Positions 1 to 64,000 of a DNA stretch of 64,000 bases are shown in pieces. Under the pieces are notes generated by a model. That model was given only the letters and a program-made list of their open reading frames with translations, ran no database searches and was not told the origin of the DNA. This DNA is from Crocinitomicaceae bacterium. GTDB taxonomy: Bacteria > Bacteroidota > Bacteroidia > Flavobacteriales_D > Crocinitomicaceae. Numbering within the stretch: the first letter of the stretch is position 1; each line of letters opens with the position of its first letter. A program made the translations under genes and the position numbers. The stretch covers positions 124,001-188,000 of the forward strand of contig JAHEMR010000004.1 of the NCBI GenBank assembly GCA_024643545.1, given 5' to 3'.

Positions 1-909
1 ATTCAAGGTTCCATTATCGTTAAATAAATCGATGGATGGTAAGTTGTATTTACGACCAAGTTCGTAGTCGTTTGTATCGTGTGCTGGTGTTACTTTTAAA
101 CAGCCAGTACCAAAATCCTTATCAACATAATCATCCGCAATAATGGGGATTTCACGGTTTATTATTGGGACCAACACATGCTTACCTACTAATTTTTTAT
201 ACCGTTCATCATCAGGATTAACACAAATTGCCGTATCACCTAAAATCGTTTCAGGTCTAGTTGTTGCAATTGTAACCCATTCATCGGTGGTTCCGATAAT
301 TTTATATCGAACATAAAACAGTCGGGAATTTACTTCCTTGTAATTTACTTCCTCATCAGAAACCGCTGTAAGTGCCTCTGGATCCCAGTTCACCATTCGA
401 ACGCCACGGTAAATTTTACCTTTGGCATACAAATCCATGAACACATTGATCACCGATTCGGAATATTCCTTATCCATCGTGAAATGAGTTCTTTCCCAGT
501 CGCATGATGCTCCAAGTTTTTTTAATTGCTCGAGGATGATTCCCCCATGTTTATCTTTCCATTCGAAAGCATGAGCAAGAAATTCTTCCCTTGTTAAGTC
601 TGATTTTTTGATTCCTTCTTGACGTAGTTTTTGCACTACTTTTGCTTCAGTAGCAATCGATGCATGGTCTGTACCGGGAACCCAACATGCATTTTTACCA
701 AGCATCCTTGCTCGTCTAACAAGCACATCCTGAATGGTATTATTTAGCATGTGCCCCATATGAAGAACACCTGTAACATTTGGCGGTGGAATAACGATTG
801 TATATGGCTCGCGGTGATCAGGGACAGAGTGAAAATAACCCTTATCTAACCAATGTTTATACCATTTATCTTCCGCTTTTTGCGGTTCGTACGTTTTCCC
901 AATTTCCAT
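1..909 (-). CDS. valS: Valyl-tRNA synthetase, N-terminal part (runs off the window)
   Basis: Class I aminoacyl-tRNA synthetase that charges tRNA-Val in the cytoplasm. The reading frame is open from the ATG at 909 to the window edge, giving 303 codons of an enzyme usually near 870-900 residues. The class I HIGH motif appears as HMGH at residues 50-53, preceded by the PPPNVTG stretch typical of ValRS. The sequence then continues through the start of the CP1 editing region, with [12 protein letters not shown] and [14 protein letters not shown], which are hallmark ValRS motifs. A promoter-like TTG-N18-TATCTTTG lies just upstream. Identity is secure. The KMSKS half and the C-terminal coiled coil are outside the window. 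Confidence 0.97.
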
Positions 910-927
910 GACACAATCTTTGTGCTG

Positions 928-956
928 CAAAGATAACAATTATCTCAGCAGAGCAA
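928..956 (-). promoter_or_regulatory. Bacteroidota-type promoter for valS
   Basis: Read on the minus strand this is TTG, 18 bases, then TATCTTTG, matching the Bacteroidota -33 (TTG) and -7 (TAnnTTTG) elements with normal spacing. It ends 18 bases before the valS ATG. This is one of the best-formed promoters in the window. Confidence 0.6.
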
Positions 957-981
957 TCCCGATAAACGCAGAAAAGGTTGA

Positions 982-1383
982 CTAGTTTGTCGTAGGTGAG
1001 TCAGCAGGTGATAAAACGGTACCTTTAATCGTAAGTACGATCGGTTCTCCTCCGTCAGAAAACACCGTAATAGTTTTGGTGAAAGGACCTACTCTTTTTG
1101 TATCGTAGGTTACTTTAATTGCGCCTTTTTTTCCTTTTTTGATTGGCTCTGTAGGTTTTTCAGCAGCAGTACATCCGCAACTCGTTTGGACATTGCTAAC
1201 GGTGATTGATTTTTTTGAAACATTCTTAAATTCGAAGACAAACATGTCTTTAGAATCGTAAGGGATATTCTCACGATTAATCTCCAACGTAGTAAATTTC
1301 AAACCTGTTATTGGTTTTGTTTCTTTTTGAGCTTGTGAAAATCCAATAAATAGAAAAGCGAAAGTTAGTAAAGCGTATTTCAT
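982..1383 (-). CDS. Exported DUF1573 domain protein
   Basis: A 133-residue protein with a signal peptide (about residues 1-18, ending near SQAQ) followed by one DUF1573 domain, a small Ig-like fold common in Bacteroidota exported proteins. The family signature is visible as TSCGCT near residue 68, followed by basic residues and the KVTYDTKRVGPF stretch. DUF1573 domains resemble ASPM/SPD-2/Hydin-type modules, but no biochemical role is established. It lies upstream of valS on the same strand with a 72-base gap that contains the valS promoter, so it is probably its own transcript. Confidence 0.85.
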   Translation of the reverse strand: MKYALLTFAFLFIGFSQAQKETKPITGLKFTTLEINRENIPYDSKDMFVFEFKNVSKKSITVSNVQTSCGCTAAEKPTEPIKKGKKGAIKVTYDTKRVGPFTKTITVFSDGGEPIVLTIKGTVLSPADSPTTN

Positions 1384-1449
1384 GGTGTTTATTTTTTATT
1401 CTACAATGGTAAGGTGAATTTTTATAACGAAATCAAATTTAACATAAAA

Positions 1450-2028
1450 TTAGGATTCAAAAGCATGCTCAATCACTTCTTGTATGGATGGATAAGTTTG
1501 GGATAAGCAATTTTCGAAGTCCTTCTTCTTCATCCAAGATACGGCTGTGATGCTTTCTTCCGTTTGTGGATTCGTTTTTAAATCACCATCGTATTCCAGG
1601 TAATACCAATTGTTTTTCTTTAAAATGGATTTGTTTTTGTACTCATAAACATGGTATGTTGAGCAAATTCGGTGTTTTAATTCAAGTTTTCCTGTCAAAC
1701 CGCACTCTTCGTAAATCTCTCGAATTGCTGCGTCTTTTGAGCTTTCACCATGTTCAATTTTTCCTTTTGGCAGATCCCAAAGTCCCCATCTTTTGATCCA
1801 TAAATAGGCGTCCGTTCCCGGGTGATACACAAGTCCACCAGCTGTTTTTAGTTTATTAAACTGTTTGAAAAATGATTTCAACTCAGCCTTTGGATGTTGG
1901 TTAACCGCTTGAATTTCTTGATTTTTAAACAATCCTTTTAACGCTAAAATATTCAAAGGCATTGCATTTTCAACGATATCAACAGTTGAAATTGGGACAG
2001 AAGTAAAATGAATTACCTGCTTATCCAT
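1450..2028 (-). CDS. Nudix hydrolase
   Basis: A 192-residue Nudix-family pyrophosphohydrolase acting on a nucleoside diphosphate linked to another moiety; the substrate cannot be read from sequence. The Nudix box is complete: GKIEHGESSKDAAIREIYEE followed by CGL fits GX5EX7REUXEEXGU. About 80 N-terminal residues precede the catalytic domain, an arrangement common in Bacteroidota members. I chose the ATG at 2028 (MDKQVIHF) rather than an in-frame ATG at 2052, because the latter would overlap the start of divergent pyrE. The two start codons are only 22 bases apart, so the two promoters must overlap each other's coding region. Confidence 0.88.
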   Translation of the reverse strand: MDKQVIHFTSVPISTVDIVENAMPLNILALKGLFKNQEIQAVNQHPKAELKSFFKQFNKLKTAGGLVYHPGTDAYLWIKRWGLWDLPKGKIEHGESSKDAAIREIYEECGLTGKLELKHRICSTYHVYEYKNKSILKKNNWYYLEYDGDLKTNPQTEESITAVSWMKKKDFENCLSQTYPSIQEVIEHAFES

Positions 2029-2038
2029 GAAAACTTTA

Positions 2039-2046
2039 TATTTTTG
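2039..2046 (+). promoter_or_regulatory. -7 promoter element of pyrE (TATTTTTG)
   Basis: A perfect TAnnTTTG element that ends 4 bases before the pyrE ATG at 2051. If used, transcription would begin at or next to the start codon, giving a leaderless mRNA. No clear TTG -33 element is visible at the usual distance, so the site is tentative. Confidence 0.4.
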
Positions 2047-2050
2047 TGGC

Positions 2051-2692
2051 ATGGCAACAAATCAAGAACAGGCGCTAAAGGTAGCAGAATTATTATTGAA
2101 AACGAAAGCTGTTCGTTTACAACCAACGAAACCATTCACTTGGGCTTCTGGATGGAAGTCTCCCATTTACTGTGATAATCGTGTAACCTTAAGTTTCCCT
2201 GAAGTGCGTACGCACATTCGTCAGGCATATGCTCAACTTATTCTCGATTTGTACGGCAAACCAGATTGCATTGCTGGAGTTGCGACAGGCGGAATCGCAC
2301 AAGGTGCATTAGTAGCACAAGAGTTAGGCTTGCCATTTATCTATGTTCGAGCAGCTGCAAAAGGACATGGTATGGAGAATTTAATTGAAGGAGCATACGA
2401 GGCTGGTCAAAAAGTAGTTGTCATCGAAGACCTCATTTCAACTGGTGGAAGCAGTTTAAAAGCCGTTGAAGCATTGCGCCAAGGTGGACTTCAGGTGAAA
2501 GGATTGCTCGCGACTTTCACATACGGTTTTTCTCAAGCTGAACAAGGATTCCAAGAAGCTGGATGTCCATTCGAAACCATTACTGATTATGCAACATTGA
2601 TTGATGTTGCTGTTAAAACGAATTATATCAACGACGGTGATTTAACGACACTACATGAGTGGCGCTTGAATCCAAGCACATGGAATCAATAG
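2051..2692 (+). CDS. pyrE: Orotate phosphoribosyltransferase
   Basis: Converts orotate and PRPP to orotidine 5'-phosphate in de novo pyrimidine synthesis. The protein is 213 residues, the normal length. The PRPP-binding loop is seen as VVVIEDLISTGGSS, and the substrate region as FTWASGWKSPIYCDNR near the N-terminus. The start is set at the ATG at 2051 (MATNQEQ), eight codons inside the longest frame, because it matches family length and follows the TATTTTTG element. It is followed after 7 bases by an SRPBCC-domain gene in the same direction, a pairing I infer to be an operon. Confidence 0.96.
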   Translation: MATNQEQALKVAELLLKTKAVRLQPTKPFTWASGWKSPIYCDNRVTLSFPEVRTHIRQAYAQLILDLYGKPDCIAGVATGGIAQGALVAQELGLPFIYVRAAAKGHGMENLIEGAYEAGQKVVVIEDLISTGGSSLKAVEALRQGGLQVKGLLATFTYGFSQAEQGFQEAGCPFETITDYATLIDVAVKTNYINDGDLTTLHEWRLNPSTWNQ

Positions 2693-2699
2693 TCTTTCC

Positions 2700-3101
2700 A
2701 TGATCATTCAAAGTTCATCTGTTCACATTCCCACTTCCTTAACATCTGTGAAGGAATTTCTATGTGATGCGCGAAACATCTCTTTTTTACTTCCTCAAGA
2801 CAAAATTTCTGAATTTCAAGCATCAGAAGAGCAATGTTCTTTCAAGGCACAGGGAGGAATTCTCATCAATTTATTGTTCGATGAAAAAAATGAACAATTC
2901 GTCCGCTACAAGTCCGGCAAAGGGAGTCCTTTTTCATTTACGCTAACCATTTTTTTAGATGGTGAAAGTGAAAATTGTCATGGACATGTCACGTTCGATG
3001 GTGAAGTAAATGGATTCATGAAAGTATTGATTGAAAAACCATTAAAGGCTCTTTTCGAACAAATGAGCATTCAAATGAAAGCTTATTTCGAACAAAACTG
3101 A
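2700..3101 (+). CDS. SRPBCC-family protein
   Basis: A 133-residue soluble protein of the START/SRPBCC fold, a helix-grip family that binds small hydrophobic ligands. Support comes from its length, the N-terminal strand followed by a helix containing VKEFLCDARNISFLLP, alternating beta-strands in the middle, and the long C-terminal helix ending in LKALFEQMSIQMKAYF. The ligand is unknown. The gene lies 7 bases after pyrE and is probably cotranscribed. Its last 19 bases overlap the end of birA on the opposite strand. The function in pyrimidine metabolism, if any, is not known. Confidence 0.72.
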   Translation: MIIQSSSVHIPTSLTSVKEFLCDARNISFLLPQDKISEFQASEEQCSFKAQGGILINLLFDEKNEQFVRYKSGKGSPFSFTLTIFLDGESENCHGHVTFDGEVNGFMKVLIEKPLKALFEQMSIQMKAYFEQN

Positions 3102-3817
3102 ATTTCTTTTAGTGAATAAAAGCGTAATTCATTCGATACCTTGATTTGTAATCGGCCATCATCCTGAACACCTAAAATTTCACCTTCAAATTCTCCATGC
3201 GTATCTAAAAAAACAGCTTGTTGTCCTTTCTGATACAAAAGTGATTCATAATCCGATTTTAACGAGTCTTCAATGGTATTCCATTGTCGTAAATAACCAT
3301 TAATAATGTCTGTTAATTCATTCAAAATGGTTTTAATCCGGAACGTTGTGCCAGTTACTAATTGAACGCTTGTCGCATTGGTTGTTTCGAATTGACATTG
3401 ATTCACATTGAGTCCAATTCCAGCTATCACCCAAGAAATATGATTTCCTTCGAGTTGATTTTCAATAAGGATTCCTGCAATCTTTTTTGATCCAACATAG
3501 ATATCATTGGGCCATTTAATTGAGGCATCTATCCCCAATCGCAACAGTAATTTGTGCACGGATAAACTGATCATCCAGCTAATTTTACTTTGATCTGTTA
3601 CTGACAGATTGTCGGGCTTCCAAACAAATGAGGAAAGAAGATTCGCAGCAGCAGCTGATTCCCAAGTATTTCCCATCTGACCTTTACCAGCACTTTGTTC
3701 ATCTGCCAATATTACCGCACTATTTTGACAAATTTGGTCGTTAATTAATTTGGCAGCAAAATTGTTAGTAGAGTCTACGGAATCAAGGTGGTAAAATTCT
3801 TTTCCTATCGGTATCAT
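3083..3817 (-). CDS. birA: Biotin--[acetyl-CoA-carboxylase] ligase
   Basis: Attaches biotin to the carboxyl carrier protein of acetyl-CoA carboxylase through biotinyl-AMP. The 244-residue protein has the catalytic core only: VDSTNNFA near residue 12, GKGQMGNTWES at about 44-54 (the GRGR-like adenylate-binding loop, here GKGQ), KWPNDIYVGSKKIAGILIE, and GIGLNVNQ, then a small C-terminal SH3-like domain. It lacks the N-terminal helix-turn-helix of E. coli BirA, so it should not act as the biotin repressor. It converges on the SRPBCC gene and overlaps it by 19 bases. Confidence 0.93.
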   Translation of the reverse strand: MIPIGKEFYHLDSVDSTNNFAAKLINDQICQNSAVILADEQSAGKGQMGNTWESAAAANLLSSFVWKPDNLSVTDQSKISWMISLSVHKLLLRLGIDASIKWPNDIYVGSKKIAGILIENQLEGNHISWVIAGIGLNVNQCQFETTNATSVQLVTGTTFRIKTILNELTDIINGYLRQWNTIEDSLKSDYESLLYQKGQQAVFLDTHGEFEGEILGVQDDGRLQIKVSNELRFYSLKEIQFCSK

Positions 3818-3856
3818 ATCGGTTTTTAAGGAGCAGTAAAATTAAAATTTATCACG

Positions 3857-3864
3857 TAGTTTTG
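3857..3864 (+). promoter_or_regulatory. -7 promoter element of the rsfS-ftsH cluster (TAGTTTTG)
   Basis: A perfect TAnnTTTG match 15 bases before the rsfS start codon, in the short gap between divergent birA and rsfS. A clear TTG -33 element is not seen, so this is a moderate call. Confidence 0.4.
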
Positions 3865-3879
3865 TATTAAATATTTGAA

Positions 3880-4257
3880 ATGCGAAAAAAGACAGGAATT
3901 ACAGAATCAGAACAATTGTGTCAAGCTATTGTTGAAGGAATGCAAGAGAACAAAGCAAAAGACATTTCCATACTGGATCTGAGACATTTACCAAGTGCTG
4001 TATGCGACTTTTTTGTTATTTGCAGTGGTGAGTCCAGTACGCACGTTGATGGTATTTCAAATGCTGTGACACGTTACACGAGAAAAGAGTTAAAAGAAAA
4101 ACCTTGGCACATCGAAGGTAAAACAAATAGTGAATGGGTTCTACTGGATTATATTAACGTAGTTGGACACATTTTTTACAAAGATGCTCGGTCATTTTTT
4201 GAGATCGAGGACTTATGGTCGGATGCTGTTCGCACAGACATCCCAAATTTAAACTAG
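3880..4257 (+). CDS. rsfS: Ribosomal silencing factor RsfS
   Basis: Binds ribosomal protein uL14 and blocks joining of the 30S and 50S subunits when nutrients are short. The 125-residue protein shows the family core: KAKDISILDLRHL, DFFVICSGESSTHVDGIS, and GKTNSEWVLLDYINVVGHIF, ending with FFEIEDLWSDA. Length is typical. It is the first gene of a plus-strand run and ends 9 bases before ftsH, an order that is common in Bacteroidota. Confidence 0.95.
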   Translation: MRKKTGITESEQLCQAIVEGMQENKAKDISILDLRHLPSAVCDFFVICSGESSTHVDGISNAVTRYTRKELKEKPWHIEGKTNSEWVLLDYINVVGHIFYKDARSFFEIEDLWSDAVRTDIPNLN

Positions 4258-4266
4258 AAATTAGCT

Positions 4267-6336
4267 ATGTCAGAAGAAAAAAAGAAAAGCCCATTTTCCA
4301 TTTATTGGATCTATGGAGCATTAGGAATCGCATTGATCTCCTTCAATATTTTCATGAATTCAAGTCCTTCTGCTACCATTAAGTACAAGGAAACCTTGAT
4401 GGAACTTGTAGACATCAAAGGTGTTAAGAATGTAAAAATCATAAATCAATCGAAGGCAGAATTTCAATTGAAAAATCAAGGTTTGGCTTATGTCAACAAA
4501 ACAAATAAGTTGGATTTTCCACGAATGAAAAAAATGCTAAAGGACCGCAAGGGAAAATCAACCCAGGTCATTTTTGAGCTTGAAAACATTGGTAGTCCAA
4601 CAAACTTTGAGAAAGCATTAGACGATCGAGGATACCATGATTACCAAAACGATACAGAAGTAAATTACCTTGGAGACATTCTAGGTTACCTATTACCTTT
4701 TATTTTGATCATCATCATCTGGATGTTTGTCATGCGACGCATGTCAGGTGGCGGAGGAGCAGGCGGTGGCGGTGGCCAAATCTTTAATATTGGAAAATCT
4801 CGTGCTCAAGTTTATGAGAAAGGTAAATCAACTAATGTTACGTTCAAAGACGTCGCAGGGTTAGTTGGTGCAAAAGAAGAAATTGTTGAAATAGTTGAAT
4901 TCCTTAAAAATCCAAAAAAATATACCGAACTTGGAGCGAAAATTCCAAAAGGAGCATTACTTGTAGGACCTCCAGGAACAGGTAAAACCTTATTAGCTAA
5001 AGCTGTTGCTGGTGAGGCAAAAGTTCCGTTCTTTTCATTATCCGGATCGGATTTCGTTGAAATGTTTGTAGGGGTTGGTGCGTCAAGAGTTAGGGATTTA
5101 TTCCGTCAAGCGAAAGAAAAAGCGCCATCCATTATTTTCATAGATGAAATTGACGCGATTGGTCGTGCACGCGGAAAAAACAATGGATTCAATTCGAACG
5201 ATGAGCGTGAAAACACCCTGAATCAGCTATTAACTGAAATGGATGGATTCGGGACAAATTCCGGAGTCATTATTCTTGCTGCAACAAACCGAGCAGATGT
5301 ATTGGATGCCGCGTTAATGCGTGCCGGACGTTTTGATCGCCAGATTTATGTAGATATGCCGGACATTAACGAGCGAAAAGAAATTTTCCAAGTTCACTTG
5401 AAACCTTTGAAACTTGTGGAAGGTTTGGATATCGACTTTTTAGCAAAACAAACACCAGGATTCTCAGGAGCGGATATTGCCAATTTATGTAACGAAGCTG
5501 CGTTAATTGCTGCTCGACATAACAAGAAACATGTAGAGAAACAAGATTTCTTGGATGCCGTTGATCGCATCGTTGGTGGACTCGAAAAGAAAAATAAAAT
5601 CATCACCAAAGTGGAGAAAAAAGCGATTGCTTTTCACGAAGCAGGACACGCTACTATTTCTTGGATGCTACAATATGCACATCCACTAGTAAAAGTGACG
5701 ATTGTACCTCGCGGACAATCGCTTGGTGCAGCTTGGTATTTACCAGAAGAGCGAAGCATTACGACTACCGAGCAAATTTTAGATCAAATGTGCTCAGCAT
5801 TAGGTGGACGCGCGGCAGAACAATTAGCATTTGGAAAAATTAGTACCGGTGCGCTTAGCGACTTGGAAAAAGTGACCAAACAAGCGTACGCAATGGTTTC
5901 CATCTATGGATTAAATGAAAGAGTTGGAAATATATCATTCTACGATTCACAGGGACGTGATTCTTTTACAAAACCTTATTCAGAAGATACAGCGCGTATA
6001 ATTGATGAGGAAGTTTCAAAATTAGTGGAGAGTCAGTACCAAAGAGCACTTCAAATACTTACTGAAAATCAAGCGCAATTAACGGAATTAGCGGAACAAT
6101 TATTAGCGACTGAAGTCATTTTTAAAGAAGACTTGGAACGTATTTTCGGAAAGCGTCAGTGGGAAAGTGACGAATTGGTTGAAGAAAAGGTCCTTGTTGA
6201 AAACGTGACTGAAACGGAAGATGTTATCGCGGTTGAAGAGTCAGTGGCAGAAAACACGGTTGAAGAAAATTCATCCGCAAACGAATCGAAAGAAGAGCCG
6301 AAAGAAGATTCAAGCGAAGAAACAGAAGCAAAATAA
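4267..6336 (+). CDS. ftsH: ATP-dependent zinc metalloprotease FtsH
   Basis: Membrane-anchored AAA+ protease that extracts and degrades membrane and short-lived cytoplasmic proteins. The 689-residue chain has a transmembrane helix near residues 12-30, an extracytoplasmic domain, and a second helix near 137-155 followed by a glycine-rich linker. Next come Walker A GPPGTGKT near 233, Walker [16 protein letters not shown], the second region of homology ([19 protein letters not shown]), and the zinc site HEAGH at 457-461. The last 60 or so residues are a glutamate-rich tail, longer than in E. coli FtsH. The DUF2007 gene starts 1 base after its stop codon. Confidence 0.97.
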
Positions 6337-6337
6337 T

Positions 6338-6538
6338 TTGGAAAAAATACTGGTTTTCAAAACACGAGAGCAATATACCTTCGTCCAGGCGAAGCTCATA
6401 TTATCCGACTTGGAAATTCCATTTCAGGAAAGGAATACCATGGATTCGATGTTCAACGACTTCGGTAGTTTTGAAATATATGTAACTTCGGAGTTTGAAA
6501 TTGAAGCGAAAAAACAGTTAGAAGATGCCTTTAGGTAA
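6338..6538 (+). CDS. DUF2007 small protein (TTG start)
   Basis: A 66-residue protein whose likely start is the TTG at 6338, one base after the ftsH stop. The upstream in-frame ATG at 6221 lies inside ftsH and would add about 39 Lys-rich residues that look like out-of-frame translation. The sequence (MEKILVFKTREQYTFVQA, then LEIPFQERN and FEIYVTSEFEIEAKKQLEDA) fits the DUF2007 family, small ferredoxin-like-fold proteins described as putative signal transducers. Its 3' end overlaps cdsA by 14 bases, so translation of the three genes is probably coupled. Confidence 0.75.
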   Translation: MEKILVFKTREQYTFVQAKLILSDLEIPFQERNTMDSMFNDFGSFEIYVTSEFEIEAKKQLEDAFR

Positions 6539-7346
6539 TTTAGCATTAAGGAGTTTAACAGGAGCAATCTTTGGCGCAGTTGTCATAGGTTCGATGCTTT
6601 GGCATCCATATGCTCAGATGGCTGTTTTTTCTGTTTTCATGGTGATTGGACTTGCTGAATTTTATCGACTTTTTAAAAACCATCCCGTTGTTGAAGTAAG
6701 TTCAGAAATAGGCATATTTATTGGCTGTTTTATTTATGTTCTTCTAATTGGCTTAAGTTTAGCCAATCTTCCCATCATCGTGATTACCATTCTTTTTCCC
6801 TTGTTTTTCACCTTAATCTTAAATGAACTCTGGGCAAAAAAAGAACACCCATTAATTAACATTTCCGTACTCGTATTCGGTATTATTTACGTTGTCATTC
6901 CATTCTACTTAAGCATTGATTTAAGTTTGAGAAACACCTCTTACCTGCCACATGTTGTGGGCATGTTTTTGTTAATTTGGACAAACGATTCTTTCGCCTA
7001 TTTTAGTGGTCGACTTTTTGGGAAACACAAATTATTCGAACGTATTTCGCCAAAAAAAACCTGGGAAGGAACGATTGGGGGAGTAATTTTCACCCTTATC
7101 CTAGGATACATCATCGGTACGTATATTAACGAAGGAGAAACCTTGTTTTGGGTTGTCTCCGCGATAATCATAGCGCCATGTGCTATTTTTGGAGACTTAT
7201 TAGAGTCTTTGTTCAAGCGAAGTTTAAACATTAAAGATTCAGGCACCATCCTTCCAGGACATGGTGGGATATTAGATCGATTCGATGCGGCATTGTTTGC
7301 AATTCCGTTTTTTTATTGTTGGTCGATGATTTATTTATTTTGGTAA
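6525..7346 (+). CDS. cdsA: Phosphatidate cytidylyltransferase
   Basis: Integral membrane enzyme that makes CDP-diacylglycerol from phosphatidic acid and CTP, the precursor of phosphatidylethanolamine and other phospholipids. The 273-residue protein has about eight hydrophobic segments and the diagnostic C-terminal CDS signature, here beginning at SLNIKDSGTILPGHGGILDR and continuing FDA. The region ISPKKTWEGTIGG is also characteristic of CdsA. It overlaps the DUF2007 gene and is followed after 3 bases by a phosphatidylserine decarboxylase gene, so two steps of phospholipid synthesis sit together. Confidence 0.96.
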   Translation: MPLGNLALRSLTGAIFGAVVIGSMLWHPYAQMAVFSVFMVIGLAEFYRLFKNHPVVEVSSEIGIFIGCFIYVLLIGLSLANLPIIVITILFPLFFTLILNELWAKKEHPLINISVLVFGIIYVVIPFYLSIDLSLRNTSYLPHVVGMFLLIWTNDSFAYFSGRLFGKHKLFERISPKKTWEGTIGGVIFTLILGYIIGTYINEGETLFWVVSAIIIAPCAIFGDLLESLFKRSLNIKDSGTILPGHGGILDRFDAALFAIPFFYCWSMIYLFW

Positions 7347-7349
7347 ACT

Positions 7350-8012
7350 ATGACATTACACAGAGAAGGTAAAAACATCATGTTGTGGAGTATATTCTCC
7401 ACCGCTATATTAAGTGGACTCATCCATTATTTTTTGGGTGCGTGCTGTCCGATTGTCTATTGGATCTTGCAAATAGGTTTCCTTGTGTTACTTGGACTCG
7501 TCATTCAATTCTTTCGCGTTCCTAACCGAACGTGTATTGGCGAATCCACCGACATTATGTGTCCAGCAGATGGAAAAGTAGTCGTGATTGAAGAAACCAC
7601 AGAAACAGAATACTTCAAAGATCGTCGGATTCAAGTGTCTATTTTCATGTCCCCATTAAATGTACATGCCAATTACCATCCAATTAGCGGTCTTGTGAAA
7701 TATGTAAAATATCACCCAGGGTTGTTCCTAGTTGCTTGGCATCCAAAAAGCAGTACAGACAATGAACGCAGTACTGTAGTGGTTGCCCATGAATCGGGAA
7801 GTGAAGTGTTATTCCGTCAAGTTGCGGGTGCCGTTGCCAGAAGAATTTGTTACTATCCGACAGAAGGGCAATATGTAGACATGGGGTCGGAATTTGGATT
7901 TATTAAATTCGGTTCAAGAATTGACTTATACCTTCCATTAGGTACAAAAATTGATGTCTCAATTGGAGATGTTGTAAAAGCAAAATTGACCCGTATTGGC
8001 AAACTTAATTAA
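7350..8012 (+). CDS. psd: Phosphatidylserine decarboxylase family protein
   Basis: Pyruvoyl-dependent enzyme that turns phosphatidylserine into phosphatidylethanolamine. The 220-residue length matches the short class found in Bacteroidota and many other bacteria. Two N-terminal hydrophobic segments (about 10-50) are followed by the core: CPADGKVVVIEE, FMSPLNVHANYHPISG, and the autocleavage region GFIKFGSRIDLYLP, where the serine of FGS should become the pyruvoyl group. It follows cdsA in what looks like an operon. An archaetidylserine decarboxylase-type assignment is possible by homology but unlikely here, since bacterial lipids are expected. Confidence 0.93.
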   Translation: MTLHREGKNIMLWSIFSTAILSGLIHYFLGACCPIVYWILQIGFLVLLGLVIQFFRVPNRTCIGESTDIMCPADGKVVVIEETTETEYFKDRRIQVSIFMSPLNVHANYHPISGLVKYVKYHPGLFLVAWHPKSSTDNERSTVVVAHESGSEVLFRQVAGAVARRICYYPTEGQYVDMGSEFGFIKFGSRIDLYLPLGTKIDVSIGDVVKAKLTRIGKLN

Positions 8013-8043
8013 TTTGTATATTTACCTTTTAAAATCAAACACC

Positions 8044-8256
8044 ATGAAAAAAGTATTTTTAGCATTAGCTTTATTCACTTACGCTGGGTCAATGGCGACT
8101 TCAACGTACGCTGCAGTAACTGGAACTGAGGTTGTCAAAAAAGATGACGATAAAAGAAAAAAGAAAAAGAAAAAAGGTTCTTGTTGTTCTTCTCAGCAAG
8201 GTAAATCTTGCTCAACTACACAACAATCATCTTGTTGTTCTAAAAAAGCAAACTAA
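8044..8256 (+). CDS. Small exported Lys/Cys-rich protein
   Basis: A 70-residue protein not recognised as a named family. The start is the ATG at 8044 (MKKVFLALALF), because it opens a clean signal peptide of about 22-24 residues ending near STYA-A. The mature part has three blocks: an acidic/basic stretch DDDKRKKKKKK, then GSCCSS, KSCSTT and SSCCSKK, giving five cysteines with two CC pairs among Ser and Gln. The composition suggests metal binding or a disulfide-linked cell-envelope peptide, but that is inference. It has its own weak promoter-like sequence upstream (TATATTTA) and a strong terminator downstream. Confidence 0.6.
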   Translation: MKKVFLALALFTYAGSMATSTYAAVTGTEVVKKDDDKRKKKKKKGSCCSSQQGKSCSTTQQSSCCSKKAN

Positions 8257-8273
8257 TCCAAATTCTTAGGAAT

Positions 8274-8302
8274 AAAAAGGCCATCATGTGATGGCCTTTT
8301 TT
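8274..8302. terminator. Bidirectional intrinsic terminator
   Basis: A 13-base perfect inverted repeat (AAAAAGGCCATCA / TGATGGCCTTTTT with a very short centre) flanked by A and T runs, so it works on both strands. It separates the small Lys/Cys-rich gene from the convergent acyl-CoA synthetase gene. Confidence 0.85.
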
Positions 8303-8303
8303 A

Positions 8304-10067
8304 TTAACTGAATATTTTCTGATACCCTTCCTGATATTTCTCGAGTATTTTCTTTCTCTTTAATTTAAGTGTTGGTGTAAGCTCACCTCCATCAATGGTA
8401 AATTCTGTTGGAAGTAGGGCAATTTTCTTCACTTGTTCCCAATTTCCAAATGACTGATTAATTTCAGCAATTTCCTGGTTCATTCGATCAATAAACTGAC
8501 TTTGTTTAATGATTTCATCGTTACTCATGTTTTGAAAATTCAATTCATGACGGTGTGCCCATTCTTTCGCAAAAGTGAAATTCGGTACAACAAAAGCTGC
8601 TGGAAATTTCTCGCCTTCTCCGACAACCATGATTTGCTCAATAAAACGTGATTCTTTGAATCGATTTTCCATCGCTTGAGGAACGATATATTTTCCACCT
8701 GAAGTTTTAAAAATTTCTTTTTTACGGTCTGTGATTTTTAAGAATTTCCCTTCTTGAAATTCACCAATATCACCTGTATGGAACCATCCATCACTGTCAA
8801 TAACTTCTTTCGTTGCCTCCTCGTTATTATAATAGCCCATCATTACATTGGGACCTTTGACCAAAATCTCGCCATCAGCAGCTATTTTCACTTGTACTCC
8901 TTCGACCAATGCCCCAACAGTACCGATACGGATCCCCGTAATGAAATTATTCACTGTTACTACTGGTGAGGTTTCGGTTAAACCATATCCTTCTAAAATT
9001 GGAATGTCAGCAGCAAGAAAAATACGTGCTAACCTTGGTTGTAATGCAGCGCTCCCAGAAGCAATTGCCTTAACATTCCCTCCAAGTGCCTCTTGCCATT
9101 TTGAAAAAATTAATTTTCGGGCGATTTTCAACTTAAATTTGAAATAAGGAGTTGCATGCACATTGTCGTAATTTTCCGCAAGGGATAAGGCCCAATAAAA
9201 CAATCCTCTTTTAACACCCGATAATTCTTCACCTTTGGCCATGATTTTATCGAATACTTTTTCAATTAATCTCGGTACAGCCGAAAATACATCTGGTTTC
9301 ACCTCTTTGATATTGTCACCGATTGTGTCCATCGATTCAGCGAAATAAATGGAACATCCCAAATACATGTAGAGGTAATGTAGCATTCTTTCATATACGT
9401 GACAAATGGGCAAGAAAGTCAATACACGTGAAGTATTATTCGCTGGAATCGGTTCAATACAGGCACTAACATTTGATAATAAATTCTGGTGTGAAAGCAT
9501 GACTCCTTTTGGATTTCCAGTTGTTCCTGATGTGTAAATAATCGTCACCAAATCTTCATTCTTCACCAGTTTCATTCGCTCACGAACTAGTTCTTCATCG
9601 GAATGTGTTCGTTGTTCTTCGATATGTGACCAATGAGGAATAGACGCTAATTTATCAAAAGAAAACAAGTGTATTAAACTTGGCACATCCACGCGTATAT
9701 TTGAAATTTTATCCGCTAATTCCTGATTGGAAACGATGCATATTTTAGCAGAACAATCATTGAGAATAAAGCGGTAATCATTCTCTGAAATCGTCGGGTA
9801 CAAAGGCACTAAAATTGCGCCTATTTTTTGAACTGCAATATCCAGAATATTCCACTCCAATCGATTTGAACTGGCAACTGCAACTCGATCCCCGGCTTGA
9901 ATGTTCATTGATATCAAACCACGTGCAACATTCATGGTTCGTTCAATGAAGTCACTCGTTGAAATTGGCACCCAAATACCAGCCGTTTTTGTTACAAACA
10001 TTGCTGAATTTGGATAATTTTTCAATTGATGATCAGGGACTTCAAAAAGTCTTTCAGCAGTTATCAT
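8304..10067 (-). CDS. Long-chain acyl-CoA synthetase (AMP-binding)
   Basis: ATP-dependent ligase that activates long-chain fatty acids to acyl-CoA. The 587-residue protein shows the ANL-superfamily motifs in order: the P-loop TIIYTSGTTGNPKGVMLSH near residue 177, GYGLTETSPVVTVN, GWFHTGDIGEF, and ITDRKKEIFKTSGGKYI near 445-460, followed by the C-terminal lid domain with a LKLKRKKILEKY end typical of the FAA1/FadD15 type. The strongly conserved lysine that closes the active site is present in this last region. It faces a terminator at its 3' end. Substrate chain length is inferred from family only. Confidence 0.93.
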   Translation of the reverse strand: MITAERLFEVPDHQLKNYPNSAMFVTKTAGIWVPISTSDFIERTMNVARGLISMNIQAGDRVAVASSNRLEWNILDIAVQKIGAILVPLYPTISENDYRFILNDCSAKICIVSNQELADKISNIRVDVPSLIHLFSFDKLASIPHWSHIEEQRTHSDEELVRERMKLVKNEDLVTIIYTSGTTGNPKGVMLSHQNLLSNVSACIEPIPANNTSRVLTFLPICHVYERMLHYLYMYLGCSIYFAESMDTIGDNIKEVKPDVFSAVPRLIEKVFDKIMAKGEELSGVKRGLFYWALSLAENYDNVHATPYFKFKLKIARKLIFSKWQEALGGNVKAIASGSAALQPRLARIFLAADIPILEGYGLTETSPVVTVNNFITGIRIGTVGALVEGVQVKIAADGEILVKGPNVMMGYYNNEEATKEVIDSDGWFHTGDIGEFQEGKFLKITDRKKEIFKTSGGKYIVPQAMENRFKESRFIEQIMVVGEGEKFPAAFVVPNFTFAKEWAHRHELNFQNMSNDEIIKQSQFIDRMNQEIAEINQSFGNWEQVKKIALLPTEFTIDGGELTPTLKLKRKKILEKYQEGYQKIFS

Positions 10068-10109
10068 GGTTTAGTTTTAAGGTTATCGAAAATAAGAATT
10101 ATTCTCGAA

Positions 10110-11486
10110 TTACAAAAAAAGGATGGCGAACAGGGAGATTAATGCGATTCCAATCACATTTAAAATAAAACCCATTTTTACCATTTGATGAATTTTAACA
10201 TGTCCAGAAGAAAATACAATGGCATTTGGTGGAGTTCCTACAGGCATCATAAATGCCAAACTAGCACCTAAGGTTAGTGTGAAACACAATTGAAAAACAT
10301 CATATCCGGACTCTTTGGCAAAACTTGCAATGACCGGTACAAAAATGGTCACTAAAGCAAGATTAGACATTACCTCTGACGCAAAAACGGAAATAACAAC
10401 AATGATTAAAACGATGGCTGGAACAGACATGTTTTCATATGACTGAAATACCTTAGTCAAAGATTCAACCACACCATTTTTCTCAAAAATTTGTGCAAGT
10501 GCGAGTCCACCGCCAAACAACAATAAAATACCCCAAGGTAATTTCTCCGTATCTTTCCAATCCAACAGTGGTTTTTTCTCGCTTTTCCCTGGGATAATAA
10601 AGAGTAAAATTGCCCCGAAAATTGCTGCACTTTCATCACCGTAGTTTAATCCAGTAGCAGCCGTTATTAATTCACGGAAAGACCATAAAATAACAACAAC
10701 TCCAAATATAGCCAACGCTCTTAACTGTTCGTTTGACCAAGGGACATTCGGTAAATTTACATCATGTAATTCTTTTCGTTCCTTTCCGAGCGCGAAGTAA
10801 AAAATAACATACATCACGATGAGCATGGTAATTGCCAGTGGCATTCCTATTTTCATCCAATCGAAAAAACTCACTGTAATGTGGAAATTCTTTTGAAGAA
10901 TGGCTGCCATTTGCGTATTTGGGGGAGAACCCACTAGGGTACCTACTCCACCAATGCTTGAAGCATATGCTATGCTTAACATTAATAACAAGGAGAATTT
11001 TGATTTTTGATGTGCAACTGGCAACGCTTGAATAATGGCAATAGCCATCGGCAACATCATAAGTGCTGTAGCAGTATTGGAAATCCACATACTTAGAAAT
11101 CCTGTACTCAATATGAATCCCAGTAAGATTCGCGGTTTTGAATCACCCACAATATTGATGATTCTTCGAGCGATTTGCTCATGTACCTTCCATTTTTCCA
11201 ATCCCAGTGCAAGGACAAATCCACCAAAAAATAAATAAACATTGTTGTTCCCGTAACTCGCAGCTAGATCTGCGGTATTAAGGAGTCCGAGTGGAATTGC
11301 AAAAATAAATGGAAATAAGGCTGTGATGTAAATGGATATCACCTCAAATACCCAAAAGAAAATCATCAATCCACCGAGCGCAACTGCGTTCCAGTATGGA
11401 TCAGTTGCGCGGGTAGAAATGAGAACGATTAGAAAAGAAAAGGCGCCAAATGCTGCGATCAAGCGCTTCCAATCTAACTGAAGCAT
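10110..11486 (-). CDS. SLC13/DASS-family sodium:anion symporter
   Basis: A 458-residue polytopic membrane protein with about 11-12 hydrophobic segments. It matches the divalent anion:sodium symporter family that transports dicarboxylates, citrate or sulfate. The paired family motifs are visible: SNTATALMMLPMA near residue 135 and, in the second half, VGTPPNAIVFSSG near 425, plus VGSPPNTQMAAI. These carry the substrate- and sodium-binding SNT and TPPN-type motifs. The real substrate cannot be told from sequence. It starts 3 bases after the stop of a small upstream gene (11490-11750), so the two are probably cotranscribed. Confidence 0.9.
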   Translation of the reverse strand: MLQLDWKRLIAAFGAFSFLIVLISTRATDPYWNAVALGGLMIFFWVFEVISIYITALFPFIFAIPLGLLNTADLAASYGNNNVYLFFGGFVLALGLEKWKVHEQIARRIINIVGDSKPRILLGFILSTGFLSMWISNTATALMMLPMAIAIIQALPVAHQKSKFSLLLMLSIAYASSIGGVGTLVGSPPNTQMAAILQKNFHITVSFFDWMKIGMPLAITMLIVMYVIFYFALGKERKELHDVNLPNVPWSNEQLRALAIFGVVVILWSFRELITAATGLNYGDESAAIFGAILLFIIPGKSEKKPLLDWKDTEKLPWGILLLFGGGLALAQIFEKNGVVESLTKVFQSYENMSVPAIVLIIVVISVFASEVMSNLALVTIFVPVIASFAKESGYDVFQLCFTLTLGASLAFMMPVGTPPNAIVFSSGHVKIHQMVKMGFILNVIGIALISLFAILFL

Positions 11487-11489
11487 GTT

Positions 11490-11750
11490 TTATTTATTCA
11501 ATGCATTTAATGCATCAACAAAAGTTAAAGCTTTTGCTTCAACCTCTGCAACAATTGCACGAAATTCAGCTTTTCCTTTTGCTTTGTGCATGCGACCAAG
11601 AATAACATCTTGGAAACTCGCTGCCTCTGTAATTAATTTTTCAGTTGCCGGAGCTTTCGACTCATCCAACATTTGGTGGTGAAAACACTCTTCAACCACA
11701 TCAAAAACCATCTCGTTGATGTTTCTCTTAAGAATTCTTTTATTTGACAT
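11490..11750 (-). CDS. Small conserved protein, function unknown
   Basis: An 86-residue protein, predicted fully helical and cytoplasmic, with no signal peptide or membrane segment. I do not recognise a domain. Visible features are a basic N-terminus (MSNKRILKRNINEMVFDVVEE), a CFHHQ pair of histidines with a cysteine, and a long amphipathic helix at the C-terminus ending FVDALNALNK. A perfect -7 element TACTTTTG lies 19 bases upstream, supporting that it is a real gene. It is followed by an SLC13 transporter after 3 bases. Confidence 0.7.
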   Translation of the reverse strand: MSNKRILKRNINEMVFDVVEECFHHQMLDESKAPATEKLITEAASFQDVILGRMHKAKGKAEFRAIVAEVEAKALTFVDALNALNK

Positions 11751-11769
11751 ATTTCATCTTTATTTACGT

Positions 11770-11777
11770 CAAAAGTA
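11770..11777 (-). promoter_or_regulatory. -7 promoter element (TACTTTTG)
   Basis: Perfect TAnnTTTG on the minus strand, 19 bases before the start codon of the 86-residue gene. It probably drives the small gene and the SLC13 transporter together. Confidence 0.45.
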
Positions 11778-11863
11778 AGTCGAAAATAGGACTTACACTA
11801 GAAAACGCTGCAATTTCTCTGTATTCATATGTGATACATCCGTAAGTATGACAACGGATTGTG

Positions 11864-11871
11864 TAACTTTG
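11864..11871 (+). promoter_or_regulatory. -7 promoter element of the rlmI-MATE-fmt operon (TAACTTTG)
   Basis: Perfect TAnnTTTG that ends 5 bases before the ATG at 11877. It predicts an mRNA starting at or beside the start codon. No clear -33 TTG is visible. Confidence 0.4.
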
Positions 11872-11876
11872 TGTCC

Positions 11877-13052
11877 ATGACATATCCTATACTTCACATC
11901 CGCAAAGGCAAAGAACAATCATTGATGCGACGACATCCATGGGTTTTTTCAGGGGCCATAGAATCTTCTACTGAATCTTTAAAGGATGGTGACATCGTGT
12001 GTCTCATGACGCGTAAGGACCAATTTTTAGGAATTGGGCATTTTCAGCACGCCACCATTTCTGTGCGAATTTTGAGTTTCGATTATGAAGAAATCGATCA
12101 AGCATTTTTCGATCGAAAAATTCAAAAAGGGGTTGATTCTCGTTTGAATATTGGACTTTTAACCAAACAGAATAACATCTTTCGTGTATGTCACGGTGAA
12201 GGAGATGAACTTCCGGGCCTTGTGATCGATTTTTACAACGGTGTTGCGGTTATTCAATGTCATTCGATCGGAATGTACTTTTCTGTTGATATGATTGCGA
12301 AAGCTTTGAAAAACGCCTTTGGAAAAAAATTAACAGCAGTCTATTCTAAGTCAACCGATACCTTACCAAAAAGAACGGATGTGACGGACGCCTATCTCTT
12401 CGGAAGTTGCGAAACACCACATGTTGCGGTAGAAAATGGAGTGAAATACAACATTGATTGGATTACCGGACAAAAAACAGGGTTCTTTATCGATCAGCGT
12501 GTAAATCGACGCATACTAGGAGAGTATTCAAAAGGAAAAAAAGTGTTAAACACCTTTTGTTATTCGGGTGGATTCTCGCTTCAAGCTTTGAATCATGGAG
12601 CGACTTTGGTGCATTCCTTGGATAGTTCAAAAAAGGCGATAGCCTTAACCGACGCCAACATTCTCTTGAATAACTATACTGAAAAGCATTTGTCCATTTG
12701 TGCCGATGCCATGGATTACATGAAAGATTTGCAAGAAGATTACGACATCATTGTTTTGGATCCACCTGCATTTGCAAAGCACCGTGAAAAACGTCACCAA
12801 GCCATTCAAGGATACAAACGATTAAATGCACATGCGATTCGTCAAATTAAACCAGGAGGAATCATTTTTACGTTCTCTTGTTCACAGGTCATTGACAAAG
12901 CATTATTTACCAATACCATTATTGCAGCAGCCATTGAATCAGGAAGGAATGTACGAATTCTGGAACAAGTACACCAACCAGCTGATCATCCTATTCATGC
13001 TTTTCATCCAGAGGGTGAATACCTGAAAGGATTGATTATTCAAGTAGACTAA
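11877..13052 (+). CDS. rlmI: Class I SAM-dependent rRNA large-subunit methyltransferase, RlmI type
   Basis: Probably methylates a cytosine of 23S rRNA, as E. coli RlmI does at C1962. The 391-residue protein begins with a PUA domain (LHIRKGKEQSLMRRHPWVFSG, about 5-80), followed by a central domain and a Rossmann methyltransferase with motif I NTFCYSGGFSLQALNHGA near 225 and the catalytic motif VLDPPAFAKHREKR near 295. A cysteine in TFSCSQ follows at the expected place. I set the start at the ATG at 11877 rather than 11859 because of the PUA alignment and the promoter element. It starts an operon with a MATE exporter and fmt. Confidence 0.88.
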   Translation: MTYPILHIRKGKEQSLMRRHPWVFSGAIESSTESLKDGDIVCLMTRKDQFLGIGHFQHATISVRILSFDYEEIDQAFFDRKIQKGVDSRLNIGLLTKQNNIFRVCHGEGDELPGLVIDFYNGVAVIQCHSIGMYFSVDMIAKALKNAFGKKLTAVYSKSTDTLPKRTDVTDAYLFGSCETPHVAVENGVKYNIDWITGQKTGFFIDQRVNRRILGEYSKGKKVLNTFCYSGGFSLQALNHGATLVHSLDSSKKAIALTDANILLNNYTEKHLSICADAMDYMKDLQEDYDIIVLDPPAFAKHREKRHQAIQGYKRLNAHAIRQIKPGGIIFTFSCSQVIDKALFTNTIIAAAIESGRNVRILEQVHQPADHPIHAFHPEGEYLKGLIIQVD

Positions 13053-13053
13053 T

Positions 13054-14382
13054 ATGCTTGCCTTAAATTACAAAGCAATTTTAGGAATGGCACTTCCGAT
13101 GATGGTTTCTGGATTTATTCAGTCCATAGTTTTAATTACGGATGCCTCTTTTATCAGTCGGTATTCCACAGAAGCGTTTGATGCTGTTGGCAACGGTGGA
13201 CTGTTGTATGTGACCGTGTACATGTGTTTGTTGGGAATGGGAGATGGGGCACAAATCATCATTGCGCGAAGGATTGGTGAAGAACGCATTTCTGCTATTG
13301 GGCGAGTTTTCGGAACTTCCTTTTTGACCAACTTTATTTTAGCCATTGGATTCTTTGTTTTATTGCATTGGTTTCTTCCGTCAGCCATTGTTGGCTATTC
13401 AAAGAATAATGAAATTGCCGTCTTACAAGGAGATTTTATCCGGGTACGAAGTTTCGCATTGTTTTTCGCTATGATTACGATCACGATTCAGGCTTTTTTA
13501 TTGGCCAAAGGAAAGACAATGATTGTTTTATATGCCGCATTGATTACGGCTATCAGTAATATTTTTCTTGCTAAATCATTGATATTTGGAGAATTTGGTT
13601 TTCCGGAAATGGGTATTGAAGGTGCGGCTTTGGCAAATACGATTGCTGATGCTCTTGGAATGTCATTTCTAGTGATTTACCTCCTCTTTTCCTCGGAACG
13701 CCGTGAATACCAATTGTTCGCCCATTTCAAATTTGAACTCGCTTCCATGAAAGAATTGTTAAAAGTGGGCAGCCCATTAATGATTCAAGGATTTTTTGCA
13801 CTAGCAACCTGGACTCTTTTTTTTACTTGGCTAGAACAAAAAGGACAATTTGATTTAACCGTTTCACAGAACATTCGTGCCATCTATTTTCTCGCTTTTG
13901 TTCCAATTTGGGGATTCGCTGGAACGACAAAAACCTACATTTCTCAATATATCGGAGCAAAGAAATTTGACGAAATTCCTACCATTCAAAAACGGATCCA
14001 ACTGATGACTCTACTGTTTTTGTGCGTCACTTTTCACGGTGCAATTTTATATCCAGAAGCATTGATCAGGCTCATTAATCCAGCTGAAATGTACGTTGAA
14101 AAAAGTGCTCAAATCCTTCGGTTAATTTCGGTGTCGATTATGCTGTATGGGTTTGCTTCAGTCTATTTTCAAACCATACATGGTTCCGGAAACACGCTTC
14201 ATTCCATGTTCATTGAATTTGGAACCGTAAGTATTTACGTTATTTTTTGTTACCTTTTTATTAAAGTTTGGAACTTAGATGTTTATTGGATTTGGACTGT
14301 AGAGTACATCTATTTTAGTTTAATGGGTCTAGCATCTATCAGTTACCTGCAATTGTTTGATTGGAAAAAGAAAATAGTATAA
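13054..14382 (+). CDS. MATE-family efflux transporter
   Basis: A 442-residue membrane protein with about 12 hydrophobic helices in two repeats, which fits the multidrug and toxic compound extrusion family (NorM/DinF-like cation-coupled exporters). N-terminal features are the ALPMMVSGFIQSIVLITDASF helix and a GMGDGAQIIIARRIGE loop, and the second half has VGSPLMIQGFFALATWTLFF. Substrates are unknown. It starts 1 base after the upstream methyltransferase and its stop codon overlaps the fmt start (TAATG), so translation is probably coupled across the three genes. Confidence 0.9.
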   Translation: MLALNYKAILGMALPMMVSGFIQSIVLITDASFISRYSTEAFDAVGNGGLLYVTVYMCLLGMGDGAQIIIARRIGEERISAIGRVFGTSFLTNFILAIGFFVLLHWFLPSAIVGYSKNNEIAVLQGDFIRVRSFALFFAMITITIQAFLLAKGKTMIVLYAALITAISNIFLAKSLIFGEFGFPEMGIEGAALANTIADALGMSFLVIYLLFSSERREYQLFAHFKFELASMKELLKVGSPLMIQGFFALATWTLFFTWLEQKGQFDLTVSQNIRAIYFLAFVPIWGFAGTTKTYISQYIGAKKFDEIPTIQKRIQLMTLLFLCVTFHGAILYPEALIRLINPAEMYVEKSAQILRLISVSIMLYGFASVYFQTIHGSGNTLHSMFIEFGTVSIYVIFCYLFIKVWNLDVYWIWTVEYIYFSLMGLASISYLQLFDWKKKIV

Positions 14383-15344
14383 TGAAAGATAAATTGCGCA
14401 TTGTTTTTATGGGTACCCCAGAATTTGCTGTGGGTATATTGGAAGCGTTAGTTCACTCAAAACATGAAGTGGTGGGTGTCGTAACAGTTGCAGATAAACC
14501 AGCGGGACGGGGACAACAAATTCAGCAAAGTGCGGTGAAACAATTTGCCGTATCTCATGAACTCCCTGTTTTACAACCAGAAAAATTACGTGAAGAAGCA
14601 TTCTTAACTGAATTAGCAGCCATAAACGCAGATTTATTTGTTGTAGTGGCCTTTCGTATGCTGCCAGATGTTGTATGGAAAATGCCCGCTTTAGGAACAA
14701 TTAATCTTCACGCGAGTCTCCTTCCAAAATACAGGGGTGCAGCACCGATCAATTGGGCCATTATGAACGGTGAAAGTGAAACGGGAGTCAGTACATTTTT
14801 CATTAATGAAAACATCGATACTGGTGCAATTATAGCGCAGAAAACGATTGCACTATCAAAAGACATAAGCGCAGGAGAATTACACGACCAATTAAAATCG
14901 ATTGGAGCAGAATTAACTGTTGAAACCGTTGATCAAATTTGTTCTGGAATTGTTTCAACGATTGAACAAGATCCTTCGGACACTAATTTACCTTTTGCAC
15001 CAAAAATATTCAAGGCAGATTGCGAAATTGACTGGAATCACTCGGCAGAATTAAACCACAATCGAATTAGAGGACTCTCCCCCTATCCTGCTGCATGGTG
15101 TAAACTTTGGTCCATAAAAAAATCCAATTGGATCACCTTTAAACTCTTTGGCTCATCATTGGTAAACACAGATCTGGTGAAACGAAAGGATGGTCCATTT
15201 TCCACATCGGATGGAATTATTTTCCCATGTGGAACAGGCTTCATATTACTGAAAGAAATTCAAGCCGAAGGAAAAAAACGCATGGACTACAAGTCTTTTT
15301 TAGCTGGTAATGATTTGACCGATTTGTATTATGCGCTTCCTTAA
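14382..15344 (+). CDS. fmt: Methionyl-tRNA formyltransferase
   Basis: Formylates initiator Met-tRNA using 10-formyl-tetrahydrofolate. The 320-residue protein shows the N-terminal formyltransferase domain: VFMGTPEFAVGILEAL, the family loop DKPAGRGQQ, and the active-site segment NLHASLLPKYRGAAPINWAI followed by ENIDTGAII (Asn-His-Asp catalytic set). A C-terminal OB-like domain begins near residue 205 with NRIRGLSPYPAAWC. The start at 14382 overlaps the upstream stop by one base (TAATG). Its 3' end overlaps the convergent gene by 4 bases. Confidence 0.96.
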   Translation: MKDKLRIVFMGTPEFAVGILEALVHSKHEVVGVVTVADKPAGRGQQIQQSAVKQFAVSHELPVLQPEKLREEAFLTELAAINADLFVVVAFRMLPDVVWKMPALGTINLHASLLPKYRGAAPINWAIMNGESETGVSTFFINENIDTGAIIAQKTIALSKDISAGELHDQLKSIGAELTVETVDQICSGIVSTIEQDPSDTNLPFAPKIFKADCEIDWNHSAELNHNRIRGLSPYPAAWCKLWSIKKSNWITFKLFGSSLVNTDLVKRKDGPFSTSDGIIFPCGTGFILLKEIQAEGKKRMDYKSFLAGNDLTDLYYALP

Positions 15345-16483
15345 AGTCCAAAAAGAATATTGAATCCAATTCGGAAAGGATACACAGCAACGGTGTGTCC
15401 GGTTTTAAACATGGAATTCAACTGATAGCTAATAAACATACCGAAGTGACCGTATCCAAAACGTGTGGTCGCATCTAAGGTCCATCTATTCATGTTAAAT
15501 GATGAAATCGTGGAATTTACAAATTGATCTCCATTTGAGTAAGAACCTGTTAAACTTTGCTTGGTTCCGTAGTTATATGAACCAATGACCCCAACGGCAA
15601 TAAAGTAACTTTTATCAAAATTTTTATCCAAGGAATAATCTAATAATAATGGAATTGAAATTGTTCCAACTTGTAATTTATTTTTGGTGAAGTTAAAAAC
15701 TGTATCCTGAACGGCAAAGATCGTATCTGCGGTATGTGCCAAAACATAGTTGTTTGTGAAACTATAATTGTGGTAGCCAAAACCAAATCCAGTAGTTATA
15801 CCTAAACTCTTCCCAACAATAGGAAACTTCAAATCAAACAAATTGTAATTCATTCCAAACGATTTCATTTGATTTATTTCCCAATATGGATTTTTGTCAA
15901 AAATAGCATCGCCATTTTCATTTGCAAATTGAGAAATGTAAACATCAAATCCAGCGTAGTGACCATTACCGAATTTTCGATTTGACCCTTCGTCTTCGGA
16001 ATCCTCTTCCGACCAATCCTCTTCGGCGAAATCATTATCTGTTCCAATAATCGCATCGTCTATACTTATCGGTAAACGCATCAAGGAACGCACTGCAAGG
16101 CCATTTTTCTGAGCTGGAATCCAATTCGGCATAAGTTTAACCACCGCAACGCAAATGGAATCATATACCTCATTCACTCCTTTTTCCACCACAACATTCG
16201 ATAACGAACCATCTTTTTCCACGATGAACGACAAGTATACTCGTTCATCATTGAATTCAATGTCCATTGTGTCATTTGGCAAAATAAAATTCAAAAAGAT
16301 GAATTCGGCTAATGAATCAGGTCCGCCTGGATATTCCGCTTCAGTATCCGGGAAATTCACGATGGAATCTGGTGGTGCTACACTCAGTAACATTGGTTCT
16401 GGTGTACCGCCAACAATCACATCTACTTGTGCAAAAAATGCAGAAATATTCAATAAACAAGCTAAGGAAAGTAAAAATTTCAT
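15341..16483 (-). CDS. Outer-membrane beta-barrel protein with TonB-C-like N-terminal domain
   Basis: A 380-residue exported protein with a signal peptide (residues 1-18, ending AFFAQ). Residues about 60-150 resemble a TonB C-terminal domain as found in many Bacteroidota proteins: FNDERVYLSFIVEKDGSLS, then a KLMPNWIPAQKNG stretch and VRSLMRLPISI. After an acidic linker (EEDWSEEDSEDEG), residues about 170-380 are alternating amphipathic strands ending in FRIGFNILFGL, which is the look of a PorT-like outer-membrane beta-barrel. The combination is unusual. It lies 27 bases after the TonB-dependent receptor on the same strand, with a TATTTTTG element in between. Function unknown. Confidence 0.7.
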   Translation of the reverse strand: MKFLLSLACLLNISAFFAQVDVIVGGTPEPMLLSVAPPDSIVNFPDTEAEYPGGPDSLAEFIFLNFILPNDTMDIEFNDERVYLSFIVEKDGSLSNVVVEKGVNEVYDSICVAVVKLMPNWIPAQKNGLAVRSLMRLPISIDDAIIGTDNDFAEEDWSEEDSEDEGSNRKFGNGHYAGFDVYISQFANENGDAIFDKNPYWEINQMKSFGMNYNLFDLKFPIVGKSLGITTGFGFGYHNYSFTNNYVLAHTADTIFAVQDTVFNFTKNKLQVGTISIPLLLDYSLDKNFDKSYFIAVGVIGSYNYGTKQSLTGSYSNGDQFVNSTISSFNMNRWTLDATTRFGYGHFGMFISYQLNSMFKTGHTVAVYPFRIGFNILFGL

Positions 16484-16499
16484 CGATTCATAATTTCCT

Positions 16500-16507
16500 C
16501 AAAAATA
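16500..16507 (-). promoter_or_regulatory. -7 promoter element (TATTTTTG)
   Basis: Perfect TAnnTTTG on the minus strand, 16 bases before the start of the beta-barrel gene and just after the TonB-dependent receptor stop. It suggests the barrel gene can be expressed apart from the riboswitch-controlled receptor. Confidence 0.4.
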
Positions 16508-16510
16508 CAA

Positions 16511-18979
16511 TTAAAACTTCAAGAGGACACGTGCGATGAAATTTCTTCCTGCTTGCGGATAATAGAAATTCTCTGTGGTAGTTTGTCCACTGTAAGCATA
16601 GGAAAAAGTATACCCGTTATTCGAGTATAGTTGATTCAATACGTTATTCACCATCAGTCCAAATTGGATTTCTTTACAGAATTTGCCAAAAATGGAGTAG
16701 TTACATTGAATGTTCGAAAAATTATATGGATCGATGCTTCGATTCACATTTCCGGTGTTATCTAAGAATTGTCTTCCCACCAATTTTGTCATCCATGCAA
16801 CTTGTAAATTTTCAATTGGCGACCATTGTAGTCCAATATTTCCGGTGAAATTCGGTGAAAAAGACATGTTTGTTTTCTCATGTTTGATGACTTGCTGTGT
16901 GTAATACGGCAACGTATCCAAGTAAACATCAAGGTACTCGTTGAAGTGAAGGATTTTATTTTCACTCAAAGTAATCGCTCCAGTCACTCTCCATTTTTTA
17001 TTGAATTGATAGGCTCCGTATACCTCGACTCCTAAGCGGTAACTTTTCGCTACATTCGAATGAATGTAAGCCCCTACATCGTTGATTTCTCCTGTTAGTA
17101 ATAACTGATTTCGGTAATTCATGAAATACACATTAGTGGTCAATGAAGACCGACCTGAATTGATTTGATGTCCCAGTTCAACATCTTGTAAGGTTTCAAA
17201 AGTCGGACGATTTTGCGCAGTACTCTCCACGAAATCAGCTCGAACGGGTTCCCTATGACTTATCCCCGCATTTAGAAATAAGATTTGGTGCGTGTTCAAT
17301 TTAAAGCTTCCACCCACTTTTGGATTAAAGAAATTAAATTGCACTGCTTGAGTTACATCCGCTGGATAGCCATTTACCAATTCCTTCCCGACAAATGAAT
17401 AATCGACATGACGGAACTGTAAATCCGTAAAAACATCAAATTTCCCTTTTGAGTAAACCGCTTTTAAATACGAACTTTCTTCGGATTTACGAGAGTCATT
17501 GCTGTAATAACGCTGATAAATTTCACTGTTGGATGCATATTGCGCCCATACCAATTCTCCGTAATGACGTCCAATATATGTATTAGCTGATCCACCTAAA
17601 ATAAAATCCAAATACTTAGTCGGTTTGTAAGTCAAGGAATATACACCTCCATAAAAATCATTATCCAACCACAAACGTCGAATTAAATTCGACTGAAGTA
17701 CGGTGTCAACGCCAACAATCACCGGATTCAACCCATAATCGGATAAATTTTCATTTTTGCGGTATTGCTCGTAATACCCGCGTCCATACGTGTAGTGGGC
17801 AGCGACATTTAAGGTCATTTTATCGCTCAAATTATGCGTAAAATGGATTTGATAATTGTCCTGTTGGTAATGATCTACTTCATTTTTGTAGGTGTAATAA
17901 TTGTACGTTCTTCCAGCGTTTAACAAATTTTGGCGTTCTTCCGCACTTAATCCATTTCGATCGGCATAGGCATTCATCGCTGCGGTATCTCCTTTCACAC
18001 GGCTCTCAGGTGTTCCATACCAAGCTTGGTATGTAATTTCTTTCCCGCTAAAAACGATGGCTTTCAAAACTGATTTTTTACCAATGTATGCACCTGAAAT
18101 AAAGTACGATTTTAAATCTGAACTAGCTCGGTCAAGGTATCCATTCGATTGAATGCTAGACATTCTAGTTTCCAAGGAAAAATGATTATTCAGAATTCCC
18201 GTTCCTGCTTTTACAGTTGTCTTATGAGTACCAAAAGAACCTATGGATTGGTCAATAGACCCAAAAGCTTTTTCAGAGATGTCTTGTGTTTTAATGTTTA
18301 AACAGGCACCAAAAGAAGCCGCACCATTCGTAGAGGATCCAACTCCACGTTGAATTTGAATATTTTCAATGGAGGACGCTAAATCGGGCATATTCACCCA
18401 ATATACATCATGCGATTCTGGATCATTGACAGGAATTCCATTGATTGTCACATTAATGCGTGACGCATCTACTCCACGAATACGCAGACCTGTGTAACCT
18501 ATACCGGTTCCTGCATCTGAGGTCGTAACAAGTGATGGAGATGCTTCCAAAAGAACGGGGATGTCTTGACCAAAATTCTTTTTTTCCAAAGGATTTGTTT
18601 TCCTGATGAGAATTTGCGAGGTATTTAAATCCGATGTTCGGGTCGTACTTACTTGAACATCCTCTAGGGTTTTCATACTAGCGAAAAGCAGAACCTTGAC
18701 AGCATCCGTCATTTTTGCCGAAACGGTTGTGGATTGAGGTAAAAAACCTGGCTTTTCCACAAGGATCGTAAAAGTAGAGTCTGATGGGGGTAATTGTGTA
18801 ATTTCAAATTTTCCTTGAGCGTCTGATTTGACCTGAACATTGGTATTCAAAACAGAAACTTGTGCTGCTGTAATAAGTGCACCGGTTCGATCCTCGATTA
18901 CTCCATAGATGCGTTGTTGAGAAAAAACCATGTGACTTGCACATAGAAAAAGGATACTGGTAATAATTCTTGTTTTCAT
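16511..18979 (-). CDS. TonB-dependent receptor under TPP riboswitch, probable thiamine-compound transporter
   Basis: An 822-residue outer-membrane receptor. The start is the ATG at 18979 (MKTRIITSILFLC), which opens a signal peptide ending near MVFSQQ; the longer in-frame start would lie in the riboswitch leader. Residues about 22-105 form a CarboxypepD_reg-like domain (YGVIEDRTGALITAAQV). The plug follows with TGLRIRGVDASRINVTING and VNDPESHDVYWVNMPDL, then a 22-strand barrel ending in RNFIARVLLKF. A TPP riboswitch just upstream strongly suggests import of thiamine, its phosphates or precursors. This matches known thiamine-regulated receptors of Bacteroidota. No pnuT or thiamine kinase gene lies beside it. 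Confidence 0.9.
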   Translation of the reverse strand: MKTRIITSILFLCASHMVFSQQRIYGVIEDRTGALITAAQVSVLNTNVQVKSDAQGKFEITQLPPSDSTFTILVEKPGFLPQSTTVSAKMTDAVKVLLFASMKTLEDVQVSTTRTSDLNTSQILIRKTNPLEKKNFGQDIPVLLEASPSLVTTSDAGTGIGYTGLRIRGVDASRINVTINGIPVNDPESHDVYWVNMPDLASSIENIQIQRGVGSSTNGAASFGACLNIKTQDISEKAFGSIDQSIGSFGTHKTTVKAGTGILNNHFSLETRMSSIQSNGYLDRASSDLKSYFISGAYIGKKSVLKAIVFSGKEITYQAWYGTPESRVKGDTAAMNAYADRNGLSAEERQNLLNAGRTYNYYTYKNEVDHYQQDNYQIHFTHNLSDKMTLNVAAHYTYGRGYYEQYRKNENLSDYGLNPVIVGVDTVLQSNLIRRLWLDNDFYGGVYSLTYKPTKYLDFILGGSANTYIGRHYGELVWAQYASNSEIYQRYYSNDSRKSEESSYLKAVYSKGKFDVFTDLQFRHVDYSFVGKELVNGYPADVTQAVQFNFFNPKVGGSFKLNTHQILFLNAGISHREPVRADFVESTAQNRPTFETLQDVELGHQINSGRSSLTTNVYFMNYRNQLLLTGEINDVGAYIHSNVAKSYRLGVEVYGAYQFNKKWRVTGAITLSENKILHFNEYLDVYLDTLPYYTQQVIKHEKTNMSFSPNFTGNIGLQWSPIENLQVAWMTKLVGRQFLDNTGNVNRSIDPYNFSNIQCNYSIFGKFCKEIQFGLMVNNVLNQLYSNNGYTFSYAYSGQTTTENFYYPQAGRNFIARVLLKF

Positions 18980-19007
18980 TTTATAAAAAATTAAACAAGA
19001 ACAAGGG

Positions 19008-19038
19008 GCTAATTCTTGGTGAATAAATAACAATTAGC
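19008..19038 (-). promoter_or_regulatory. Hairpin in the TPP riboswitch leader, possible expression platform
   Basis: On the minus strand GCTAATT (19038-19032) can pair with AATTAGC (19014-19008), between the aptamer and the receptor ATG, and it is followed by a U-rich stretch. It begins at the 3' edge of the aptamer. It could be a transcriptional attenuator or a fold that changes access to the start, but the stem is AT-rich and short, so this is tentative. Confidence 0.35.
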
Positions 19039-19039
19039 T

Positions 19040-19117
19040 CGGTCATCTTCCCTGCGCAGGCATTATCCTACAGGTTCAATGGGTGTAATCTCAGCCTTGC
19101 GGCACCCCTTAGAGACG
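19040..19117 (-). ncRNA. TPP (THI-box) riboswitch
   Basis: On the minus strand the leader holds all the conserved THI-box blocks in order: GGGGTGCC, GGCTGAGATTACACCC, TTGAACCTG, GGATAATGCC and GCGCAGGGAA. These form the pyrimidine-sensor (CTGAGA) and pyrophosphate-sensor arms of the TPP aptamer. The short P3 variable arm is reduced to a GCAAGG loop. P1 pairing is less clear by eye. It lies about 60 bases before the TonB-dependent receptor start, so TPP should repress that gene. Confidence 0.93.
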
Positions 19118-19251
19118 GGACAAAGTTAATCAAACTCTTTTATCCGGACCAATTACTAAATAAACTTTATTGTTTGCATCATTTACTTGCTTTTAAACAT
19201 TGTTTTGAATGCTATTCTTTTTTTTGTAAATTGGTGTCAGAAAAAGCATCT

Positions 19252-20169
19252 ATGTTATCCACAAAAGGTACATTATTAAACCAACCTCATTTGACGCATG
19301 AGTCGTCCTTGAAAACATTGGTGGAAAATCGTACTATTTTTAATTTACAGGATTGTGAATTGAATCTTTTCGAGACCTATGAGTCATCAGAAAAAGTGGC
19401 TTTGAAGTTCAACGATGTTGTGCTTACTAGCATGCTTCGGGGTAAAAAAGTAATGCATTTATACGACGACCCAGGGTTTGAATACTTGCCGGGTGAAACC
19501 GTCATACTTCCGTCGAATGTTGAAATGAAAATTGATTTTCCGGAGGCAAGAACGGACAATCCTACACAATGTTTGGCATTGGAAATCGATCGAGTAAAAA
19601 TTCAGCGTATTATTGATTTCTTGAACGAGAAATACCCCAAAGAAAACAAGGAAGAATGGAACTTGAACTTTGAAAACTATTTACTCTCTAACAATGAAGA
19701 AATTGCTGGGACACTCAACAAGTTAATGAGTATTTGCATGAGTGCTCAAGTGACAAAAGATGTGTTAGCAGACTTAACTTTGCAAGAATTGATGATTCAT
19801 TTGATTCAATTGCAAACTCGAAGTTCTTTCGCTGGTATAAAGCAATTGGATTCTCCCATCGGACATTTGATTGATTTCATCCGCGGGAATCTGACGCAAA
19901 AAATCAGCATGAAAGAATTAACGAATAAAGCCTGCATGAGTAATGCGACACTTTATCGTTACATCAAACGGGAAACGGGAATGAGTCCTGTGGAATTACT
20001 TCTACGCGAACGCATTCGTCATGCGAAGCACCTGCTTAAAAATCCCCAACTACAAATAACAGAGATTGCTTTCGCTTCCGGTTTCGATGATGCGAACTAC
20101 TTCACACGTGTTTTCAAAAAAATGGAAGGATTGTCTCCGCGCCAATACCAAAAAATGGCTAGTCATTAA
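19252..20169 (+). CDS. AraC-family transcriptional regulator
   Basis: A 305-residue regulator. The ATG at 19252 is used because the 26 residues before it in the longer frame are Cys/Phe-rich and unlike a coding start. Residues about 15-185 form an AraC-type N-terminal sensing domain with a beta-rich part (HLYDDPGFEYLPGETVILP). The C-terminal 100 residues hold two helix-turn-helix motifs: MKELTNKACMSNATLYRYIK and ITEIAFASGFDDANYFTRVF, then the usual FKKMEGLSPRQYQ ending. It faces a DUF779 and aldehyde dehydrogenase gene on the opposite strand and overlaps DUF779 by 11 bases. It may control them; the inducer is unknown. Confidence 0.9.
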   Translation: MLSTKGTLLNQPHLTHESSLKTLVENRTIFNLQDCELNLFETYESSEKVALKFNDVVLTSMLRGKKVMHLYDDPGFEYLPGETVILPSNVEMKIDFPEARTDNPTQCLALEIDRVKIQRIIDFLNEKYPKENKEEWNLNFENYLLSNNEEIAGTLNKLMSICMSAQVTKDVLADLTLQELMIHLIQLQTRSSFAGIKQLDSPIGHLIDFIRGNLTQKISMKELTNKACMSNATLYRYIKRETGMSPVELLLRERIRHAKHLLKNPQLQITEIAFASGFDDANYFTRVFKKMEGLSPRQYQKMASH

Positions 20170-20545
20170 AATCTTCCTTGGTCCGCAAAGGTTCTAGATC
20201 TACTGATTCACTTTCCGTAAACAAACGCGATTGAATGACAAATCGAAATCCATATGGGATTTCCAAAGAAAAACTGGAGCCTCGGCCAACTACTACATCC
20301 ATGGTCAAATGAGTGTGTTTTAAATATTCAAATTGGTCTTTGCTCATCCAAAACTGACACGATTCAATCACTCCCAAACAGACATCTGAGGAACCTAAAT
20401 AGAATTCTCCCTTTTGAAAACACATCGGTTGTGATCCATCGCAACATCCGCCGGACTGATGAAACATTAAGTCGCCATGGTCCTTTTTCAAAGTTGCAAT
20501 GAGTTCTTTAGCTTTCTCCGTTGCAATGATTCTTGGATTACTCAT
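20159..20545 (-). CDS. DUF779 family protein
   Basis: A 128-residue protein of the DUF779 family, whose members usually lie beside an NAD-dependent aldehyde dehydrogenase gene, as here. The family core is visible: MFHQSGGCCDGSQPMC near residues 27-42, then GSSDVCLGVI and FWMSKDQFEYLKHTHLTMDV. The conserved CC pair and histidines could bind a metal or thiol, but no activity is established. It starts 11 bases downstream of a strong terminator that follows the aldehyde dehydrogenase gene, so it is either a read-through product or has its own promoter (TATCTTTA lies 4 bases before its ATG). Confidence 0.9.
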   Translation of the reverse strand: MSNPRIIATEKAKELIATLKKDHGDLMFHQSGGCCDGSQPMCFQKGEFYLGSSDVCLGVIESCQFWMSKDQFEYLKHTHLTMDVVVGRGSSFSLEIPYGFRFVIQSRLFTESESVDLEPLRTKEDFND

Positions 20546-20556
20546 TTTTTAAAGAT

Positions 20557-20584
20557 AAAAAAACCCGGGAGATTTTCCCGGGTT
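20557..20584 (-). terminator. Intrinsic terminator between aldehyde dehydrogenase and DUF779
   Basis: A 9-bp perfect stem (AACCCGGGA / TCCCGGGTT, loop of 5) followed on the minus strand by a run of T. The run is on the minus strand only, so the terminator ends the aldehyde dehydrogenase transcript. It lies just 11 bases before the DUF779 start codon. Confidence 0.85.
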
Positions 20585-20603
20585 CGATTGAAACACTTTT
20601 AAC

Positions 20604-22109
20604 TTAGAAAAATCCAAGTTTGTTTTTATTGTATGAAATCAACATGTTTTTTGTTTGACGGTAATGCGCCAACATCATTTTATGTGTTTCACGTCCAAAA
20701 CCAGATTTTTTGTACCCACCAAATGGTGCATGAGCAGGATAAGCATGGTAGCAATTTACCCAAACACGTCCTGCTTGAATCGCGCGAGGAACAGTATACA
20801 ACTCGTGTGCATCACGTGTCCAAACACCCGCACCTAAACCATACAAGGTGTCGTTTGCGATTTCTAAAGCTTCTTCTGTTGTTTTGAAGGTTGTCACACA
20901 AACCACTGGTCCAAAAATTTCCTCTTGGAAAACACGCATTTTATTGTGTCCTTTGAAAATAGTTGGTTTAATGTAGAATCCATTTGCCAAATCTCCATCT
21001 AAGTGATTTGCATCTCCACCAGCTAGAACTTCCGCTCCTTCTTCTTTACCAATTTTCAAATACGACTGAATTTTCTCGTATTGATCATTTGACGCTTGCG
21101 CTCCCATCATGGTGTTTCCATCTAGAGGATTTCCACATACAATGGCATTTGTGCGAGCAATTACTCGTTCCATGAATTTATCGTAAATGGATTCATGAAC
21201 TAAAATACGAGATGGACACGTACAAACTTCTCCTTGATTCAAGGCAAATAACACCGCTCCTTCTACTGCTTTATCGAAGAACTCATCATCATGATCACAA
21301 ACAGATGGGAAGAAAATGTTAGGTGATTTACCACCCAATTCCATGGTAACTGGAATTAAATTTTCTGATGCATATTGCATGATTAAACGTCCGGTAGTTG
21401 TTTCACCTGTAAAGGCAACTTTTTGCACACGTGGCGATGTCGCTAATGGTTTTCCTGCCTCTGGACCAAATCCTGAAACAACATTCAATACTCCCGCTGG
21501 AAGTAAATCTTGGATTAACTCCATCCACACCATGATAGAAGTTGGTGTTTGCTCAGCTGGCTTAACGATGACACAGTTCCCTGCCGCTAAAGCTGGTGCA
21601 ATTTTCCAAGATGCCATCAATAAAGGAAAGTTCCAAGGAATGATTTGTCCAACAACTCCAAGAGGCTCATGTAGGTTGATGCTTACGGTATGTTCGTCGT
21701 GTTCAGAAATGGTTCCTTCCTCAGAACGAATAACCCCAGCGAAATAACGAAAATGATCGATACATAAGGGTAAATCAGCAGCACGAGTCTCACGAATTGC
21801 TTTACCATTATCGATCGTTTCTACTGTAGCCAAATATTCTAAATTGGCTTCCATTACATCAGCGATTTTCAATAAAATATTGCTTCTGGTTGTAGCTGAA
21901 GTTTTAGACCACGATTTAAATGCATGGTGCGCTGCATCTAAAGCAAGTTCAATGTCTTCTGCTGTGGATCGCGCTGCTTTCGTGATTATTTTACCATCAA
22001 TGGGAGAAATATTATCGAAATACTCACCCTTTACTGGCGGGACAAATTTTCCGCCAATGAAATTGTCATAATGCGACTTAAAAGTCGGTCGGTTTGCTAA
22101 ATTGCTCAT
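20604..22109 (-). CDS. NAD-dependent aldehyde dehydrogenase (acetaldehyde type, ExaC/AcoD-like)
   Basis: Oxidises an aldehyde, probably acetaldehyde or a similar short one, to the acid with NAD. The 501-residue enzyme (start at the ATG at 22109, [10 protein letters not shown]) has the full set of motifs: [45 protein letters not shown] with the catalytic Glu, and the nucleophile in [13 protein letters not shown] near residue 300. It ends [20 protein letters not shown] and belongs to the long-described acetaldehyde dehydrogenase II group. The DUF779 partner downstream and the AraC regulator nearby fit this group. A terminator ends its transcript. Confidence 0.93.
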
Positions 22110-22271
22110 AGTTAACTGTTTTAGTTCTACAAATGAACAAATCAATTTCTATCATTTTTAGCACTTTTAATTCATCCTATAGCACGTTTGAATCAATGTC
22201 TTTAAATTCAAAATCTATGCTTATCTTCGAATAACCTTAAAAGGTTTATTCATAGAATTTCTATACTTCCA

Positions 22272-23126
22272 ATGGGAAATAGTGTTTGTTTTGGTGAAGT
22301 GCTTTGGGATTTACTTCCTAGTGGAAAGCAAGTTGGCGGGGCACCAATGAATGTCGCATTTCGTTTAAAAGAAATGAAACAAGAAGTGATTTTACTGACA
22401 GCAATTGGTAAAGATCCTCTTGGGGATGAATTATGGAATTTCTTGAATAAAAACGACCTATCCGAGTTTGTTTATCGGTCACCAATACTTCCAACAGGAA
22501 CCGTAACTGTTCGTCTCGATGAATCAGGAAGTGCGGACTATACCATTACAGAAGGTGTGGCCTGGGATGAAATTTATACGGAGCAATTCATGGAGACTCC
22601 AACCCAACTAATTTTTGGCAGCCTGGCACTGCGAACTGAATTTAACCGATTACAACTTAAAAAATTGATACAGCAAGCAAAAGAAGTTGTGTTTGATGTT
22701 AATTTACGTACACCATTTTTTACTTTTAATGCCATCGATGAATTCATAAAATTATCCAATATTGTCAAAATGAATGAGGATGAGTTTCAATGGCTTTGTC
22801 AGCAACTAAACATTGAGGTGTCACAAACAATTTCTTGTTTCATGCAGCTTTCCAATGTGTACTCAGAAAAAATTTGGTGTATTACACTTGGGGAGAAAGG
22901 AGCACTCTTATTTGAAAATGACCATTTGTACCAATCCCCGGGTTTCCCAGTTGAGGTTATTGATACCATTGGAGCCGGTGATGCCTTTTTAGCCGCCTTC
23001 CTATACAAACGAAATGAAAAAGAACAACCTGCAGAATGTCTATCCTTTGCTTGTAAAGTTGGCTCTACAATAGCCGGACAACATGGTGCAACACAAGCTT
23101 TATCTATAGAACTATTACGCCAATAA
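22272..23126 (+). CDS. PfkB-family sugar kinase, fructokinase-like
   Basis: A 284-residue ribokinase/PfkB-family enzyme that probably phosphorylates fructose or a related sugar. The first family signature shows as GGAPMNVAFRLKEM near residue 20 and the second, with the catalytic aspartate and anion hole, as DTIGAGDAFLAAFLY near 240. GEVLWDLLPSGK at the N-terminus is characteristic of bacterial fructokinases. The substrate is inferred from this resemblance. It stands alone in direction: its 3' end overlaps asd on the opposite strand by 12 bases. Confidence 0.87.
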   Translation: MGNSVCFGEVLWDLLPSGKQVGGAPMNVAFRLKEMKQEVILLTAIGKDPLGDELWNFLNKNDLSEFVYRSPILPTGTVTVRLDESGSADYTITEGVAWDEIYTEQFMETPTQLIFGSLALRTEFNRLQLKKLIQQAKEVVFDVNLRTPFFTFNAIDEFIKLSNIVKMNEDEFQWLCQQLNIEVSQTISCFMQLSNVYSEKIWCITLGEKGALLFENDHLYQSPGFPVEVIDTIGAGDAFLAAFLYKRNEKEQPAECLSFACKVGSTIAGQHGATQALSIELLRQ

Positions 23127-24098
23127 TCCTTCCACAATTTTAGCGATTTGAACCGCATTTGTCGCTGCTCCTTTTCGTAAATTATCCGCAACAATCCATA
23201 GGTTCAATGCATTCGCTTGACTTTCATCACGACGAATTCTTCCTACGAATACATCATCCTTACCTTGCGCGTATTTTGGCATTGGATACGTGTATGTATC
23301 CTGGTTATCTTGAAGCGTAATTCCGGACGTTTCATGTAGCATTTTACGGACCTCATCCAAATTAAAGTCTTTTTCAAATTCGATGTTCACCGCTTCTGAA
23401 TGTCCACCAACTACTGGAACACGCACCGCAGTCGCGGTCACTAAAATGGACGGATCCAAAATTTTCTTGGTTTCGTTTGTCAATTTCATTTCCTCCTTGG
23501 TGTATCCATTTTCCTCAAATGAATCACATTGAGGAATGCAATTTTTATCAATAGGGTACTTATATGCCATTTCACCTGATTGACCTGCGCGTTCATTTTC
23601 CATTTGTTCCACGGCTTTCACTCCTGTTCCTGTGATGGACTGGTAAGTAGATACGATGACGCGTTTGATGCCGTAACGTTTGTGTAATGGGGCCAATACC
23701 ATCACCAATTGAATGGTGCTGCAATTTGGATTCGCAATGATTTTATCTTCAGTCGTCAAAAGGTGACCATTGATCTCAGGTACAATTAGTTTTTTAGTTG
23801 GATCCATGCGCCATGCAGATGAATTATCGATGACAACCGTTCCAACTTCAGCGAATTTAGGAGCCCAAATCAAGGAAGTTTCACCTCCTGCACTAAAAAT
23901 AGCAATATCTGGATGCATATCCACGGCCGTTTGAAGTCCTACTACTTCAAATTCTAGTCCGCCAAATTCCATTTTTTTTCCAACTGATTTCTCAGATGCA
24001 ACAGGAATTAAGGTGGTAATCGGGAAATTTTGTTCTTTTAAAACTTGTAACATGACATGTCCAACCATGCCTGTTGCTCCAATAACTGCTACTTTCAT
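23115..24098 (-). CDS. asd: Aspartate-semialdehyde dehydrogenase
   Basis: Reduces aspartyl-4-phosphate to aspartate semialdehyde with NADPH, the branch-point for lysine, diaminopimelate, threonine and methionine synthesis. The 327-residue protein begins with the Rossmann motif IGATGMVGHVMLQVL, then VIDNSSAWRMD, and has the catalytic cysteine in ANPNCSTIQLV near residue 127 and a histidine in RVPVVGGHSEAVN near 235. The length is a little short of the E. coli enzyme and typical for Bacteroidota. It is a single-gene unit. Confidence 0.96.
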   Translation of the reverse strand: MKVAVIGATGMVGHVMLQVLKEQNFPITTLIPVASEKSVGKKMEFGGLEFEVVGLQTAVDMHPDIAIFSAGGETSLIWAPKFAEVGTVVIDNSSAWRMDPTKKLIVPEINGHLLTTEDKIIANPNCSTIQLVMVLAPLHKRYGIKRVIVSTYQSITGTGVKAVEQMENERAGQSGEMAYKYPIDKNCIPQCDSFEENGYTKEEMKLTNETKKILDPSILVTATAVRVPVVGGHSEAVNIEFEKDFNLDEVRKMLHETSGITLQDNQDTYTYPMPKYAQGKDDVFVGRIRRDESQANALNLWIVADNLRKGAATNAVQIAKIVEGLLA

Positions 24099-24131
24099 TC
24101 GTTATTAACCTATTTGATTTTGTAAAATTAA

Positions 24132-24139
24132 TATATTTG
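24132..24139 (+). promoter_or_regulatory. -7 promoter element of the lamin-tail gene (TATATTTG)
   Basis: Perfect TAnnTTTG ending 6 bases before the ATG at 24146. It predicts a leaderless or nearly leaderless transcript. No TTG is found at the ideal distance (one lies 15 bases upstream). Confidence 0.4.
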
Positions 24140-24145
24140 ATAGCT

Positions 24146-26740
24146 ATGAAGTGGATTCAAGGAATTATTTTGTTTTTTCTATGGATGATTTCCATGGATG
24201 TCCATTCCCAGGTCAACGATGATTTCTCGGACGGAGATTTCAGTAACAATCCATCTTGGAATGGAAACACGTCAGACTTTATCATCAATACTAGTCAAGA
24301 ATTACAATTGTTGAATTCGATTGCTGGAAATTCTTTCCTGAGTTTAAATCACGGATTGAGCAACTTACAAAACCATGAATGGCATTTTTGGGTGAAGCAG
24401 GGATTTTCTCCCTCCTCTAGTAATTATGGTAAAGTCTTTTTAAGTGCCGACAACTCGAATTTAAATTCTGCACTTAATGGATATTATGTCTTGTTTGGAG
24501 AAGCGAACGCGATTGATGCCATTCGATTATTTAAATTAGAAAATGGGATTTCTACTCAGCTATGTGCCGGTGTAGATGGCCAAATTTCGACCAGTTTTAC
24601 AGTGGCAGTAAAAGTTGTATTAAGCGCTGGTGGAGTTTGGGAATTATCTGCTGACCTAAGCGGAGGAGCGAATTATATTAGCCAAGGAAGTGCGAATGAC
24701 GCGAATATTTTGACTGGATCGTATTTCGGTTATTCCTGCACCTACACTGCTAGTAACGCCAATAAATTTTTCCTAGATAATATATATGTTGGAAATCCCA
24801 TTTTAGATTTGGCACCACCAGTTTTACTTCAAGCTGCTGTAATTTCGCCTAATCAAGTGGATGCCTTGTTCAACGAAACACTTACCCCAACGACGGCCAA
24901 CGAACTTGCAAACTACGCCATACTTCCTTTTAACTCTTTTTTATCTGCACAACAAGATAACCTGAATCCGGCCTTAGTACATTTGGTGACTACGTTACCA
25001 CTCACAAATGGGAACACGTATACATTGATGACTGCAAACCTCTCAGATATAACCGGAAATGTATCGGGTAATCAATCAGTTAACTTTAACTATTTAGTGG
25101 CCGATACGGCAGAAAAAGGAGATGTGATCATTACCGAGTTATTCGCCGATCCTACACCTGTAATTGGTTTGCCAGAGGTGGAATTTGTGGAAATCTTCAA
25201 CAAAACAGGGAAAGTATTTCATCTACAAAATTGGACGATTAGCGATGGATCATCCAATGGTACGATTGGTGATTTCTGGTTATTGCCCGGATCATACATC
25301 GTCCTAACAGCAAATGCGAACATCGGTCTATTTACGAATGTGGCTGGAGTCACCAGTTTTCCAAGTCTGAACAATGCCGGAGATCAACTTATCCTATCGG
25401 ATAATTTCGGTATGCAGTTGGACCATTTGACTTACACAGATGATTGGTATCAAGACATCAATAAAAAAAATGGGGGCTACTCGTTGGAACGTATAAATCT
25501 AAATGATCCTTGTTCCAACTTCGATAATTGGTCCGCATCCAATGATCCATCCGGAGGATCTCCTGGAACGATTAATTCCATTTTCAGTGCTACGCCAGAT
25601 CAATCAAACCCAAGTTTACTCTCCCTGATTGCCTTAAATCCCAACTTCTTGGAAGTATCATTTTCAGAAGGAATGGATTCCAGCAGCCTAGCGAATACTT
25701 CCATCCATGTTAGTCCAAATTTAAGTGTCTTTCAGACATTTATTCAAGAAGTGAATGATAATCCAACTGGTCCACCGCAATTAATCATTCAATTCAACGA
25801 GAATTTCATGCCATCCACCACATACCAAATACAATTGGGTCCTGTAAGCGACTGTTGGCAAAATGATACCTCATTCATTGGTCAATTTACCTTACCTGAA
25901 CAGGCACAAGCAGGCGATGTCATCATCAACGAGATTTTATCGAATCCCTTGAATGGAGGACAAGATTTCATCGAATTATACAACCGATCTTCAAAAGTGA
26001 TTGATCTGAAAGACTGGCAACTTGCAAACTATTACAACGATACTATCTCGAATCTGAAAACCATTTCTAATCATTTCATTTTAGCACCTAATACCTACGT
26101 TGCCATCAGTGAGGATACTAGTTTTGTACTTGCGAATTATCCCGCAAGTGTATCTGGCAGAATGATTGAGATGGACATGCCCAGTTACAACATCGATTCT
26201 GGAACGGTTTATTTATTTTACAACAGTGAACAAATTGACCGAGTTTCTTATCGAGAGGATTGGCAATTTTCTTTATTAGACAATACCGATGGTGTTTCAT
26301 TGGAGCGCATCTTACCTAATGGTCCATCAAATAAACCAGACAACTGGCATTCGGCAGCTGAGTCGATCGGATTTGCGACACCAGGAAGGGTGAATTCACA
26401 ATTTCAAACTGTAGGCACAAGCGAATCTATTAGCCTCCAAAAAGACGTTTTTTCTCCCGATCAAGATGGATTTGAAGATATTTTGGTCGTTCAATACGCC
26501 TTTGAGCAAAGTGGTTTACTAGCAAAAGCACGCATTTTTGATGATTTTGGTAGGGAAGTGAAACTCCTTTTCTCTAATGAATTAATGGGTACAACGGGTT
26601 TTTTCACCTGGGATGGCGTCAATGCTGATCAGGCAAAAGCACCGATTGGGATATACATCCTTCTCGTGGAAGTGTTCGCCACAGATGGAAGTGTTATTTT
26701 AACAAAAAAAATCGCGTTCACTCTTGCTGGCAAATTGTAA
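24146..26740 (+). CDS. Secreted protein with two lamin-tail domains and FlgD-like C-terminus
   Basis: An 864-residue exported protein. The start at 24146 (MKWIQGII) follows the promoter element. A signal peptide of about 22 residues ends near VHSQ. Residues about 23-215 resemble a concanavalin-like or laminin-G-like beta-sandwich. Residues about 220-315 resemble a Big/Ig-like repeat. Two lamin-tail domains follow (VIITELFADP near 323, VIINEILSNP near 590), each with the W-x-I/L-x-D/N signature region. The last 100 residues (FSPDQDGFEDILVVQY to the end) are FlgD-Ig-like, the module that often serves as a T9SS-type sorting region. It is probably cell-surface or secreted; ligand unknown. Confidence 0.82.
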   Translation: MKWIQGIILFFLWMISMDVHSQVNDDFSDGDFSNNPSWNGNTSDFIINTSQELQLLNSIAGNSFLSLNHGLSNLQNHEWHFWVKQGFSPSSSNYGKVFLSADNSNLNSALNGYYVLFGEANAIDAIRLFKLENGISTQLCAGVDGQISTSFTVAVKVVLSAGGVWELSADLSGGANYISQGSANDANILTGSYFGYSCTYTASNANKFFLDNIYVGNPILDLAPPVLLQAAVISPNQVDALFNETLTPTTANELANYAILPFNSFLSAQQDNLNPALVHLVTTLPLTNGNTYTLMTANLSDITGNVSGNQSVNFNYLVADTAEKGDVIITELFADPTPVIGLPEVEFVEIFNKTGKVFHLQNWTISDGSSNGTIGDFWLLPGSYIVLTANANIGLFTNVAGVTSFPSLNNAGDQLILSDNFGMQLDHLTYTDDWYQDINKKNGGYSLERINLNDPCSNFDNWSASNDPSGGSPGTINSIFSATPDQSNPSLLSLIALNPNFLEVSFSEGMDSSSLANTSIHVSPNLSVFQTFIQEVNDNPTGPPQLIIQFNENFMPSTTYQIQLGPVSDCWQNDTSFIGQFTLPEQAQAGDVIINEILSNPLNGGQDFIELYNRSSKVIDLKDWQLANYYNDTISNLKTISNHFILAPNTYVAISEDTSFVLANYPASVSGRMIEMDMPSYNIDSGTVYLFYNSEQIDRVSYREDWQFSLLDNTDGVSLERILPNGPSNKPDNWHSAAESIGFATPGRVNSQFQTVGTSESISLQKDVFSPDQDGFEDILVVQYAFEQSGLLAKARIFDDFGREVKLLFSNELMGTTGFFTWDGVNADQAKAPIGIYILLVEVFATDGSVILTKKIAFTLAGKL

Positions 26741-26745
26741 CTTTG
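26738..26745 (+). promoter_or_regulatory. -7 promoter element (TAACTTTG) overlapping a stop codon
   Basis: Perfect TAnnTTTG whose first three bases are the TAA stop of the lamin-tail gene. It lies 12 bases before the ATG of the small barrel gene at 26758. Confidence 0.4.
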
Positions 26746-26757
26746 TAAAAACGAATT

Positions 26758-27219
26758 ATGAAACTTCCGCTGCTAATTTCCTGTCTTTTTTTCTCTTTAA
26801 ATTTCTTTGCGCAACGCTATACAAATTCCATCGGACTTAGGTTTGCGAATCTTGGATATTCCCAATTAAATGCAAAACATTTCATGAATGCAAATAATGC
26901 CGTTGAAGTAAATTTAGGCGGAAATTCAAACTTTGTTTGGATGCAAGGAAATTACGAATGGCAACAAAATTTAGTGGATGATGTGGACTATTACGTTGCT
27001 GCAGGCCCCGGATTTGGTATGTATTCTGGGAATTCCATCGTGCAAAATACTTCCAACAATCGCTTCATGTTCGGTATTAACGCCGATATTGGTGCAGAAT
27101 ATAAACTTCCCGATTATCCATTTACCTTTTCTTTCGAAACAGGTCCATTCTTGAGAATAATTCCTAGTATTAATTTGGGATGGAACTTTGGACTTGCTGC
27201 ACGCTATGTCCTCCCTTAA
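26758..27219 (+). CDS. Small outer-membrane beta-barrel protein
   Basis: A 153-residue protein with a signal peptide (about 1-18, ending FFAQ) and about eight alternating beta-strands, for example NSIGLRFANLG, VEVNLGGNS, WMQGNYEWQQ, YYVAAGPGFGMY, RFMFGINADIGAEY and INLGWNFGLAARYVLP. The last strand ends with an aliphatic-proline tail instead of the usual aromatic residue. It resembles OmpA/OmpX-like porin-type barrels of Bacteroidota, with unknown function. Its 3' end overlaps the LETM1-like gene by 14 bases. Confidence 0.72.
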   Translation: MKLPLLISCLFFSLNFFAQRYTNSIGLRFANLGYSQLNAKHFMNANNAVEVNLGGNSNFVWMQGNYEWQQNLVDDVDYYVAAGPGFGMYSGNSIVQNTSNNRFMFGINADIGAEYKLPDYPFTFSFETGPFLRIIPSINLGWNFGLAARYVLP

Positions 27220-28486
27220 AAACAACATATCTCCTGGATCCAAAAATTGGATTCCAAAGTTTTTTCAATTACTGGAAAAAGGAGTTATTTCATTGAATTT
27301 AGAGCTCATTCAAAACAATGAATCCAACCTTACACACTTCGTTTCTCATCGAACAGGACTGGTGTATGGTAATGCTTTACATTTACTTTTCTCAGATCAA
27401 CTTGATTCATCGAAATACACGAGTGATGAAAAATTAAAATTATTGTTGTTTGAAACCTTGTTATTCACTTACCTTCGAAAAAACAGGGGCGAATTTGACA
27501 AAGATGCTTTCATAGCAAATCTGATTGAATTTTATGGGGAAACAAAAGATGGAGGAGTTTTTGCCTGGTTCGACCGTATTTTTACCGGAACCAACAATCA
27601 AACCGTAGAAGAAATTTTATCCCAGCGGATTCAAGTAAAAAGTACTTTTTTTGGGGCAAACTACTGGTTAAATCACCTGTCGAATGCCTTTGTTTTTTTG
27701 GACATCGTTTTATACCATGCTTTTTTGGAAGGTCAAGTTCAGTCCTTCTCTCGACACTACGCTGATTATGCAAGTTCGTTAATGAACGGTGTTATTTTTG
27801 CCGCCTACACCGATGACAATGCTGAAGATAAGGAGCAGCGTGTACTTTGGCACTTCTTGGCCTCAACAGAATTAGAAAAAACAAAAAAATTACGTTTTGA
27901 AAATCGCATTTTGACCGGAGTTACCTTGCGCTTGTTAAAAAAAGAACGCGTTGTCGACAAGCTACTTTCGAAATTCACTGTGGAACTGGGACTCTTTCTC
28001 ATTCAAGGTACTCATCAACCAAATGAGGAAGAAAAGAAGAAATTAATTTCCCTCGGACAGGCGCTCGATTTATCACCGAAAGAAATTCAGGACTCCATCG
28101 AAATGTGCAATGCGTACATGCTCGAAAATCAAAATGAAATTCTTGTTTTTCAATCCGAAACAGAAAGTGGCTATATTTTCAAAGCTTTTAGTAAACGTTG
28201 GATTCGAATTTTAGGACGGAACAAAGATAAATTGGTTCAAGAAATGCGTGAAAGCAAGGAACTGATGTCCTTGATTCAGAAATCAACCAAAGAAGAGTTA
28301 AGCATCGAAGAAAAGGAGCAAGTTCGTACACAATTTCTTGACTTGATAAAAACAATGCCCTCTTTAGCATTATTTCTTTTGCCGGGAGGAAGCCTACTTC
28401 TCCCTTTAATTCTTAAACTTGTCCCTGAATTAATGCCATCCGCATTCAAAGTGAATGAAATAGAAAAAAACAACGATAAAAAATGA
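27206..28486 (+). CDS. LETM1-related protein
   Basis: A 426-residue cytoplasmic or membrane-associated protein with predominantly helical N-terminal two-thirds. Its C-terminal about 90 residues are LETM1-like: EEKEQVRTQFLDLIKTMPS followed by ALFLLPGGSLLLPLILKL and VPELMPSAF. This end resembles the ribosome-binding region of mitochondrial LETM1, and flavobacterial relatives are annotated as LETM1-related biofilm-associated proteins. The ATG at 27206 was chosen over an upstream non-ATG codon. It overlaps the previous gene by 14 bases, and the next gene starts within its stop codon (ATGA). Confidence 0.75.
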   Translation: MSSLKNNISPGSKNWIPKFFQLLEKGVISLNLELIQNNESNLTHFVSHRTGLVYGNALHLLFSDQLDSSKYTSDEKLKLLLFETLLFTYLRKNRGEFDKDAFIANLIEFYGETKDGGVFAWFDRIFTGTNNQTVEEILSQRIQVKSTFFGANYWLNHLSNAFVFLDIVLYHAFLEGQVQSFSRHYADYASSLMNGVIFAAYTDDNAEDKEQRVLWHFLASTELEKTKKLRFENRILTGVTLRLLKKERVVDKLLSKFTVELGLFLIQGTHQPNEEEKKKLISLGQALDLSPKEIQDSIEMCNAYMLENQNEILVFQSETESGYIFKAFSKRWIRILGRNKDKLVQEMRESKELMSLIQKSTKEELSIEEKEQVRTQFLDLIKTMPSLALFLLPGGSLLLPLILKLVPELMPSAFKVNEIEKNNDKK

Positions 28487-28914
28487 ACTGTAAAATCCAT
28501 ATATACCTATTAAACGATTTGTATTCACAAGAATTAGCTGATGCAGAGCACGATGGAAATCAATCCATTGACAACATTAAATATGAATGGGAGGATGAAT
28601 TGTCGATTTCAAGCGACGTTACTTCAGTTACGGAACTAACAGATGTGGTATATCCCCTTGCGGGAATGGATGAGAACAACGAAGCATTTCAATTCGACAT
28701 CCCAAACATGCGTCTCTTTGAAATCTGTTCTTCCGATGCGCCGAATGTTTTCGTTGGTGCTTCAGAAAGCATCGTTTCATCAACGAAATTGGAAAAAACG
28801 ACAGATAGTTATACACTAGAAATTTACTTGAAAGATTATGAGCCAATGTCTAATCCAACTCCGGGAATCTACATTGCGGCAAAATCCTTTCCAAAAGAAT
28901 TAATTCGTCTATGA
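28483..28914 (+). CDS. Conserved hypothetical protein in LETM1-ABC-YihY operon
   Basis: A 143-residue acidic soluble protein with no signal peptide. No domain recognised. It appears to be mostly beta-strand, with an ETDSYTLEIYLKDYEPM-like strand pair near the end; residues ISSDVTSVTELTDVVYPL and FQFDIPNMRLFEI also look like strands. Its start overlaps the upstream stop (ATGA) and its stop overlaps the ABC gene start in the same way, so the three are translationally coupled. A role with the ABC ATPase is possible but unproven. Confidence 0.65.
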   Translation: MNCKIHIYLLNDLYSQELADAEHDGNQSIDNIKYEWEDELSISSDVTSVTELTDVVYPLAGMDENNEAFQFDIPNMRLFEICSSDAPNVFVGASESIVSSTKLEKTTDSYTLEIYLKDYEPMSNPTPGIYIAAKSFPKELIRL

Positions 28915-29840
28915 TTGTATTGAAAAACATACAATTATCTTACAATAAACCCATCATCAAACGGGCCAATCTTTCCATTTCAAAGGCTGAAATCCTTGGA
29001 CTTGTTGGAAAAAGTGGCGCTGGGAAATCTTCCCTTTTAAAAATCATTGCAGGACTTATCGATCCAGACCTAGGAGAGGTTATCATCGCCAATCAGTTAC
29101 AGCCACGTGTTCAGCAATTATTGATCCCTGGGTTTCAACGCGTAGCGATGGTGAATCAAGACTTCAAATTAGATGTGTATCACACCGTAGAAGAAAACCT
29201 ACGTGAAGTTGTTTTGCATTTGCCGAATCAGAAAAGAGACAAACGCGTTCAACAATTGTTGCGGCTATTTGACCTTAAATCAATCTCAGCAACCAAAGCA
29301 CATTTAATTTCCGGTGGTGAACAACAACGTTTAGCCATTGCGCGTGCCATCGCTGATCAACCAGAAATTTTATTGTTAGATGAACCTTTTGGTCACCTTG
29401 ACGCGAACTTACGAGCACGTTTAACCGAACATTTAATCCGATTACGGGAAGAAGAAAATACAACCATCGTACTAGTTTCCCACGAAGGACAAGATGTGTT
29501 AGGTCTATGCGATTCCATTTGCATCTTGAAAAACGGATTACTCAGTAAAAAATACAAACCTGAATTCTTGTATTATCACTACTCCAATTTGCAACAGGCA
29601 AGATTGTTTGGACCGGTTAATAGTATAAAAATCGGAGAAGAGACCATTCTATTTCGACCAGATGAATACAGGGAATCACTTGCTAAAGAAGCCCTATCAG
29701 TCACCTTTATTCGCAGTATTTTTGTTGGAGGACTCTACCATAATTATTTTAAAACGCACAACGGTGAAACCATCGTTCTGTATCAATTTCATCGATTAAA
29801 TGACACCAGAGGAATCGAAATCGTTAAAAAAACGCAGTAA
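28911..29840 (+). CDS. ABC transporter ATP-binding protein
   Basis: A 309-residue nucleotide-binding domain. Walker A is GKSGAGKSS at about 33-41, Q-loop region MVNQDFKLD, signature ISGGEQQRLAIARAIA, Walker B ILLLDEPFGHLD, and the switch histidine in IVLVSHEGQD. After residue 215 a C-terminal extension (EETILFRPDEYRESL, LYHNYFKTHNGETIVLYQF) resembles the TOBE-like regulatory domain of the CysA/PotA/FbpC class, which import anions, polyamines or iron. No permease or binding protein gene adjoins it. It overlaps the previous gene by 4 bases and the YihY gene by 41. Confidence 0.9.
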   Translation: MIVLKNIQLSYNKPIIKRANLSISKAEILGLVGKSGAGKSSLLKIIAGLIDPDLGEVIIANQLQPRVQQLLIPGFQRVAMVNQDFKLDVYHTVEENLREVVLHLPNQKRDKRVQQLLRLFDLKSISATKAHLISGGEQQRLAIARAIADQPEILLLDEPFGHLDANLRARLTEHLIRLREEENTTIVLVSHEGQDVLGLCDSICILKNGLLSKKYKPEFLYYHYSNLQQARLFGPVNSIKIGEETILFRPDEYRESLAKEALSVTFIRSIFVGGLYHNYFKTHNGETIVLYQFHRLNDTRGIEIVKKTQ

Positions 29841-30702
29841 GCTTAACTGGTATTGGGGCTTTACCGCCTTCAAGGAAGCAATCGTCACATATGTGAAAGA
29901 TGGCGCATTTTACCATGGTGCAGCACTCGCTTATTATACCTTGTTTGCGTTTATTCCAATTATCTATTTAACCAGTTCGATTTTCGGGCGCATCGTTGGT
30001 CCAAAAAACATGAAAGAAATGGTTTCGGAATTACTCCAAAACCAAATGGGGATGGATGACAGTAGCTCCATCATGGAAGTAGTTAATGGAATGTCTTTAC
30101 ACAAACCTAGTTTTTTCCTTGAAATGGTGAGCATCGCTGTACTTCTCTACAGTTGTTCGGCATTTTTTGTATCCTTAAAACGCAGTTTAAATGAATTCTT
30201 CAATGTAACAAAGAAAAACAGACATGAAGAAAATTTATTCATGGACATCATCGGTTTTCGCTTTATTTCAATGGGGCTTTTGGCCATTTTCGCTTTGATT
30301 ATTATCCTATTTTACTTCGCACAAGTGTTTATTTTTTCAGCGATTCAAAATTGGAATCATTACCATAGTGGCTTCATTGATTTCTCGTTGAATATCCTGC
30401 AAAATATTTTAACGATTGGAAGTAATTTGATGATCTTTACTTTGGTCTTTAAATTCATTCCAGATGCTAAAGTACAATGGAATGTTGCGTTTAAGGGAGC
30501 TATTTTCACTTCGATTTTATTAGTTTTAAGTCAATTCATCATTAACTATTACCTGCACAATTATTTCGTGCTCGGAAAAATCGGAATCGCGAATTCCTTA
30601 TTTGTTACGTTAGCGTGGGTACATTATTCAGCGCAAATTGTCTTTCTCGGAGCAAAATTTACGTATGTTGTTGGGAAAATGACTGGACAAGGAATTAAGT
30701 AA
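29800..30702 (+). CDS. YihY/BrkB-family membrane protein
   Basis: A 300-residue inner-membrane protein of the YihY/virulence factor BrkB family, once mislabelled RNase BN. It has about six hydrophobic helices after a cytoplasmic N-terminus; the family motif AALAYYTLFAFIPIIYL lies near residue 42, with LKRSLNEFFNV and a C-terminal helix IANSLFVTLAWVHYSAQIVF ending FLGAKFTYV. Members may be lipid or small-molecule transporters; the role is uncertain. Its 5' end overlaps the ABC gene by 41 bases, and its stop lies 3 bases from the end of convergent lptD. Confidence 0.9.
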   Translation: MTPEESKSLKKRSKLNWYWGFTAFKEAIVTYVKDGAFYHGAALAYYTLFAFIPIIYLTSSIFGRIVGPKNMKEMVSELLQNQMGMDDSSSIMEVVNGMSLHKPSFFLEMVSIAVLLYSCSAFFVSLKRSLNEFFNVTKKNRHEENLFMDIIGFRFISMGLLAIFALIIILFYFAQVFIFSAIQNWNHYHSGFIDFSLNILQNILTIGSNLMIFTLVFKFIPDAKVQWNVAFKGAIFTSILLVLSQFIINYYLHNYFVLGKIGIANSLFVTLAWVHYSAQIVFLGAKFTYVVGKMTGQGIK

Positions 30703-30705
30703 GTC

Positions 30706-33228
30706 CTACAATAACGCAGGTGGTTTCCTGATTTCAATCTTCGCATCCTTGAAAATAGAGGAGGTATTTCGGATACTAAATAAGAAACTCTTATTCCCTC
30801 CTACTGGTACATAATAGAAGGATAATGCCCAACAGTGTAAATTTCTATTCAACGAAAAATACGCGTTTGTTAAGCGAAATTCTTGCAAATTAAAATTCAA
30901 ATTACCTGAAATATTCCATCGTTTTGTCATACTGATATCTCCGCTCACAACTAACGTTTGTGCAAAGGTATATTTGGCGGTATTCGTGTTCGAAATGGAT
31001 TGATTCACATTGATCGTGTAAACATGAGACAAGCTCATTTTCCATGGAATATCAAAGAAAATTGCACGTTCAGGATGCAAGGCATAATAATTAAAATCTG
31101 AATTCCAATTTTGCTCATTGATTGAAGTCGTCGTGTTCGCTACTTTTTCTCTTGATTTTTTCGGTGCAATTGTAACAGATGTGGTGAGATTCGTTCCCAA
31201 GAAACGACCAAGACCTTGTTGCTTGGATAGCGCATAGTCTTTGAGTGTTTTACCGCTTGCATCCCACGCATATGGACTAAAATTAGCCCCGGATACAAAA
31301 TTAATCCAATCGGCAGGACTAATTCTCAAGTTCAACGCAATGTTTGACAAGCGCATCGAATCTTTCATGAAATCATAATTTCCATTTAGTGATAATTGAT
31401 CAATCAAGCGTATTTTGCGAAATCCAGATAAGGTATCCTTGTCCGACTTTACTTTTAATTCCATTGTATTATTAACTCCAAAATTCAATAATGCCGCTTT
31501 TTGTGTATTTCCAACGCTGTAAATCGAGCTTTCAAAGGGTGAGTATTTAATCGAAGACTGATTCACGCCAACATTCGCTTGAACCAATTGATTGAATTGG
31601 GGTACATAACGGAATCCAACAGATGGTGTTATCAAGTGGCGCAATTTCGGTTTGTTCTTTCCGATAAATTGATAGTAAGAATAAATAACGCTGGTCATGT
31701 TCACACTGATGTTCATTTCATGAGCCATTCCAAATTGTTGTAAGGTGTCATTTTGAGCTTTGTTTGCAAGCGGATCGTATATTTTTTGAATCTGTTGAAA
31801 GTTGATTTTATTCCCGTAGTTAATCGTTGGATTGATTTTAATCGCATTTCCAAAAAGCCCAGAGGTGGTTTGTATGGTCATGGATTGAGAGAGTCCATTC
31901 ATAAATTGTTGTGAGATACCTGAAAAATCACCTTTTGACAGGAGTTGGTCAGAAAAATTCGAACGGTTTTGCCCTTCCAAATTGTAGGTGACACCTATTC
32001 GTTCCACGGTCTTTTTCCAATTTTTATCGCTTGTTTTAAATGCGTTTTTAAAAGGGAAAACCCGCGTTAAATTTGCATTGAGGACTGGACTTACCAAGGC
32101 AATATTTTTGGCAATCGAATTCTGACGCATTGAAATTTTCATTCCCATGTTAAATGGCTTGCCAGGGAAAGAACGGTTGATGTTGATATCCGAATTAAAT
32201 GAATTGGTAAAATACTCTGGGTTGATTGGGTCCAAGTTGTTTTTTGAGGTATTATCCGAAATAAAATTTACACTAGATGAAAAACTCCAAAAAGGATTAG
32301 ATTTTGGTGCTTTTCGATGGGACCATTGAACACTAAATTTATTTTTTTTGTCATTTGTTGGGAAACCTACATTGAACTGTTGGAATCCAACTGAAATGCG
32401 GCCGGAGAATCCATATCGTTTTGAATAATCAAGGTCGTTTCTCAATCCCCAAGAACCACGACTGTACAAATTTGCGTAGACAGCTGTTTGTAATTGATCG
32501 TTGATGGGGAAATAATAACCTAGATTCTGGACGCCAAATCCATAATTTGATAAGGGAACAAATTCCGGAAATAACAAGCCATTCTTTTTTTGTTCTTTTG
32601 TTGGAATAAAGGCAAACGGTAAACCAAGCGGTGTTGGAATGCCATTAACCCACAAATTCATTGGTCCAGTCACAATGCGCTCATTCGGAACAATGACACC
32701 TTTACTTAATTGAAAATGATAATGAGGCTCTTCCAAATCACAGGTTGTTAAACGACCTTTTAACAAGTGTATTTCCTCATTCGGATGTCGTTTAGCTGTT
32801 TCCATGTGGAAATAAAACTCATCTTGTTTGATCCCTAATTCCTCCAAAAATCCCTTTTTTGTTTTGGTATTGTATTTTAAGGTATGACAGGTGATTGACT
32901 CTCCCCCATCCGTAAAAACAGGAAATTCAACCTTGTTACTGTCCTTGTCATAACGGTATTTCGCTGATATTTCATTCGCTTCTAGGTCCAATATAATATA
33001 TCCGGCAGTAATCAATAGTCCTTCCATTTCCACTTTTGCATTTCCATACAAGTGAACTTGTTTTTTGGCAACATCGTTTAAAATGCGCTCATCAGCCCCG
33101 TAAGTAATGATATTCTTCATACTTGAATCGTTGACAAACAGCGTGTCTTGGGCTGTAACCACAGACAAATTGCACATTATTAACAATGTGACGAAGAAAA
33201 GTTGTTGTATGATTGGTCTTATGGTCAA
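30706..33228 (-). CDS. lptD: LptD-like outer-membrane LPS assembly protein
   Basis: Inserts lipopolysaccharide into the outer leaflet of the outer membrane together with LptE. The 840-residue protein starts at a TTG (33228), which gives an intact signal peptide ending VVTAQ; the next ATG, at residue 18, would leave only half of it. An OstA/LptA-like beta-jellyroll occupies about 30-200 (KKQVHLYGNAKVEMEG, LITAGYIILDLEANEISAK). The large C-terminal beta-barrel of the LptD type contains PLGLPFAFIPTKEQKKNGLL and ends KIEIRKPPALL. It is divergent from an amidase gene, with 22 bases between start codons. Confidence 0.88.
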   Translation of the reverse strand: MTIRPIIQQLFFVTLLIMCNLSVVTAQDTLFVNDSSMKNIITYGADERILNDVAKKQVHLYGNAKVEMEGLLITAGYIILDLEANEISAKYRYDKDSNKVEFPVFTDGGESITCHTLKYNTKTKKGFLEELGIKQDEFYFHMETAKRHPNEEIHLLKGRLTTCDLEEPHYHFQLSKGVIVPNERIVTGPMNLWVNGIPTPLGLPFAFIPTKEQKKNGLLFPEFVPLSNYGFGVQNLGYYFPINDQLQTAVYANLYSRGSWGLRNDLDYSKRYGFSGRISVGFQQFNVGFPTNDKKNKFSVQWSHRKAPKSNPFWSFSSSVNFISDNTSKNNLDPINPEYFTNSFNSDININRSFPGKPFNMGMKISMRQNSIAKNIALVSPVLNANLTRVFPFKNAFKTSDKNWKKTVERIGVTYNLEGQNRSNFSDQLLSKGDFSGISQQFMNGLSQSMTIQTTSGLFGNAIKINPTINYGNKINFQQIQKIYDPLANKAQNDTLQQFGMAHEMNISVNMTSVIYSYYQFIGKNKPKLRHLITPSVGFRYVPQFNQLVQANVGVNQSSIKYSPFESSIYSVGNTQKAALLNFGVNNTMELKVKSDKDTLSGFRKIRLIDQLSLNGNYDFMKDSMRLSNIALNLRISPADWINFVSGANFSPYAWDASGKTLKDYALSKQQGLGRFLGTNLTTSVTIAPKKSREKVANTTTSINEQNWNSDFNYYALHPERAIFFDIPWKMSLSHVYTINVNQSISNTNTAKYTFAQTLVVSGDISMTKRWNISGNLNFNLQEFRLTNAYFSLNRNLHCWALSFYYVPVGGNKSFLFSIRNTSSIFKDAKIEIRKPPALL

Positions 33229-33238
33229 TGTTGGCTCT

Positions 33239-33246
33239 TAATTTTG
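33239..33246 (+). promoter_or_regulatory. -7 promoter element of the amidase gene (TAATTTTG)
   Basis: Perfect TAnnTTTG ending 4 bases before the ATG at 33251. A TTG at 33213-33215 lies 23 bases upstream of it, within the range reported for the -33 box. It predicts a leaderless mRNA for the amidase gene. Confidence 0.45.
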
Positions 33247-33250
33247 TCGT

Positions 33251-34414
33251 ATGCGCCTTAAACGTACAAAGCTACCAAAATTCAAGTTGTTTGTAAAGAA
33301 CGAATGTAAACTCTATTTATTGAGCTTGCTATCGGTGTTCCTATTTTCGACATCCCTTTTCGGACAAAACGCGGTAAAACACGGAATTAAAACCGTTGTC
33401 ATCGACGCTGGTCATGGTGGAAAAGATCCTGGATGTCATGGTTCTTTTGCACATGAAAAAATCGTTTGTTTAGAAATGGCCTTAAAGCTTGGGGCAAAAA
33501 TCAAATCAAAATATCCGGAAATTAATGTCGTCTATACCCGCACAACGGATGTTTTTGTTGAATTAATTGACCGAGCCAACATTGCTAACAAAGCGAATGC
33601 AGATTTATTTATATGCATCCACGCAAATGCAGGTAGTAGTTCTGCTTACGGTACGGAAACCTATGTTCTGGGGCTACACAGAACCGAAGCACAACAGCGC
33701 GTAATGGAGCGAGAAAATTCAATTATTGCATTAGAGGATGACAAAGGAGCGAAATATAAGGATTTTGATTTATCACCTGATGCCATCATACAGTTGCAAT
33801 TACAGGGAGCTGTTTACCTAAATCATTCCATTGAATTTGCAGAATACCTGCAAAAGGAATTTAAAAAAATCGGTCGTTATGACCGTGGTGTAAAACAAGC
33901 AGGATTCTTGGTGCTTTATAAAACAACGATGCCAAGTGTGCTCATTGAAACCGGATTTTTACCGAATCCAACAGAAGAAAAATTTATCGGTTCATCAGAC
34001 GGTCAAGAAAAAATGTCTTCAGCTATGTTCAAGGCATTTGAAAATTATAAAAATCAAATGGAAGGAAAAGTAATTTCTTCTGTTCCTGTCGAAAAAAGCC
34101 CAGATCCCAAACCAGTAGAAACAGTTAAAGTATCGACAGATTCCTCCGGACTCGTTTTTCGTGTTCAAATTGAAACATCGGACAAAAAAATCGCTTTAAA
34201 TTCATCCAGATTTAAGGGACTTGAAGTATTTGAATATGAAGAAAACAACATTTTCAAGTATTGCACTGGAACTTACAAAAATGATCTTGCAGGTGCAAAA
34301 AACTACAAAAATGAACTGATTGAAAAAGGATTTAATCACGCATTCGTAGCAGCCTTCCTAAACGGAGAGCGAATTAGTATTGAAAAAGCTATTAAATTAG
34401 CAGAAAAAAAGTAG
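33251..34414 (+). CDS. N-acetylmuramoyl-L-alanine amidase (Amidase_3) with C-terminal SPOR-like domain
   Basis: Zinc amidase that cleaves the bond between muramic acid and L-alanine in peptidoglycan. The 387-residue protein has a hydrophobic N-terminus (about 20-40, LYLLSLLSVFLFSTSLFGQ), then the Amidase_3 domain: VIDAGHGGKDPGCHG near 54, the zinc glutamate in EKIVCLEMALKL, ADLFICIHANA, and the catalytic glutamate in SVLIETGFLPNPTEE near 225. After a Pro-rich linker, residues about 305-387 look like a SPOR-like module (FRVQIETS; FKYCTGTYKNDLAGAKNYKN), which in general binds denuded glycan strands. It is the first gene of the block leading through mlaD to the Fe-S genes. Confidence 0.9.
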   Translation: MRLKRTKLPKFKLFVKNECKLYLLSLLSVFLFSTSLFGQNAVKHGIKTVVIDAGHGGKDPGCHGSFAHEKIVCLEMALKLGAKIKSKYPEINVVYTRTTDVFVELIDRANIANKANADLFICIHANAGSSSAYGTETYVLGLHRTEAQQRVMERENSIIALEDDKGAKYKDFDLSPDAIIQLQLQGAVYLNHSIEFAEYLQKEFKKIGRYDRGVKQAGFLVLYKTTMPSVLIETGFLPNPTEEKFIGSSDGQEKMSSAMFKAFENYKNQMEGKVISSVPVEKSPDPKPVETVKVSTDSSGLVFRVQIETSDKKIALNSSRFKGLEVFEYEENNIFKYCTGTYKNDLAGAKNYKNELIEKGFNHAFVAAFLNGERISIEKAIKLAEKK

Positions 34415-34415
34415 T

Positions 34416-35453
34416 TTGAAGTTCACGAAAGAAATTAAAGCAGCCCTCATCGCTTTGGCCTCCATTGCTATTCTTTACGCTGGAATTAACTTCCTGAAAG
34501 GGAATAGTTTTCTTGGCGGAGACACTGAATACAAAGCGTATTTCCCTAATACTGGGTCCATTATGGTATCGAGTAACGTTACACTAAATGGTGTTACGGT
34601 GGGAAAAGTAACTGGTATCAAATCGATCCCAAATGGTTCAATTGATAAAAAAGTCTTGATGACTTTTAATATTCAAGAAGAGGGCATTCGCATACCAAAA
34701 GGTTCGTTTGTCGAAATTGGATCCCTAGATTTTATAAATAAATGTTTAATAATTCACACCCCTGAAGATATTTCGAAAGGATATTACAAAGCCAAGAGTG
34801 TCATTCCTGGAAAAATTTCCGTTGACATGGTAACGCAAGTAAAAGCATACGCAGATCCCATTTCACAACGACTTCAGAAAATGATGGGATCCATCGATCG
34901 AATGGTGATTTCATTGTCTTCTTTTTGGGATACAACCGCCACCTCTGAAATTGAAGGAAGTTTAAAAGAAGTGAAAATTACTATCAAGCGTTTGGGTCGA
35001 GTAGCTAATGAAATCGAAGGATTTGTTGCAGCTGAACGCAATCAGTTTACAAAAATCATGGCCAATGTGGAGTCCATTACCTTGAACATCCGAAAAAGCA
35101 ATGATGAATTAACCAAAATTATTGGAAATACACGGAAAATTACAGACGATTTCGTGAGTGCGGACTTCAAATCCATCTTGCTGGATGCGCAAACAACTGT
35201 GAAAAAACTGAACCTTGTCTTAGAAGATGTGGAGAATGGACATGGGACATTAGGTAAACTTATTCACGATGAAAAACTTTACAACGAGTTAGTTGTTACG
35301 AATAAAGACCTTCAAAATCTAGTTACGGATCTTCAAGCGAATCCCGATAGGTACATTCACTTCTCTGTTTTCGGTAGGAAATCTGAAGGACTTATTTTGA
35401 GTGAAAAAGAAGAAGTGAAATTCAAAAAATGGTTAGATACCATTCCAGATTAA
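34416..35453 (+). CDS. MlaD/MCE-family lipid-binding protein
   Basis: A 345-residue inner-membrane protein with an MCE (mammalian cell entry) domain, of the type that moves phospholipids between envelope membranes as part of an Mla-like ABC system. It starts at a TTG at 34416, one base after the amidase stop. The N-terminal helix is KAALIALASIAILYAGINFL (residues 8-27), then the MCE domain at about 38-120 (YKAYFPNTGSIMVSSNVTLN, GVTVGKV). The rest is a coiled-coil-like helix. No mlaE or mlaF partner is adjacent, so these would be elsewhere. Confidence 0.88.
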   Translation: MKFTKEIKAALIALASIAILYAGINFLKGNSFLGGDTEYKAYFPNTGSIMVSSNVTLNGVTVGKVTGIKSIPNGSIDKKVLMTFNIQEEGIRIPKGSFVEIGSLDFINKCLIIHTPEDISKGYYKAKSVIPGKISVDMVTQVKAYADPISQRLQKMMGSIDRMVISLSSFWDTTATSEIEGSLKEVKITIKRLGRVANEIEGFVAAERNQFTKIMANVESITLNIRKSNDELTKIIGNTRKITDDFVSADFKSILLDAQTTVKKLNLVLEDVENGHGTLGKLIHDEKLYNELVVTNKDLQNLVTDLQANPDRYIHFSVFGRKSEGLILSEKEEVKFKKWLDTIPD

Positions 35454-35464
35454 TTTAAACGTTC

Positions 35465-36793
35465 ATGGAGATTATATTATTTGCCATTCTTTTAAGCGCG
35501 GGAGTCGGTTTCTTTGCGTACAACGCATGGAAAGTGCGCTATAATATTTTACTTGGACAAGATATTGATCGTTCGGACAGAAAAGGCGAGCGCATAAAAA
35601 CAATGATTTTAGTTGCGTTTGGACAAAAGAAAATGTTTTCGCGCCCTATTCCAGCTTTATTGCACCTGGCGCTATATGTCGCATTTATCATTACCCAAAT
35701 TGAATTGATTGAAATTGCGATTGATGGATTAAGTGGACATCACCGCTTCTTTTATTTCAAACTCGGCGGATTTTATACTTTCATGATTAGTTTCATAGAA
35801 ATCCTTTCTGTGCTTGCATTTGTTGCAACTTTGGCTTTCTTAATCCGAAGAAACTTGTTGAAATTGCCGCGTTTTACCATGAAGGAACTAATCGGTTGGC
35901 CAACAAAGGATGCGAACCTCATTTTACTCATGGAAATCGTGTTAATCTGTTGTATTTTCAGCATGAACGGTGCGGACGAAGTGTTGTATAGTCGAGGTGG
36001 ATCTCATGTCGCATTCGCGAAAGGAAATTTTGATTTCGCCATTTCATCTTGTTTGGGTCCTATGCTTTTCGAAAACTTAAGCATCGATGTACTTCATGTG
36101 ATTGAACGCATCGGCTGGTGGGGACACATTTTAATGGTGTTTGCCTTTTTAAATTACCTGCCTTATTCCAAACATTTCCACATTTTATTGGCCTTCCCCA
36201 ATACCTTCTACTCGAACCTTGAGCAAAAAGGAAAGTTCACGAACATGGAATCAGTGACCAATGAAGTGAAATTGATGTTAGATCCAAACGCAGATCCGTA
36301 TGCAACACCGGCAAATCCAGATGAAGCACCGAAGCGATTTGGAGCGAAGGATGTCACTGATTTGACATGGAAAAACCTTTTGGATGCCTATACATGTACG
36401 GAATGTGGACGCTGTTCATCTTCATGTCCAGCGAATGTTACTGGAAAACTTTTATCTCCGCGCAAAATCATGATGGACACTAGAGACCGTTTGGTGGAGG
36501 TTGGAGAAAATTTCCGAAAACATGGCAAAGGATACGATGATGGCAAAAGCCTCATTGGGGATTACATTACCGAAGAAGAAATCTGGGCTTGTACAAGCTG
36601 TAATGCATGCGTACAAGAATGTCCAGTAAACATTGACCCATTATCCATTATTGTGGATTTACGTCGCTATTTAGTGATGGAAGAATCAAAAGTTCCGAGC
36701 GAGTTAACAGGCATGTTAACCAACATTGAAAACAATGGTGCACCATGGCAATTTGCACAAACAGAACGATTGAATTGGGCGAACGAAGATTAA
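35465..36793 (+). CDS. Membrane Fe-S protein, HdrD/E-like electron-transfer subunit
   Basis: A 442-residue protein with about five to six membrane helices (roughly 1-235, nitrate-reductase gamma/HdrE-like) followed by a ferredoxin-like domain holding two [4Fe-4S] motifs: CTECGRCSSSCP near residue 311 and CTSCNACVQECP near 376. Histidines on the helices (LLHLALYVAF, HHRFFYF) may bind haem b. With the next gene, it forms a two-subunit quinone- or flavoprotein-linked reductase. The physiological donor is unknown; electron-transfer flavoprotein or a lactate/dihydroorotate-like pathway are possibilities. It follows mlaD after 11 bases. Confidence 0.85.
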   Translation: MEIILFAILLSAGVGFFAYNAWKVRYNILLGQDIDRSDRKGERIKTMILVAFGQKKMFSRPIPALLHLALYVAFIITQIELIEIAIDGLSGHHRFFYFKLGGFYTFMISFIEILSVLAFVATLAFLIRRNLLKLPRFTMKELIGWPTKDANLILLMEIVLICCIFSMNGADEVLYSRGGSHVAFAKGNFDFAISSCLGPMLFENLSIDVLHVIERIGWWGHILMVFAFLNYLPYSKHFHILLAFPNTFYSNLEQKGKFTNMESVTNEVKLMLDPNADPYATPANPDEAPKRFGAKDVTDLTWKNLLDAYTCTECGRCSSSCPANVTGKLLSPRKIMMDTRDRLVEVGENFRKHGKGYDDGKSLIGDYITEEEIWACTSCNACVQECPVNIDPLSIIVDLRRYLVMEESKVPSELTGMLTNIENNGAPWQFAQTERLNWANED

Positions 36794-36825
36794 GACAAGC
36801 AGCTAAATAAGCAAAATAACTGACT

Positions 36826-37608
36826 ATGAGAGTTCCTACAATGGCCGAAATGATGGCAAATGGCGAAACACCTGAAATTTTATTTTGGGTTGGTTGTGCG
36901 GGAAGTTTTGATGATCGTGCAAAAAAGATCACCAAAGCAATTGTGAAAATATTGAACAAGTGTCAGGTGAATTTTGCTGTTCTTGGAACGGAAGAAAGTT
37001 GTTCAGGGGATCCCGCAAAACGCGCTGGAAACGAATTCACTTTTCAGATGCAAGCCATGATGAATATCGAAGTCATGAACGCTTACGAGGTAAAGAAAAT
37101 CGTTACGGCATGTCCACATTGTTTCAATACGCTTAAAAACGAGTATCCCGAACTTGGTGGGAATTATGAAGTCATTCACCATACTCAACTCATACAGGAC
37201 CTTATTAACACAGGGAAACTTGCCTTAGAGGGAGGAGAAACCTTCAAAGGAAAAAAAATCACTTTCCACGACCCATGTTATTTGGGACGTGCGAACGACG
37301 TATATGAAGCTCCTCGCTCTTTAATCGAGAAATTGGATGCTGAGTTAGTGGAAATGAAGCGTTGTAAAACAAAAGGACTTTGTTGTGGGGCTGGTGGAGC
37401 CCAAATGTTCAAAGAAGCAGAAAAAGGCAACAAAGAAATCAACGTAGAGCGTACAGAGGATGCATTAGAGACACAAGCAGAGATTATCGCAACTGGATGT
37501 CCGTTTTGTAATACAATGATGACAGACGGTGTTAAAAACTTCGAGAAAGAAGGTGACGTGAAAGTAATGGATGTAGCTGAACTCATTGCACATGCAGCAG
37601 ACTTATAA
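36826..37608 (+). CDS. CCG-domain Fe-S oxidoreductase subunit
   Basis: A 260-residue soluble protein of the heterodisulfide-reductase/GlpC/LldE-related family with two CCG-type cysteine domains. The second is intact: CYLGRAND near residue 148, CCGAGGAQMF near 187 and CPFCNTMM near 226. The first is degenerate: CAGSFDD near 25 and SCSGDPA near 62 in place of CCG, although CPHCFNTL near 95 is kept. It probably holds a non-cubane or [4Fe-4S] cluster and partners the membrane Fe-S protein encoded just upstream (33-base gap). The reaction is not known. Confidence 0.87.
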   Translation: MRVPTMAEMMANGETPEILFWVGCAGSFDDRAKKITKAIVKILNKCQVNFAVLGTEESCSGDPAKRAGNEFTFQMQAMMNIEVMNAYEVKKIVTACPHCFNTLKNEYPELGGNYEVIHHTQLIQDLINTGKLALEGGETFKGKKITFHDPCYLGRANDVYEAPRSLIEKLDAELVEMKRCKTKGLCCGAGGAQMFKEAEKGNKEINVERTEDALETQAEIIATGCPFCNTMMTDGVKNFEKEGDVKVMDVAELIAHAADL

Positions 37609-38014
37609 TATCCCTTCACACTTTCCCGCAGATGCACGTTTGTGGGTCTTTGTTGGCGATCGAAAAATGTCAGCAACGGAAATTGCTTGGATGAATGAAT
37701 CATTAACCAAATTTGTTTCCTCATGGCAAACTCATGGCAAATCTCTTGATGCCGTTGGATTCGTATTACACGAAGCAGCACTTGTGATCGTTGCCAACGA
37801 AAATGCAGTAAAAGCTTCTGGTTGTTCGATGGATAAAATCAATCACCTCGTAAAAGATGCTGGAAATCAGTTATCGATTGATTTCTTTAACCGTATGAAT
37901 GTACTTCTTCCCGATTCAACAGGGAATTATGAAATCACTCGATTTGAAATGGGCGCTGAAAACATGATTCACTCGGCGATGCAGGAATGGCGGGAAATTA
38001 CCGAAAAACAATAA
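37592..38014 (+). CDS. Small conserved protein of the so-called 'ABC transporter ATPase' family
   Basis: A 140-residue soluble protein typical of Bacteroidota, where homologues are often labelled ABC transporter ATPase although no Walker motif is present. The start at 37592 was chosen (MQQTYNIPSHF); it overlaps the upstream gene by 17 bases. Visible family features are ARLWVFVGDRKMS, KFVSSWQTHG, a CSMDKINHLVKDAG segment near 83, and FFNRMNVLLP. It always seems to be next to the Fe-S pair, as here. I cannot assign a function. A bidirectional terminator follows. Confidence 0.78.
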   Translation: MQQTYNIPSHFPADARLWVFVGDRKMSATEIAWMNESLTKFVSSWQTHGKSLDAVGFVLHEAALVIVANENAVKASGCSMDKINHLVKDAGNQLSIDFFNRMNVLLPDSTGNYEITRFEMGAENMIHSAMQEWREITEKQ

Positions 38015-38016
38015 GA

Positions 38017-38045
38017 CAAAAAAAAGAGGCCGAAGCCTCTGATTT
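38017..38045. terminator. Terminator with UUCG loop between convergent genes
   Basis: AGAGGC-CGAA-GCCTCT on the plus strand, read on the minus strand as AGAGGC-UUCG-GCCTCT followed by a run of eight T. The UUCG-capped stem with T-run fits a strong intrinsic terminator of the minus-strand gene ending at 38044; the plus-strand side (GATTTATTTTT) is weaker. Confidence 0.8.
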
Positions 38046-38343
38046 ATTTTTCTTTTTTTACTTCAACTTTAATGGAATAGCATGAAACGATTCCACCGGT
38101 TAAACCTGTAATAAGAACATCTCCGAATTTATATTTTGTCACCACTTGGCAATTCCCATTACTTGGCGTATTTACATGGGTTCTTCCAACCGGAATCAAT
38201 CCCCAAAACACCCAAAACTGTTTCCCTTTATCAAAGGTCACTTCTTTTCCCGGAGTTTCTAAATAGGAACCAACAGGAGTTTTTGTCATCATGCACGATG
38301 TCATTGAAACAAAAACGATAAAAGTTAAAATTATTTTTTTCAT
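38044..38343 (-). CDS. Small lipoprotein, Bor-like
   Basis: A 99-residue predicted lipoprotein: the signal peptide has the lipobox SMTSC with cysteine at residue 17. The mature part has one further Cys at CQVV near 66 and another in IVSCYS near 88, and a LITGLTGGIVSCYS segment. Its layout resembles the Bor/Iss family (serum-resistance lipoproteins of phages and enterobacteria), which share a small beta-rich fold with a conserved G-GI-S motif, but the match is by eye and weak. It lies 3 bases after another small lipoprotein gene on the same strand and ends at the UUCG terminator. Confidence 0.6.
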   Translation of the reverse strand: MKKIILTFIVFVSMTSCMMTKTPVGSYLETPGKEVTFDKGKQFWVFWGLIPVGRTHVNTPSNGNCQVVTKYKFGDVLITGLTGGIVSCYSIKVEVKKEK

Positions 38344-38346
38344 TGA

Positions 38347-38778
38347 TTACTGTATTTCATATGTATTACACGTACCGGCCGTAACTGTAATCAAATCTGT
38401 TCCCAAAGAAGTTCCATTTTGATCTTTATATTCAATGGATACAATTTTTGAAGTGTTATGTCCCATATCTATCGTAGCGCTAACATTACCTGACTGAGAA
38501 CAACTTGGAGCGCCTGTCCAATAATTCGTGGATAAAAATGAACCCGCTAAACTTCCATCAACATATACACTCAAACCTGTTATTCCAGCCTGTTGTATTA
38601 ATTGACTCGTGGAAGCACTTTGCCAAATTATCAGTTTTTCTGAATAATTACATGAACCATCATTGGTTTTTGCTTTTGCAGAATAATTCGTTGCATCGAT
38701 ATCGGTACAACCAGGTTTTGAGCAACTAGACAAGCCAAGCCCTGCCAATACCGTAATCATTAATAGTGTTTTTTTCAT
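38347..38778 (-). CDS. Lipoprotein with CTDxxATNY...DGSC motif
   Basis: A 143-residue lipoprotein: lipobox GLSSC with cysteine 19. Directly after it comes GCTDIDATNYSAKAKTNDGS followed by CNY, a short Cys-Asp motif repeated in many marine Bacteroidota surface proteins (CTD-x-A-x-NY-x(5)-DGSC). The remaining part is beta-rich with SQLIQQAGITGLSVYVDGSLAGSF and an end with TAGTCNTYEIQ. The motif may bind calcium or form a disulfide; function is unknown. It begins 16 bases after a perfect -7 promoter element and continues into the Bor-like gene. Confidence 0.68.
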   Translation of the reverse strand: MKKTLLMITVLAGLGLSSCSKPGCTDIDATNYSAKAKTNDGSCNYSEKLIIWQSASTSQLIQQAGITGLSVYVDGSLAGSFLSTNYWTGAPSCSQSGNVSATIDMGHNTSKIVSIEYKDQNGTSLGTDLITVTAGTCNTYEIQ

Positions 38779-38794
38779 ATTATCTAATTTTTAT

Positions 38795-38802
38795 CAAAAA
38801 TA
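38795..38802 (-). promoter_or_regulatory. -7 promoter element (TATTTTTG)
   Basis: Perfect TAnnTTTG on the minus strand, 16 bases before the start codon of the small lipoprotein gene at 38778. No TTG is visible at a standard distance, only a T-rich stretch. Confidence 0.4.
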
Positions 38803-38847
38803 ACGATTGAAAAATTCCTTATTTATGGTTGTTAATTGCTAAAATGT

Positions 38848-38855
38848 TACTTTTG
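38848..38855 (+). promoter_or_regulatory. -7 promoter element of the XRE gene (TACTTTTG)
   Basis: Perfect TAnnTTTG 27 bases before the ATG at 38883. A TTG at 38829-38831 lies 16 bases upstream of it and could be the -33 box. Confidence 0.45.
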
Positions 38856-38882
38856 ATTCATAATTAATTCTATTCAAGAGGT

Positions 38883-39248
38883 ATGGATTTAAAAATCGGG
38901 AACCGCATTCGCAAAGTCAGAGAAATTAAAGGATACAGTCAAGAGAATCTTGCCTCCGAATTAGGAATGTCTATAACAGGATATGGTAAGATTGAACGCG
39001 ATGAAGTTAGTATCAACATGGATCGACTTCAGCAAATTTCTAAAGTATTAGAAGTTGGCGTTGAAACAATTATTGGTTTCGATGAAAATGTTGCCTTTAA
39101 CAATTTCAATAGTAAGATTGAACAACAAATCGGACGATATGATATGCCAATGGAAATGAAGAAATTATACGAAGAAAATATTCAACTTTTGAAGGAGAAG
39201 ATAAGTTATCTTGAGCAAGAAATTCGTTTCTTAAAAGGGCAAAATTAA
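38883..39248 (+). CDS. XRE-family helix-turn-helix regulator with coiled-coil tail
   Basis: A 121-residue DNA-binding protein. Residues 5-62 are a Cro/CI-type helix-turn-helix (IRKVREIKGYSQENLASELG, MSITGYGKIERDEVSINMDR, LQQISKVLEV). Residues 85-121 form a helix (ELYEENIQLLKEKISYLEQEI pattern) likely to be a short coiled coil that makes it a dimer. Such small regulators are common in Bacteroidota and often act on neighbouring or stress genes. It converges on the DUF2752 gene and overlaps it by 4 bases. Targets are unknown. Confidence 0.85.
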   Translation: MDLKIGNRIRKVREIKGYSQENLASELGMSITGYGKIERDEVSINMDRLQQISKVLEVGVETIIGFDENVAFNNFNSKIEQQIGRYDMPMEMKKLYEENIQLLKEKISYLEQEIRFLKGQN

Positions 39249-39526
39249 TTCTGTTTTATTCTCCTCCAAGCATCCTTAAGCCATTTCAGCCAAAGGAAAA
39301 ACAGAACCGGAAGGACAATCACCACTAACTTATTGTAATACCACGCGGTATAAAAATCAAAATGTATGGCGTGTTGAATTGCTCTGGTGATTCCACAGCC
39401 AAAACATTCTTTGTCTAATAACAAGACCGATAAACATAGGGATTGTCCGTGGTCAAAAAAAGAAGCGGGCAATAGCCATAGCACAATCGGCAAAACTATC
39501 AACCCGCTAAATAAGATATATTTCAA
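39245..39526 (-). CDS. DUF2752 membrane protein (TTG start)
   Basis: A 93-residue membrane protein of the DUF2752 family, with three predicted helices. The family motif CFGCGITRA is at residues 41-49. The start is a TTG at 39526 that directly abuts the TAA stop of the upstream YqaE gene (39527), so it is translationally coupled to it. Function is unknown. Its 3' end overlaps the XRE gene on the other strand by 4 bases. Confidence 0.8.
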   Translation of the reverse strand: MKYILFSGLIVLPIVLWLLPASFFDHGQSLCLSVLLLDKECFGCGITRAIQHAIHFDFYTAWYYNKLVVIVLPVLFFLWLKWLKDAWRRIKQN

Positions 39527-40144
39527 TTACCATGAGTTTCTACCTACAACAATCAATGCGTGAATAATTCCAGGAATTATACAAAGTGCACACCACAACA
39601 AATTTATTAAAATCGTTGTAAGATCCCAGTCAGTGACAATACCCACAGCAATAAAAGGAAATATAAAGCACAAAACATATAATAATCCCAGCGGAATGTC
39701 GTCGCTTTTGCTTTGTGTTTTCAATGCCTTGCGCAGCGTTTTCATCTGCTGTTTGGAATCATGTTTCACTGCTTTGTTTAGTTCGCTGTTCTGGATGGTC
39801 GTTGCCGCCATTCCTTTAATGTCATTCGCAAGCGATTTTGAATCAAGCACAATTGGCGCTACTTCAACAGAAGCCACATCATTTTGAGGAACTGAAGTTG
39901 TTGTTTCTTCAAGCTTTGCTTCATATGTGCTCGCAGTTACCGCATTCACTTTCGGCGCTTTAATCACTTGAGCAGCGGCCAACTCTTCTACCTCTGAATT
40001 CACTTCTATTTGTTTGTCCTTTTTAGAAATTCCATTCATGGCGTGCCATTGAACGTTATATCCGTTTCGGTACACTCTTTTTTCAACGGTACATGATGCA
40101 ACCAAAAATAAAATGGAAGCGGCTACAAGTAAAATCTTTTTCAT
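39527..40144 (-). CDS. Lipoprotein with C-terminal YqaE/Pmp3 domain
   Basis: A 205-residue protein. The N-terminal signal peptide carries a lipobox (LVASC, cysteine 18), followed by a long low-complexity linker rich in Ala, Val, Lys and Thr. Residues about 150-205 are a two-helix YqaE/Pmp3 (UPF0057) membrane domain: PLGLLYVLCFIFPFIAVGIV and LLWCALCIIPGIIHALIVVG. Pmp3-type proteins influence membrane potential and salt tolerance in yeast and plants; in bacteria the role is unclear. It is unusual that a lipoprotein signal and a linker precede the domain. DUF2752 starts right after its stop codon. Confidence 0.85.
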   Translation of the reverse strand: MKKILLVAASILFLVASCTVEKRVYRNGYNVQWHAMNGISKKDKQIEVNSEVEELAAAQVIKAPKVNAVTASTYEAKLEETTTSVPQNDVASVEVAPIVLDSKSLANDIKGMAATTIQNSELNKAVKHDSKQQMKTLRKALKTQSKSDDIPLGLLYVLCFIFPFIAVGIVTDWDLTTILINLLWCALCIIPGIIHALIVVGRNSW

Positions 40145-40208
40145 AAATGTTTGTTTTATGTTTACCTAAAGATAGAAAATTATCCTTTGACTTCTACAAA
40201 AATAATTG

Positions 40209-41081
40209 TTAATATGAACTAGTTGCTCCGCCAATTTGTTCTATAGGGTGCCAAGTCGTCTTGATTTCTTGAAAGCTAGAAATGAACGCAATTCCTTGTG
40301 CCTTTTCTTGGTTCCAATCCTCGTTTACTACCACAACACGTTTTAAGTTGTCGACAGCAGAAAGCTGCGTTGATTTAACGATTTCGTTTGATGCATTGGA
40401 TAGATAGAGGGCATTTACATCCATGTGTTCAGCAAGTGTTGGTAGCATTTCATTTGCGAAACCTGTCACTATATTCACGACGCCTGCAGGCAAATCTGAT
40501 GTCGCTAAGACCTCTGCAAATGTAATGGCACACAATGGAGATTTTTCGGCCGCAATGAAAACAACGGTATTTCCACCTGCAATAACCGGCATCAATTGGG
40601 AAACCAATCCTAATAATCCAGTTTGTTCATCTGCTAAAACCCCTACTACACCAGTTGCTTCTGCGACTGAAAAATTAAAATGTGAAGAATTAACCGGATT
40701 TACTGAACTCAAAATTTGTTGAAATTTATCACACCAACCCGCATAATATACAATCCGATCAATACTCGTTTCGATTTCAATTTGTGCGCGCTCAATGGTT
40801 TGTCCTTGTTGTATTAATTCTTCTATAAATTGCGCTTTGCGTCCACCCAACATTTCTGCAATTCGATATAAAATCTGCCCGCGGTTGAATGCACTTCGCT
40901 CCGACCAAGGTCCAAACGCTTTTCGTGCGGCCTGAACGGCATTTCGAATGTCCTTTTTCGAAGACTGGCAAACATTGGCAATTGGATTCCCTGCTGCGTC
41001 ATTTACCACGTATGTTCTACCAGATTCCGTTCTTGGAAATTGACCAGCGATGTAGATTTTGTAGGTTTTTAATATGTTCAT
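40209..41081 (-). CDS. Truncated aldehyde dehydrogenase-like protein, catalytically dead
   Basis: A 290-residue protein homologous to the N-terminal part of aldehyde dehydrogenases. The N-terminal cofactor region is recognisable (GVVGVLADEQTGLLGLVSQL in place of the PWNFP region; DLPAGVVNIVTGFANE near 205-220). The GSTxVG loop is replaced by LSNASNE, no ELGGKS with the catalytic Glu is present, and the protein ends before the catalytic Cys region (ending GGATSSY). It therefore cannot be an active dehydrogenase. It follows the full-length enzyme and deoC on the same strand and is probably a regulatory or structural partner. It does not look like recent frameshift debris, as the frame is open throughout. 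Confidence 0.85.
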   Translation of the reverse strand: MNILKTYKIYIAGQFPRTESGRTYVVNDAAGNPIANVCQSSKKDIRNAVQAARKAFGPWSERSAFNRGQILYRIAEMLGGRKAQFIEELIQQGQTIERAQIEIETSIDRIVYYAGWCDKFQQILSSVNPVNSSHFNFSVAEATGVVGVLADEQTGLLGLVSQLMPVIAGGNTVVFIAAEKSPLCAITFAEVLATSDLPAGVVNIVTGFANEMLPTLAEHMDVNALYLSNASNEIVKSTQLSAVDNLKRVVVVNEDWNQEKAQGIAFISSFQEIKTTWHPIEQIGGATSSY

Positions 41082-41120
41082 TTTAATGGGGTAATGGGCT
41101 AATTTGTTAATGGAATCATG

Positions 41121-42566
41121 CTATTTCAAATACGCTTCGAGACCGTGGAGTCCGCCTTCGCGTCCAAAACCACTTTCTTTGTAGCCCCCGAATGGAGACG
41201 CCGGATCGAATTTATTGTATGTATTGGACCAAATGACACCTGCGCGAAGTTTAGAAGTGAGGTTAAAGATGCGTGATCCTTTGTCCGTCCATACTCCGGC
41301 TGCTAGTCCATATGGTGAATTATTCGCTTTTTGAATGACCTCATCAATGGTTCTGAACGTTTGTATGGTTAACACTGGTCCAAATATTTCTTCTTGTGCG
41401 ATGACACTTGACTGCGCAACATTTGTGAAAATCGTTGGTCGACAATAGAATCCTTTTGACGGCAGGTCACATTCCACTTGAAACAAGTCTGAACCTTCGT
41501 TTATTCCGATATTGATGTATTTTTCAATTGTGTTTAATTGCTCCTTTGAATTTATGGCACCTATATCTGTATTCTTATCTAGTGGATTACCAACATACAA
41601 ACTTCCCATGCGTTGTTTCAATTTCCGAACAACTTCCTCAGCAATCGACTCCTGCACATACAAACGTGATCCTGCACAACAAACGTGGCCTTGATTAAAG
41701 AAGATTCCGTTTACAATTCCTTCTACTGCTTGATCTATTGGGGCATCTTCTAAAACGATATTTGCTGATTTCCCACCTAATTCTAAACTAACCTTTTTAG
41801 CTGTTCCTGCGACTGCCCTTTGAATCAACTTGCCAACTGCTGTTGAACCTGTGAAGGCAATTTTATCAACGTCAGGATGATTGACAATCGCTGCTCCTGT
41901 ATCTCCATTTCCGGTTACAATGTTTACCACACCAGCCGGTAGTCCAGACGCCTCAATGATTTCCGCTAATTTTAATGCTGTTAACGATGTACTTTCAGCT
42001 GGTTTCAAAACGACTGTATTGCCTGCCGCCAATGCGGGTGCAATTTTCCATGCGGCCATTAACAATGGAAAATTCCAAGGGATGATTTGACCGGCAACAC
42101 CAAGCGATTGTATATTTCTTTGTGGAAAAGCATCTTGCAATTTATCCGCCCAACCAGCATAATAGAAAAAGTGGTTGCACGCCAATGGAACATCGATATC
42201 ACGCGATTCGCGGATCGGTTTTCCACCATCTAAAGTTTCAATTAACGCCAGTTCCTTTGCGTGCTCCTGCATTAATCGGGCAATTCGGAAAATGTATTTT
42301 GCACGTTCTGATGCCTTCATGACAGACCATACCTCCACGTATGCCTTTCGAGCTGCCATAACGGCTAGGTCAACGTCGTCTTCCGTAGCCCAAGCGATTT
42401 CAGCTAATTTCTCTTCCGTTGCGGGATTAATCGTATCAAAATAGCGATTATTGGAAGGCTTGATCCATTTTCCATCAATGAAAAGATCATATTTTTCTTT
42501 AAGCTGAATATGTGAAGTCCCTTCTAAAGAGGGGGCATATTCCCATGTATTGTTTGAATCTGTCAT
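41121..42566 (-). CDS. NAD-dependent aldehyde dehydrogenase in deoC operon
   Basis: A 481-residue enzyme with complete motifs: [32 protein letters not shown] near 242, SLELGGKSANIVLED near 268 with the catalytic Glu, and the nucleophile in GHVCCAGSRLYV near 304. Clustered with deoC, its probable job is oxidation of acetaldehyde from deoxyribose 5-phosphate cleavage, but other small aldehydes are possible. It starts 2 bases after the deoC stop codon and is followed after 39 bases by the dead paralogue. The C-terminal end GGLHGLEAYLK is short but typical. Confidence 0.93.
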   Translation of the reverse strand: MTDSNNTWEYAPSLEGTSHIQLKEKYDLFIDGKWIKPSNNRYFDTINPATEEKLAEIAWATEDDVDLAVMAARKAYVEVWSVMKASERAKYIFRIARLMQEHAKELALIETLDGGKPIRESRDIDVPLACNHFFYYAGWADKLQDAFPQRNIQSLGVAGQIIPWNFPLLMAAWKIAPALAAGNTVVLKPAESTSLTALKLAEIIEASGLPAGVVNIVTGNGDTGAAIVNHPDVDKIAFTGSTAVGKLIQRAVAGTAKKVSLELGGKSANIVLEDAPIDQAVEGIVNGIFFNQGHVCCAGSRLYVQESIAEEVVRKLKQRMGSLYVGNPLDKNTDIGAINSKEQLNTIEKYINIGINEGSDLFQVECDLPSKGFYCRPTIFTNVAQSSVIAQEEIFGPVLTIQTFRTIDEVIQKANNSPYGLAAGVWTDKGSRIFNLTSKLRAGVIWSNTYNKFDPASPFGGYKESGFGREGGLHGLEAYLK

Positions 42567-42568
42567 AA

Positions 42569-43483
42569 TTAATCGATCGTAAAATAATCAGCTGATTGAT
42601 ATTTTCCTGTCACTTGTTTCATGTACTGCATCAAGACATCATTCGCAAGGCTGCTTGCCCCGAATCGAAACCATTCATTTGTCAACCAAGCTTCTCCAAG
42701 AATTTCTTTCACCATCACTAAATTGTGCAGAGCTAACTTAGAAGTTGAAATGCCTCCAGCAGGTTTCATTCCAACCATGATTCCTGTGCGGTCGTAATGG
42801 TCTTTTATCGCCATTAACATGGTATACGTAACCTGCATCGTTGCAGCTGGCTGTATTTTTCCGGTAGATGTTTTAATGAAATCTGCGCCTGCATGAATCG
42901 CAATGTCACTTGCTCTACGCACTTGATCCAGGTTAGCCAGTTCTCCTGTTTCTAAAATAACTTTTAATCGTTTCTGGCCACATATTTCTTTGATCGCAGC
43001 GATTTCGTCAAAGACAAAATTATATTCACCGGATAAAAATTTACCACGCGATATAACCATATCAATTTCATCCGCACCTGCATCTAAAGCAAATTGTGTG
43101 TCTGACTTTTTTACGTCAAATGTTGATTGACCTGATGGAAAAGCCGTTGAAACTGATGCGATTTTTATTGAACTATCTTTTAGTGCATCTTTTGCTATTG
43201 AAACCATTGTTGGATAAACACAAACTGCGGCTACAGTGGGGAGTCCATCTTGAAAATCATGAAGGTGTTGTGCTTTGTAACACATTTGACGCACCTTATT
43301 TGGCGTATCTTTCCCCTCCAATGTTGTCAAATCAATCATGGATAAAACCATTGAAAGTCCCTGCATTTTTGCGGTTCCTTTGATGCTTCTCGTTTGAAAA
43401 CGTGATACACGTTCTTCTACACCGACTTTGTCAATCGTTGGTGACTTTGGAATTTGAGAAAAAAGAGGTTTATGAGCTTTCAT
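42569..43483 (-). CDS. deoC: Deoxyribose-phosphate aldolase, long type
   Basis: Cleaves 2-deoxyribose 5-phosphate to glyceraldehyde 3-phosphate and acetaldehyde in deoxynucleoside breakdown. The 304-residue protein resembles the longer class of DeoC (like human DERA). It has the Schiff-base lysine in ADFIKTSTGK near 217, VDEIDMVISRGKFL-type motif (AGADEIDMVI), and KPAGGISTSKLA. The start at 43483 (MKAHKPLF) is chosen since the in-frame TTG at 43501 lies inside the predicted -7 element. It leads an operon with two aldehyde-dehydrogenase-type proteins. Confidence 0.94.
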   Translation of the reverse strand: MKAHKPLFSQIPKSPTIDKVGVEERVSRFQTRSIKGTAKMQGLSMVLSMIDLTTLEGKDTPNKVRQMCYKAQHLHDFQDGLPTVAAVCVYPTMVSIAKDALKDSSIKIASVSTAFPSGQSTFDVKKSDTQFALDAGADEIDMVISRGKFLSGEYNFVFDEIAAIKEICGQKRLKVILETGELANLDQVRRASDIAIHAGADFIKTSTGKIQPAATMQVTYTMLMAIKDHYDRTGIMVGMKPAGGISTSKLALHNLVMVKEILGEAWLTNEWFRFGASSLANDVLMQYMKQVTGKYQSADYFTID

Positions 43484-43498
43484 ACGTAATATCAAGCT

Positions 43499-43506
43499 CA
43501 AAAATA
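43499..43506 (-). promoter_or_regulatory. -7 promoter element of deoC operon (TATTTTTG)
   Basis: Perfect TAnnTTTG on the minus strand, 15 bases before the ATG at 43483. This placement supports the inner start codon and the view that deoC is the first gene of its operon. Confidence 0.45.
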
Positions 43507-43529
43507 GGAAAAAACTGAGCTGTGACTAT

Positions 43530-43874
43530 TTATTCTTCGTCAGAATCGTCGTCATCCGCTTTATCATCATCAAATGAATCATCGAAGTCATCATCTTCAT
43601 CGTCTTCTACTTCGTCATCTTTGATATCCGCTACCTCATCGAAATCATCGTCATCATCATCTGAAACGGGTTTAGCTTTCGGCACCACCTTTGTTACCTT
43701 TACCAAATAAATCACCTCATCTGTTTCCCAGATTAACGCATCCAAGGTTTCTCCCGTGGGCGTTTTGATGGTGGTTAAATGGTTGATGTACCCATCCGGA
43801 TAATCCCTGAGAATTTGTTTTTTCTGGTCAATGGATAATTTATCGTAACTGATAATAGCTCTTCTCTTCGACAT
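43530..43874 (-). CDS. Small protein with Asp/Glu-rich C-terminal tail
   Basis: A 114-residue protein, soluble. Residues 1-66 form a compact domain (KRRAIISYDKLSIDQKKQIL, DYPDGYINHLTTIKTPTGE, DALIWETDEVIYLVKV), then residues 67-114 are almost entirely Asp and Glu. I recognise it as a conserved Bacteroidota protein of unknown function, but no domain name. Acidic tails of this type often mediate binding to basic proteins or nucleic-acid-mimic functions; here that is speculation. A perfect -7 element TAATTTTG lies 22 bases upstream (43897-43904). The gene is opposite in direction to radA. Confidence 0.75.
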   Translation of the reverse strand: MSKRRAIISYDKLSIDQKKQILRDYPDGYINHLTTIKTPTGETLDALIWETDEVIYLVKVTKVVPKAKPVSDDDDDDFDEVADIKDDEVEDDEDDDFDDSFDDDKADDDDSDEE

Positions 43875-43896
43875 AGTTTGATGAATAATTATAGGG

Positions 43897-43904
43897 CAAA
43901 ATTA
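43897..43904 (-). promoter_or_regulatory. -7 promoter element of the acidic-tail gene (TAATTTTG)
   Basis: Perfect TAnnTTTG on the minus strand, 22 bases before the start at 43874. It lies in the 204-base gap shared with radA. Confidence 0.4.
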
Positions 43905-44046
43905 AATTTTTTGTTTTTCCAAAAATCAATCTTGCGCAAAATATTAAAAATATTTTTTTCAATTGAAAATGAACCACATATTAACACTCTGTTACTGAAT
44001 AAACAAGCTATGTATTTTCAAAAGAAAAATAATGAGAACTTGTTCC

Positions 44047-44054
44047 TACATTTG
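44047..44054 (+). promoter_or_regulatory. -7 promoter element of radA (TACATTTG)
   Basis: Perfect TAnnTTTG 24 bases before the radA start codon. The rest of the gap between the acidic-tail gene and radA (43905-44046) is AT-rich and shows nothing else that I can support. Confidence 0.4.
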
Positions 44055-44078
44055 CAGGCGATTCCTTATCTTTAGCTT

Positions 44079-45434
44079 ATGTCCAAAACAAAATCAGCAT
44101 TTTTCTGTCAAAATTGTGGTCACGAAACACCTAAATGGCTTGGGAAGTGTCCTTCGTGTCAGGAATGGAATACGTTTGTGGAAGAAATTTTAGAAAAGAC
44201 AACGAAACATGTTGTTTCCTTTTCCAAAGAAACGAAAGCTAGTAAGCCATTATTGATCCAAGATGTTGAGCAAAGTGAGGAGAACCGCATTTTTCTGCAG
44301 GACTTCGAATTAAATCGGGTTTTAGGTGGCGGAATTGTTTTAGGTTCCATCTCCTTATTAGGTGGGGATCCCGGCATTGGAAAATCTACACTCTTACTTC
44401 AGCTCGCCATTAAGGAACGCTTAAAAGTACTTTACGTCTCCGGAGAGGAGAGCGATCAACAGATTCGAATGCGTGCTGAACGACTTGGTTTGGAAAACGA
44501 TCAGTGTTATTTATTGACCGAAACAAATCTCCAACAGATTTTGACACAAGCAAACGAGGTTCAACCTCAATTGTTGGTAATTGACTCTATTCAAACGCTG
44601 CATACAAATTCCATCGAAAGTTCACCAGGAAGTGTTGCGCAAGTGCGGGAATGTACCGCGAATTTGCTGCGTTTTGCCAAACAAACGAATATTCCCGTGT
44701 TTTTAATTGGCCACATCACAAAAGATGGCACCATTGCTGGACCAAAAGTTTTGGAACACATGGTGGATACTGTTTTGCAATTTGAAGGAGACCGACACCA
44801 TATTTACCGCTTGCTCCGTTCAATAAAGAACCGTTTTGGATCAACCAACGAATTAGGTATTTATTCCATGCAGGGACATGGTCTCGTTCCAGTTGAGAAT
44901 CCATCTGAGGTTCTCGTATCTGGAAATGAATCCTTAAGCGGCGTTGCTGTTGCATCCATGGTTGATGGAATTCGTCCAATTTTAATTGAAGTACAAGCGC
45001 TTGTAAGTTCTGCTGCTTATGGAACTCCGCAACGTTCCTCCACTGGTTTTGATGTCAAACGATTAAACATGTTGCTCGCGGTTTTAGAAAAAAGATGTGG
45101 TTTTAGATTGGCCGCAAAAGACGTTTTCTTAAACATTGCGGGCGGAATAAAAGTCGATGATCCGGCAATTGATTTAGCGGTTGCCATGGCGATTTTATCT
45201 TCAAATGCGGATATTTCAATTCCTAAAACGGTTTCCTTTGCCGCTGAAATCGGATTGTCAGGCGAACTGCGTCCGGTGAATCGTTTAGAGCAACGATTAT
45301 CAGAATTAGAAAAAATGGGCTATGAAAAAATCATTGTTTCCTCCTATTCGAAGGGAATCGAAAAAAAACACAAGCACATTCAAATTGTTCCATGCGCAAA
45401 AATAGAGGAAGTGGTTCGCGCCGTTTTCGCTTAA
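44079..45434 (+). CDS. radA: DNA repair protein RadA
   Basis: DNA helicase-like RecA relative that drives branch migration in homologous recombination. The 451-residue protein has the N-terminal C4 zinc finger (CQNCGHETPKWLGKCPSC, residues 10-27), Walker A GGDPGIGKSTLL near 93, a RadA-specific KNRFG motif (SIKNRFGSTNELGIY) near 250, and a C-terminal Lon-like domain (PAIDLAVAMAILSSNADI). Length and order are standard. It is followed by rsmI after 11 bases. Confidence 0.97.
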   Translation: MSKTKSAFFCQNCGHETPKWLGKCPSCQEWNTFVEEILEKTTKHVVSFSKETKASKPLLIQDVEQSEENRIFLQDFELNRVLGGGIVLGSISLLGGDPGIGKSTLLLQLAIKERLKVLYVSGEESDQQIRMRAERLGLENDQCYLLTETNLQQILTQANEVQPQLLVIDSIQTLHTNSIESSPGSVAQVRECTANLLRFAKQTNIPVFLIGHITKDGTIAGPKVLEHMVDTVLQFEGDRHHIYRLLRSIKNRFGSTNELGIYSMQGHGLVPVENPSEVLVSGNESLSGVAVASMVDGIRPILIEVQALVSSAAYGTPQRSSTGFDVKRLNMLLAVLEKRCGFRLAAKDVFLNIAGGIKVDDPAIDLAVAMAILSSNADISIPKTVSFAAEIGLSGELRPVNRLEQRLSELEKMGYEKIIVSSYSKGIEKKHKHIQIVPCAKIEEVVRAVFA

Positions 45435-45445
45435 AATAGTTACTT

Positions 45446-46120
45446 ATGTCTAGACTCGTTCTTGTACCCACACCAATCGGAAACCTCGAAGATATTACCC
45501 TGCGAAGTTTACGCTATTTAAAGGAAGCAGATTTATTATTTGCGGAGGATACCCGTGTCACACACAAACTTTTAAAGCACTACGAAATTTCAAAAAAAGT
45601 ATTGGCTTTTCACGCACACAATGAGCACCGCTTTTTAGAAAAGAGCATCGAAATCATTGAGCAACAAAATTGCACTGTGTTGGTTTCGGATGCAGGAACT
45701 CCTGGTATTTCTGATCCTGGATTTTTATTGGTTCGGGCTTGTATTGAACGTGGAATTGATGTTGAATGTCTACCGGGTCCGACCGCTTTCGTACCAGCAC
45801 TTGTTTCCAGTGGATTTCCGTGCGACAAATTTATTTTTGAAGGATTCCTTCCACACAAAAAAGGACGTCAGACTAGACTGAAACTTTTAGCACAAGAGTC
45901 GAGGACAATGGTGCTGTATGAGTCACCTCATCGATTAGTGAAAACGCTTGAGCAAATGATGGAATTCTTCGATCCCGAACGTCAAGTGGTTGTAGCACGA
46001 GAAATAACCAAGCATTTTGAAACCTACCATAGAGGAAATGTCACAGAGCAACTAGCCTATTTCAAAGCAAATCCACCAAAAGGAGAAATCGTTTTATTAA
46101 TTAAAGGATTTGAGGACTAG
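45446..46120 (+). CDS. rsmI: 16S rRNA (cytidine(1402)-2'-O)-methyltransferase
   Basis: Methylates the 2'-O of C1402 in 16S rRNA, fine-tuning decoding. The 224-residue protein, of the tetrapyrrole-methylase fold, shows VPTPIGNLEDITLRSLRYLK at the N-terminus, FAEDTRVTHKLL, VSDAGTPGISDPGF near 75, and PGPTAFVPALVSSGFP near 108. It lacks the optional C-terminal winged-helix extension seen in E. coli (286 residues), as is usual in this phylum. It lies between radA and holB on the same strand. Confidence 0.96.
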   Translation: MSRLVLVPTPIGNLEDITLRSLRYLKEADLLFAEDTRVTHKLLKHYEISKKVLAFHAHNEHRFLEKSIEIIEQQNCTVLVSDAGTPGISDPGFLLVRACIERGIDVECLPGPTAFVPALVSSGFPCDKFIFEGFLPHKKGRQTRLKLLAQESRTMVLYESPHRLVKTLEQMMEFFDPERQVVVAREITKHFETYHRGNVTEQLAYFKANPPKGEIVLLIKGFED

Positions 46121-46137
46121 AATCGATCAAATTCCAT

Positions 46138-46145
46138 TATTTTTG
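46138..46145 (+). promoter_or_regulatory. -7 promoter element of holB (TATTTTTG)
   Basis: Perfect TAnnTTTG ending 4 bases (AGGA) before the GTG start of holB at 46150. It predicts a leaderless transcript with GTG start. The overlapping GAGGAG may instead be a Shine-Dalgarno-like sequence, which is uncommon in this phylum. A TTTG 25 bases upstream is slightly too far for a -33 box. Confidence 0.35.
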
Positions 46146-46149
46146 AGGA

Positions 46150-47268
46150 GTGCAATTTAAAGATGTCATAGGGCAAAGTGATTTAAAAAAGGATTTTATC
46201 CAAGAAATCAAGCAAGGTAAAATCGCGCACGCTCAACTTTTCATGGGGACACTTGGAAACGGCGGTCTTCCACTTGCATTAGCTTTTACACAGTATTTAT
46301 TTTGCAAAAATCCGAGTGACACCGATAGTTGCGGCGTTTGTCCATCTTGTTTAAAAGTTCAAGATTTACAACATCCAGACGTGCATTTTGTCTATCCAGT
46401 CGTACAAGCCATCAATAAAATTTCAAGCGCATTTGCTGCAGAGTGGCGCGCACAACTTAAAGAAGAACCTTATTTTGATGCCTACAGTTGGACAAAACGC
46501 ATTGATCCAAAAGAGCGAAAACCAATCATAGGTACAGACGAAAGTGTTGAAATCATTCGGAAATTGAATTTAAAATCATACGAAGGTGGGTATAAAGTCA
46601 TGCTCATTTGGTTACCCGAAGAAATGAATTCAACCTGTTCGAATAAATTATTAAAGATTTTAGAGGAACCACCAAAAGACACCTTGTTTTTACTCGTTTC
46701 CGAGGATCCATCTAAACTATTGGTGACAATTCAATCCCGGACCCAGTTTGTGCGTATTCCGAAAATTGAAAGTGAGCAATTGACGCAAGCATTAATGAAA
46801 CGTTTTCAGTTGGAGAAAACGCAAGCTGAATCAATCACTGCATTTTCGGAAGGTAATTACATTCAATCCTGTGAATTCCTGAAAGAATCTGATGATAAAG
46901 GTATTTACCGGGAACAATTCATCCAGTTAATGCGCACATCGTATAAAAAAGATGTTTTGGGAATGATGAATTGGGCAGATGAACTATCAACTTCCGGAAA
47001 GGAACGACAAAAATTATTTATCCAATATGCATTACATATGTTCCGACAAAGTTTGTTGTCCAATTACATGGGTGATGTATTATTGCGTATTTCCAGTGAG
47101 GAAGAACAATTTTTAAAAAATTTCGCTCCCTTTATTTCAGGAAATAACATTCGAGAATTCATTGAAACATTTGATGACGCTTACTATCACATTGATCGCA
47201 ATGCAAATGCGCGCATTCTTTTCACTCAGATGTGTTTTCAAACCATGCGTTTCATCCATCAAGCATAA
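46150..47268 (+). CDS. holB: DNA polymerase III subunit delta' (GTG start)
   Basis: Clamp-loader subunit of the replicative polymerase. The 372-residue protein starts at a GTG (46150). It has the AAA+ fold of DnaX/HolB: VIGQSDLKKDFIQ near residue 5, a zinc-binding module CKNPSDTDSCGVCPSC near 51-66, the sensor LLKILEEPPKDTLFLL near 175, and an SRTQFVRIP loop (the SRC-like motif) near 200. The Walker A equivalent is degenerate (GTLGNGGLPLA), as in delta' subunits generally, so it should not hydrolyse ATP. It leads into ricT and gldH. Confidence 0.9.
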   Translation: MQFKDVIGQSDLKKDFIQEIKQGKIAHAQLFMGTLGNGGLPLALAFTQYLFCKNPSDTDSCGVCPSCLKVQDLQHPDVHFVYPVVQAINKISSAFAAEWRAQLKEEPYFDAYSWTKRIDPKERKPIIGTDESVEIIRKLNLKSYEGGYKVMLIWLPEEMNSTCSNKLLKILEEPPKDTLFLLVSEDPSKLLVTIQSRTQFVRIPKIESEQLTQALMKRFQLEKTQAESITAFSEGNYIQSCEFLKESDDKGIYREQFIQLMRTSYKKDVLGMMNWADELSTSGKERQKLFIQYALHMFRQSLLSNYMGDVLLRISSEEEQFLKNFAPFISGNNIREFIETFDDAYYHIDRNANARILFTQMCFQTMRFIHQA

Positions 47269-47309
47269 ATCGTTTAACTGAAATGATTAACTTTACCTAA
47301 AATTAAATT

Positions 47310-48632
47310 ATGGGTTGCTCATCATGCAGTAGTGGCGGTGGAACACCGAAAGGTTGTAAGAACAATGGTACTTGCAGCAGCGGTGGTTGTAATAAATTAG
47401 AAGTATACGATTGGTTAGCGAATATTGCTCTTCCAGCCGGTCAAACCCCTTACGATATTGTTGAAGTACGCTTTAAAAATGCCCGCAAAGCATTTTACAG
47501 AAATGCTTCGAACCTTTCCTTGCAAATTGGAGACTTAGTTATTGTGGATACCGCACCGGGATACGATGTGGGTGTCGTTTCCGTAGTCGGAGAGCTCGCA
47601 CGCGTTCAAGTCAAGAAAAAAGCACCAAACTTCAAAGCAATGGAAGCGCGTAAAATTATGCGCATTGCCAATCAAGAAGAAATCGATAAATGGATTAAAG
47701 GAAGGTCCCTTGAAAAAGACCTGATGACTCAATCCAGGGTTTTAGCGATGAACCTAAATCTAGACATGAAGATTTCGGATGTAGAATACCAAGGCGACTT
47801 GAGTAAAGCTACCTTTTATTACACAGCAGAAGGTCGCGTTGATTTCCGTCAATTGATTAAAGACATGGCTGACAAATTCCGCGTTCGAATTGAGATGCGT
47901 CAGATAGGAAGCCGTCAAGAATCTTCTCGTTTAGGTGGAATAGGTTCTTGTGGACGAGAATTGTGTTGTTCAACTTGGTTGACAGATTTCAGGTCTGTCT
48001 CTACCTCAGCGGCTCGCTACCAACAATTGTCTTTGAATCCGCAGAAATTAGCAGGTCAATGTGGGAAATTGAAATGTTGTTTAAACTATGAATTAGACAT
48101 GTATTTGGATGCTATCAAGTCCTTTCCAAAAACAGACACAAAACTCCACACTGAAAAAGGTGATGCTTTTCACATAAAGACGGATGTTTTCAAACGCATT
48201 ATTTGGTATGCATATCCTGGTGAAATGGGAACCATTGCCTTGAGTCCAGAACGGGTTGCAGAAATTAAAAAACTCAACAAAGATGGTGTTAAGCCCAAAG
48301 ACTTGCTTGAATTTGTAAAAGTGGAGAAGGTCGTGGAAATTGGTTATCAAAACGTTGTTGGTCAAGACAGTGTCAATCGATTTGAGAAAAGCTTTGTAAA
48401 GAAAAAACGTCCAAACAAAAAACGTAATCCAAATAACCCAAATGCTTCCGTGGAAGCTAACCCAGCAAAAGGAAACAGACCTCCTAATCCGGGACCAGCA
48501 AAAGGGAATAATCCTCAAGGAAACAAAGGGAATAATCCAGGAAATAAACCAACTAATGCAGCCAAAACAGGTGCAAATAAAGGGAATAATAAACCGAATA
48601 ATCCACAAGGAACTACCAATGCGCAAAGCTAG
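47310..48632 (+). CDS. ricT: Regulatory Fe-S complex subunit RicT (PSP1 domain)
   Basis: A 440-residue PSP1/RicT (YaaT) protein. In Bacillus it forms a complex with RicA and RicF that carries [4Fe-4S] clusters and affects RNA processing. Here the N-terminus is unusually cysteine-rich (MGCSSCSSGGG, KGCKNNGTCSSGGC). The core holds GRVDFRQLIKDMADKFRVRI, GIGSCGRELCCSTWL near 210 and GQCGKLKCCLNYELD near 250, the two conserved CxxxxCC-type motifs. The last about 80 residues are low-complexity Asn/Pro/Gly/Lys. Its 3' end overlaps gldH by 14 bases. Confidence 0.88.
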   Translation: MGCSSCSSGGGTPKGCKNNGTCSSGGCNKLEVYDWLANIALPAGQTPYDIVEVRFKNARKAFYRNASNLSLQIGDLVIVDTAPGYDVGVVSVVGELARVQVKKKAPNFKAMEARKIMRIANQEEIDKWIKGRSLEKDLMTQSRVLAMNLNLDMKISDVEYQGDLSKATFYYTAEGRVDFRQLIKDMADKFRVRIEMRQIGSRQESSRLGGIGSCGRELCCSTWLTDFRSVSTSAARYQQLSLNPQKLAGQCGKLKCCLNYELDMYLDAIKSFPKTDTKLHTEKGDAFHIKTDVFKRIIWYAYPGEMGTIALSPERVAEIKKLNKDGVKPKDLLEFVKVEKVVEIGYQNVVGQDSVNRFEKSFVKKKRPNKKRNPNNPNASVEANPAKGNRPPNPGPAKGNNPQGNKGNNPGNKPTNAAKTGANKGNNKPNNPQGTTNAQS

Positions 48633-49080
48633 TTTACTCATCATTTTATGTATTTTATTCTTCTCGTGTAAAGAAGATTCATTTTACACGAAATCCTATT
48701 CTTTTTCCCATAATACTTGGAAACAAGATGTCAAACCGGTTTTTAAAGTGGATATACAAGATACAAGCATACTCTATGACTTTGTTGTGACGATTCGAAC
48801 CACCACAGACTACGCCTACAACAATCTTTGGATCTTTTTAAACACAAAACCACCTCACGGTCAACAAGTAAGGGAGCCATATGAGATAAAAACAACATAT
48901 CCGGATGGCAATTGGATTGGGAAGAAAACTGGAACAATTGTGGAGCATGAACTCATTTTTAAAAGAAGAAAAGTTCCTTACAAAGGCACCTATACTTTTA
49001 CCTTTGAACAAGCGATCACTCAAAAAACGGTTGATGAAGTTTTGGATATTTCCATGGAGGTAAAACGAGCAATTGAGTAA
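48619..49080 (+). CDS. gldH: Gliding motility lipoprotein GldH
   Basis: A 153-residue lipoprotein needed for gliding motility and the linked type IX secretion machinery in flavobacteria. The start at 48619 (MRKASLLII) lies within ricT and gives the signal peptide with lipobox LFFSC (cysteine 15). The mature protein shows the GldH pattern YSFSHNTWKQDVKPVFKVDI, a LWIFLNTKPPHGQ segment near 73 and KRRKVPYKGTYTFTFEQA. It is cotranslated with ricT, and a DUF6495 gene follows one base after its stop. Confidence 0.9.
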   Translation: MRKASLLIILCILFFSCKEDSFYTKSYSFSHNTWKQDVKPVFKVDIQDTSILYDFVVTIRTTTDYAYNNLWIFLNTKPPHGQQVREPYEIKTTYPDGNWIGKKTGTIVEHELIFKRRKVPYKGTYTFTFEQAITQKTVDEVLDISMEVKRAIE

Positions 49081-49081
49081 T

Positions 49082-49567
49082 ATGCGTTTTAGACGTTTAA
49101 GTTCAGATGAATTATTCGCGCTGGAAACAGAATTTAAACAATTCTTAGTCGTTCATGAACAATATGATGATGAGTGGCGTATTCTTGCAGAGCAGCATCC
49201 AGAAAAAGCAGAAAAGTTTATTGAATTGTTCAGTGATCTTGTTTTACAAAAAGTTTATCATCAAGTATCTTTTTTAGTTCATTTTAGTGAAGGGATGGTC
49301 TCGTTTTTCGACATGAGGAATGAACCGCTTAAAGCATACCAAATTAAGTGTCCTCCTCATCTATCGTTACAGAATGAAATACAAGTAGAAACACTCATAA
49401 GTAAGCATTTTGAGGAGCTTCAATTTTTTATTGGAGAGAAAAAGTTAATGAAAGAAAAAGCTGATGAGGTATTTGATTTGATCCGAAAAGGAAGCGAGGT
49501 TTGTGAGGAAACCTATTTCATGAAATACCTTGAACTTTTTAGCAGAATTGAAAAAAATCAACGGTGA
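49082..49567 (+). CDS. DUF6495 family protein
   Basis: A 161-residue soluble protein, DUF6495-like, conserved in Bacteroidota near gldH or ricT. The start is the ATG at 49082 (MRFRRLSSDEL), with the in-frame TTG at 49073 less likely. It is helical at both ends and carries an LSSDELFALETEFKQFLVV start, a middle beta region (VYHQVSFLVHFSEGMVSFFD) and a C-terminal helix ending ELFSRIEKNQR. The function is unknown. It follows gldH by 1 base and ends the operon. Confidence 0.75.
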   Translation: MRFRRLSSDELFALETEFKQFLVVHEQYDDEWRILAEQHPEKAEKFIELFSDLVLQKVYHQVSFLVHFSEGMVSFFDMRNEPLKAYQIKCPPHLSLQNEIQVETLISKHFEELQFFIGEKKLMKEKADEVFDLIRKGSEVCEETYFMKYLELFSRIEKNQR

Positions 49568-49577
49568 GGACATCTTT

Positions 49578-49610
49578 TTTTGTTTTTCTCCGTTTATAAA
49601 CATAAATTTG
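49578..49610 (+). promoter_or_regulatory. Promoter of the 49640 lipoprotein gene (TTG and TAAATTTG)
   Basis: A TTTTG (49578-49582) and a perfect TAAATTTG (49603-49610) are 20 bases apart, the expected arrangement. The start codon is 29 bases downstream. One of the better promoters here. Confidence 0.6.
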
Positions 49611-49639
49611 ACTATTAATTGCCTAAACCATTGTAATCT

Positions 49640-50290
49640 ATGAAAACATTCAAGTTCGCTATTATTGGGTTTGCACTTGTATCCTTATTTAGTGCATGTA
49701 TTGAACACGAGGTTATTCCACCACCAACGAATAAAGTAGATTTAAATGCTAGTTTAGTTGGATATGTAAATGGTACTCAATTTGAATTAACTCAAAACGT
49801 GAATGGCTACAAAGCAACAACAGAAGACACTGCAGTTGTTTTGGCTTCTCCAGCTTTATCAAAAGTTATTTACACTTCAACAATTTACTCAAACCAAAAC
49901 GCTCAATCTTTGAGTTTGATGTTTGGTACTCTTGATTATGACGCTTCCGCAAACACTGAACCTACTTTAAGTATGTTTAATGATTGGAACATGACAAATT
50001 CTGGTATTCCGATTTTATTTAAGGATAAAGCGACTATGGTAAGTCAAAGTGTTGACGGTGTTCAAGTAACTTACACGGACAATACTGGAAAAGTTTGGTT
50101 TTCAAGAGAGACAGACCCAGGGCAAGTTGCGAACTTTACCATTCTTAAACAAGCATCCGACGGGACAGGTGATTATTCACTATTTGAAGCGACATTCTCT
50201 TGTAAAGTTTGGTACGTTGACCCTCAAACAAGTGTAGAATCTTCGCTAAATATTACCAATGCCAAGTATCGCGCTTGGTTTAAAAGGTAA
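49640..50290 (+). CDS. Lipoprotein, function unknown
   Basis: A 216-residue predicted lipoprotein: signal peptide with lipobox LFSAC (cysteine 20), followed by IEHEVIPPPTNKVD. The rest is beta-rich and looks like one Ig- or jellyroll-type domain (SLVGYVNGTQFELTQNV, QSLSLMFGTLDYD, SLFEATFSCKVWYVD), with a KYRAWFKR end. No family recognised. It has its own promoter and precedes the CTP-synthase-related gene by 8 bases, so the two are probably cotranscribed. Confidence 0.75.
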   Translation: MKTFKFAIIGFALVSLFSACIEHEVIPPPTNKVDLNASLVGYVNGTQFELTQNVNGYKATTEDTAVVLASPALSKVIYTSTIYSNQNAQSLSLMFGTLDYDASANTEPTLSMFNDWNMTNSGIPILFKDKATMVSQSVDGVQVTYTDNTGKVWFSRETDPGQVANFTILKQASDGTGDYSLFEATFSCKVWYVDPQTSVESSLNITNAKYRAWFKR

Positions 50291-50298
50291 TTCAATAG

Positions 50299-50997
50299 AT
50301 GAGTGAAGTCCTCAAAATAGCTATCATTGGCGATTATAACTTCACCTACAATTCGCATCACGCGACGAATTTATCTTTGGACCACGCATCTGATTTTCTC
50401 GAAACAGAAGTCAATTATTATTGGATTAAAATCAACGAGGCCATTCAATACAAACGTGTTTATTTTGAGCAGTTTGATGGAATTTGGATAGCGCCGGGTC
50501 CTTTTCTAAATCATTTCTTTTTAAACGGTGTTTTCAAAGTAATTTTAGAATCCAATGTTCCAGTGTTTTTAACTGGCGAAGGTTACAAGCACTTTTTTGA
50601 ATACCTCATCTCGATTAATCAGTTGAATCCTTACGGGGAGAAATTAATTTCTGATAATCTCATTGAGGGCAGTCAATTTGAACGTGTAACGATTTACCCA
50701 AAAACAAAAGACATCGTGAAACTGTATGAAAATTGTAATCATACAGAACTCAGTTCGTCTCGCTTCAGTCTATATCCTCAACTTATGGACCAATTAAATG
50801 GTCATTTGATTGATATTGAAGCCACAAACCAGTTTGAAGATCCGGAAATTGTGACTTTAAGAAACCATCCCTTTTTTATGGCTTGCAGTTTTTGTCCGCA
50901 AATATCCTCAACGCGTGACTTACCTCATCCCTTGATTTATACTTTTCTTAAAATGGCTAGGGAACTTTCAGCCTCAAAGTTCAGTCAATTGGTTTAA
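50299..50997 (+). CDS. CTP synthase C-terminal region-related protein, nucleophile missing
   Basis: A 232-residue protein related to the glutamine amidotransferase half of CTP synthase (family of CTP synthase C-terminal region-related (seleno)proteins). The fold is clear: IAIIGDYNFTYNSHHA at residue 7, DGIWIAPGPFLN near 55, VPVFLTGEGYKHFFEYL at 87, and HPFFMACSFCPQ near 195 with the DLPHPLIYTFLKMA end. Usual family members have FLxTCGGFQH, with a catalytic Cys or Sec; here that segment reads FLTGEGYKH, and the expected histidine of QFHPE is replaced (SFCPQ). It should lack glutaminase activity. Overlaps addA-like gene by 24 bases. Confidence 0.8.
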   Translation: MSEVLKIAIIGDYNFTYNSHHATNLSLDHASDFLETEVNYYWIKINEAIQYKRVYFEQFDGIWIAPGPFLNHFFLNGVFKVILESNVPVFLTGEGYKHFFEYLISINQLNPYGEKLISDNLIEGSQFERVTIYPKTKDIVKLYENCNHTELSSSRFSLYPQLMDQLNGHLIDIEATNQFEDPEIVTLRNHPFFMACSFCPQISSTRDLPHPLIYTFLKMARELSASKFSQLV

Positions 50998-53900
50998 TGC
51001 CGAATAATACAATAAGCACCTAACTGGTTTTTTGAAGATTTCCTCCAGTAGTTTAGCGTAAGCAGCGATCTGCTCCATGTGTTTTTGGTTTATTTTTCCC
51101 GTTTTAAAGTCAATAACCAGGATCTCATCAGCTTTTATGAAAACCTTGTCAGGTTTTTTTACATCATTTTCACCTGCTAAAACGACCTGCTCATTCAGCG
51201 ACTTTTCAATGTTCTGTAAATAATTTCCCTCCTCCATTTTCCGCCAAAAAGCTTGCGCGCATTCACGCAAACGAGGTTCATTTTTTTGCTCAATACTGCC
51301 TTCCGCCAATAATTTCTCTAATACTGGATCTGTATCAAGGTTCGAATGAGATAAGGACATTAACAGGTGGAAATCATTCCCGAAGCGTTGTTCTTCTTGT
51401 TGCATTTCCGTTTCGTCTCGGAACACTTTCCTAAAAACGATATCAGGATACCATAATCGTTGACTAAAATCGACTGGAGCGTATAAATTATCAATGGATT
51501 CAACTTTTTTCAACAAGGGTTCTGTTTGTCCAATTTGCACTAAACCTTCTTCGGTCATACCGAGATTCATGCCTTCCAGTTGATCGTGAATCATTGCTCC
51601 AAATTTTGTTTTTTCAAAATCATTTAGTGCATATAACCTCAATTCTGGGCGGGTCATTCCAACATAAAACAAGTTCATTTTATCCAAAAGAATCAAACTA
51701 TTCTCTTCTTTTGCAAACGCATCTAATTCAGGAATTTGTTGGTTTTTTCCTGGAAAGGCATATAAGATTTTGTCACGTACTTCCATCAAATACTTCCCTT
51801 GCGGATTCATGGAAGTAGTAAAATCCATGTTCGGTATAATCACTACTGGAAACTCTAATCCTTTCGACTTATGAATCGTCATTATTTTCAATGCGGATTG
51901 CGTGTCCGGCATCTGTAAAGCGATTTTATCCTTTTGAGCGTCGAAAAATTCAAGGAAATGATGAATGTCCGATTGACGTGCGAGTTGAAATCCATAAATT
52001 ACATCCATAAAATGATGCAGATAAGGTTCTTCTGTTTCTTTCCAATCCATTAATTTCATGAATTTCTGGACGAGGTCATATACACTTTCATAGGTTGTAA
52101 AAAAGGATTCAGTTCCGCCAAAATGATCTTTTAAAAACCGTGTGTCATTGAAAACCCGGATGGACTTCCCTTCCTTTTGTATGACTTCGAAATAGCCGAG
52201 GTAATCAGCAGTTGAGTATGTAGCGTGCAGTCTGAAATACAATTCGGCAAAACGTTTGGTTTCCGTTGCTTTCTTCGGAGATGCGCGTCTTCTTAAATAG
52301 GAAATAATCAATTGAACTTGTGCATCTTTCGCAATGAGTAGGGAATCTTGTGAAACGACTTGGTATTTTCTTTCAGTGAGTCCAATAGCGAGCGCATTTC
52401 CAAGTTTATTGGTCTCCGTCAAAATACAGATATCTCCAGGTTCAAATCCAGCTTGGATGGACTCTTCAATAAAACCAATTACTTTTTCTAAACGTTCATC
52501 TAAGGTTAATTTTTTTTGAATGGATTCAATGTGAATGTAGCCACTTTTTTGTTGCGTAGGTTCTTGCTTCAGATCTTGGTAAAAATGTGCCATGTTTGCA
52601 GGTAAGCAATTTGCTAATCCTTCAAAAAGTTGATTGTTAAATTCAACAATTTCCTTTGCAGAACGAAAATTAGATGGAAGCACGCGTTTTGCTCCACGAA
52701 TGGCAAAGGTGGCACTTTTGGCCGCTATTTGAGGGTCATTTTCCGGATTGTAAATTGCTGGAAGACTTACAAATTGTTCCGCTAGTCCATTGTTGAAACG
52801 GTAAATCGATTGTTTTGCATCACCTACGATTAAATTCCAACGGTTGTGCGCCAGAGATTCTAATATCAATGGAATTAGGTTTAACCATTGAAGGCGAGAT
52901 GTATCTTGAAATTCATCCAATAGAAAGTGTTCAAACCGAACACCTAATCTTTCGTAGATGTATGGAGCTTCTTCGTCTCTAACAAGTTTACTTATCAACT
53001 TATTGAATTCAGATATTCGTATTAGTTGTTCATCGTTCATCATCAGCTGTAGTTGCTTTCCTACGTGCTGCAACAAGGCCATGTTAAAGAAATTCTTTCG
53101 GTAAAGTTCAATTAAATTAAATGCTGCAAGATCTTTTAAATAACGTTCATTCAATCGAATCACTGACTCTTTCAAGGACAATGGAATGTCTAATTTAGAA
53201 TTTGCATCCATCAGATTTAAGAGCGTTGCAGAGAATAATCCGTCGTTGTTTGAATTAATCTTTGGGAAAGCGTTCTGAACATTTAATTTTTCAAAATTCT
53301 TGACCGTTGTCCCTTTTCCTGGAATGTCGGATAGGTTTAATTCCAATTTGAAAAATTCGTCATGAACCTGTTTCGCATCGTCAAGAAAAGCAGTTAAAAT
53401 TTGATTTCGATCTTCAAATAATCGGGTGTAGTTTTCTTTAGTGAGTTCCAGTTGCAACAACTGTTGGATTTTATCCGCATTTTTCTCCTTCCCAAGCATG
53501 GAAGAAAATTCAATTAATTGTTTGCGAAAATTCCAGCTATTCCCTTCCTCCAAATTTGCTTTTGCATATTGATACATCCAATCCGTAAGGTCTTCAGCAC
53601 CAGGAGCACCTAATTGATTCATCAGTAAATCCACTACATCTTCGGTTACTTGTTTTTCATTTAAAATAACCTCGAAATCAGCAGGCAGGTCTAAATCCCT
53701 TGAAAAAGAACGGATTAACCTCAAGTTAAATTTGTCAATCGTCGAAACATGAAAATCTTCATACGCATGTAAAATCCCTTCCAAAGCAAGCTTACTTCGT
53801 TTGGTTAATTCAGCAGCAGAAAGTCCGGTCTGTTTCTCCAAGTCAATCCGCATGTTTTCCACTTTTTTATTCTGTGGATCCACATAAGCGAGACCGAACA

Positions 53901-54102
53901 AAGTAGAAAGAATTCTTTCCTTCATTTCACTCGCTGCCTTATTCGTAAAGGTCATGGCGACAATGCTCTTATATTTTCGCTTAAATTGAGCATCCTTTAA
54001 TAAAATACTGAGGTATTCAAGAACCAATTGATGCGTTTTTCCGGAACCAGCGGAAGCACTTAACACACTGAGAGGATGAATGTTTCGGTCAATATTTTGC
54101 AT
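50974..54102 (-). CDS. AddA/RecB-like UvrD helicase-nuclease
   Basis: A 1042-residue double-strand-break repair enzyme. It has Walker A SASAGSGKTHQLV near residue 15-24, TFTNKAASEMKERI near 50, the motif II DEFQDTSRLQW near 399, motif III-like VGDAKQSIYRFNNG, and the UvrD C-terminal helicase MTIHKSKGLEFPVVIIPN near 735. The C-terminal nuclease is of the PD-(D/E)XK type (ILVIDFKTGKINQKHMEQIA near 995). It resembles AddA of the AddAB pair, and such proteins in Bacteroidota usually have an AddB-like partner, which is not in the window. No neighbour shares its strand. Confidence 0.88.
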   Translation of the reverse strand: MQNIDRNIHPLSVLSASAGSGKTHQLVLEYLSILLKDAQFKRKYKSIVAMTFTNKAASEMKERILSTLFGLAYVDPQNKKVENMRIDLEKQTGLSAAELTKRSKLALEGILHAYEDFHVSTIDKFNLRLIRSFSRDLDLPADFEVILNEKQVTEDVVDLLMNQLGAPGAEDLTDWMYQYAKANLEEGNSWNFRKQLIEFSSMLGKEKNADKIQQLLQLELTKENYTRLFEDRNQILTAFLDDAKQVHDEFFKLELNLSDIPGKGTTVKNFEKLNVQNAFPKINSNNDGLFSATLLNLMDANSKLDIPLSLKESVIRLNERYLKDLAAFNLIELYRKNFFNMALLQHVGKQLQLMMNDEQLIRISEFNKLISKLVRDEEAPYIYERLGVRFEHFLLDEFQDTSRLQWLNLIPLILESLAHNRWNLIVGDAKQSIYRFNNGLAEQFVSLPAIYNPENDPQIAAKSATFAIRGAKRVLPSNFRSAKEIVEFNNQLFEGLANCLPANMAHFYQDLKQEPTQQKSGYIHIESIQKKLTLDERLEKVIGFIEESIQAGFEPGDICILTETNKLGNALAIGLTERKYQVVSQDSLLIAKDAQVQLIISYLRRRASPKKATETKRFAELYFRLHATYSTADYLGYFEVIQKEGKSIRVFNDTRFLKDHFGGTESFFTTYESVYDLVQKFMKLMDWKETEEPYLHHFMDVIYGFQLARQSDIHHFLEFFDAQKDKIALQMPDTQSALKIMTIHKSKGLEFPVVIIPNMDFTTSMNPQGKYLMEVRDKILYAFPGKNQQIPELDAFAKEENSLILLDKMNLFYVGMTRPELRLYALNDFEKTKFGAMIHDQLEGMNLGMTEEGLVQIGQTEPLLKKVESIDNLYAPVDFSQRLWYPDIVFRKVFRDETEMQQEEQRFGNDFHLLMSLSHSNLDTDPVLEKLLAEGSIEQKNEPRLRECAQAFWRKMEEGNYLQNIEKSLNEQVVLAGENDVKKPDKVFIKADEILVIDFKTGKINQKHMEQIAAYAKLLEEIFKKPVRCLLYYSALNQLTEL

Positions 54103-54182
54103 AATTCAAAATGAATTTGGATTGGATAAAGAATGTTCAGCGGATTTTTTAAAATTAAGAACAAAATTTGATTGTTTTAAGG

Positions 54183-54190
54183 TAAATTTG
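54183..54190 (+). promoter_or_regulatory. -7 promoter element of the mbnP operon (TAAATTTG)
   Basis: Perfect TAnnTTTG ending 4 bases before the mbnP ATG at 54195. It predicts a leaderless mRNA for the MbnP-MbnH operon. A clear TTG -33 box at 17-23 bases is not seen. Confidence 0.4.
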
Positions 54191-54194
54191 TTTC

Positions 54195-54941
54195 ATGAAG
54201 AATTTCCTTTATTTAGTACTCCTGTCTCCCTTACTTTGGAGTTGTGATCCAGATGAACCGAAACCCATTGATCCGGTAGCCGAAACAGTGAAAGTTACGG
54301 TAAATCCTACATACGGCACCCAAACTTTCTATTTAGATTCTGTGTATACGACAGCTGAAGGATACAAAGTTAAATTCACTGAGTTGAATTGTTATTTCAC
54401 CTTATTGGGAAATGGTACCAATCAGTTAATTGAGGCAGCCTTATTTAACTTCCGTGAAACGGGTACAGCGTTGGTATCCAAAGCAGGGAATCATTTAAAC
54501 TATGGTAACCTTGCAGGTAAAATCGGTGTAGATTCTAGTTTAAACCACCTCGATCCTTCTGCTTTTCCAAATGAAAGTCCTTTGAACATTAGTAATGCAG
54601 GACCGATGCATTGGGGTTGGAATCCAGGTTACATCTTTATGAATATTGAAGGAAAAGTGGATACAATTGTTGATGCGACAAACAACCTTGACTTGAGTTT
54701 TAGTTTCCACATTGGAACAGATACGTATTTACAATCCTTCAATTTTGATAATGTCACATGGCAGGACAAAGGAAATAATAGTTGGGAATTACCTTTAAAA
54801 TTAGACCTGGCAAACTTTCTATCAAATCCTTCTAGTCCGATTAACTTAAAAGACGAGCATTTAACACATACTGCAGCCGGGCAAGAGACTTTAACACAAA
54901 AAGTGATTCAAAACTTCAAAAATGCGTTAACAGTAAACTAA
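54195..54941 (+). CDS. MbnP-like copper-binding lipoprotein
   Basis: A 248-residue exported protein matching the MbnP family. In Methylosinus, MbnP binds copper through a site created when its partner MbnH oxidises a tryptophan to kynurenine. Signal peptide with lipobox LLWSC (cysteine 17). A conserved segment MHWGWNPGYIFMNIEG spans residues 138-153, with W140 and W142 as candidate targets. Two further beta-rich blocks follow (LDLSFSFHIG; SWELPLKLDL). It is the first of four coupled genes: the MbnH gene begins within its stop codon (TAATG). No methanobactin peptide gene is nearby, as is common for most homologues. Confidence 0.88.
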   Translation: MKNFLYLVLLSPLLWSCDPDEPKPIDPVAETVKVTVNPTYGTQTFYLDSVYTTAEGYKVKFTELNCYFTLLGNGTNQLIEAALFNFRETGTALVSKAGNHLNYGNLAGKIGVDSSLNHLDPSAFPNESPLNISNAGPMHWGWNPGYIFMNIEGKVDTIVDATNNLDLSFSFHIGTDTYLQSFNFDNVTWQDKGNNSWELPLKLDLANFLSNPSSPINLKDEHLTHTAAGQETLTQKVIQNFKNALTVN

Positions 54942-56011
54942 TGAAATTCATCACTGTTTTTTCTTTATTGTTTCTATTCGTTGCTTGCCGCAAAGACAAA
55001 GCGGATTACACGCCGACACCCTACACCTTAAAAATCCCTTCCCATTTTCCAGCTATGATTATTCCATCGGATAATCCTATGACTGTGGAAGGAGTGGAAC
55101 TTGGACGCTATCTTTTTTATGAAAAACAATTAAGCGGGGATAATTCCATGAATTGTGCATCATGCCATATGCCTCAAAATTCATTTTCAGATCACCATCA
55201 ATATTCAGTTGGGATAGATGGTGTCTTTGGAAACCGTCAATCGATGGCACTTATAAATTTAGGATGGGAAAATTACTTCTTTTGGGATGGGCGAAAAACA
55301 ACGCTGGAATCTCAAATCATTGAACCTGTTAAAAATCCGATCGAAATGCATCAATCTTGGAAAGATGCCATTCACAAATTAAATGCTGATGTCACATACC
55401 GAAATCGCTTTTTTAGGGCATTCGGAGAAGAAGGGGTTGATTCAGTGAAGGCAGCCAAGGCAATTGCTCAGTTCATTCGAACCATGATTTCAAGTGAATC
55501 GAAATATGATGTTATGTACAAGTTTGAGAACAATTTGACCTTGAATTCATCTGAACAAGCGTTGCTTTCATCCATCGATTTAGATGAGTGGGCAGGTTAC
55601 GATCTATTCAAAAGTTTAAATGGTGCCGATTGCTTTCATTGCCATAATGGTCCATTAATGCGCGTGAAAAAATTTAGTAACAATGGACTTGATGCGACGT
55701 TTAGTGATTTAGGTAGAGGTGGTGTCACACAAAATCCAGAAGAAAATGGGAAATTTAAAGTCACTACCCTCCGTAACATTGCTTTTACGGCACCTTATAT
55801 GCACGACGGACGATTCGCAACCCTTGACCAAGTTATCGAACACTACTCTAGTGGGGTTCACATGAGTCCAACAATTGATCCATTAATCGAATATGCCAAT
55901 CAAGGTGGTGTACAGCTAGATGCACAAGAAAAATATTTATTGAAGAAATTTTTACTCACGTTAAGTGACTACAATTTCATCAATAATCCATCATTTAAAG
56001 ATCCGAATTAA
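54941..56011 (+). CDS. MbnH/MauG-family dihaem cytochrome c peroxidase-like enzyme
   Basis: A 356-residue exported dihaem protein of the cytochrome c peroxidase/MauG family, most likely MbnH, which modifies the MbnP product of the gene before it. The signal peptide is lipoprotein-like (LFVAC, cysteine 16). The haem sites are CASCH at 72-76 and CFHCH at 231-235. Typical surroundings are seen: GRYLFYEKQLSGDNSMN, FGNRQSMALINLGW, FFWDGRKTTLESQ, and TAPYMHDGRFATLDQVIEHY near 285. The substrate is inferred from the partner gene. Start overlaps the previous stop by one base; its own stop overlaps the next gene in the same manner. Confidence 0.9.
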   Translation: MKFITVFSLLFLFVACRKDKADYTPTPYTLKIPSHFPAMIIPSDNPMTVEGVELGRYLFYEKQLSGDNSMNCASCHMPQNSFSDHHQYSVGIDGVFGNRQSMALINLGWENYFFWDGRKTTLESQIIEPVKNPIEMHQSWKDAIHKLNADVTYRNRFFRAFGEEGVDSVKAAKAIAQFIRTMISSESKYDVMYKFENNLTLNSSEQALLSSIDLDEWAGYDLFKSLNGADCFHCHNGPLMRVKKFSNNGLDATFSDLGRGGVTQNPEENGKFKVTTLRNIAFTAPYMHDGRFATLDQVIEHYSSGVHMSPTIDPLIEYANQGGVQLDAQEKYLLKKFLLTLSDYNFINNPSFKDPN

Positions 56012-57429
56012 TGGGAGAAAATACAAGACTAACGACCGAAGAAAAGGCCCTAAAAATTAACTTAACACCGGACATTTACGGGTGTTTTGCGGAAATCGGT
56101 GCGGGTCAAGAAGTCGCAGCTAACTTTTTCAAAGCAGGAGGAAGTTCGGGTACTATTGCTTATACACAGTCTGCTTATGATATGAAAGTTTCGGACTCCA
56201 TGTACGGAGAAACCATCCGTTACGTGTGTGAAGAGAGACTTACTACCATGTTAGAAACGGAGTTTTTACACCTTCAAGATATTTTACCTGTTAAAAATAG
56301 AGAGGCGCGTTTCTTCTCGTTCTGTAATACGGTTGAATCTTTAAATTACCATAAAACCAATCAAGGTCAAGGATGGGTTGGAATGCGGTTCCAATTGGGA
56401 ATCGATAAGAAACCTAATACCGTTATTTTGCATATTAAAATGCACGACAATAGTCACAAGGCACAACAAGAAGCACTTGGGATATTGGGCGTGAACTTAG
56501 TTTATGCTTGTTATTTTCAATCGTCTACGATTGATGAATTCATCGACGGAATCGTTCAAAGACTTCCGAGAGATCGAATGGAAATCGACATGTTACGAAT
56601 TTCAGGTCCAGACTTTGAAGAAATGGATAACCGCATAATTGCACTGAATTTAGTTCGACGTGGAATCACGAATGCAACAATGTTCGATTTAGCGAAGAAT
56701 GTCATGCAGCCATCAACCGCGTTGTACAAAAAAAATATCCTACTGATGCGTGGACGTTTTCGTCCAGTCACGAAGGTTCACATTGACATGATTGAAAAAG
56801 CTCGGAAGGAGTTTTTGAAAGAAAATCGTGTGAAAGAAGAAAACTTAGAAGTTGTCTTTGAATTGACCTTAAAAGACTTAACTGCAGACGGAAAGATTTC
56901 AGATAAAGACTTCTTGGATCGTGCAGAACTTCTTGGTTCATTAGGATATACGGTAATGATTTCAAACTACTTGAAACATTACAAAATGTTAGAATACTTA
57001 TCAGCAATTGCCAAAGGAAACCTTGTTGGTGTAATCATGGGGGTTTACAACCTTCACATCATTTTCGATGAAAAATATTACGACAACCTTCCGGGTGGAT
57101 TATTGGAGGCGTTTGGACGTGGATTTGGACACAATGTTAAATTGTATGTATATCCGGCTATTAACGTCGAGACCGGAGACCTTTATGGACTTAACAATAT
57201 TAAGTTACCAGAAAACCTCACTGGACTCCTTACCTACATGCAAGCAAATGATAAAATTGCCGCAATTCCAGAATACAACGAACGACTTTTACACATTCTT
57301 TCCGATGATGTTTTGAGTAAAATTAAATCTGGAGGAGTAAGTTGGGAGGAAGATGTTCCCTATGAGGTAGTGCAAGCCATTAAGTTTTTTGAATTGTTTG
57401 GATATCAGAAAAAAGCTGTGTTGAACTAA
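56011..57429 (+). CDS. Conserved protein with nucleotidyltransferase-like motif, function unknown
   Basis: A 472-residue cytoplasmic protein conserved in Bacteroidota and often auto-labelled nicotinate-nucleotide adenylyltransferase or even TonB-dependent receptor. No signal or membrane segment. Residues 1-60 carry a striking conserved block (LTPDIYGCFAEIGAGQEVAA, FFKAGGSSGTIAYTQSAYDM). Near 248-257 lies GRFRPVTKVH, which fits the GxFxPxTxxH motif of cytidylyltransferase-fold enzymes except that Val replaces the second Gly, and this probably explains the annotation. Full adenylyltransferase activity is doubtful. Start and stop each overlap neighbours by one base (TAATG), placing it in the MbnP-MbnH operon. 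Confidence 0.75.
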   Translation: MGENTRLTTEEKALKINLTPDIYGCFAEIGAGQEVAANFFKAGGSSGTIAYTQSAYDMKVSDSMYGETIRYVCEERLTTMLETEFLHLQDILPVKNREARFFSFCNTVESLNYHKTNQGQGWVGMRFQLGIDKKPNTVILHIKMHDNSHKAQQEALGILGVNLVYACYFQSSTIDEFIDGIVQRLPRDRMEIDMLRISGPDFEEMDNRIIALNLVRRGITNATMFDLAKNVMQPSTALYKKNILLMRGRFRPVTKVHIDMIEKARKEFLKENRVKEENLEVVFELTLKDLTADGKISDKDFLDRAELLGSLGYTVMISNYLKHYKMLEYLSAIAKGNLVGVIMGVYNLHIIFDEKYYDNLPGGLLEAFGRGFGHNVKLYVYPAINVETGDLYGLNNIKLPENLTGLLTYMQANDKIAAIPEYNERLLHILSDDVLSKIKSGGVSWEEDVPYEVVQAIKFFELFGYQKKAVLN

Positions 57430-58445
57430 TGCCACATATTAAAAATGCCTTGATTCGTTTTCGCATCATCGACCGGATGTTGCGTAATAAGTACAAGCCA
57501 TTTCCAAGTAAATTAGAGCTACGATCGGCTTGTGAAGAATCGCTTTACGGTTCAGATCACGGAAATAATATTTGTGATTCGACCATTGAAAAAGACATGT
57601 TCAATATGAAAATGGAACATGATGCACCTATTAAATACAGCAAGTTACATAAAGGTTATTATTACGAAGATCCAAATTTTAGCATCAACGATATACCCCT
57701 CTCAGAAGATGAACTGAGTTCCATCAAATTTGCGGTTAAAACACTTCAGCAATTTAAAGAAGTTCCATTCTTTCAGCAGTTTGGAAATGCGATTGATAAA
57801 ATTGTAGACAGAGTTTCCATTGGTGGAAATCCTGAAGATGAGGACATTCAAAAATATGTGCAATTCGAATCGGTCGTTTCGAGTGGTGGAAACGAACACC
57901 TGCCAATGATTTTGGAAGCCATTCGCGGTAAAAAAATGCTCTGGTTCATTTACGCAAGCTTTGTGAAAGGTATTGAGAAACCCAGAAAGGTATCGCCGCT
58001 TTTTTTAAAAGAATATAGAAACCGCTGGTACCTCATCTGCTTTGACAAATTGAAAAACGACATCATTACCTATGCACTGGATCGCATGCAAGAACCGAAA
58101 ATTCTTGAGGATGAAGCAAGTCTCCCAATCGATTTTGAACCAGAATTGTATTTCCAAGACACGATTGGAATTACCTCGTACAAAGGAAAAGCTGAACGAA
58201 TTGTGTTTAAAGCCAATCCTATTGCAGCCAAGTACATTTCCTCACAACCTTTTCATCAATCCCAAAAATTAACAAGTGAAACTACTGAATTTAGTGTATT
58301 TGAATTAACCGTTTTGGTATCCGAAGAATTCGTGCGAAATTTGCTTGGATACGCTGGAGAATTGGAAGTACTTGAGCCGAAAAGTTTAAGAAAAGACATG
58401 GCGGATCGCGCGAAACAACTGAATAAATTATATGAATCGAAATAA
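57429..58445 (+). CDS. WYL-domain transcriptional regulator (YafY-like)
   Basis: A 338-residue regulator: an N-terminal winged helix (ALIRFRIIDRMLRNKYKPFP, residues 5-50) and a C-terminal WYL domain from about residue 150, with KVSPLFLKEYRNRWYLICFD near 187-206 and a WCX-like end near 250-330 (VSEEFVRNLLGYAGELEVL). WYL domains sense nucleic acids or small nucleotides. Its start overlaps the stop of the previous gene (TAATG). It could regulate the MbnPH operon or the genes after it, but this is only by position. Confidence 0.87.
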   Translation: MPHIKNALIRFRIIDRMLRNKYKPFPSKLELRSACEESLYGSDHGNNICDSTIEKDMFNMKMEHDAPIKYSKLHKGYYYEDPNFSINDIPLSEDELSSIKFAVKTLQQFKEVPFFQQFGNAIDKIVDRVSIGGNPEDEDIQKYVQFESVVSSGGNEHLPMILEAIRGKKMLWFIYASFVKGIEKPRKVSPLFLKEYRNRWYLICFDKLKNDIITYALDRMQEPKILEDEASLPIDFEPELYFQDTIGITSYKGKAERIVFKANPIAAKYISSQPFHQSQKLTSETTEFSVFELTVLVSEEFVRNLLGYAGELEVLEPKSLRKDMADRAKQLNKLYESK

Positions 58446-58471
58446 GATAGTCACACGATAAAAGAAAGATT

Positions 58472-59245
58472 ATGGAAATACTAAAAGAACTCATCAATGG
58501 CGTTTGTCACATTACCTTAAATCGACCAAGCGTGTTCAATTCGTTCAATAAAACAATGGCTCTGCAATTGCAAGAAGTATTGGATGATTGTGCGGTAAAT
58601 CCAGAAATACGTGCCGTATTAATTACAGGAGAAGGAAGAGCATTCTGTGCTGGACAAGATTTAGCGGAGGCGATTGATCCGGAAGGACCTGAATTAAAAT
58701 CAATTGTTCGTGATCATTATAATCCAATCATTATCAAAATTAGAGAACTTGAGAAACCAGTTATTGCCGCTGTGAATGGTGTTGCTGCAGGAGCCGGAGC
58801 GAATATTGCGTTGGCCTGTGACATCGTGGTAGCAAAAAAATCAGCCTCGTTCATTCAAGCTTTTTCTAAAATCGGATTAATTCCAGATTCAGGGGGGACA
58901 TACTTTTTACCTAGATTAATTGGAATGCAAAAAGCCATGGCCTTAATGATGACGGGTGATAAAGTTTCTGCGGACGACGCGGAACGAATGAACATGATTT
59001 ACAAAGTTTTTGAAGATGAGTCCTTCGATGAAGAAGTAACCAAACTTGCAGAAAACTTAGCTACGATGCCAACTTATGGACTCGGATTAACAAAAAAAGC
59101 AGTGAATTTAGGTTTATTTAATTCACTGGAAGATCAATTAGATTTAGAAGAAAGTTTACAAACAGAAGCTGGAGAAACAGATGATTTCACTGAAGGAGTA
59201 AATGCATTTATTCAAAAGCGTCCAGCGGTATTTAAAGGAAGATGA
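58472..59245 (+). CDS. paaG: Enoyl-CoA hydratase/isomerase, PaaG-like
   Basis: A 257-residue crotonase-fold enzyme. It shows the oxyanion-hole pieces AFCAGQDLAE near 65 and GVAAGAGANIALACD near 108, then SFIQAFSKIGLIPDSGGTYF with a conserved aspartate and a C-terminal helix. AFCAGQDL and IGLIPDSGGTYFLPRLIG are characteristic of PaaG (1,2-epoxyphenylacetyl-CoA isomerase) in aerobic phenylacetate degradation. A general enoyl-CoA hydratase remains possible, since the core paaABCDE genes are not here. It starts 26 bases after the WYL gene and overlaps paaH by 4 bases. Confidence 0.85.
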   Translation: MEILKELINGVCHITLNRPSVFNSFNKTMALQLQEVLDDCAVNPEIRAVLITGEGRAFCAGQDLAEAIDPEGPELKSIVRDHYNPIIIKIRELEKPVIAAVNGVAAGAGANIALACDIVVAKKSASFIQAFSKIGLIPDSGGTYFLPRLIGMQKAMALMMTGDKVSADDAERMNMIYKVFEDESFDEEVTKLAENLATMPTYGLGLTKKAVNLGLFNSLEDQLDLEESLQTEAGETDDFTEGVNAFIQKRPAVFKGR

Positions 59246-60405
59246 GTAAAATTATTGGAGTAATTGGAGCAGGAACCATGGGTTCTGGCATCGCACAAGT
59301 AGCCGCACAATGCGGTCATCCCGTCTATTTGATGGATGCCAATGTAGAACAGTTGGCCCGTGCAAAATCAGGACTTTCCAAATCATTGGAAAAATTGGTA
59401 GAAAAAGGGAAATTCACTTCTGAACAAAAAACGAATATTGAATCGAACATACAGTATGTTTCACAATTGGAAGGGCTTTCATCGTGCGATTTGATTATCG
59501 AGGCTATCATAGAGAAAATGGAGGTCAAACACAGCGTTTTTTCAGCGTTAGAGAAAATCGTTTCTTCGGATTGTATTTTAGCAAGCAACACCTCTTCCCT
59601 ATCCATTGCCTCCATAGGTTCTTCTTTGAAAAAGTCTGACCGCATAATTGGAATTCACTTTTTCAATCCAGCGACGATTATGCCGTTGGTGGAAATCATT
59701 CCTGCGGTTCAAACAAATGAAGCTACGATTAACCAAGCCGTTTCGTTGATTCAAAGTTGGGGTAAAACCGTTGTTGTGTGCAAAGACACACCTGGATTTA
59801 TTGTGAACCGAGTTGCGCGTCCATTTTATGGTGAAGCGCTTCGCATTTACGAAGAAGGTATCGCGGATTTTGCGACCATCGATTGGGCCATGACCCACTT
59901 TGGTGGATTTAAAATGGGTCCATTTACCTTGATGGATTACATCGGAAACGATGTCAATTATGCGGTTACTGAATCTGTTTTTACCGCATTTTATTATGAT
60001 CCACGCTTCAAACCTTCTTTCACCCAAAAACGACACAGCGAAGCAGGATTTTATGGCCGTAAAACAGGTCGTGGATTTTATAATTACGCGGAGGGAGCAA
60101 TTATGCCGCTTCCAACGATGGATGAAGAACTGGGAAAAAAAATCTTCGAACGGATTCTTGTGATGTTGATCAACGAAGCATGTGATGCTGTATTCATGCA
60201 AGTAGCATCTGTACAAGATGTTGATTTAGCTATGACAAAAGGTGTGAATTATCCAAAAGGATTATTAGCTTGGGCAGAGGAACTTAGTTTGGATTGGGTT
60301 TTAATGGAGTTAAATACACTTTTTGATACCTATGGTGAAGACAGATACCGTCCAAACGCGCTCTTAAAACGCATGGTGAAAAATGGGGATAAATTTTATT
60401 CATAG
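59242..60405 (+). CDS. paaH: 3-hydroxyacyl-CoA dehydrogenase, PaaH-like
   Basis: A 387-residue NAD-dependent 3-hydroxyacyl-CoA dehydrogenase, which oxidises 3-hydroxyacyl-CoA (in the phenylacetate route 3-hydroxyadipyl-CoA) to the 3-oxo compound. The N-terminal Rossmann motif IGVIGAGTMGSGIAQVAA is followed by ASNTSSLSI, IIGIHFFNPATIMPLVEIIP with the catalytic histidine, and TPGFIVNRVARPFYGEALRI. A C-terminal repeat of the dimerisation domain covers about 290-385. Start overlaps paaG by 4 bases (ATGA), so both are cotranslated. Another beta-oxidation role is possible. Confidence 0.88.
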   Translation: MSKIIGVIGAGTMGSGIAQVAAQCGHPVYLMDANVEQLARAKSGLSKSLEKLVEKGKFTSEQKTNIESNIQYVSQLEGLSSCDLIIEAIIEKMEVKHSVFSALEKIVSSDCILASNTSSLSIASIGSSLKKSDRIIGIHFFNPATIMPLVEIIPAVQTNEATINQAVSLIQSWGKTVVVCKDTPGFIVNRVARPFYGEALRIYEEGIADFATIDWAMTHFGGFKMGPFTLMDYIGNDVNYAVTESVFTAFYYDPRFKPSFTQKRHSEAGFYGRKTGRGFYNYAEGAIMPLPTMDEELGKKIFERILVMLINEACDAVFMQVASVQDVDLAMTKGVNYPKGLLAWAEELSLDWVLMELNTLFDTYGEDRYRPNALLKRMVKNGDKFYS

Positions 60406-60443
60406 TCAAGCAGTAAACACTTTACATTCCCACTGAATATTGT

Positions 60444-60451
60444 TATTTTTG
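60444..60451 (+). promoter_or_regulatory. -7 promoter element of metK (TATTTTTG)
   Basis: Perfect TAnnTTTG 18 bases before the metK ATG. TTTAC at 60421 lies about 18 bases upstream and may serve as a weak -33 box. I do not see a SAM riboswitch in the 64-base gap. Confidence 0.45.
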
Positions 60452-60469
60452 CACTCTAAAATATTTTAA

Positions 60470-61726
60470 ATGGCATACTTATTTACATCAGAATCCGTTT
60501 CTGAAGGACACCCAGATAAAGTTTCAGATCAAATTTCTGATGCATTAATTGATCATTTCATGGCATTTGATCCAAGTTCAAAAGTTGCGTGTGAAACACT
60601 CGTTACCACTGGACAAGTAGTATTGGCAGGTGAGGTTAAATCAACATCATACCTAGACGTTCAAGCTATTGCACGTGAGACCATTCGTCAAATTGGATAT
60701 ACAAAGTCTGAATATATGTTTGATGCGAATTCATGTGGAATCTTCTCTGCATTGCATGAACAATCTTCAGATATCAATCAAGGAGTTGAACGTTCAAATC
60801 CAGAGGATCAAGGTGCAGGTGACCAAGGAATGATGTTCGGATATGCTACCATTGAAACAGACAACTACATGCCATTGGCATTGGATCTTGCACACAAAAT
60901 TTTGCAGGAACTTTCTTACATCCGTAATAACGAATTATCCCTAATTCCTTATTTGCGTCCAGATGCGAAATCACAAGTAACGATTGAATACTCTGATGAC
61001 AATGTTCCTCAACGCATTGACTCTATCGTTGTATCTACACAACATGATGATTTCGATGCGGAAGAAACAATGTTAGCTAAAATCAAAAAAGACATCATTG
61101 AAATCGTTATTCCTCGTGTGAAAGCGAAATTGAAACCAGCGCTACAAGCGTTGTTCAATGATGCAATTACTTATCATATTAACCCAACAGGAAAATTTGT
61201 GATCGGTGGACCACACGGAGACACAGGTTTAACTGGACGTAAAATCATTGTGGATACGTACGGTGGAAAAGGTGCTCACGGTGGTGGGGCATTCTCCGGG
61301 AAAGATCCATCGAAGGTAGACCGTTCAGCTGCGTATGCAACACGTCACATGGCAAAAAATGCAGTAGCTGCAGGATTGTGTGATGAGTTATTAGTTCAAG
61401 TTTCTTATGCCATCGGTGTTGCTAAACCTTGTGGCTTGTATGTAAATACTTATGGAACAGCTAAAGTAAATATGACGGATGGTGAAATTGCGGAGAAATT
61501 GAACGAAATTTTCGACATGCGTCCATACTTTATCGAACAACGTTTAAAATTGAGAAATCCAATTTACCAAGAAACTGCGGCTTACGGACACATGGGACGT
61601 AAACACGAAAAAGTAACGAAATCATTCAAAGCTCCAGACGGTTCAGTCATTACAAGAGAAGTGGAATTATTTACTTGGGAAGAATTAAATTACGTAGATC
61701 AAGTTAAGGCCGCTTTCGGTTTGTAA
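60470..61726 (+). CDS. metK: S-adenosylmethionine synthetase
   Basis: Makes S-adenosylmethionine from methionine and ATP. The 418-residue protein shows all signatures: [17 protein letters not shown] near 12-28, [12 protein letters not shown] near 119-130, [20 protein letters not shown] near 243-262 and [20 protein letters not shown] near 269-288. The length is a little over E. coli (384), as is typical in Bacteroidota. It has its own promoter upstream and a strong terminator after the stop codon, and so is a monocistronic unit. Confidence 0.98.
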
Positions 61727-61733
61727 AACATAG

Positions 61734-61766
61734 AAATCCCGGTTCTTAGAATCGGGATTTTTTTTA
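61734..61766 (+). terminator. Intrinsic terminator after metK
   Basis: AAATCCCG (61734-61741) and CGGGATTT (61753-61760) pair around an 11-base loop, followed by a T-run. It lies 8 bases past the metK stop codon. Confidence 0.88.
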
Positions 61767-61781
61767 GCTAAATTTTATACG

Positions 61782-62870
61782 ATGTCAACTTTCAGAACCA
61801 TTTGGACCACAGAAGATCGTTTTGTGGAAGTGATAGATCAACGAGTGTTACCACATGAATTGATCCATGTTAAATTGATGAACTACAAAGATGCTGATTT
61901 AGCGATTCGTAGTATGACCGTTCGTGGCGCACCACTTATTGGAGCAACTGCTGCATATGGAATTTACTTAGCTGTTCGCGAATTGATCGAAGAACAACGC
62001 GATGGAGCATTTTTGGATGAAGCCTTTGAAGTACTGCGAGCTTCACGTCCAACCGCTGTGAACTTATTCTGGGCTTTGGACCGCATGCGTGCGGCATTAG
62101 ATGAATCAGATAATTTTCTAAAAACTGCGTGGGAAGAAGCCGGACGGATTGTGGACGAAGACATCGAAACATGTCGCATGATAGGCGTTCACGGACTTCC
62201 CATCATCGAGGAACTTTCACAAGCTAAAGATGGTGACACGGTAAATATATTAACCCACTGTAATGCCGGAATGCTCGGTTGCATCGAATGGGGAACGATT
62301 ACCTCAACGATTTATCAAGCGAAAGCAAAAGGAATTAAGGTTCATGTTTGGGTGGATGAAACACGTCCACGCAATCAAGGTTCGAACTTAACAGCATACG
62401 AATTAACGAAGCATGGGATTGATCATACCTTGATTGTTGATAACACCGGTGGGCACCTCATGCAACACGGAATGGTCGATATGGTCATCGTTGGAACAGA
62501 TCGCACTACCCGAAATGGCGACGTTGCTAACAAGATTGGGACTTATTTAAAAGCTTTGGCTGCAAACGACAATCACATTCCATTTTATGTGGCCTTGCCT
62601 TCAACTACGTTAGACATGAACATTCGCGACGGATTGACCGAGATTCCGATTGAGGAACGCGATCAAAACGAAGTGAAATACATACAAGGCAAACGTAGTG
62701 ACGGTAAAATTGACTCCGTGTTGATTTGTCCGGAAACAACAAATGCTGCCAATTACGGTTTTGATGTAACGCCAGCTAGATTAGTGACTGCACTGATCAC
62801 AGAACGTGGGATTTGTCCAGCAAATGAAGCAGGCATTTTATCACTTTTCCCTGAATACAAAGAAGCATGA
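61782..62870 (+). CDS. mtnA: S-methyl-5-thioribose-1-phosphate isomerase
   Basis: Converts 5-methylthioribose 1-phosphate to 5-methylthioribulose 1-phosphate in methionine salvage. The 362-residue protein has MTVRGAPLIGATAAYG near 47, the catalytic cysteine in LTHCNAGMLGCIEWGTI near 162, and the aspartate in VIVGTDRTTRNGDVANKIGT near 240. Other enzymes of the salvage route are not in the window. A promoter-like TAAATTTT lies 5 bases before the ATG, one mismatch from consensus. The next gene starts within its stop codon (ATGA). Confidence 0.95.
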   Translation: MSTFRTIWTTEDRFVEVIDQRVLPHELIHVKLMNYKDADLAIRSMTVRGAPLIGATAAYGIYLAVRELIEEQRDGAFLDEAFEVLRASRPTAVNLFWALDRMRAALDESDNFLKTAWEEAGRIVDEDIETCRMIGVHGLPIIEELSQAKDGDTVNILTHCNAGMLGCIEWGTITSTIYQAKAKGIKVHVWVDETRPRNQGSNLTAYELTKHGIDHTLIVDNTGGHLMQHGMVDMVIVGTDRTTRNGDVANKIGTYLKALAANDNHIPFYVALPSTTLDMNIRDGLTEIPIEERDQNEVKYIQGKRSDGKIDSVLICPETTNAANYGFDVTPARLVTALITERGICPANEAGILSLFPEYKEA

Positions 62871-64000
62871 AAATAATAATCGTTCTTTTCGCATTAGTTT
62901 CGAATGTGGCTTTTGGACAATTAGAAGGAATCTGGCATAGTTCCTTTAAAGTTGCAGGTAAATCCTTGTTAATGGATTTGGATATTAAAGGAATTGGGCG
63001 TGATGGATCCGTAACCGTTTCCATTCCTGATCAGCCAAAAATGAAACCAGAGGAAATGAGCGAATACGCCATTTTCAAAGACAGTTTGTCTTTTCGTTGG
63101 ACGCGCATTGGATTAAGTTTTACAGGTAAATTAACGAACGACAGCCTAAAAGGAAACATGAGTCAAAGTGGCTTAACTTGGCCCGTAACGTTTACCCAAT
63201 CTACACAGACCGCCATAGCAGCCGGACGTCCACAAGATCCAATAGGACCATTTACTTATTCAGAAAGTGAACTTGAAATAAAGAACAAAAAAATAAAAAT
63301 TGCAGGAACATTTACCTATCCAACTGATCAGAAGGAAGCATTTCCCATTTTAATTCTTGTTTCCGGTTCAGGAGCACAAGACCGTAATTGCGAGATCATG
63401 GGACACAAACCATTTTGGGTCTTGGCTGATTATTTAAGCAAAAATGGTGTCGGTGTTTTTCGCTACGATGACCGTGGAGTTTCGAAAAGTTCCGGGAATT
63501 TTGAAACAGCGAGTGAAAGTGATTTCGCTGCGGATGTACTTGCTATTTTGACGTATTTTCAGAAAAAATATCCTGGACATCCTCTTGGAATATATGGACA
63601 TTCTGAAGGCGGAATGATTGGTTTACGCGCAGCCGTAAAATTCCCCGAATTGACATTTTTAATCGAATCTGCATCAGTAGGAACGAATGGAAAAGACGTG
63701 CTGATTCATCAACAATACGATATTCCATTAGCAAATGGACTCAGTAAAGAAATTGCAACTTGGAATCAGCGCATGTTTATCGAAGCGGCAAAAATTGTTA
63801 TGACATCGGAAGCAAAATCATTTGTTCCCAACTATTCCAACTGGCTTACTTCGGTTTGGTCAGAACTTCCAGACTCAGTAAAAGAAACGAAAACGGAAAA
63901 AGAAATGGCAGAAGAAATGAGTTCGTTCATCAATACGGAATGGGCAAGGGAATTTTTAAAGTATGATGCTGCCGACTATTTGAAGAATGTCCAAATTCCC
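62867..64000 (+). CDS. Exported alpha/beta hydrolase (runs off the window)
   Basis: The first 378 residues of a larger protein; the frame is open to the window edge. A signal peptide (about 1-17, ending VAFGQ) is followed by an N-terminal beta domain (about 20-125, resembling a DUF3887-like or lipocalin-type module). From residue about 150 comes an alpha/beta hydrolase fold: ILVSGSGAQDRNCEIMGHKP, FRYDDRGVSKSSGNF, and the nucleophile elbow GHSEGGMIG with serine near 246. Homologues are exported esterases or peptidases; the substrate is unknown. It overlaps mtnA by 4 bases (ATGA). The catalytic Asp and His lie beyond the window. Confidence 0.87.
   Translation, partial: MKIIIVLFALVSNVAFGQLEGIWHSSFKVAGKSLLMDLDIKGIGRDGSVTVSIPDQPKMKPEEMSEYAIFKDSLSFRWTRIGLSFTGKLTNDSLKGNMSQSGLTWPVTFTQSTQTAIAAGRPQDPIGPFTYSESELEIKNKKIKIAGTFTYPTDQKEAFPILILVSGSGAQDRNCEIMGHKPFWVLADYLSKNGVGVFRYDDRGVSKSSGNFETASESDFAADVLAILTYFQKKYPGHPLGIYGHSEGGMIGLRAAVKFPELTFLIESASVGTNGKDVLIHQQYDIPLANGLSKEIATWNQRMFIEAAKIVMTSEAKSFVPNYSNWLTSVWSELPDSVKETKTEKEMAEEMSSFINTEWAREFLKYDAADYLKNVQIP

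Follow-up and report, generated by a model that had tools for sequence, protein, structure and literature searches.

The locus at 54195-58445 of the window (the whole 64,000-nucleotide stretch of DNA analyzed here) raises the question of whether a putative copper-protein pair and the two genes that follow it act as one functional unit, as the earlier note suggested, or are neighbors on the same message. The four ORFs, all on the + strand and joined by TAATG overlaps, are confirmed, as are the HWGWNPGY, CASCH, CFHCH and GRFRPVTKVH motifs, the 472-residue length of gene 3 and the WYL regulator. The features on which the argument depends are the following.

50974..54102, - strand: divergent RecB/AddA-like UvrD helicase (Pfam UvrD-helicase/UvrD_C)
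54183..54190, + strand: match to the TAnnTTTG -7 box, TAAATTTG, 12 bases 5' of the mbnP ATG
54195..54941, + strand: gene 1, mbnP-like, 248 aa, predicted lipoprotein (Cys17) and predicted kynurenine/copper protein
54941..56011, + strand: gene 2, mbnH-like, 356 aa, di-haem enzyme of the MauG/bCcP superfamily, lipobox Cys16
56011..57429, + strand: gene 3, 472 aa, no signal peptide, predicted two-fold protein
57429..58445, + strand: gene 4, WYL + WCX transcriptional regulator, 338 aa, PF13280 and PF25583 both over cut-off
58472..60405, + strand: PaaG-like enoyl-CoA hydratase (ECH) and 3-hydroxyacyl-CoA dehydrogenase (3HCDH), in a co-directional run with genes 1-4

HWGWNPGY occupies residues 139-146 of gene 1, which scores 72 bits against PF20243 (gathering cut-off 27) and 33.7 of the 140 bits set by the NCBIfam MbnP equivalog TIGR04052, below that cut-off. 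A PDB sequence search with gene 1 alone returned one chance-level match (4xoh, E 0.81), and profile searches reached 7l6g, the Methylosinus MbnP, at E 0.0015 with a 20-sequence profile and at E 0.1 with a wider 40-sequence profile; given these weak sequence-level matches, the link to MbnP rests on Pfam and on fold comparison. The predicted model (pLDDT 85) superimposes on 7l6g_D with a VIA Z of 15.8 (rmsd 3.0, 196 residues aligned; next match Z 4.0), and Foldseek matches 7l6g at E 1.7e-6, the six chains of this entry being the only PDB chains found at E <= 0.001. The WxW loop is the least confident part of the model, with residues 142-144 below pLDDT 50. The WxW aligns with the WNW of 7l6g, W140 being its first Trp, and across 40 MbnP homologues of relatives G111, W140, W142, G145 and H172 are invariant and M138 is kept in at least 90%. 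The metal-ligand set of MbnP reportedly (in a 2021 study) includes the kynurenine-forming Trp of the WxW together with a Met and a His. Judged from its residues, gene 1 thus appears to keep the MbnP motifs required for kynurenine formation, with Met138 and His172 as candidate ligands; His172 falls outside both profile alignments to 7l6g and hence has no mapping onto that structure.

Gene 2 carries its haem sites at residues 72-76 (CASCH) and 231-235 (CFHCH), matches PF03150 at 178 bits and scores 239 of the 362.85 bits required by the MbnH equivalog TIGR04039, below the cut-off, yet aligned over positions 1-335 of 336. Because PF03150 includes bacterial peroxidases, many bCcP structures match gene 2 and the equivalog cut-off is missed, the enzyme could be read as an ordinary di-haem cytochrome c peroxidase, with MbnP binding metal without kynurenine. 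We regard this as unlikely, since the top solved match is MbnH itself (6e1c, E 7.6e-45; next 5.7e-35), the Tyr302 column of the alignment also holds Tyr in 6e1c, and gene 2 is closely paired with MbnP. Both CxxCH sites, W115 and Y302 are conserved in the group to which gene 2 belongs, as seen in a tree and residue table. By end-point offset (match of 53-306 to 12-298), Y302 falls on Tyr294 of MauG, a haem ligand in that enzyme; bacterial peroxidases have a Met where MauG and MbnH have the distal Tyr. With two CxxCH sites present, Y302 is a candidate distal haem ligand that would replace Met in the manner of MauG and MbnH. The gap between MbnP and MbnH lies between -4 and +2 in 19 of the 20 measurable loci and is 44 in L098 (33 loci examined, of which 13 gave no value).

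These two genes are therefore an MbnP-MbnH type pair, as the earlier note had it, by PF20243, the 7l6g fold match, the 6e1c match and conserved residues. Its further description of a methanobactin-independent kynurenine copper protein holds to the extent that the kynurenine motifs are kept and that no methanobactin gene occurs among the eight Pfam-checked genes at 50974-61726, a set of targets that did not include the short mbnA. The same eight genes around the pair include none for copper transport.

All three junctions of the four genes are TAATG, with a 1-base overlap. Among the 37 co-directional neighbor pairs of the window, taken from 57 mechanically called ORFs, gaps of -5 to +3 occur in 11 and a gap of exactly -1 in four, three of which are the junctions of genes 1-4. 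The run continues past gene 4 into the enoyl-CoA hydratase at 58472 (gap 26) and the 3-hydroxyacyl-CoA dehydrogenase at 59242 (overlap 4), so the four-gene boundary was the earlier note's own choice. Both of these genes lie within the same conserved block across the genus of the window.

From 53900 to 58500 the + strand has one TAnnTTTG match, at 54183, and none inside the operon. The element occurs within 60 bases upstream of 17 of the 57 window ORFs, as against 3.9% of random positions; in 17 upstream regions compared, it stands at exactly -12 in seven, at other spacings in seven and is absent from three. The available text of a study on Flavobacterium psychrophilum places the -7 box there at -12 to -5 (PMC9723704). 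Given its position in the window, the box would have transcription begin at the A of the mbnP start codon, which predicts a leaderless mRNA.

Three successive TAATG junctions and an operon with no internal TAnnTTTG element are what one would look for if genes 3 and 4 were part of a copper unit in which the WYL protein regulates the pair and the gene 3 product provides or senses a nucleotide for it. Conservation within the genus points the same way: of 37 genomes searched, 33 have gene 3, with the order MbnP-MbnH-gene 3 in 32 of them and gene 3-WYL in 31; the few-base junctions are conserved as well, and the exceptions (G021, G007 and G010; orders read by eye) sit at contig ends. In Fluviicola and Brumimicrobium, too, the pair stands before gene 3. 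A fixed order throughout the genus is expected of a functional unit and counts against our preferred reading; however, the genus loci that we drew also retain RecB, ECH, 3HCDH and MetK in this block. Three genomes without gene 3 (G016, G018, G025) were rejected as evidence for co-loss of the block; metK is missing from them too in our search, so the block was probably not assembled there. G032, where gene 3 is missing while one contig carries metK and a truncated WYL, was likewise set aside. A RecB-like helicase lies upstream and divergent of MbnP in three genomes of two other families; as a general rule this arrangement was rejected, since it was seen at 5 of the 36 MbnP loci compared (in 3 genomes), most of which have flanks of ~1.5 kb.

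The wider distribution argues against a functional unit. Relatives of gene 3 occur on at least 584 stretches of genome contigs, and MbnP and MbnH precede gene 3 in 10 of the 80 named loci examined, all 10 lying among the 13 nearest (63-80% identity). The remaining 70 have no pair before gene 3, and three of these are also among the nearest 13. Gene 3-WYL is kept in L094 and L102 with the pair missing there; the best MbnH homologues in these two genomes have 43% and 38% identity, versus 58-67% for the orthologues in four pair-bearing genomes compared. Both genomes are metagenome-assembled and of uncertain completeness, so an MbnH gene elsewhere may have been lost from the assembly. The flanks are shared across this difference: a NamZ-like gene precedes the pair in L093 and gene 3 itself in L094 and L102 (72 and 73% identity), and L094 also shares the gene that lies before the NamZ-like gene of L093 (70%). 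L096 has no pair at gene 3, but a 52% MbnH homologue elsewhere in the genome, which counts against our reading. Conversely, the Brumimicrobium loci L097 and L098 have the pair and gene 3 with no WYL gene beside them, and other families of this order have gene 3 and WYL in separate locations. Of 30 loci in which the MbnH-gene 3 junction was measured, 24 have a gap of -1 to +9; in the other six (L089, L090, L093, L095, L097, L098) it widens to 35-236. Genes 3 and 4 also look cytosolic, without the lipobox of genes 1 and 2. On this evidence we consider a four-gene copper unit quite improbable. The earlier note's proposal that genes 3 and 4 belong to the function or regulation of the pair is unsupported, the pair standing before gene 3 in 10 of 80 loci; the unlinking of the last two genes in relatives, which it had named as telling against it, is what we find outside the genus (70 of 80 loci; 3 within the nearest 13). 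The four-gene order that it proposed to look for in homologous genomes is kept across the genus of the window, contig ends aside, and is not found in most other loci.

What, then, is gene 3? Its GRFRPVTKVH motif occupies residues 248-257. Neither Pfam nor NCBIfam has a family that it matches over cut-off, a PDB sequence search taken to E 1 was empty, and the matches to TIGR00125 (E 0.066) and CoaD (3f3m, E 0.25) are weak and at motif level. Foldseek and VIA, run on the predicted model (pLDDT 88.7), assign residues 5-175 to a CinA-C/PncC-like fold (Z 16.0) and residues 239-465 to an NMN/NaMN adenylyltransferase-like fold with altered motifs, an unexpected predicted combination. Comparison by hhalign with CinA and NadD proteins taken singly was uninformative. 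Against a NadD profile of 26 sequences gene 3 reached E 1.7e-5 (global) and 1.3e-4 (local), with probabilities of 56 and 54%, a weak match from one profile comparison that spans the whole C-terminal domain; a CinA profile of 24 sequences gave E 0.093 and 0.14, no sequence match. The catalytic residues of the NMN deamidase PncC/CinA-C (YxNxxK etc.) accordingly have no alignable sequence signal in the N-terminal half despite the fold match. In the C-terminal half, T254 and H257 of NadD motif 1, (H/T)xxH, are retained in gene 3 of the window, whereas among 83 homologues the last position of this motif holds His in 21 and Asn in 54, and the Arg of motif 2, SxSxxR, aligns with Leu435 (alignment probability just 56%); the two motifs together that mark NMN/NaMN adenylyltransferases are thus not present. 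We rejected gene 3 as the only source of NadD or PncC activity, as canonical CinA and NadD are encoded by genes of their own in the genome; of 40 genomes searched, 39 have CinA and 39 NadD (38 over cut-off). A literature search in which subscription journals were mostly outside coverage found no PncC-NMNAT fusion in the text available, and one CinA paper, in its accessible part, mentions occasional fusions of CinA with other domains, which that study left out. Tentatively, and with considerable doubt, gene 3 could represent an unnamed family, widespread in Bacteroidota, that lost the usual catalytic residues, kept a very conserved pocket and serves as a sensor of pyridine (or related) nucleotides or catalyzes another reaction; its operon with the kynurenine copper pair and WYL in the Crocinitomicaceae-like group would then tie the output of an envelope copper protein to the NAD state.

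In our judgment it is likely that genes 1 and 2 represent a divergent MbnP-MbnH branch in Bacteroidota, forming a predicted kynurenine copper pair, and that genes 3 and 4 are neighbors on the same message that the pair does not need. Related bacteria also carry genes 3 and 4 where the pair is absent, and these two genes are probably operon neighbors and not parts of the copper machine. Both proteins of the pair would be exported and lipid-anchored. Oxidizing equivalents would enter MbnH at a Tyr-ligated, MauG-type di-haem centre, and MbnH would oxidize W140, the first Trp of the MbnP WxW, to kynurenine; MbnP could then bind one Cu(I) via the conserved Met138/His172 set, with a putative role in envelope copper handling. 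Transcription of the pair would be driven from the mbnP start codon, where its promoter is predicted, and genes 3 and 4 may share its message in this group, since the gene order there is fixed and compact. Also counted against this reading are the two missed NCBIfam equivalog cut-offs, the low-confidence WxW loop and the lack of a copper-transport gene nearby.

MbnP-MbnH pairs outside methanobactin operons are already published; the available portions of the MbnP or MbnH literature examined hold no treatment of a Bacteroidota pair. The present pair, probably a copper pair of the kynurenine type, adds a clear Bacteroidota example in which gene order is stable, and the analysis separates it from its operon neighbors. 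For gene 3, a conserved Bacteroidota protein without a Pfam or NCBIfam family over cut-off, the analysis offers a fold and a substrate class that can be put to the test.

Compared with known systems, gene 3 resembles the NAD recycling enzymes NadD/NMNAT and CinA-C/PncC in the predicted folds of its two halves and differs from them in its altered motifs and lack of a CinA sequence match, in a genome that keeps canonical CinA and NadD separately. In methanotrophs, MopE/SACCP and CorA/CorB combine a surface copper protein carrying a Trp-derived kynurenine with an adjacent di-haem peroxidase gene, and the present pair shares this adjacency; according to the available text of these studies, the CorA/MopE ligands are two His and kynurenine, and MbnP is not markedly similar to them in sequence (PMC3912023, PMC3621798). 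Among the matches listed from PDB searches with gene 1 there was no MopE or CorA entry. The MbnP-MbnH pair of Methylosinus trichosporium (7l6g, 6e1c; TIGR04052/TIGR04039; PF20243) is alike in the gene pairing, the MbnP fold, the WxW and the conserved Met and His, and, for MbnH, in the two CxxCH haem sites and the conserved Tyr and Trp residues. The window differs from it in having no methanobactin gene among the eight neighbors checked, in the lipoboxes of both proteins and their scores below the equivalog cut-offs, and in that the pair is followed by gene 3, which has no signal peptide, and a WYL regulator.

Reading of the window sequence bears out the four ORFs, the motifs and the TAATG junctions described in the earlier note, all on the forward strand:

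54183-54190, + strand: TAnnTTTG box TAAATTTG, which begins 12 bases ahead of the mbnP ATG
54195-54941, + strand: gene 1, MbnP-like
54941-56011, + strand: gene 2, MbnH-like
56011-57429, + strand: gene 3, a 472-residue protein with GRFRPVTKVH at residues 248-257
57429-58445, + strand: gene 4, a WYL and WCX regulator

Mechanical ORF calling gives 37 co-directional pairs in the window; the exact -1 gap occurs in four of them, three at the junctions of genes 1-4, and a run of three consecutive one-base overlaps is unusual within the window. The genome is generally compact, since gaps of -5 to +3 are found in 11 of these 37 pairs. Downstream of WYL, the co-directional run extends through a PaaG-like enoyl-CoA hydratase and then a 3-hydroxyacyl-CoA dehydrogenase (58472-60405), which follow in one run and are kept in the genus.

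Gene 3 is present in 33 of the 37 genomes of the window's genus (own one counted), with four matches marked as having an internal stop and some fragmented. Read by eye, the order MbnP-MbnH-gene 3 is found on one contig in 32 of these 33 genomes and gene 3 is adjacent to WYL in 31; the exceptions to the gene order (genomes G021, G007 and G010) are located at contig ends. In the drawn genus loci, the same block retains RecB, the enoyl-CoA hydratase, the 3-hydroxyacyl-CoA dehydrogenase and MetK as far as the contig or stretch reaches.

Outside one group of genomes, our data do not support the earlier view of the four genes as a functional unit, in which genes 3 and 4 might serve the copper pair. 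Beside gene 3, blastp (E 1e-5) detects no MbnP, MbnH or WYL match in 17 regions from 16 other-family genomes, and 11 regions around other-family WYL homologues contain no gene 3, MbnP or MbnH. Gene 3 relatives are encoded in at least 584 stretches of genome_contigs, and the neighbourhoods of 80 named loci from these were surveyed. The pair precedes gene 3 in 10 of the 13 nearest loci (63-80% identity; Fluviicola, Brumimicrobium and Crocinitomix are among them), the exceptions being L094, L096 and L102. No MbnP-MbnH pair is seen near gene 3 in the remaining 67 loci, one of which (L122) encodes an MbnP homologue no more than four genes away; the upstream flank is shorter than 2.5 kb in ten of the 67, and at least 0.9 kb in all ten. 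Gene 3-WYL is retained in L094 and L102 (gaps of 21 and 13 bases), and the NamZ-like gene that precedes the pair in locus L093 is common to both (72 and 73% identity), as is, for L094, the FtsX-like gene ahead of it (70%). The MbnP-MbnH pair is thus a present/absent cassette next to gene 3-WYL. The best MbnH homologues reach 43% identity in the L094 genome and 38% in that of L102, and 58-67% in four pair-bearing genomes of the same search; the L096 genome has a 52% homologue elsewhere. Between the NamZ-like gene and gene 3, the cassette is present in L093:931-5808 and absent from L094:2935-7422. Brumimicrobium has both the pair and gene 3, with WYL not found in the Brumimicrobium loci fetched. 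The MbnP-MbnH junction measures -4 to +2 in 19 of 20 loci; at the MbnH-gene 3 junction, 24 of 30 loci have -1 to +9 and the remaining six 35-236. Across 97 loci (the 17 other-family regions plus the 80 named loci), the gene most often found beside gene 3 is a divergent one, read from its sequence as metallo-beta-lactamase-fold (33 loci); in 31 of the 33 it lies directly before gene 3 on the opposite strand.

Gene 3 (window 56011-57429; loci L053-L069 and L088-L167) represents an unnamed Bacteroidota family, a predicted CinA-C/PncC-like and NMNAT-like fusion with altered motifs. In its two-domain model (pLDDT 88.7, pTM 0.86, 32 sequences), residues 5-175 resemble CinA-superfamily proteins (6l19, Z 16.0, 152 aligned, rmsd 2.6) and residues 239-465 NMN/NaMN adenylyltransferases (1nup, Z 16.6, 201 aligned, rmsd 3.6; Foldseek best E 3.4e-7); profile comparison adds weak sequence support, for the NadD half only. 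PMC3855486 and PMC4246079 equate the NMN deamidase PncC with CinA-C. GRFRPVTKVH, previously called nucleotidyltransferase-like, is rightly located, in the NMNAT-like domain, but its final residue varies among homologues: of the 83 that fit the motif pattern used, 21 end it in His (20 of these from the near group) and 54 in Asn. Where the second NadD motif has its Arg, the alignment puts Leu435, itself at least 90% conserved. Since the His is variable and this Arg falls on Leu435, the sequence makes ordinary adenylyltransferase activity doubtful, and gene 3 may have a sensing or otherwise changed role. Canonical CinA and NadD are encoded elsewhere in the genome carrying gene 3.

Upstream of the pair, TAAATTTG is the sole forward-strand TAnnTTTG match in 53900-58500. 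In Flavobacterium psychrophilum, according to PMC9723704, this box stands at -12 to -5 and leaderless messages make up only 5.5%. By analogy with that position, transcription would start at the A of the mbnP ATG, which predicts a leaderless transcript. In 17 upstream regions, with start codons as assigned by the ORF finder, the box-to-ATG spacing is the same in 7 and different in 7, with no match in 3.

At least one MbnP gene is found in 58 of the 60 genomes searched (own one counted), and the own genome has three. One paralogous MbnP-MbnH pair lies directly before a YHYH-domain protein (L073), another between a methyltransferase gene and mnmE (L074); the YHYH-domain protein (L073:6805-8166) carries a type IX secretion sorting tail. 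With 36 MbnP loci tested, most with short flanks, two other families of the order also have the pair divergent from a RecB-like helicase, in three genomes (L182/L050, L183/L037, L184), and this position therefore probably predates the genus. Outside the genus, tandem di-haem enzymes follow MbnP in six of seven regions (L179-L183, L185), chosen since an earlier search hinted at a tandem. The window enzyme clusters with the second enzyme of the tandems, which keeps the axial-type Tyr; of the six first enzymes, none keeps the Trp at position 115 and four (L180, L182, L183, L185) have Phe or Lys in place of the Tyr.

Gene 2 passes the Pfam CCP_MauG cut-off (178 bits) and aligns over nearly the full length of the MbnH equivalog model, yet stays under its cut-off (239 vs 362.85). 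Its closest solved relative is the Methylosinus trichosporium MbnH 6e1c (E 7.6e-45), and in a 39-sequence alignment gene 2 and its group share two CxxCH sites, W115 and Tyr302, in whose column 6e1c also has Tyr. Gene 1 scores 72 bits vs the Pfam MbnP cut-off of 27, and 33.7 vs 140 for the NCBIfam equivalog. By sequence reading, both proteins have an N-terminal lipobox (Cys17 in gene 1, Cys16 in gene 2), and in 10 orthologues Ser16 and Cys17 of gene 1 show conservation of at least 90%. The AlphaFold model of gene 1 (pLDDT 85, pTM 0.81, 10 sequences), weakest at residues 142-144, matches six chains of 7l6g, the solved M. trichosporium MbnP, in a structure search (E 1.7e-6 to 1.0e-5; next chain 0.13), and structure comparison gives Z 15.8 for 7l6g and 4.0 for the next entry. 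Across 40 MbnPs from relatives, with paralogues counted, there is no variation at G111, W140, W142, G145 and H172 and almost none at M138, Y146, G153 and G174; His139 is not general, with Tyr or Phe in other MbnPs. The WNW of 7l6g is aligned onto W140-W142 (profile, E 0.0015; wider profile, E 0.1). In a 2021 MbnP study, kynurenine reportedly forms from the first Trp of WxW, and the copper site is said to consist of one His and one Met. Genes 1 and 2 form a divergent MbnP-MbnH pair of a known kind, which is probably functional.
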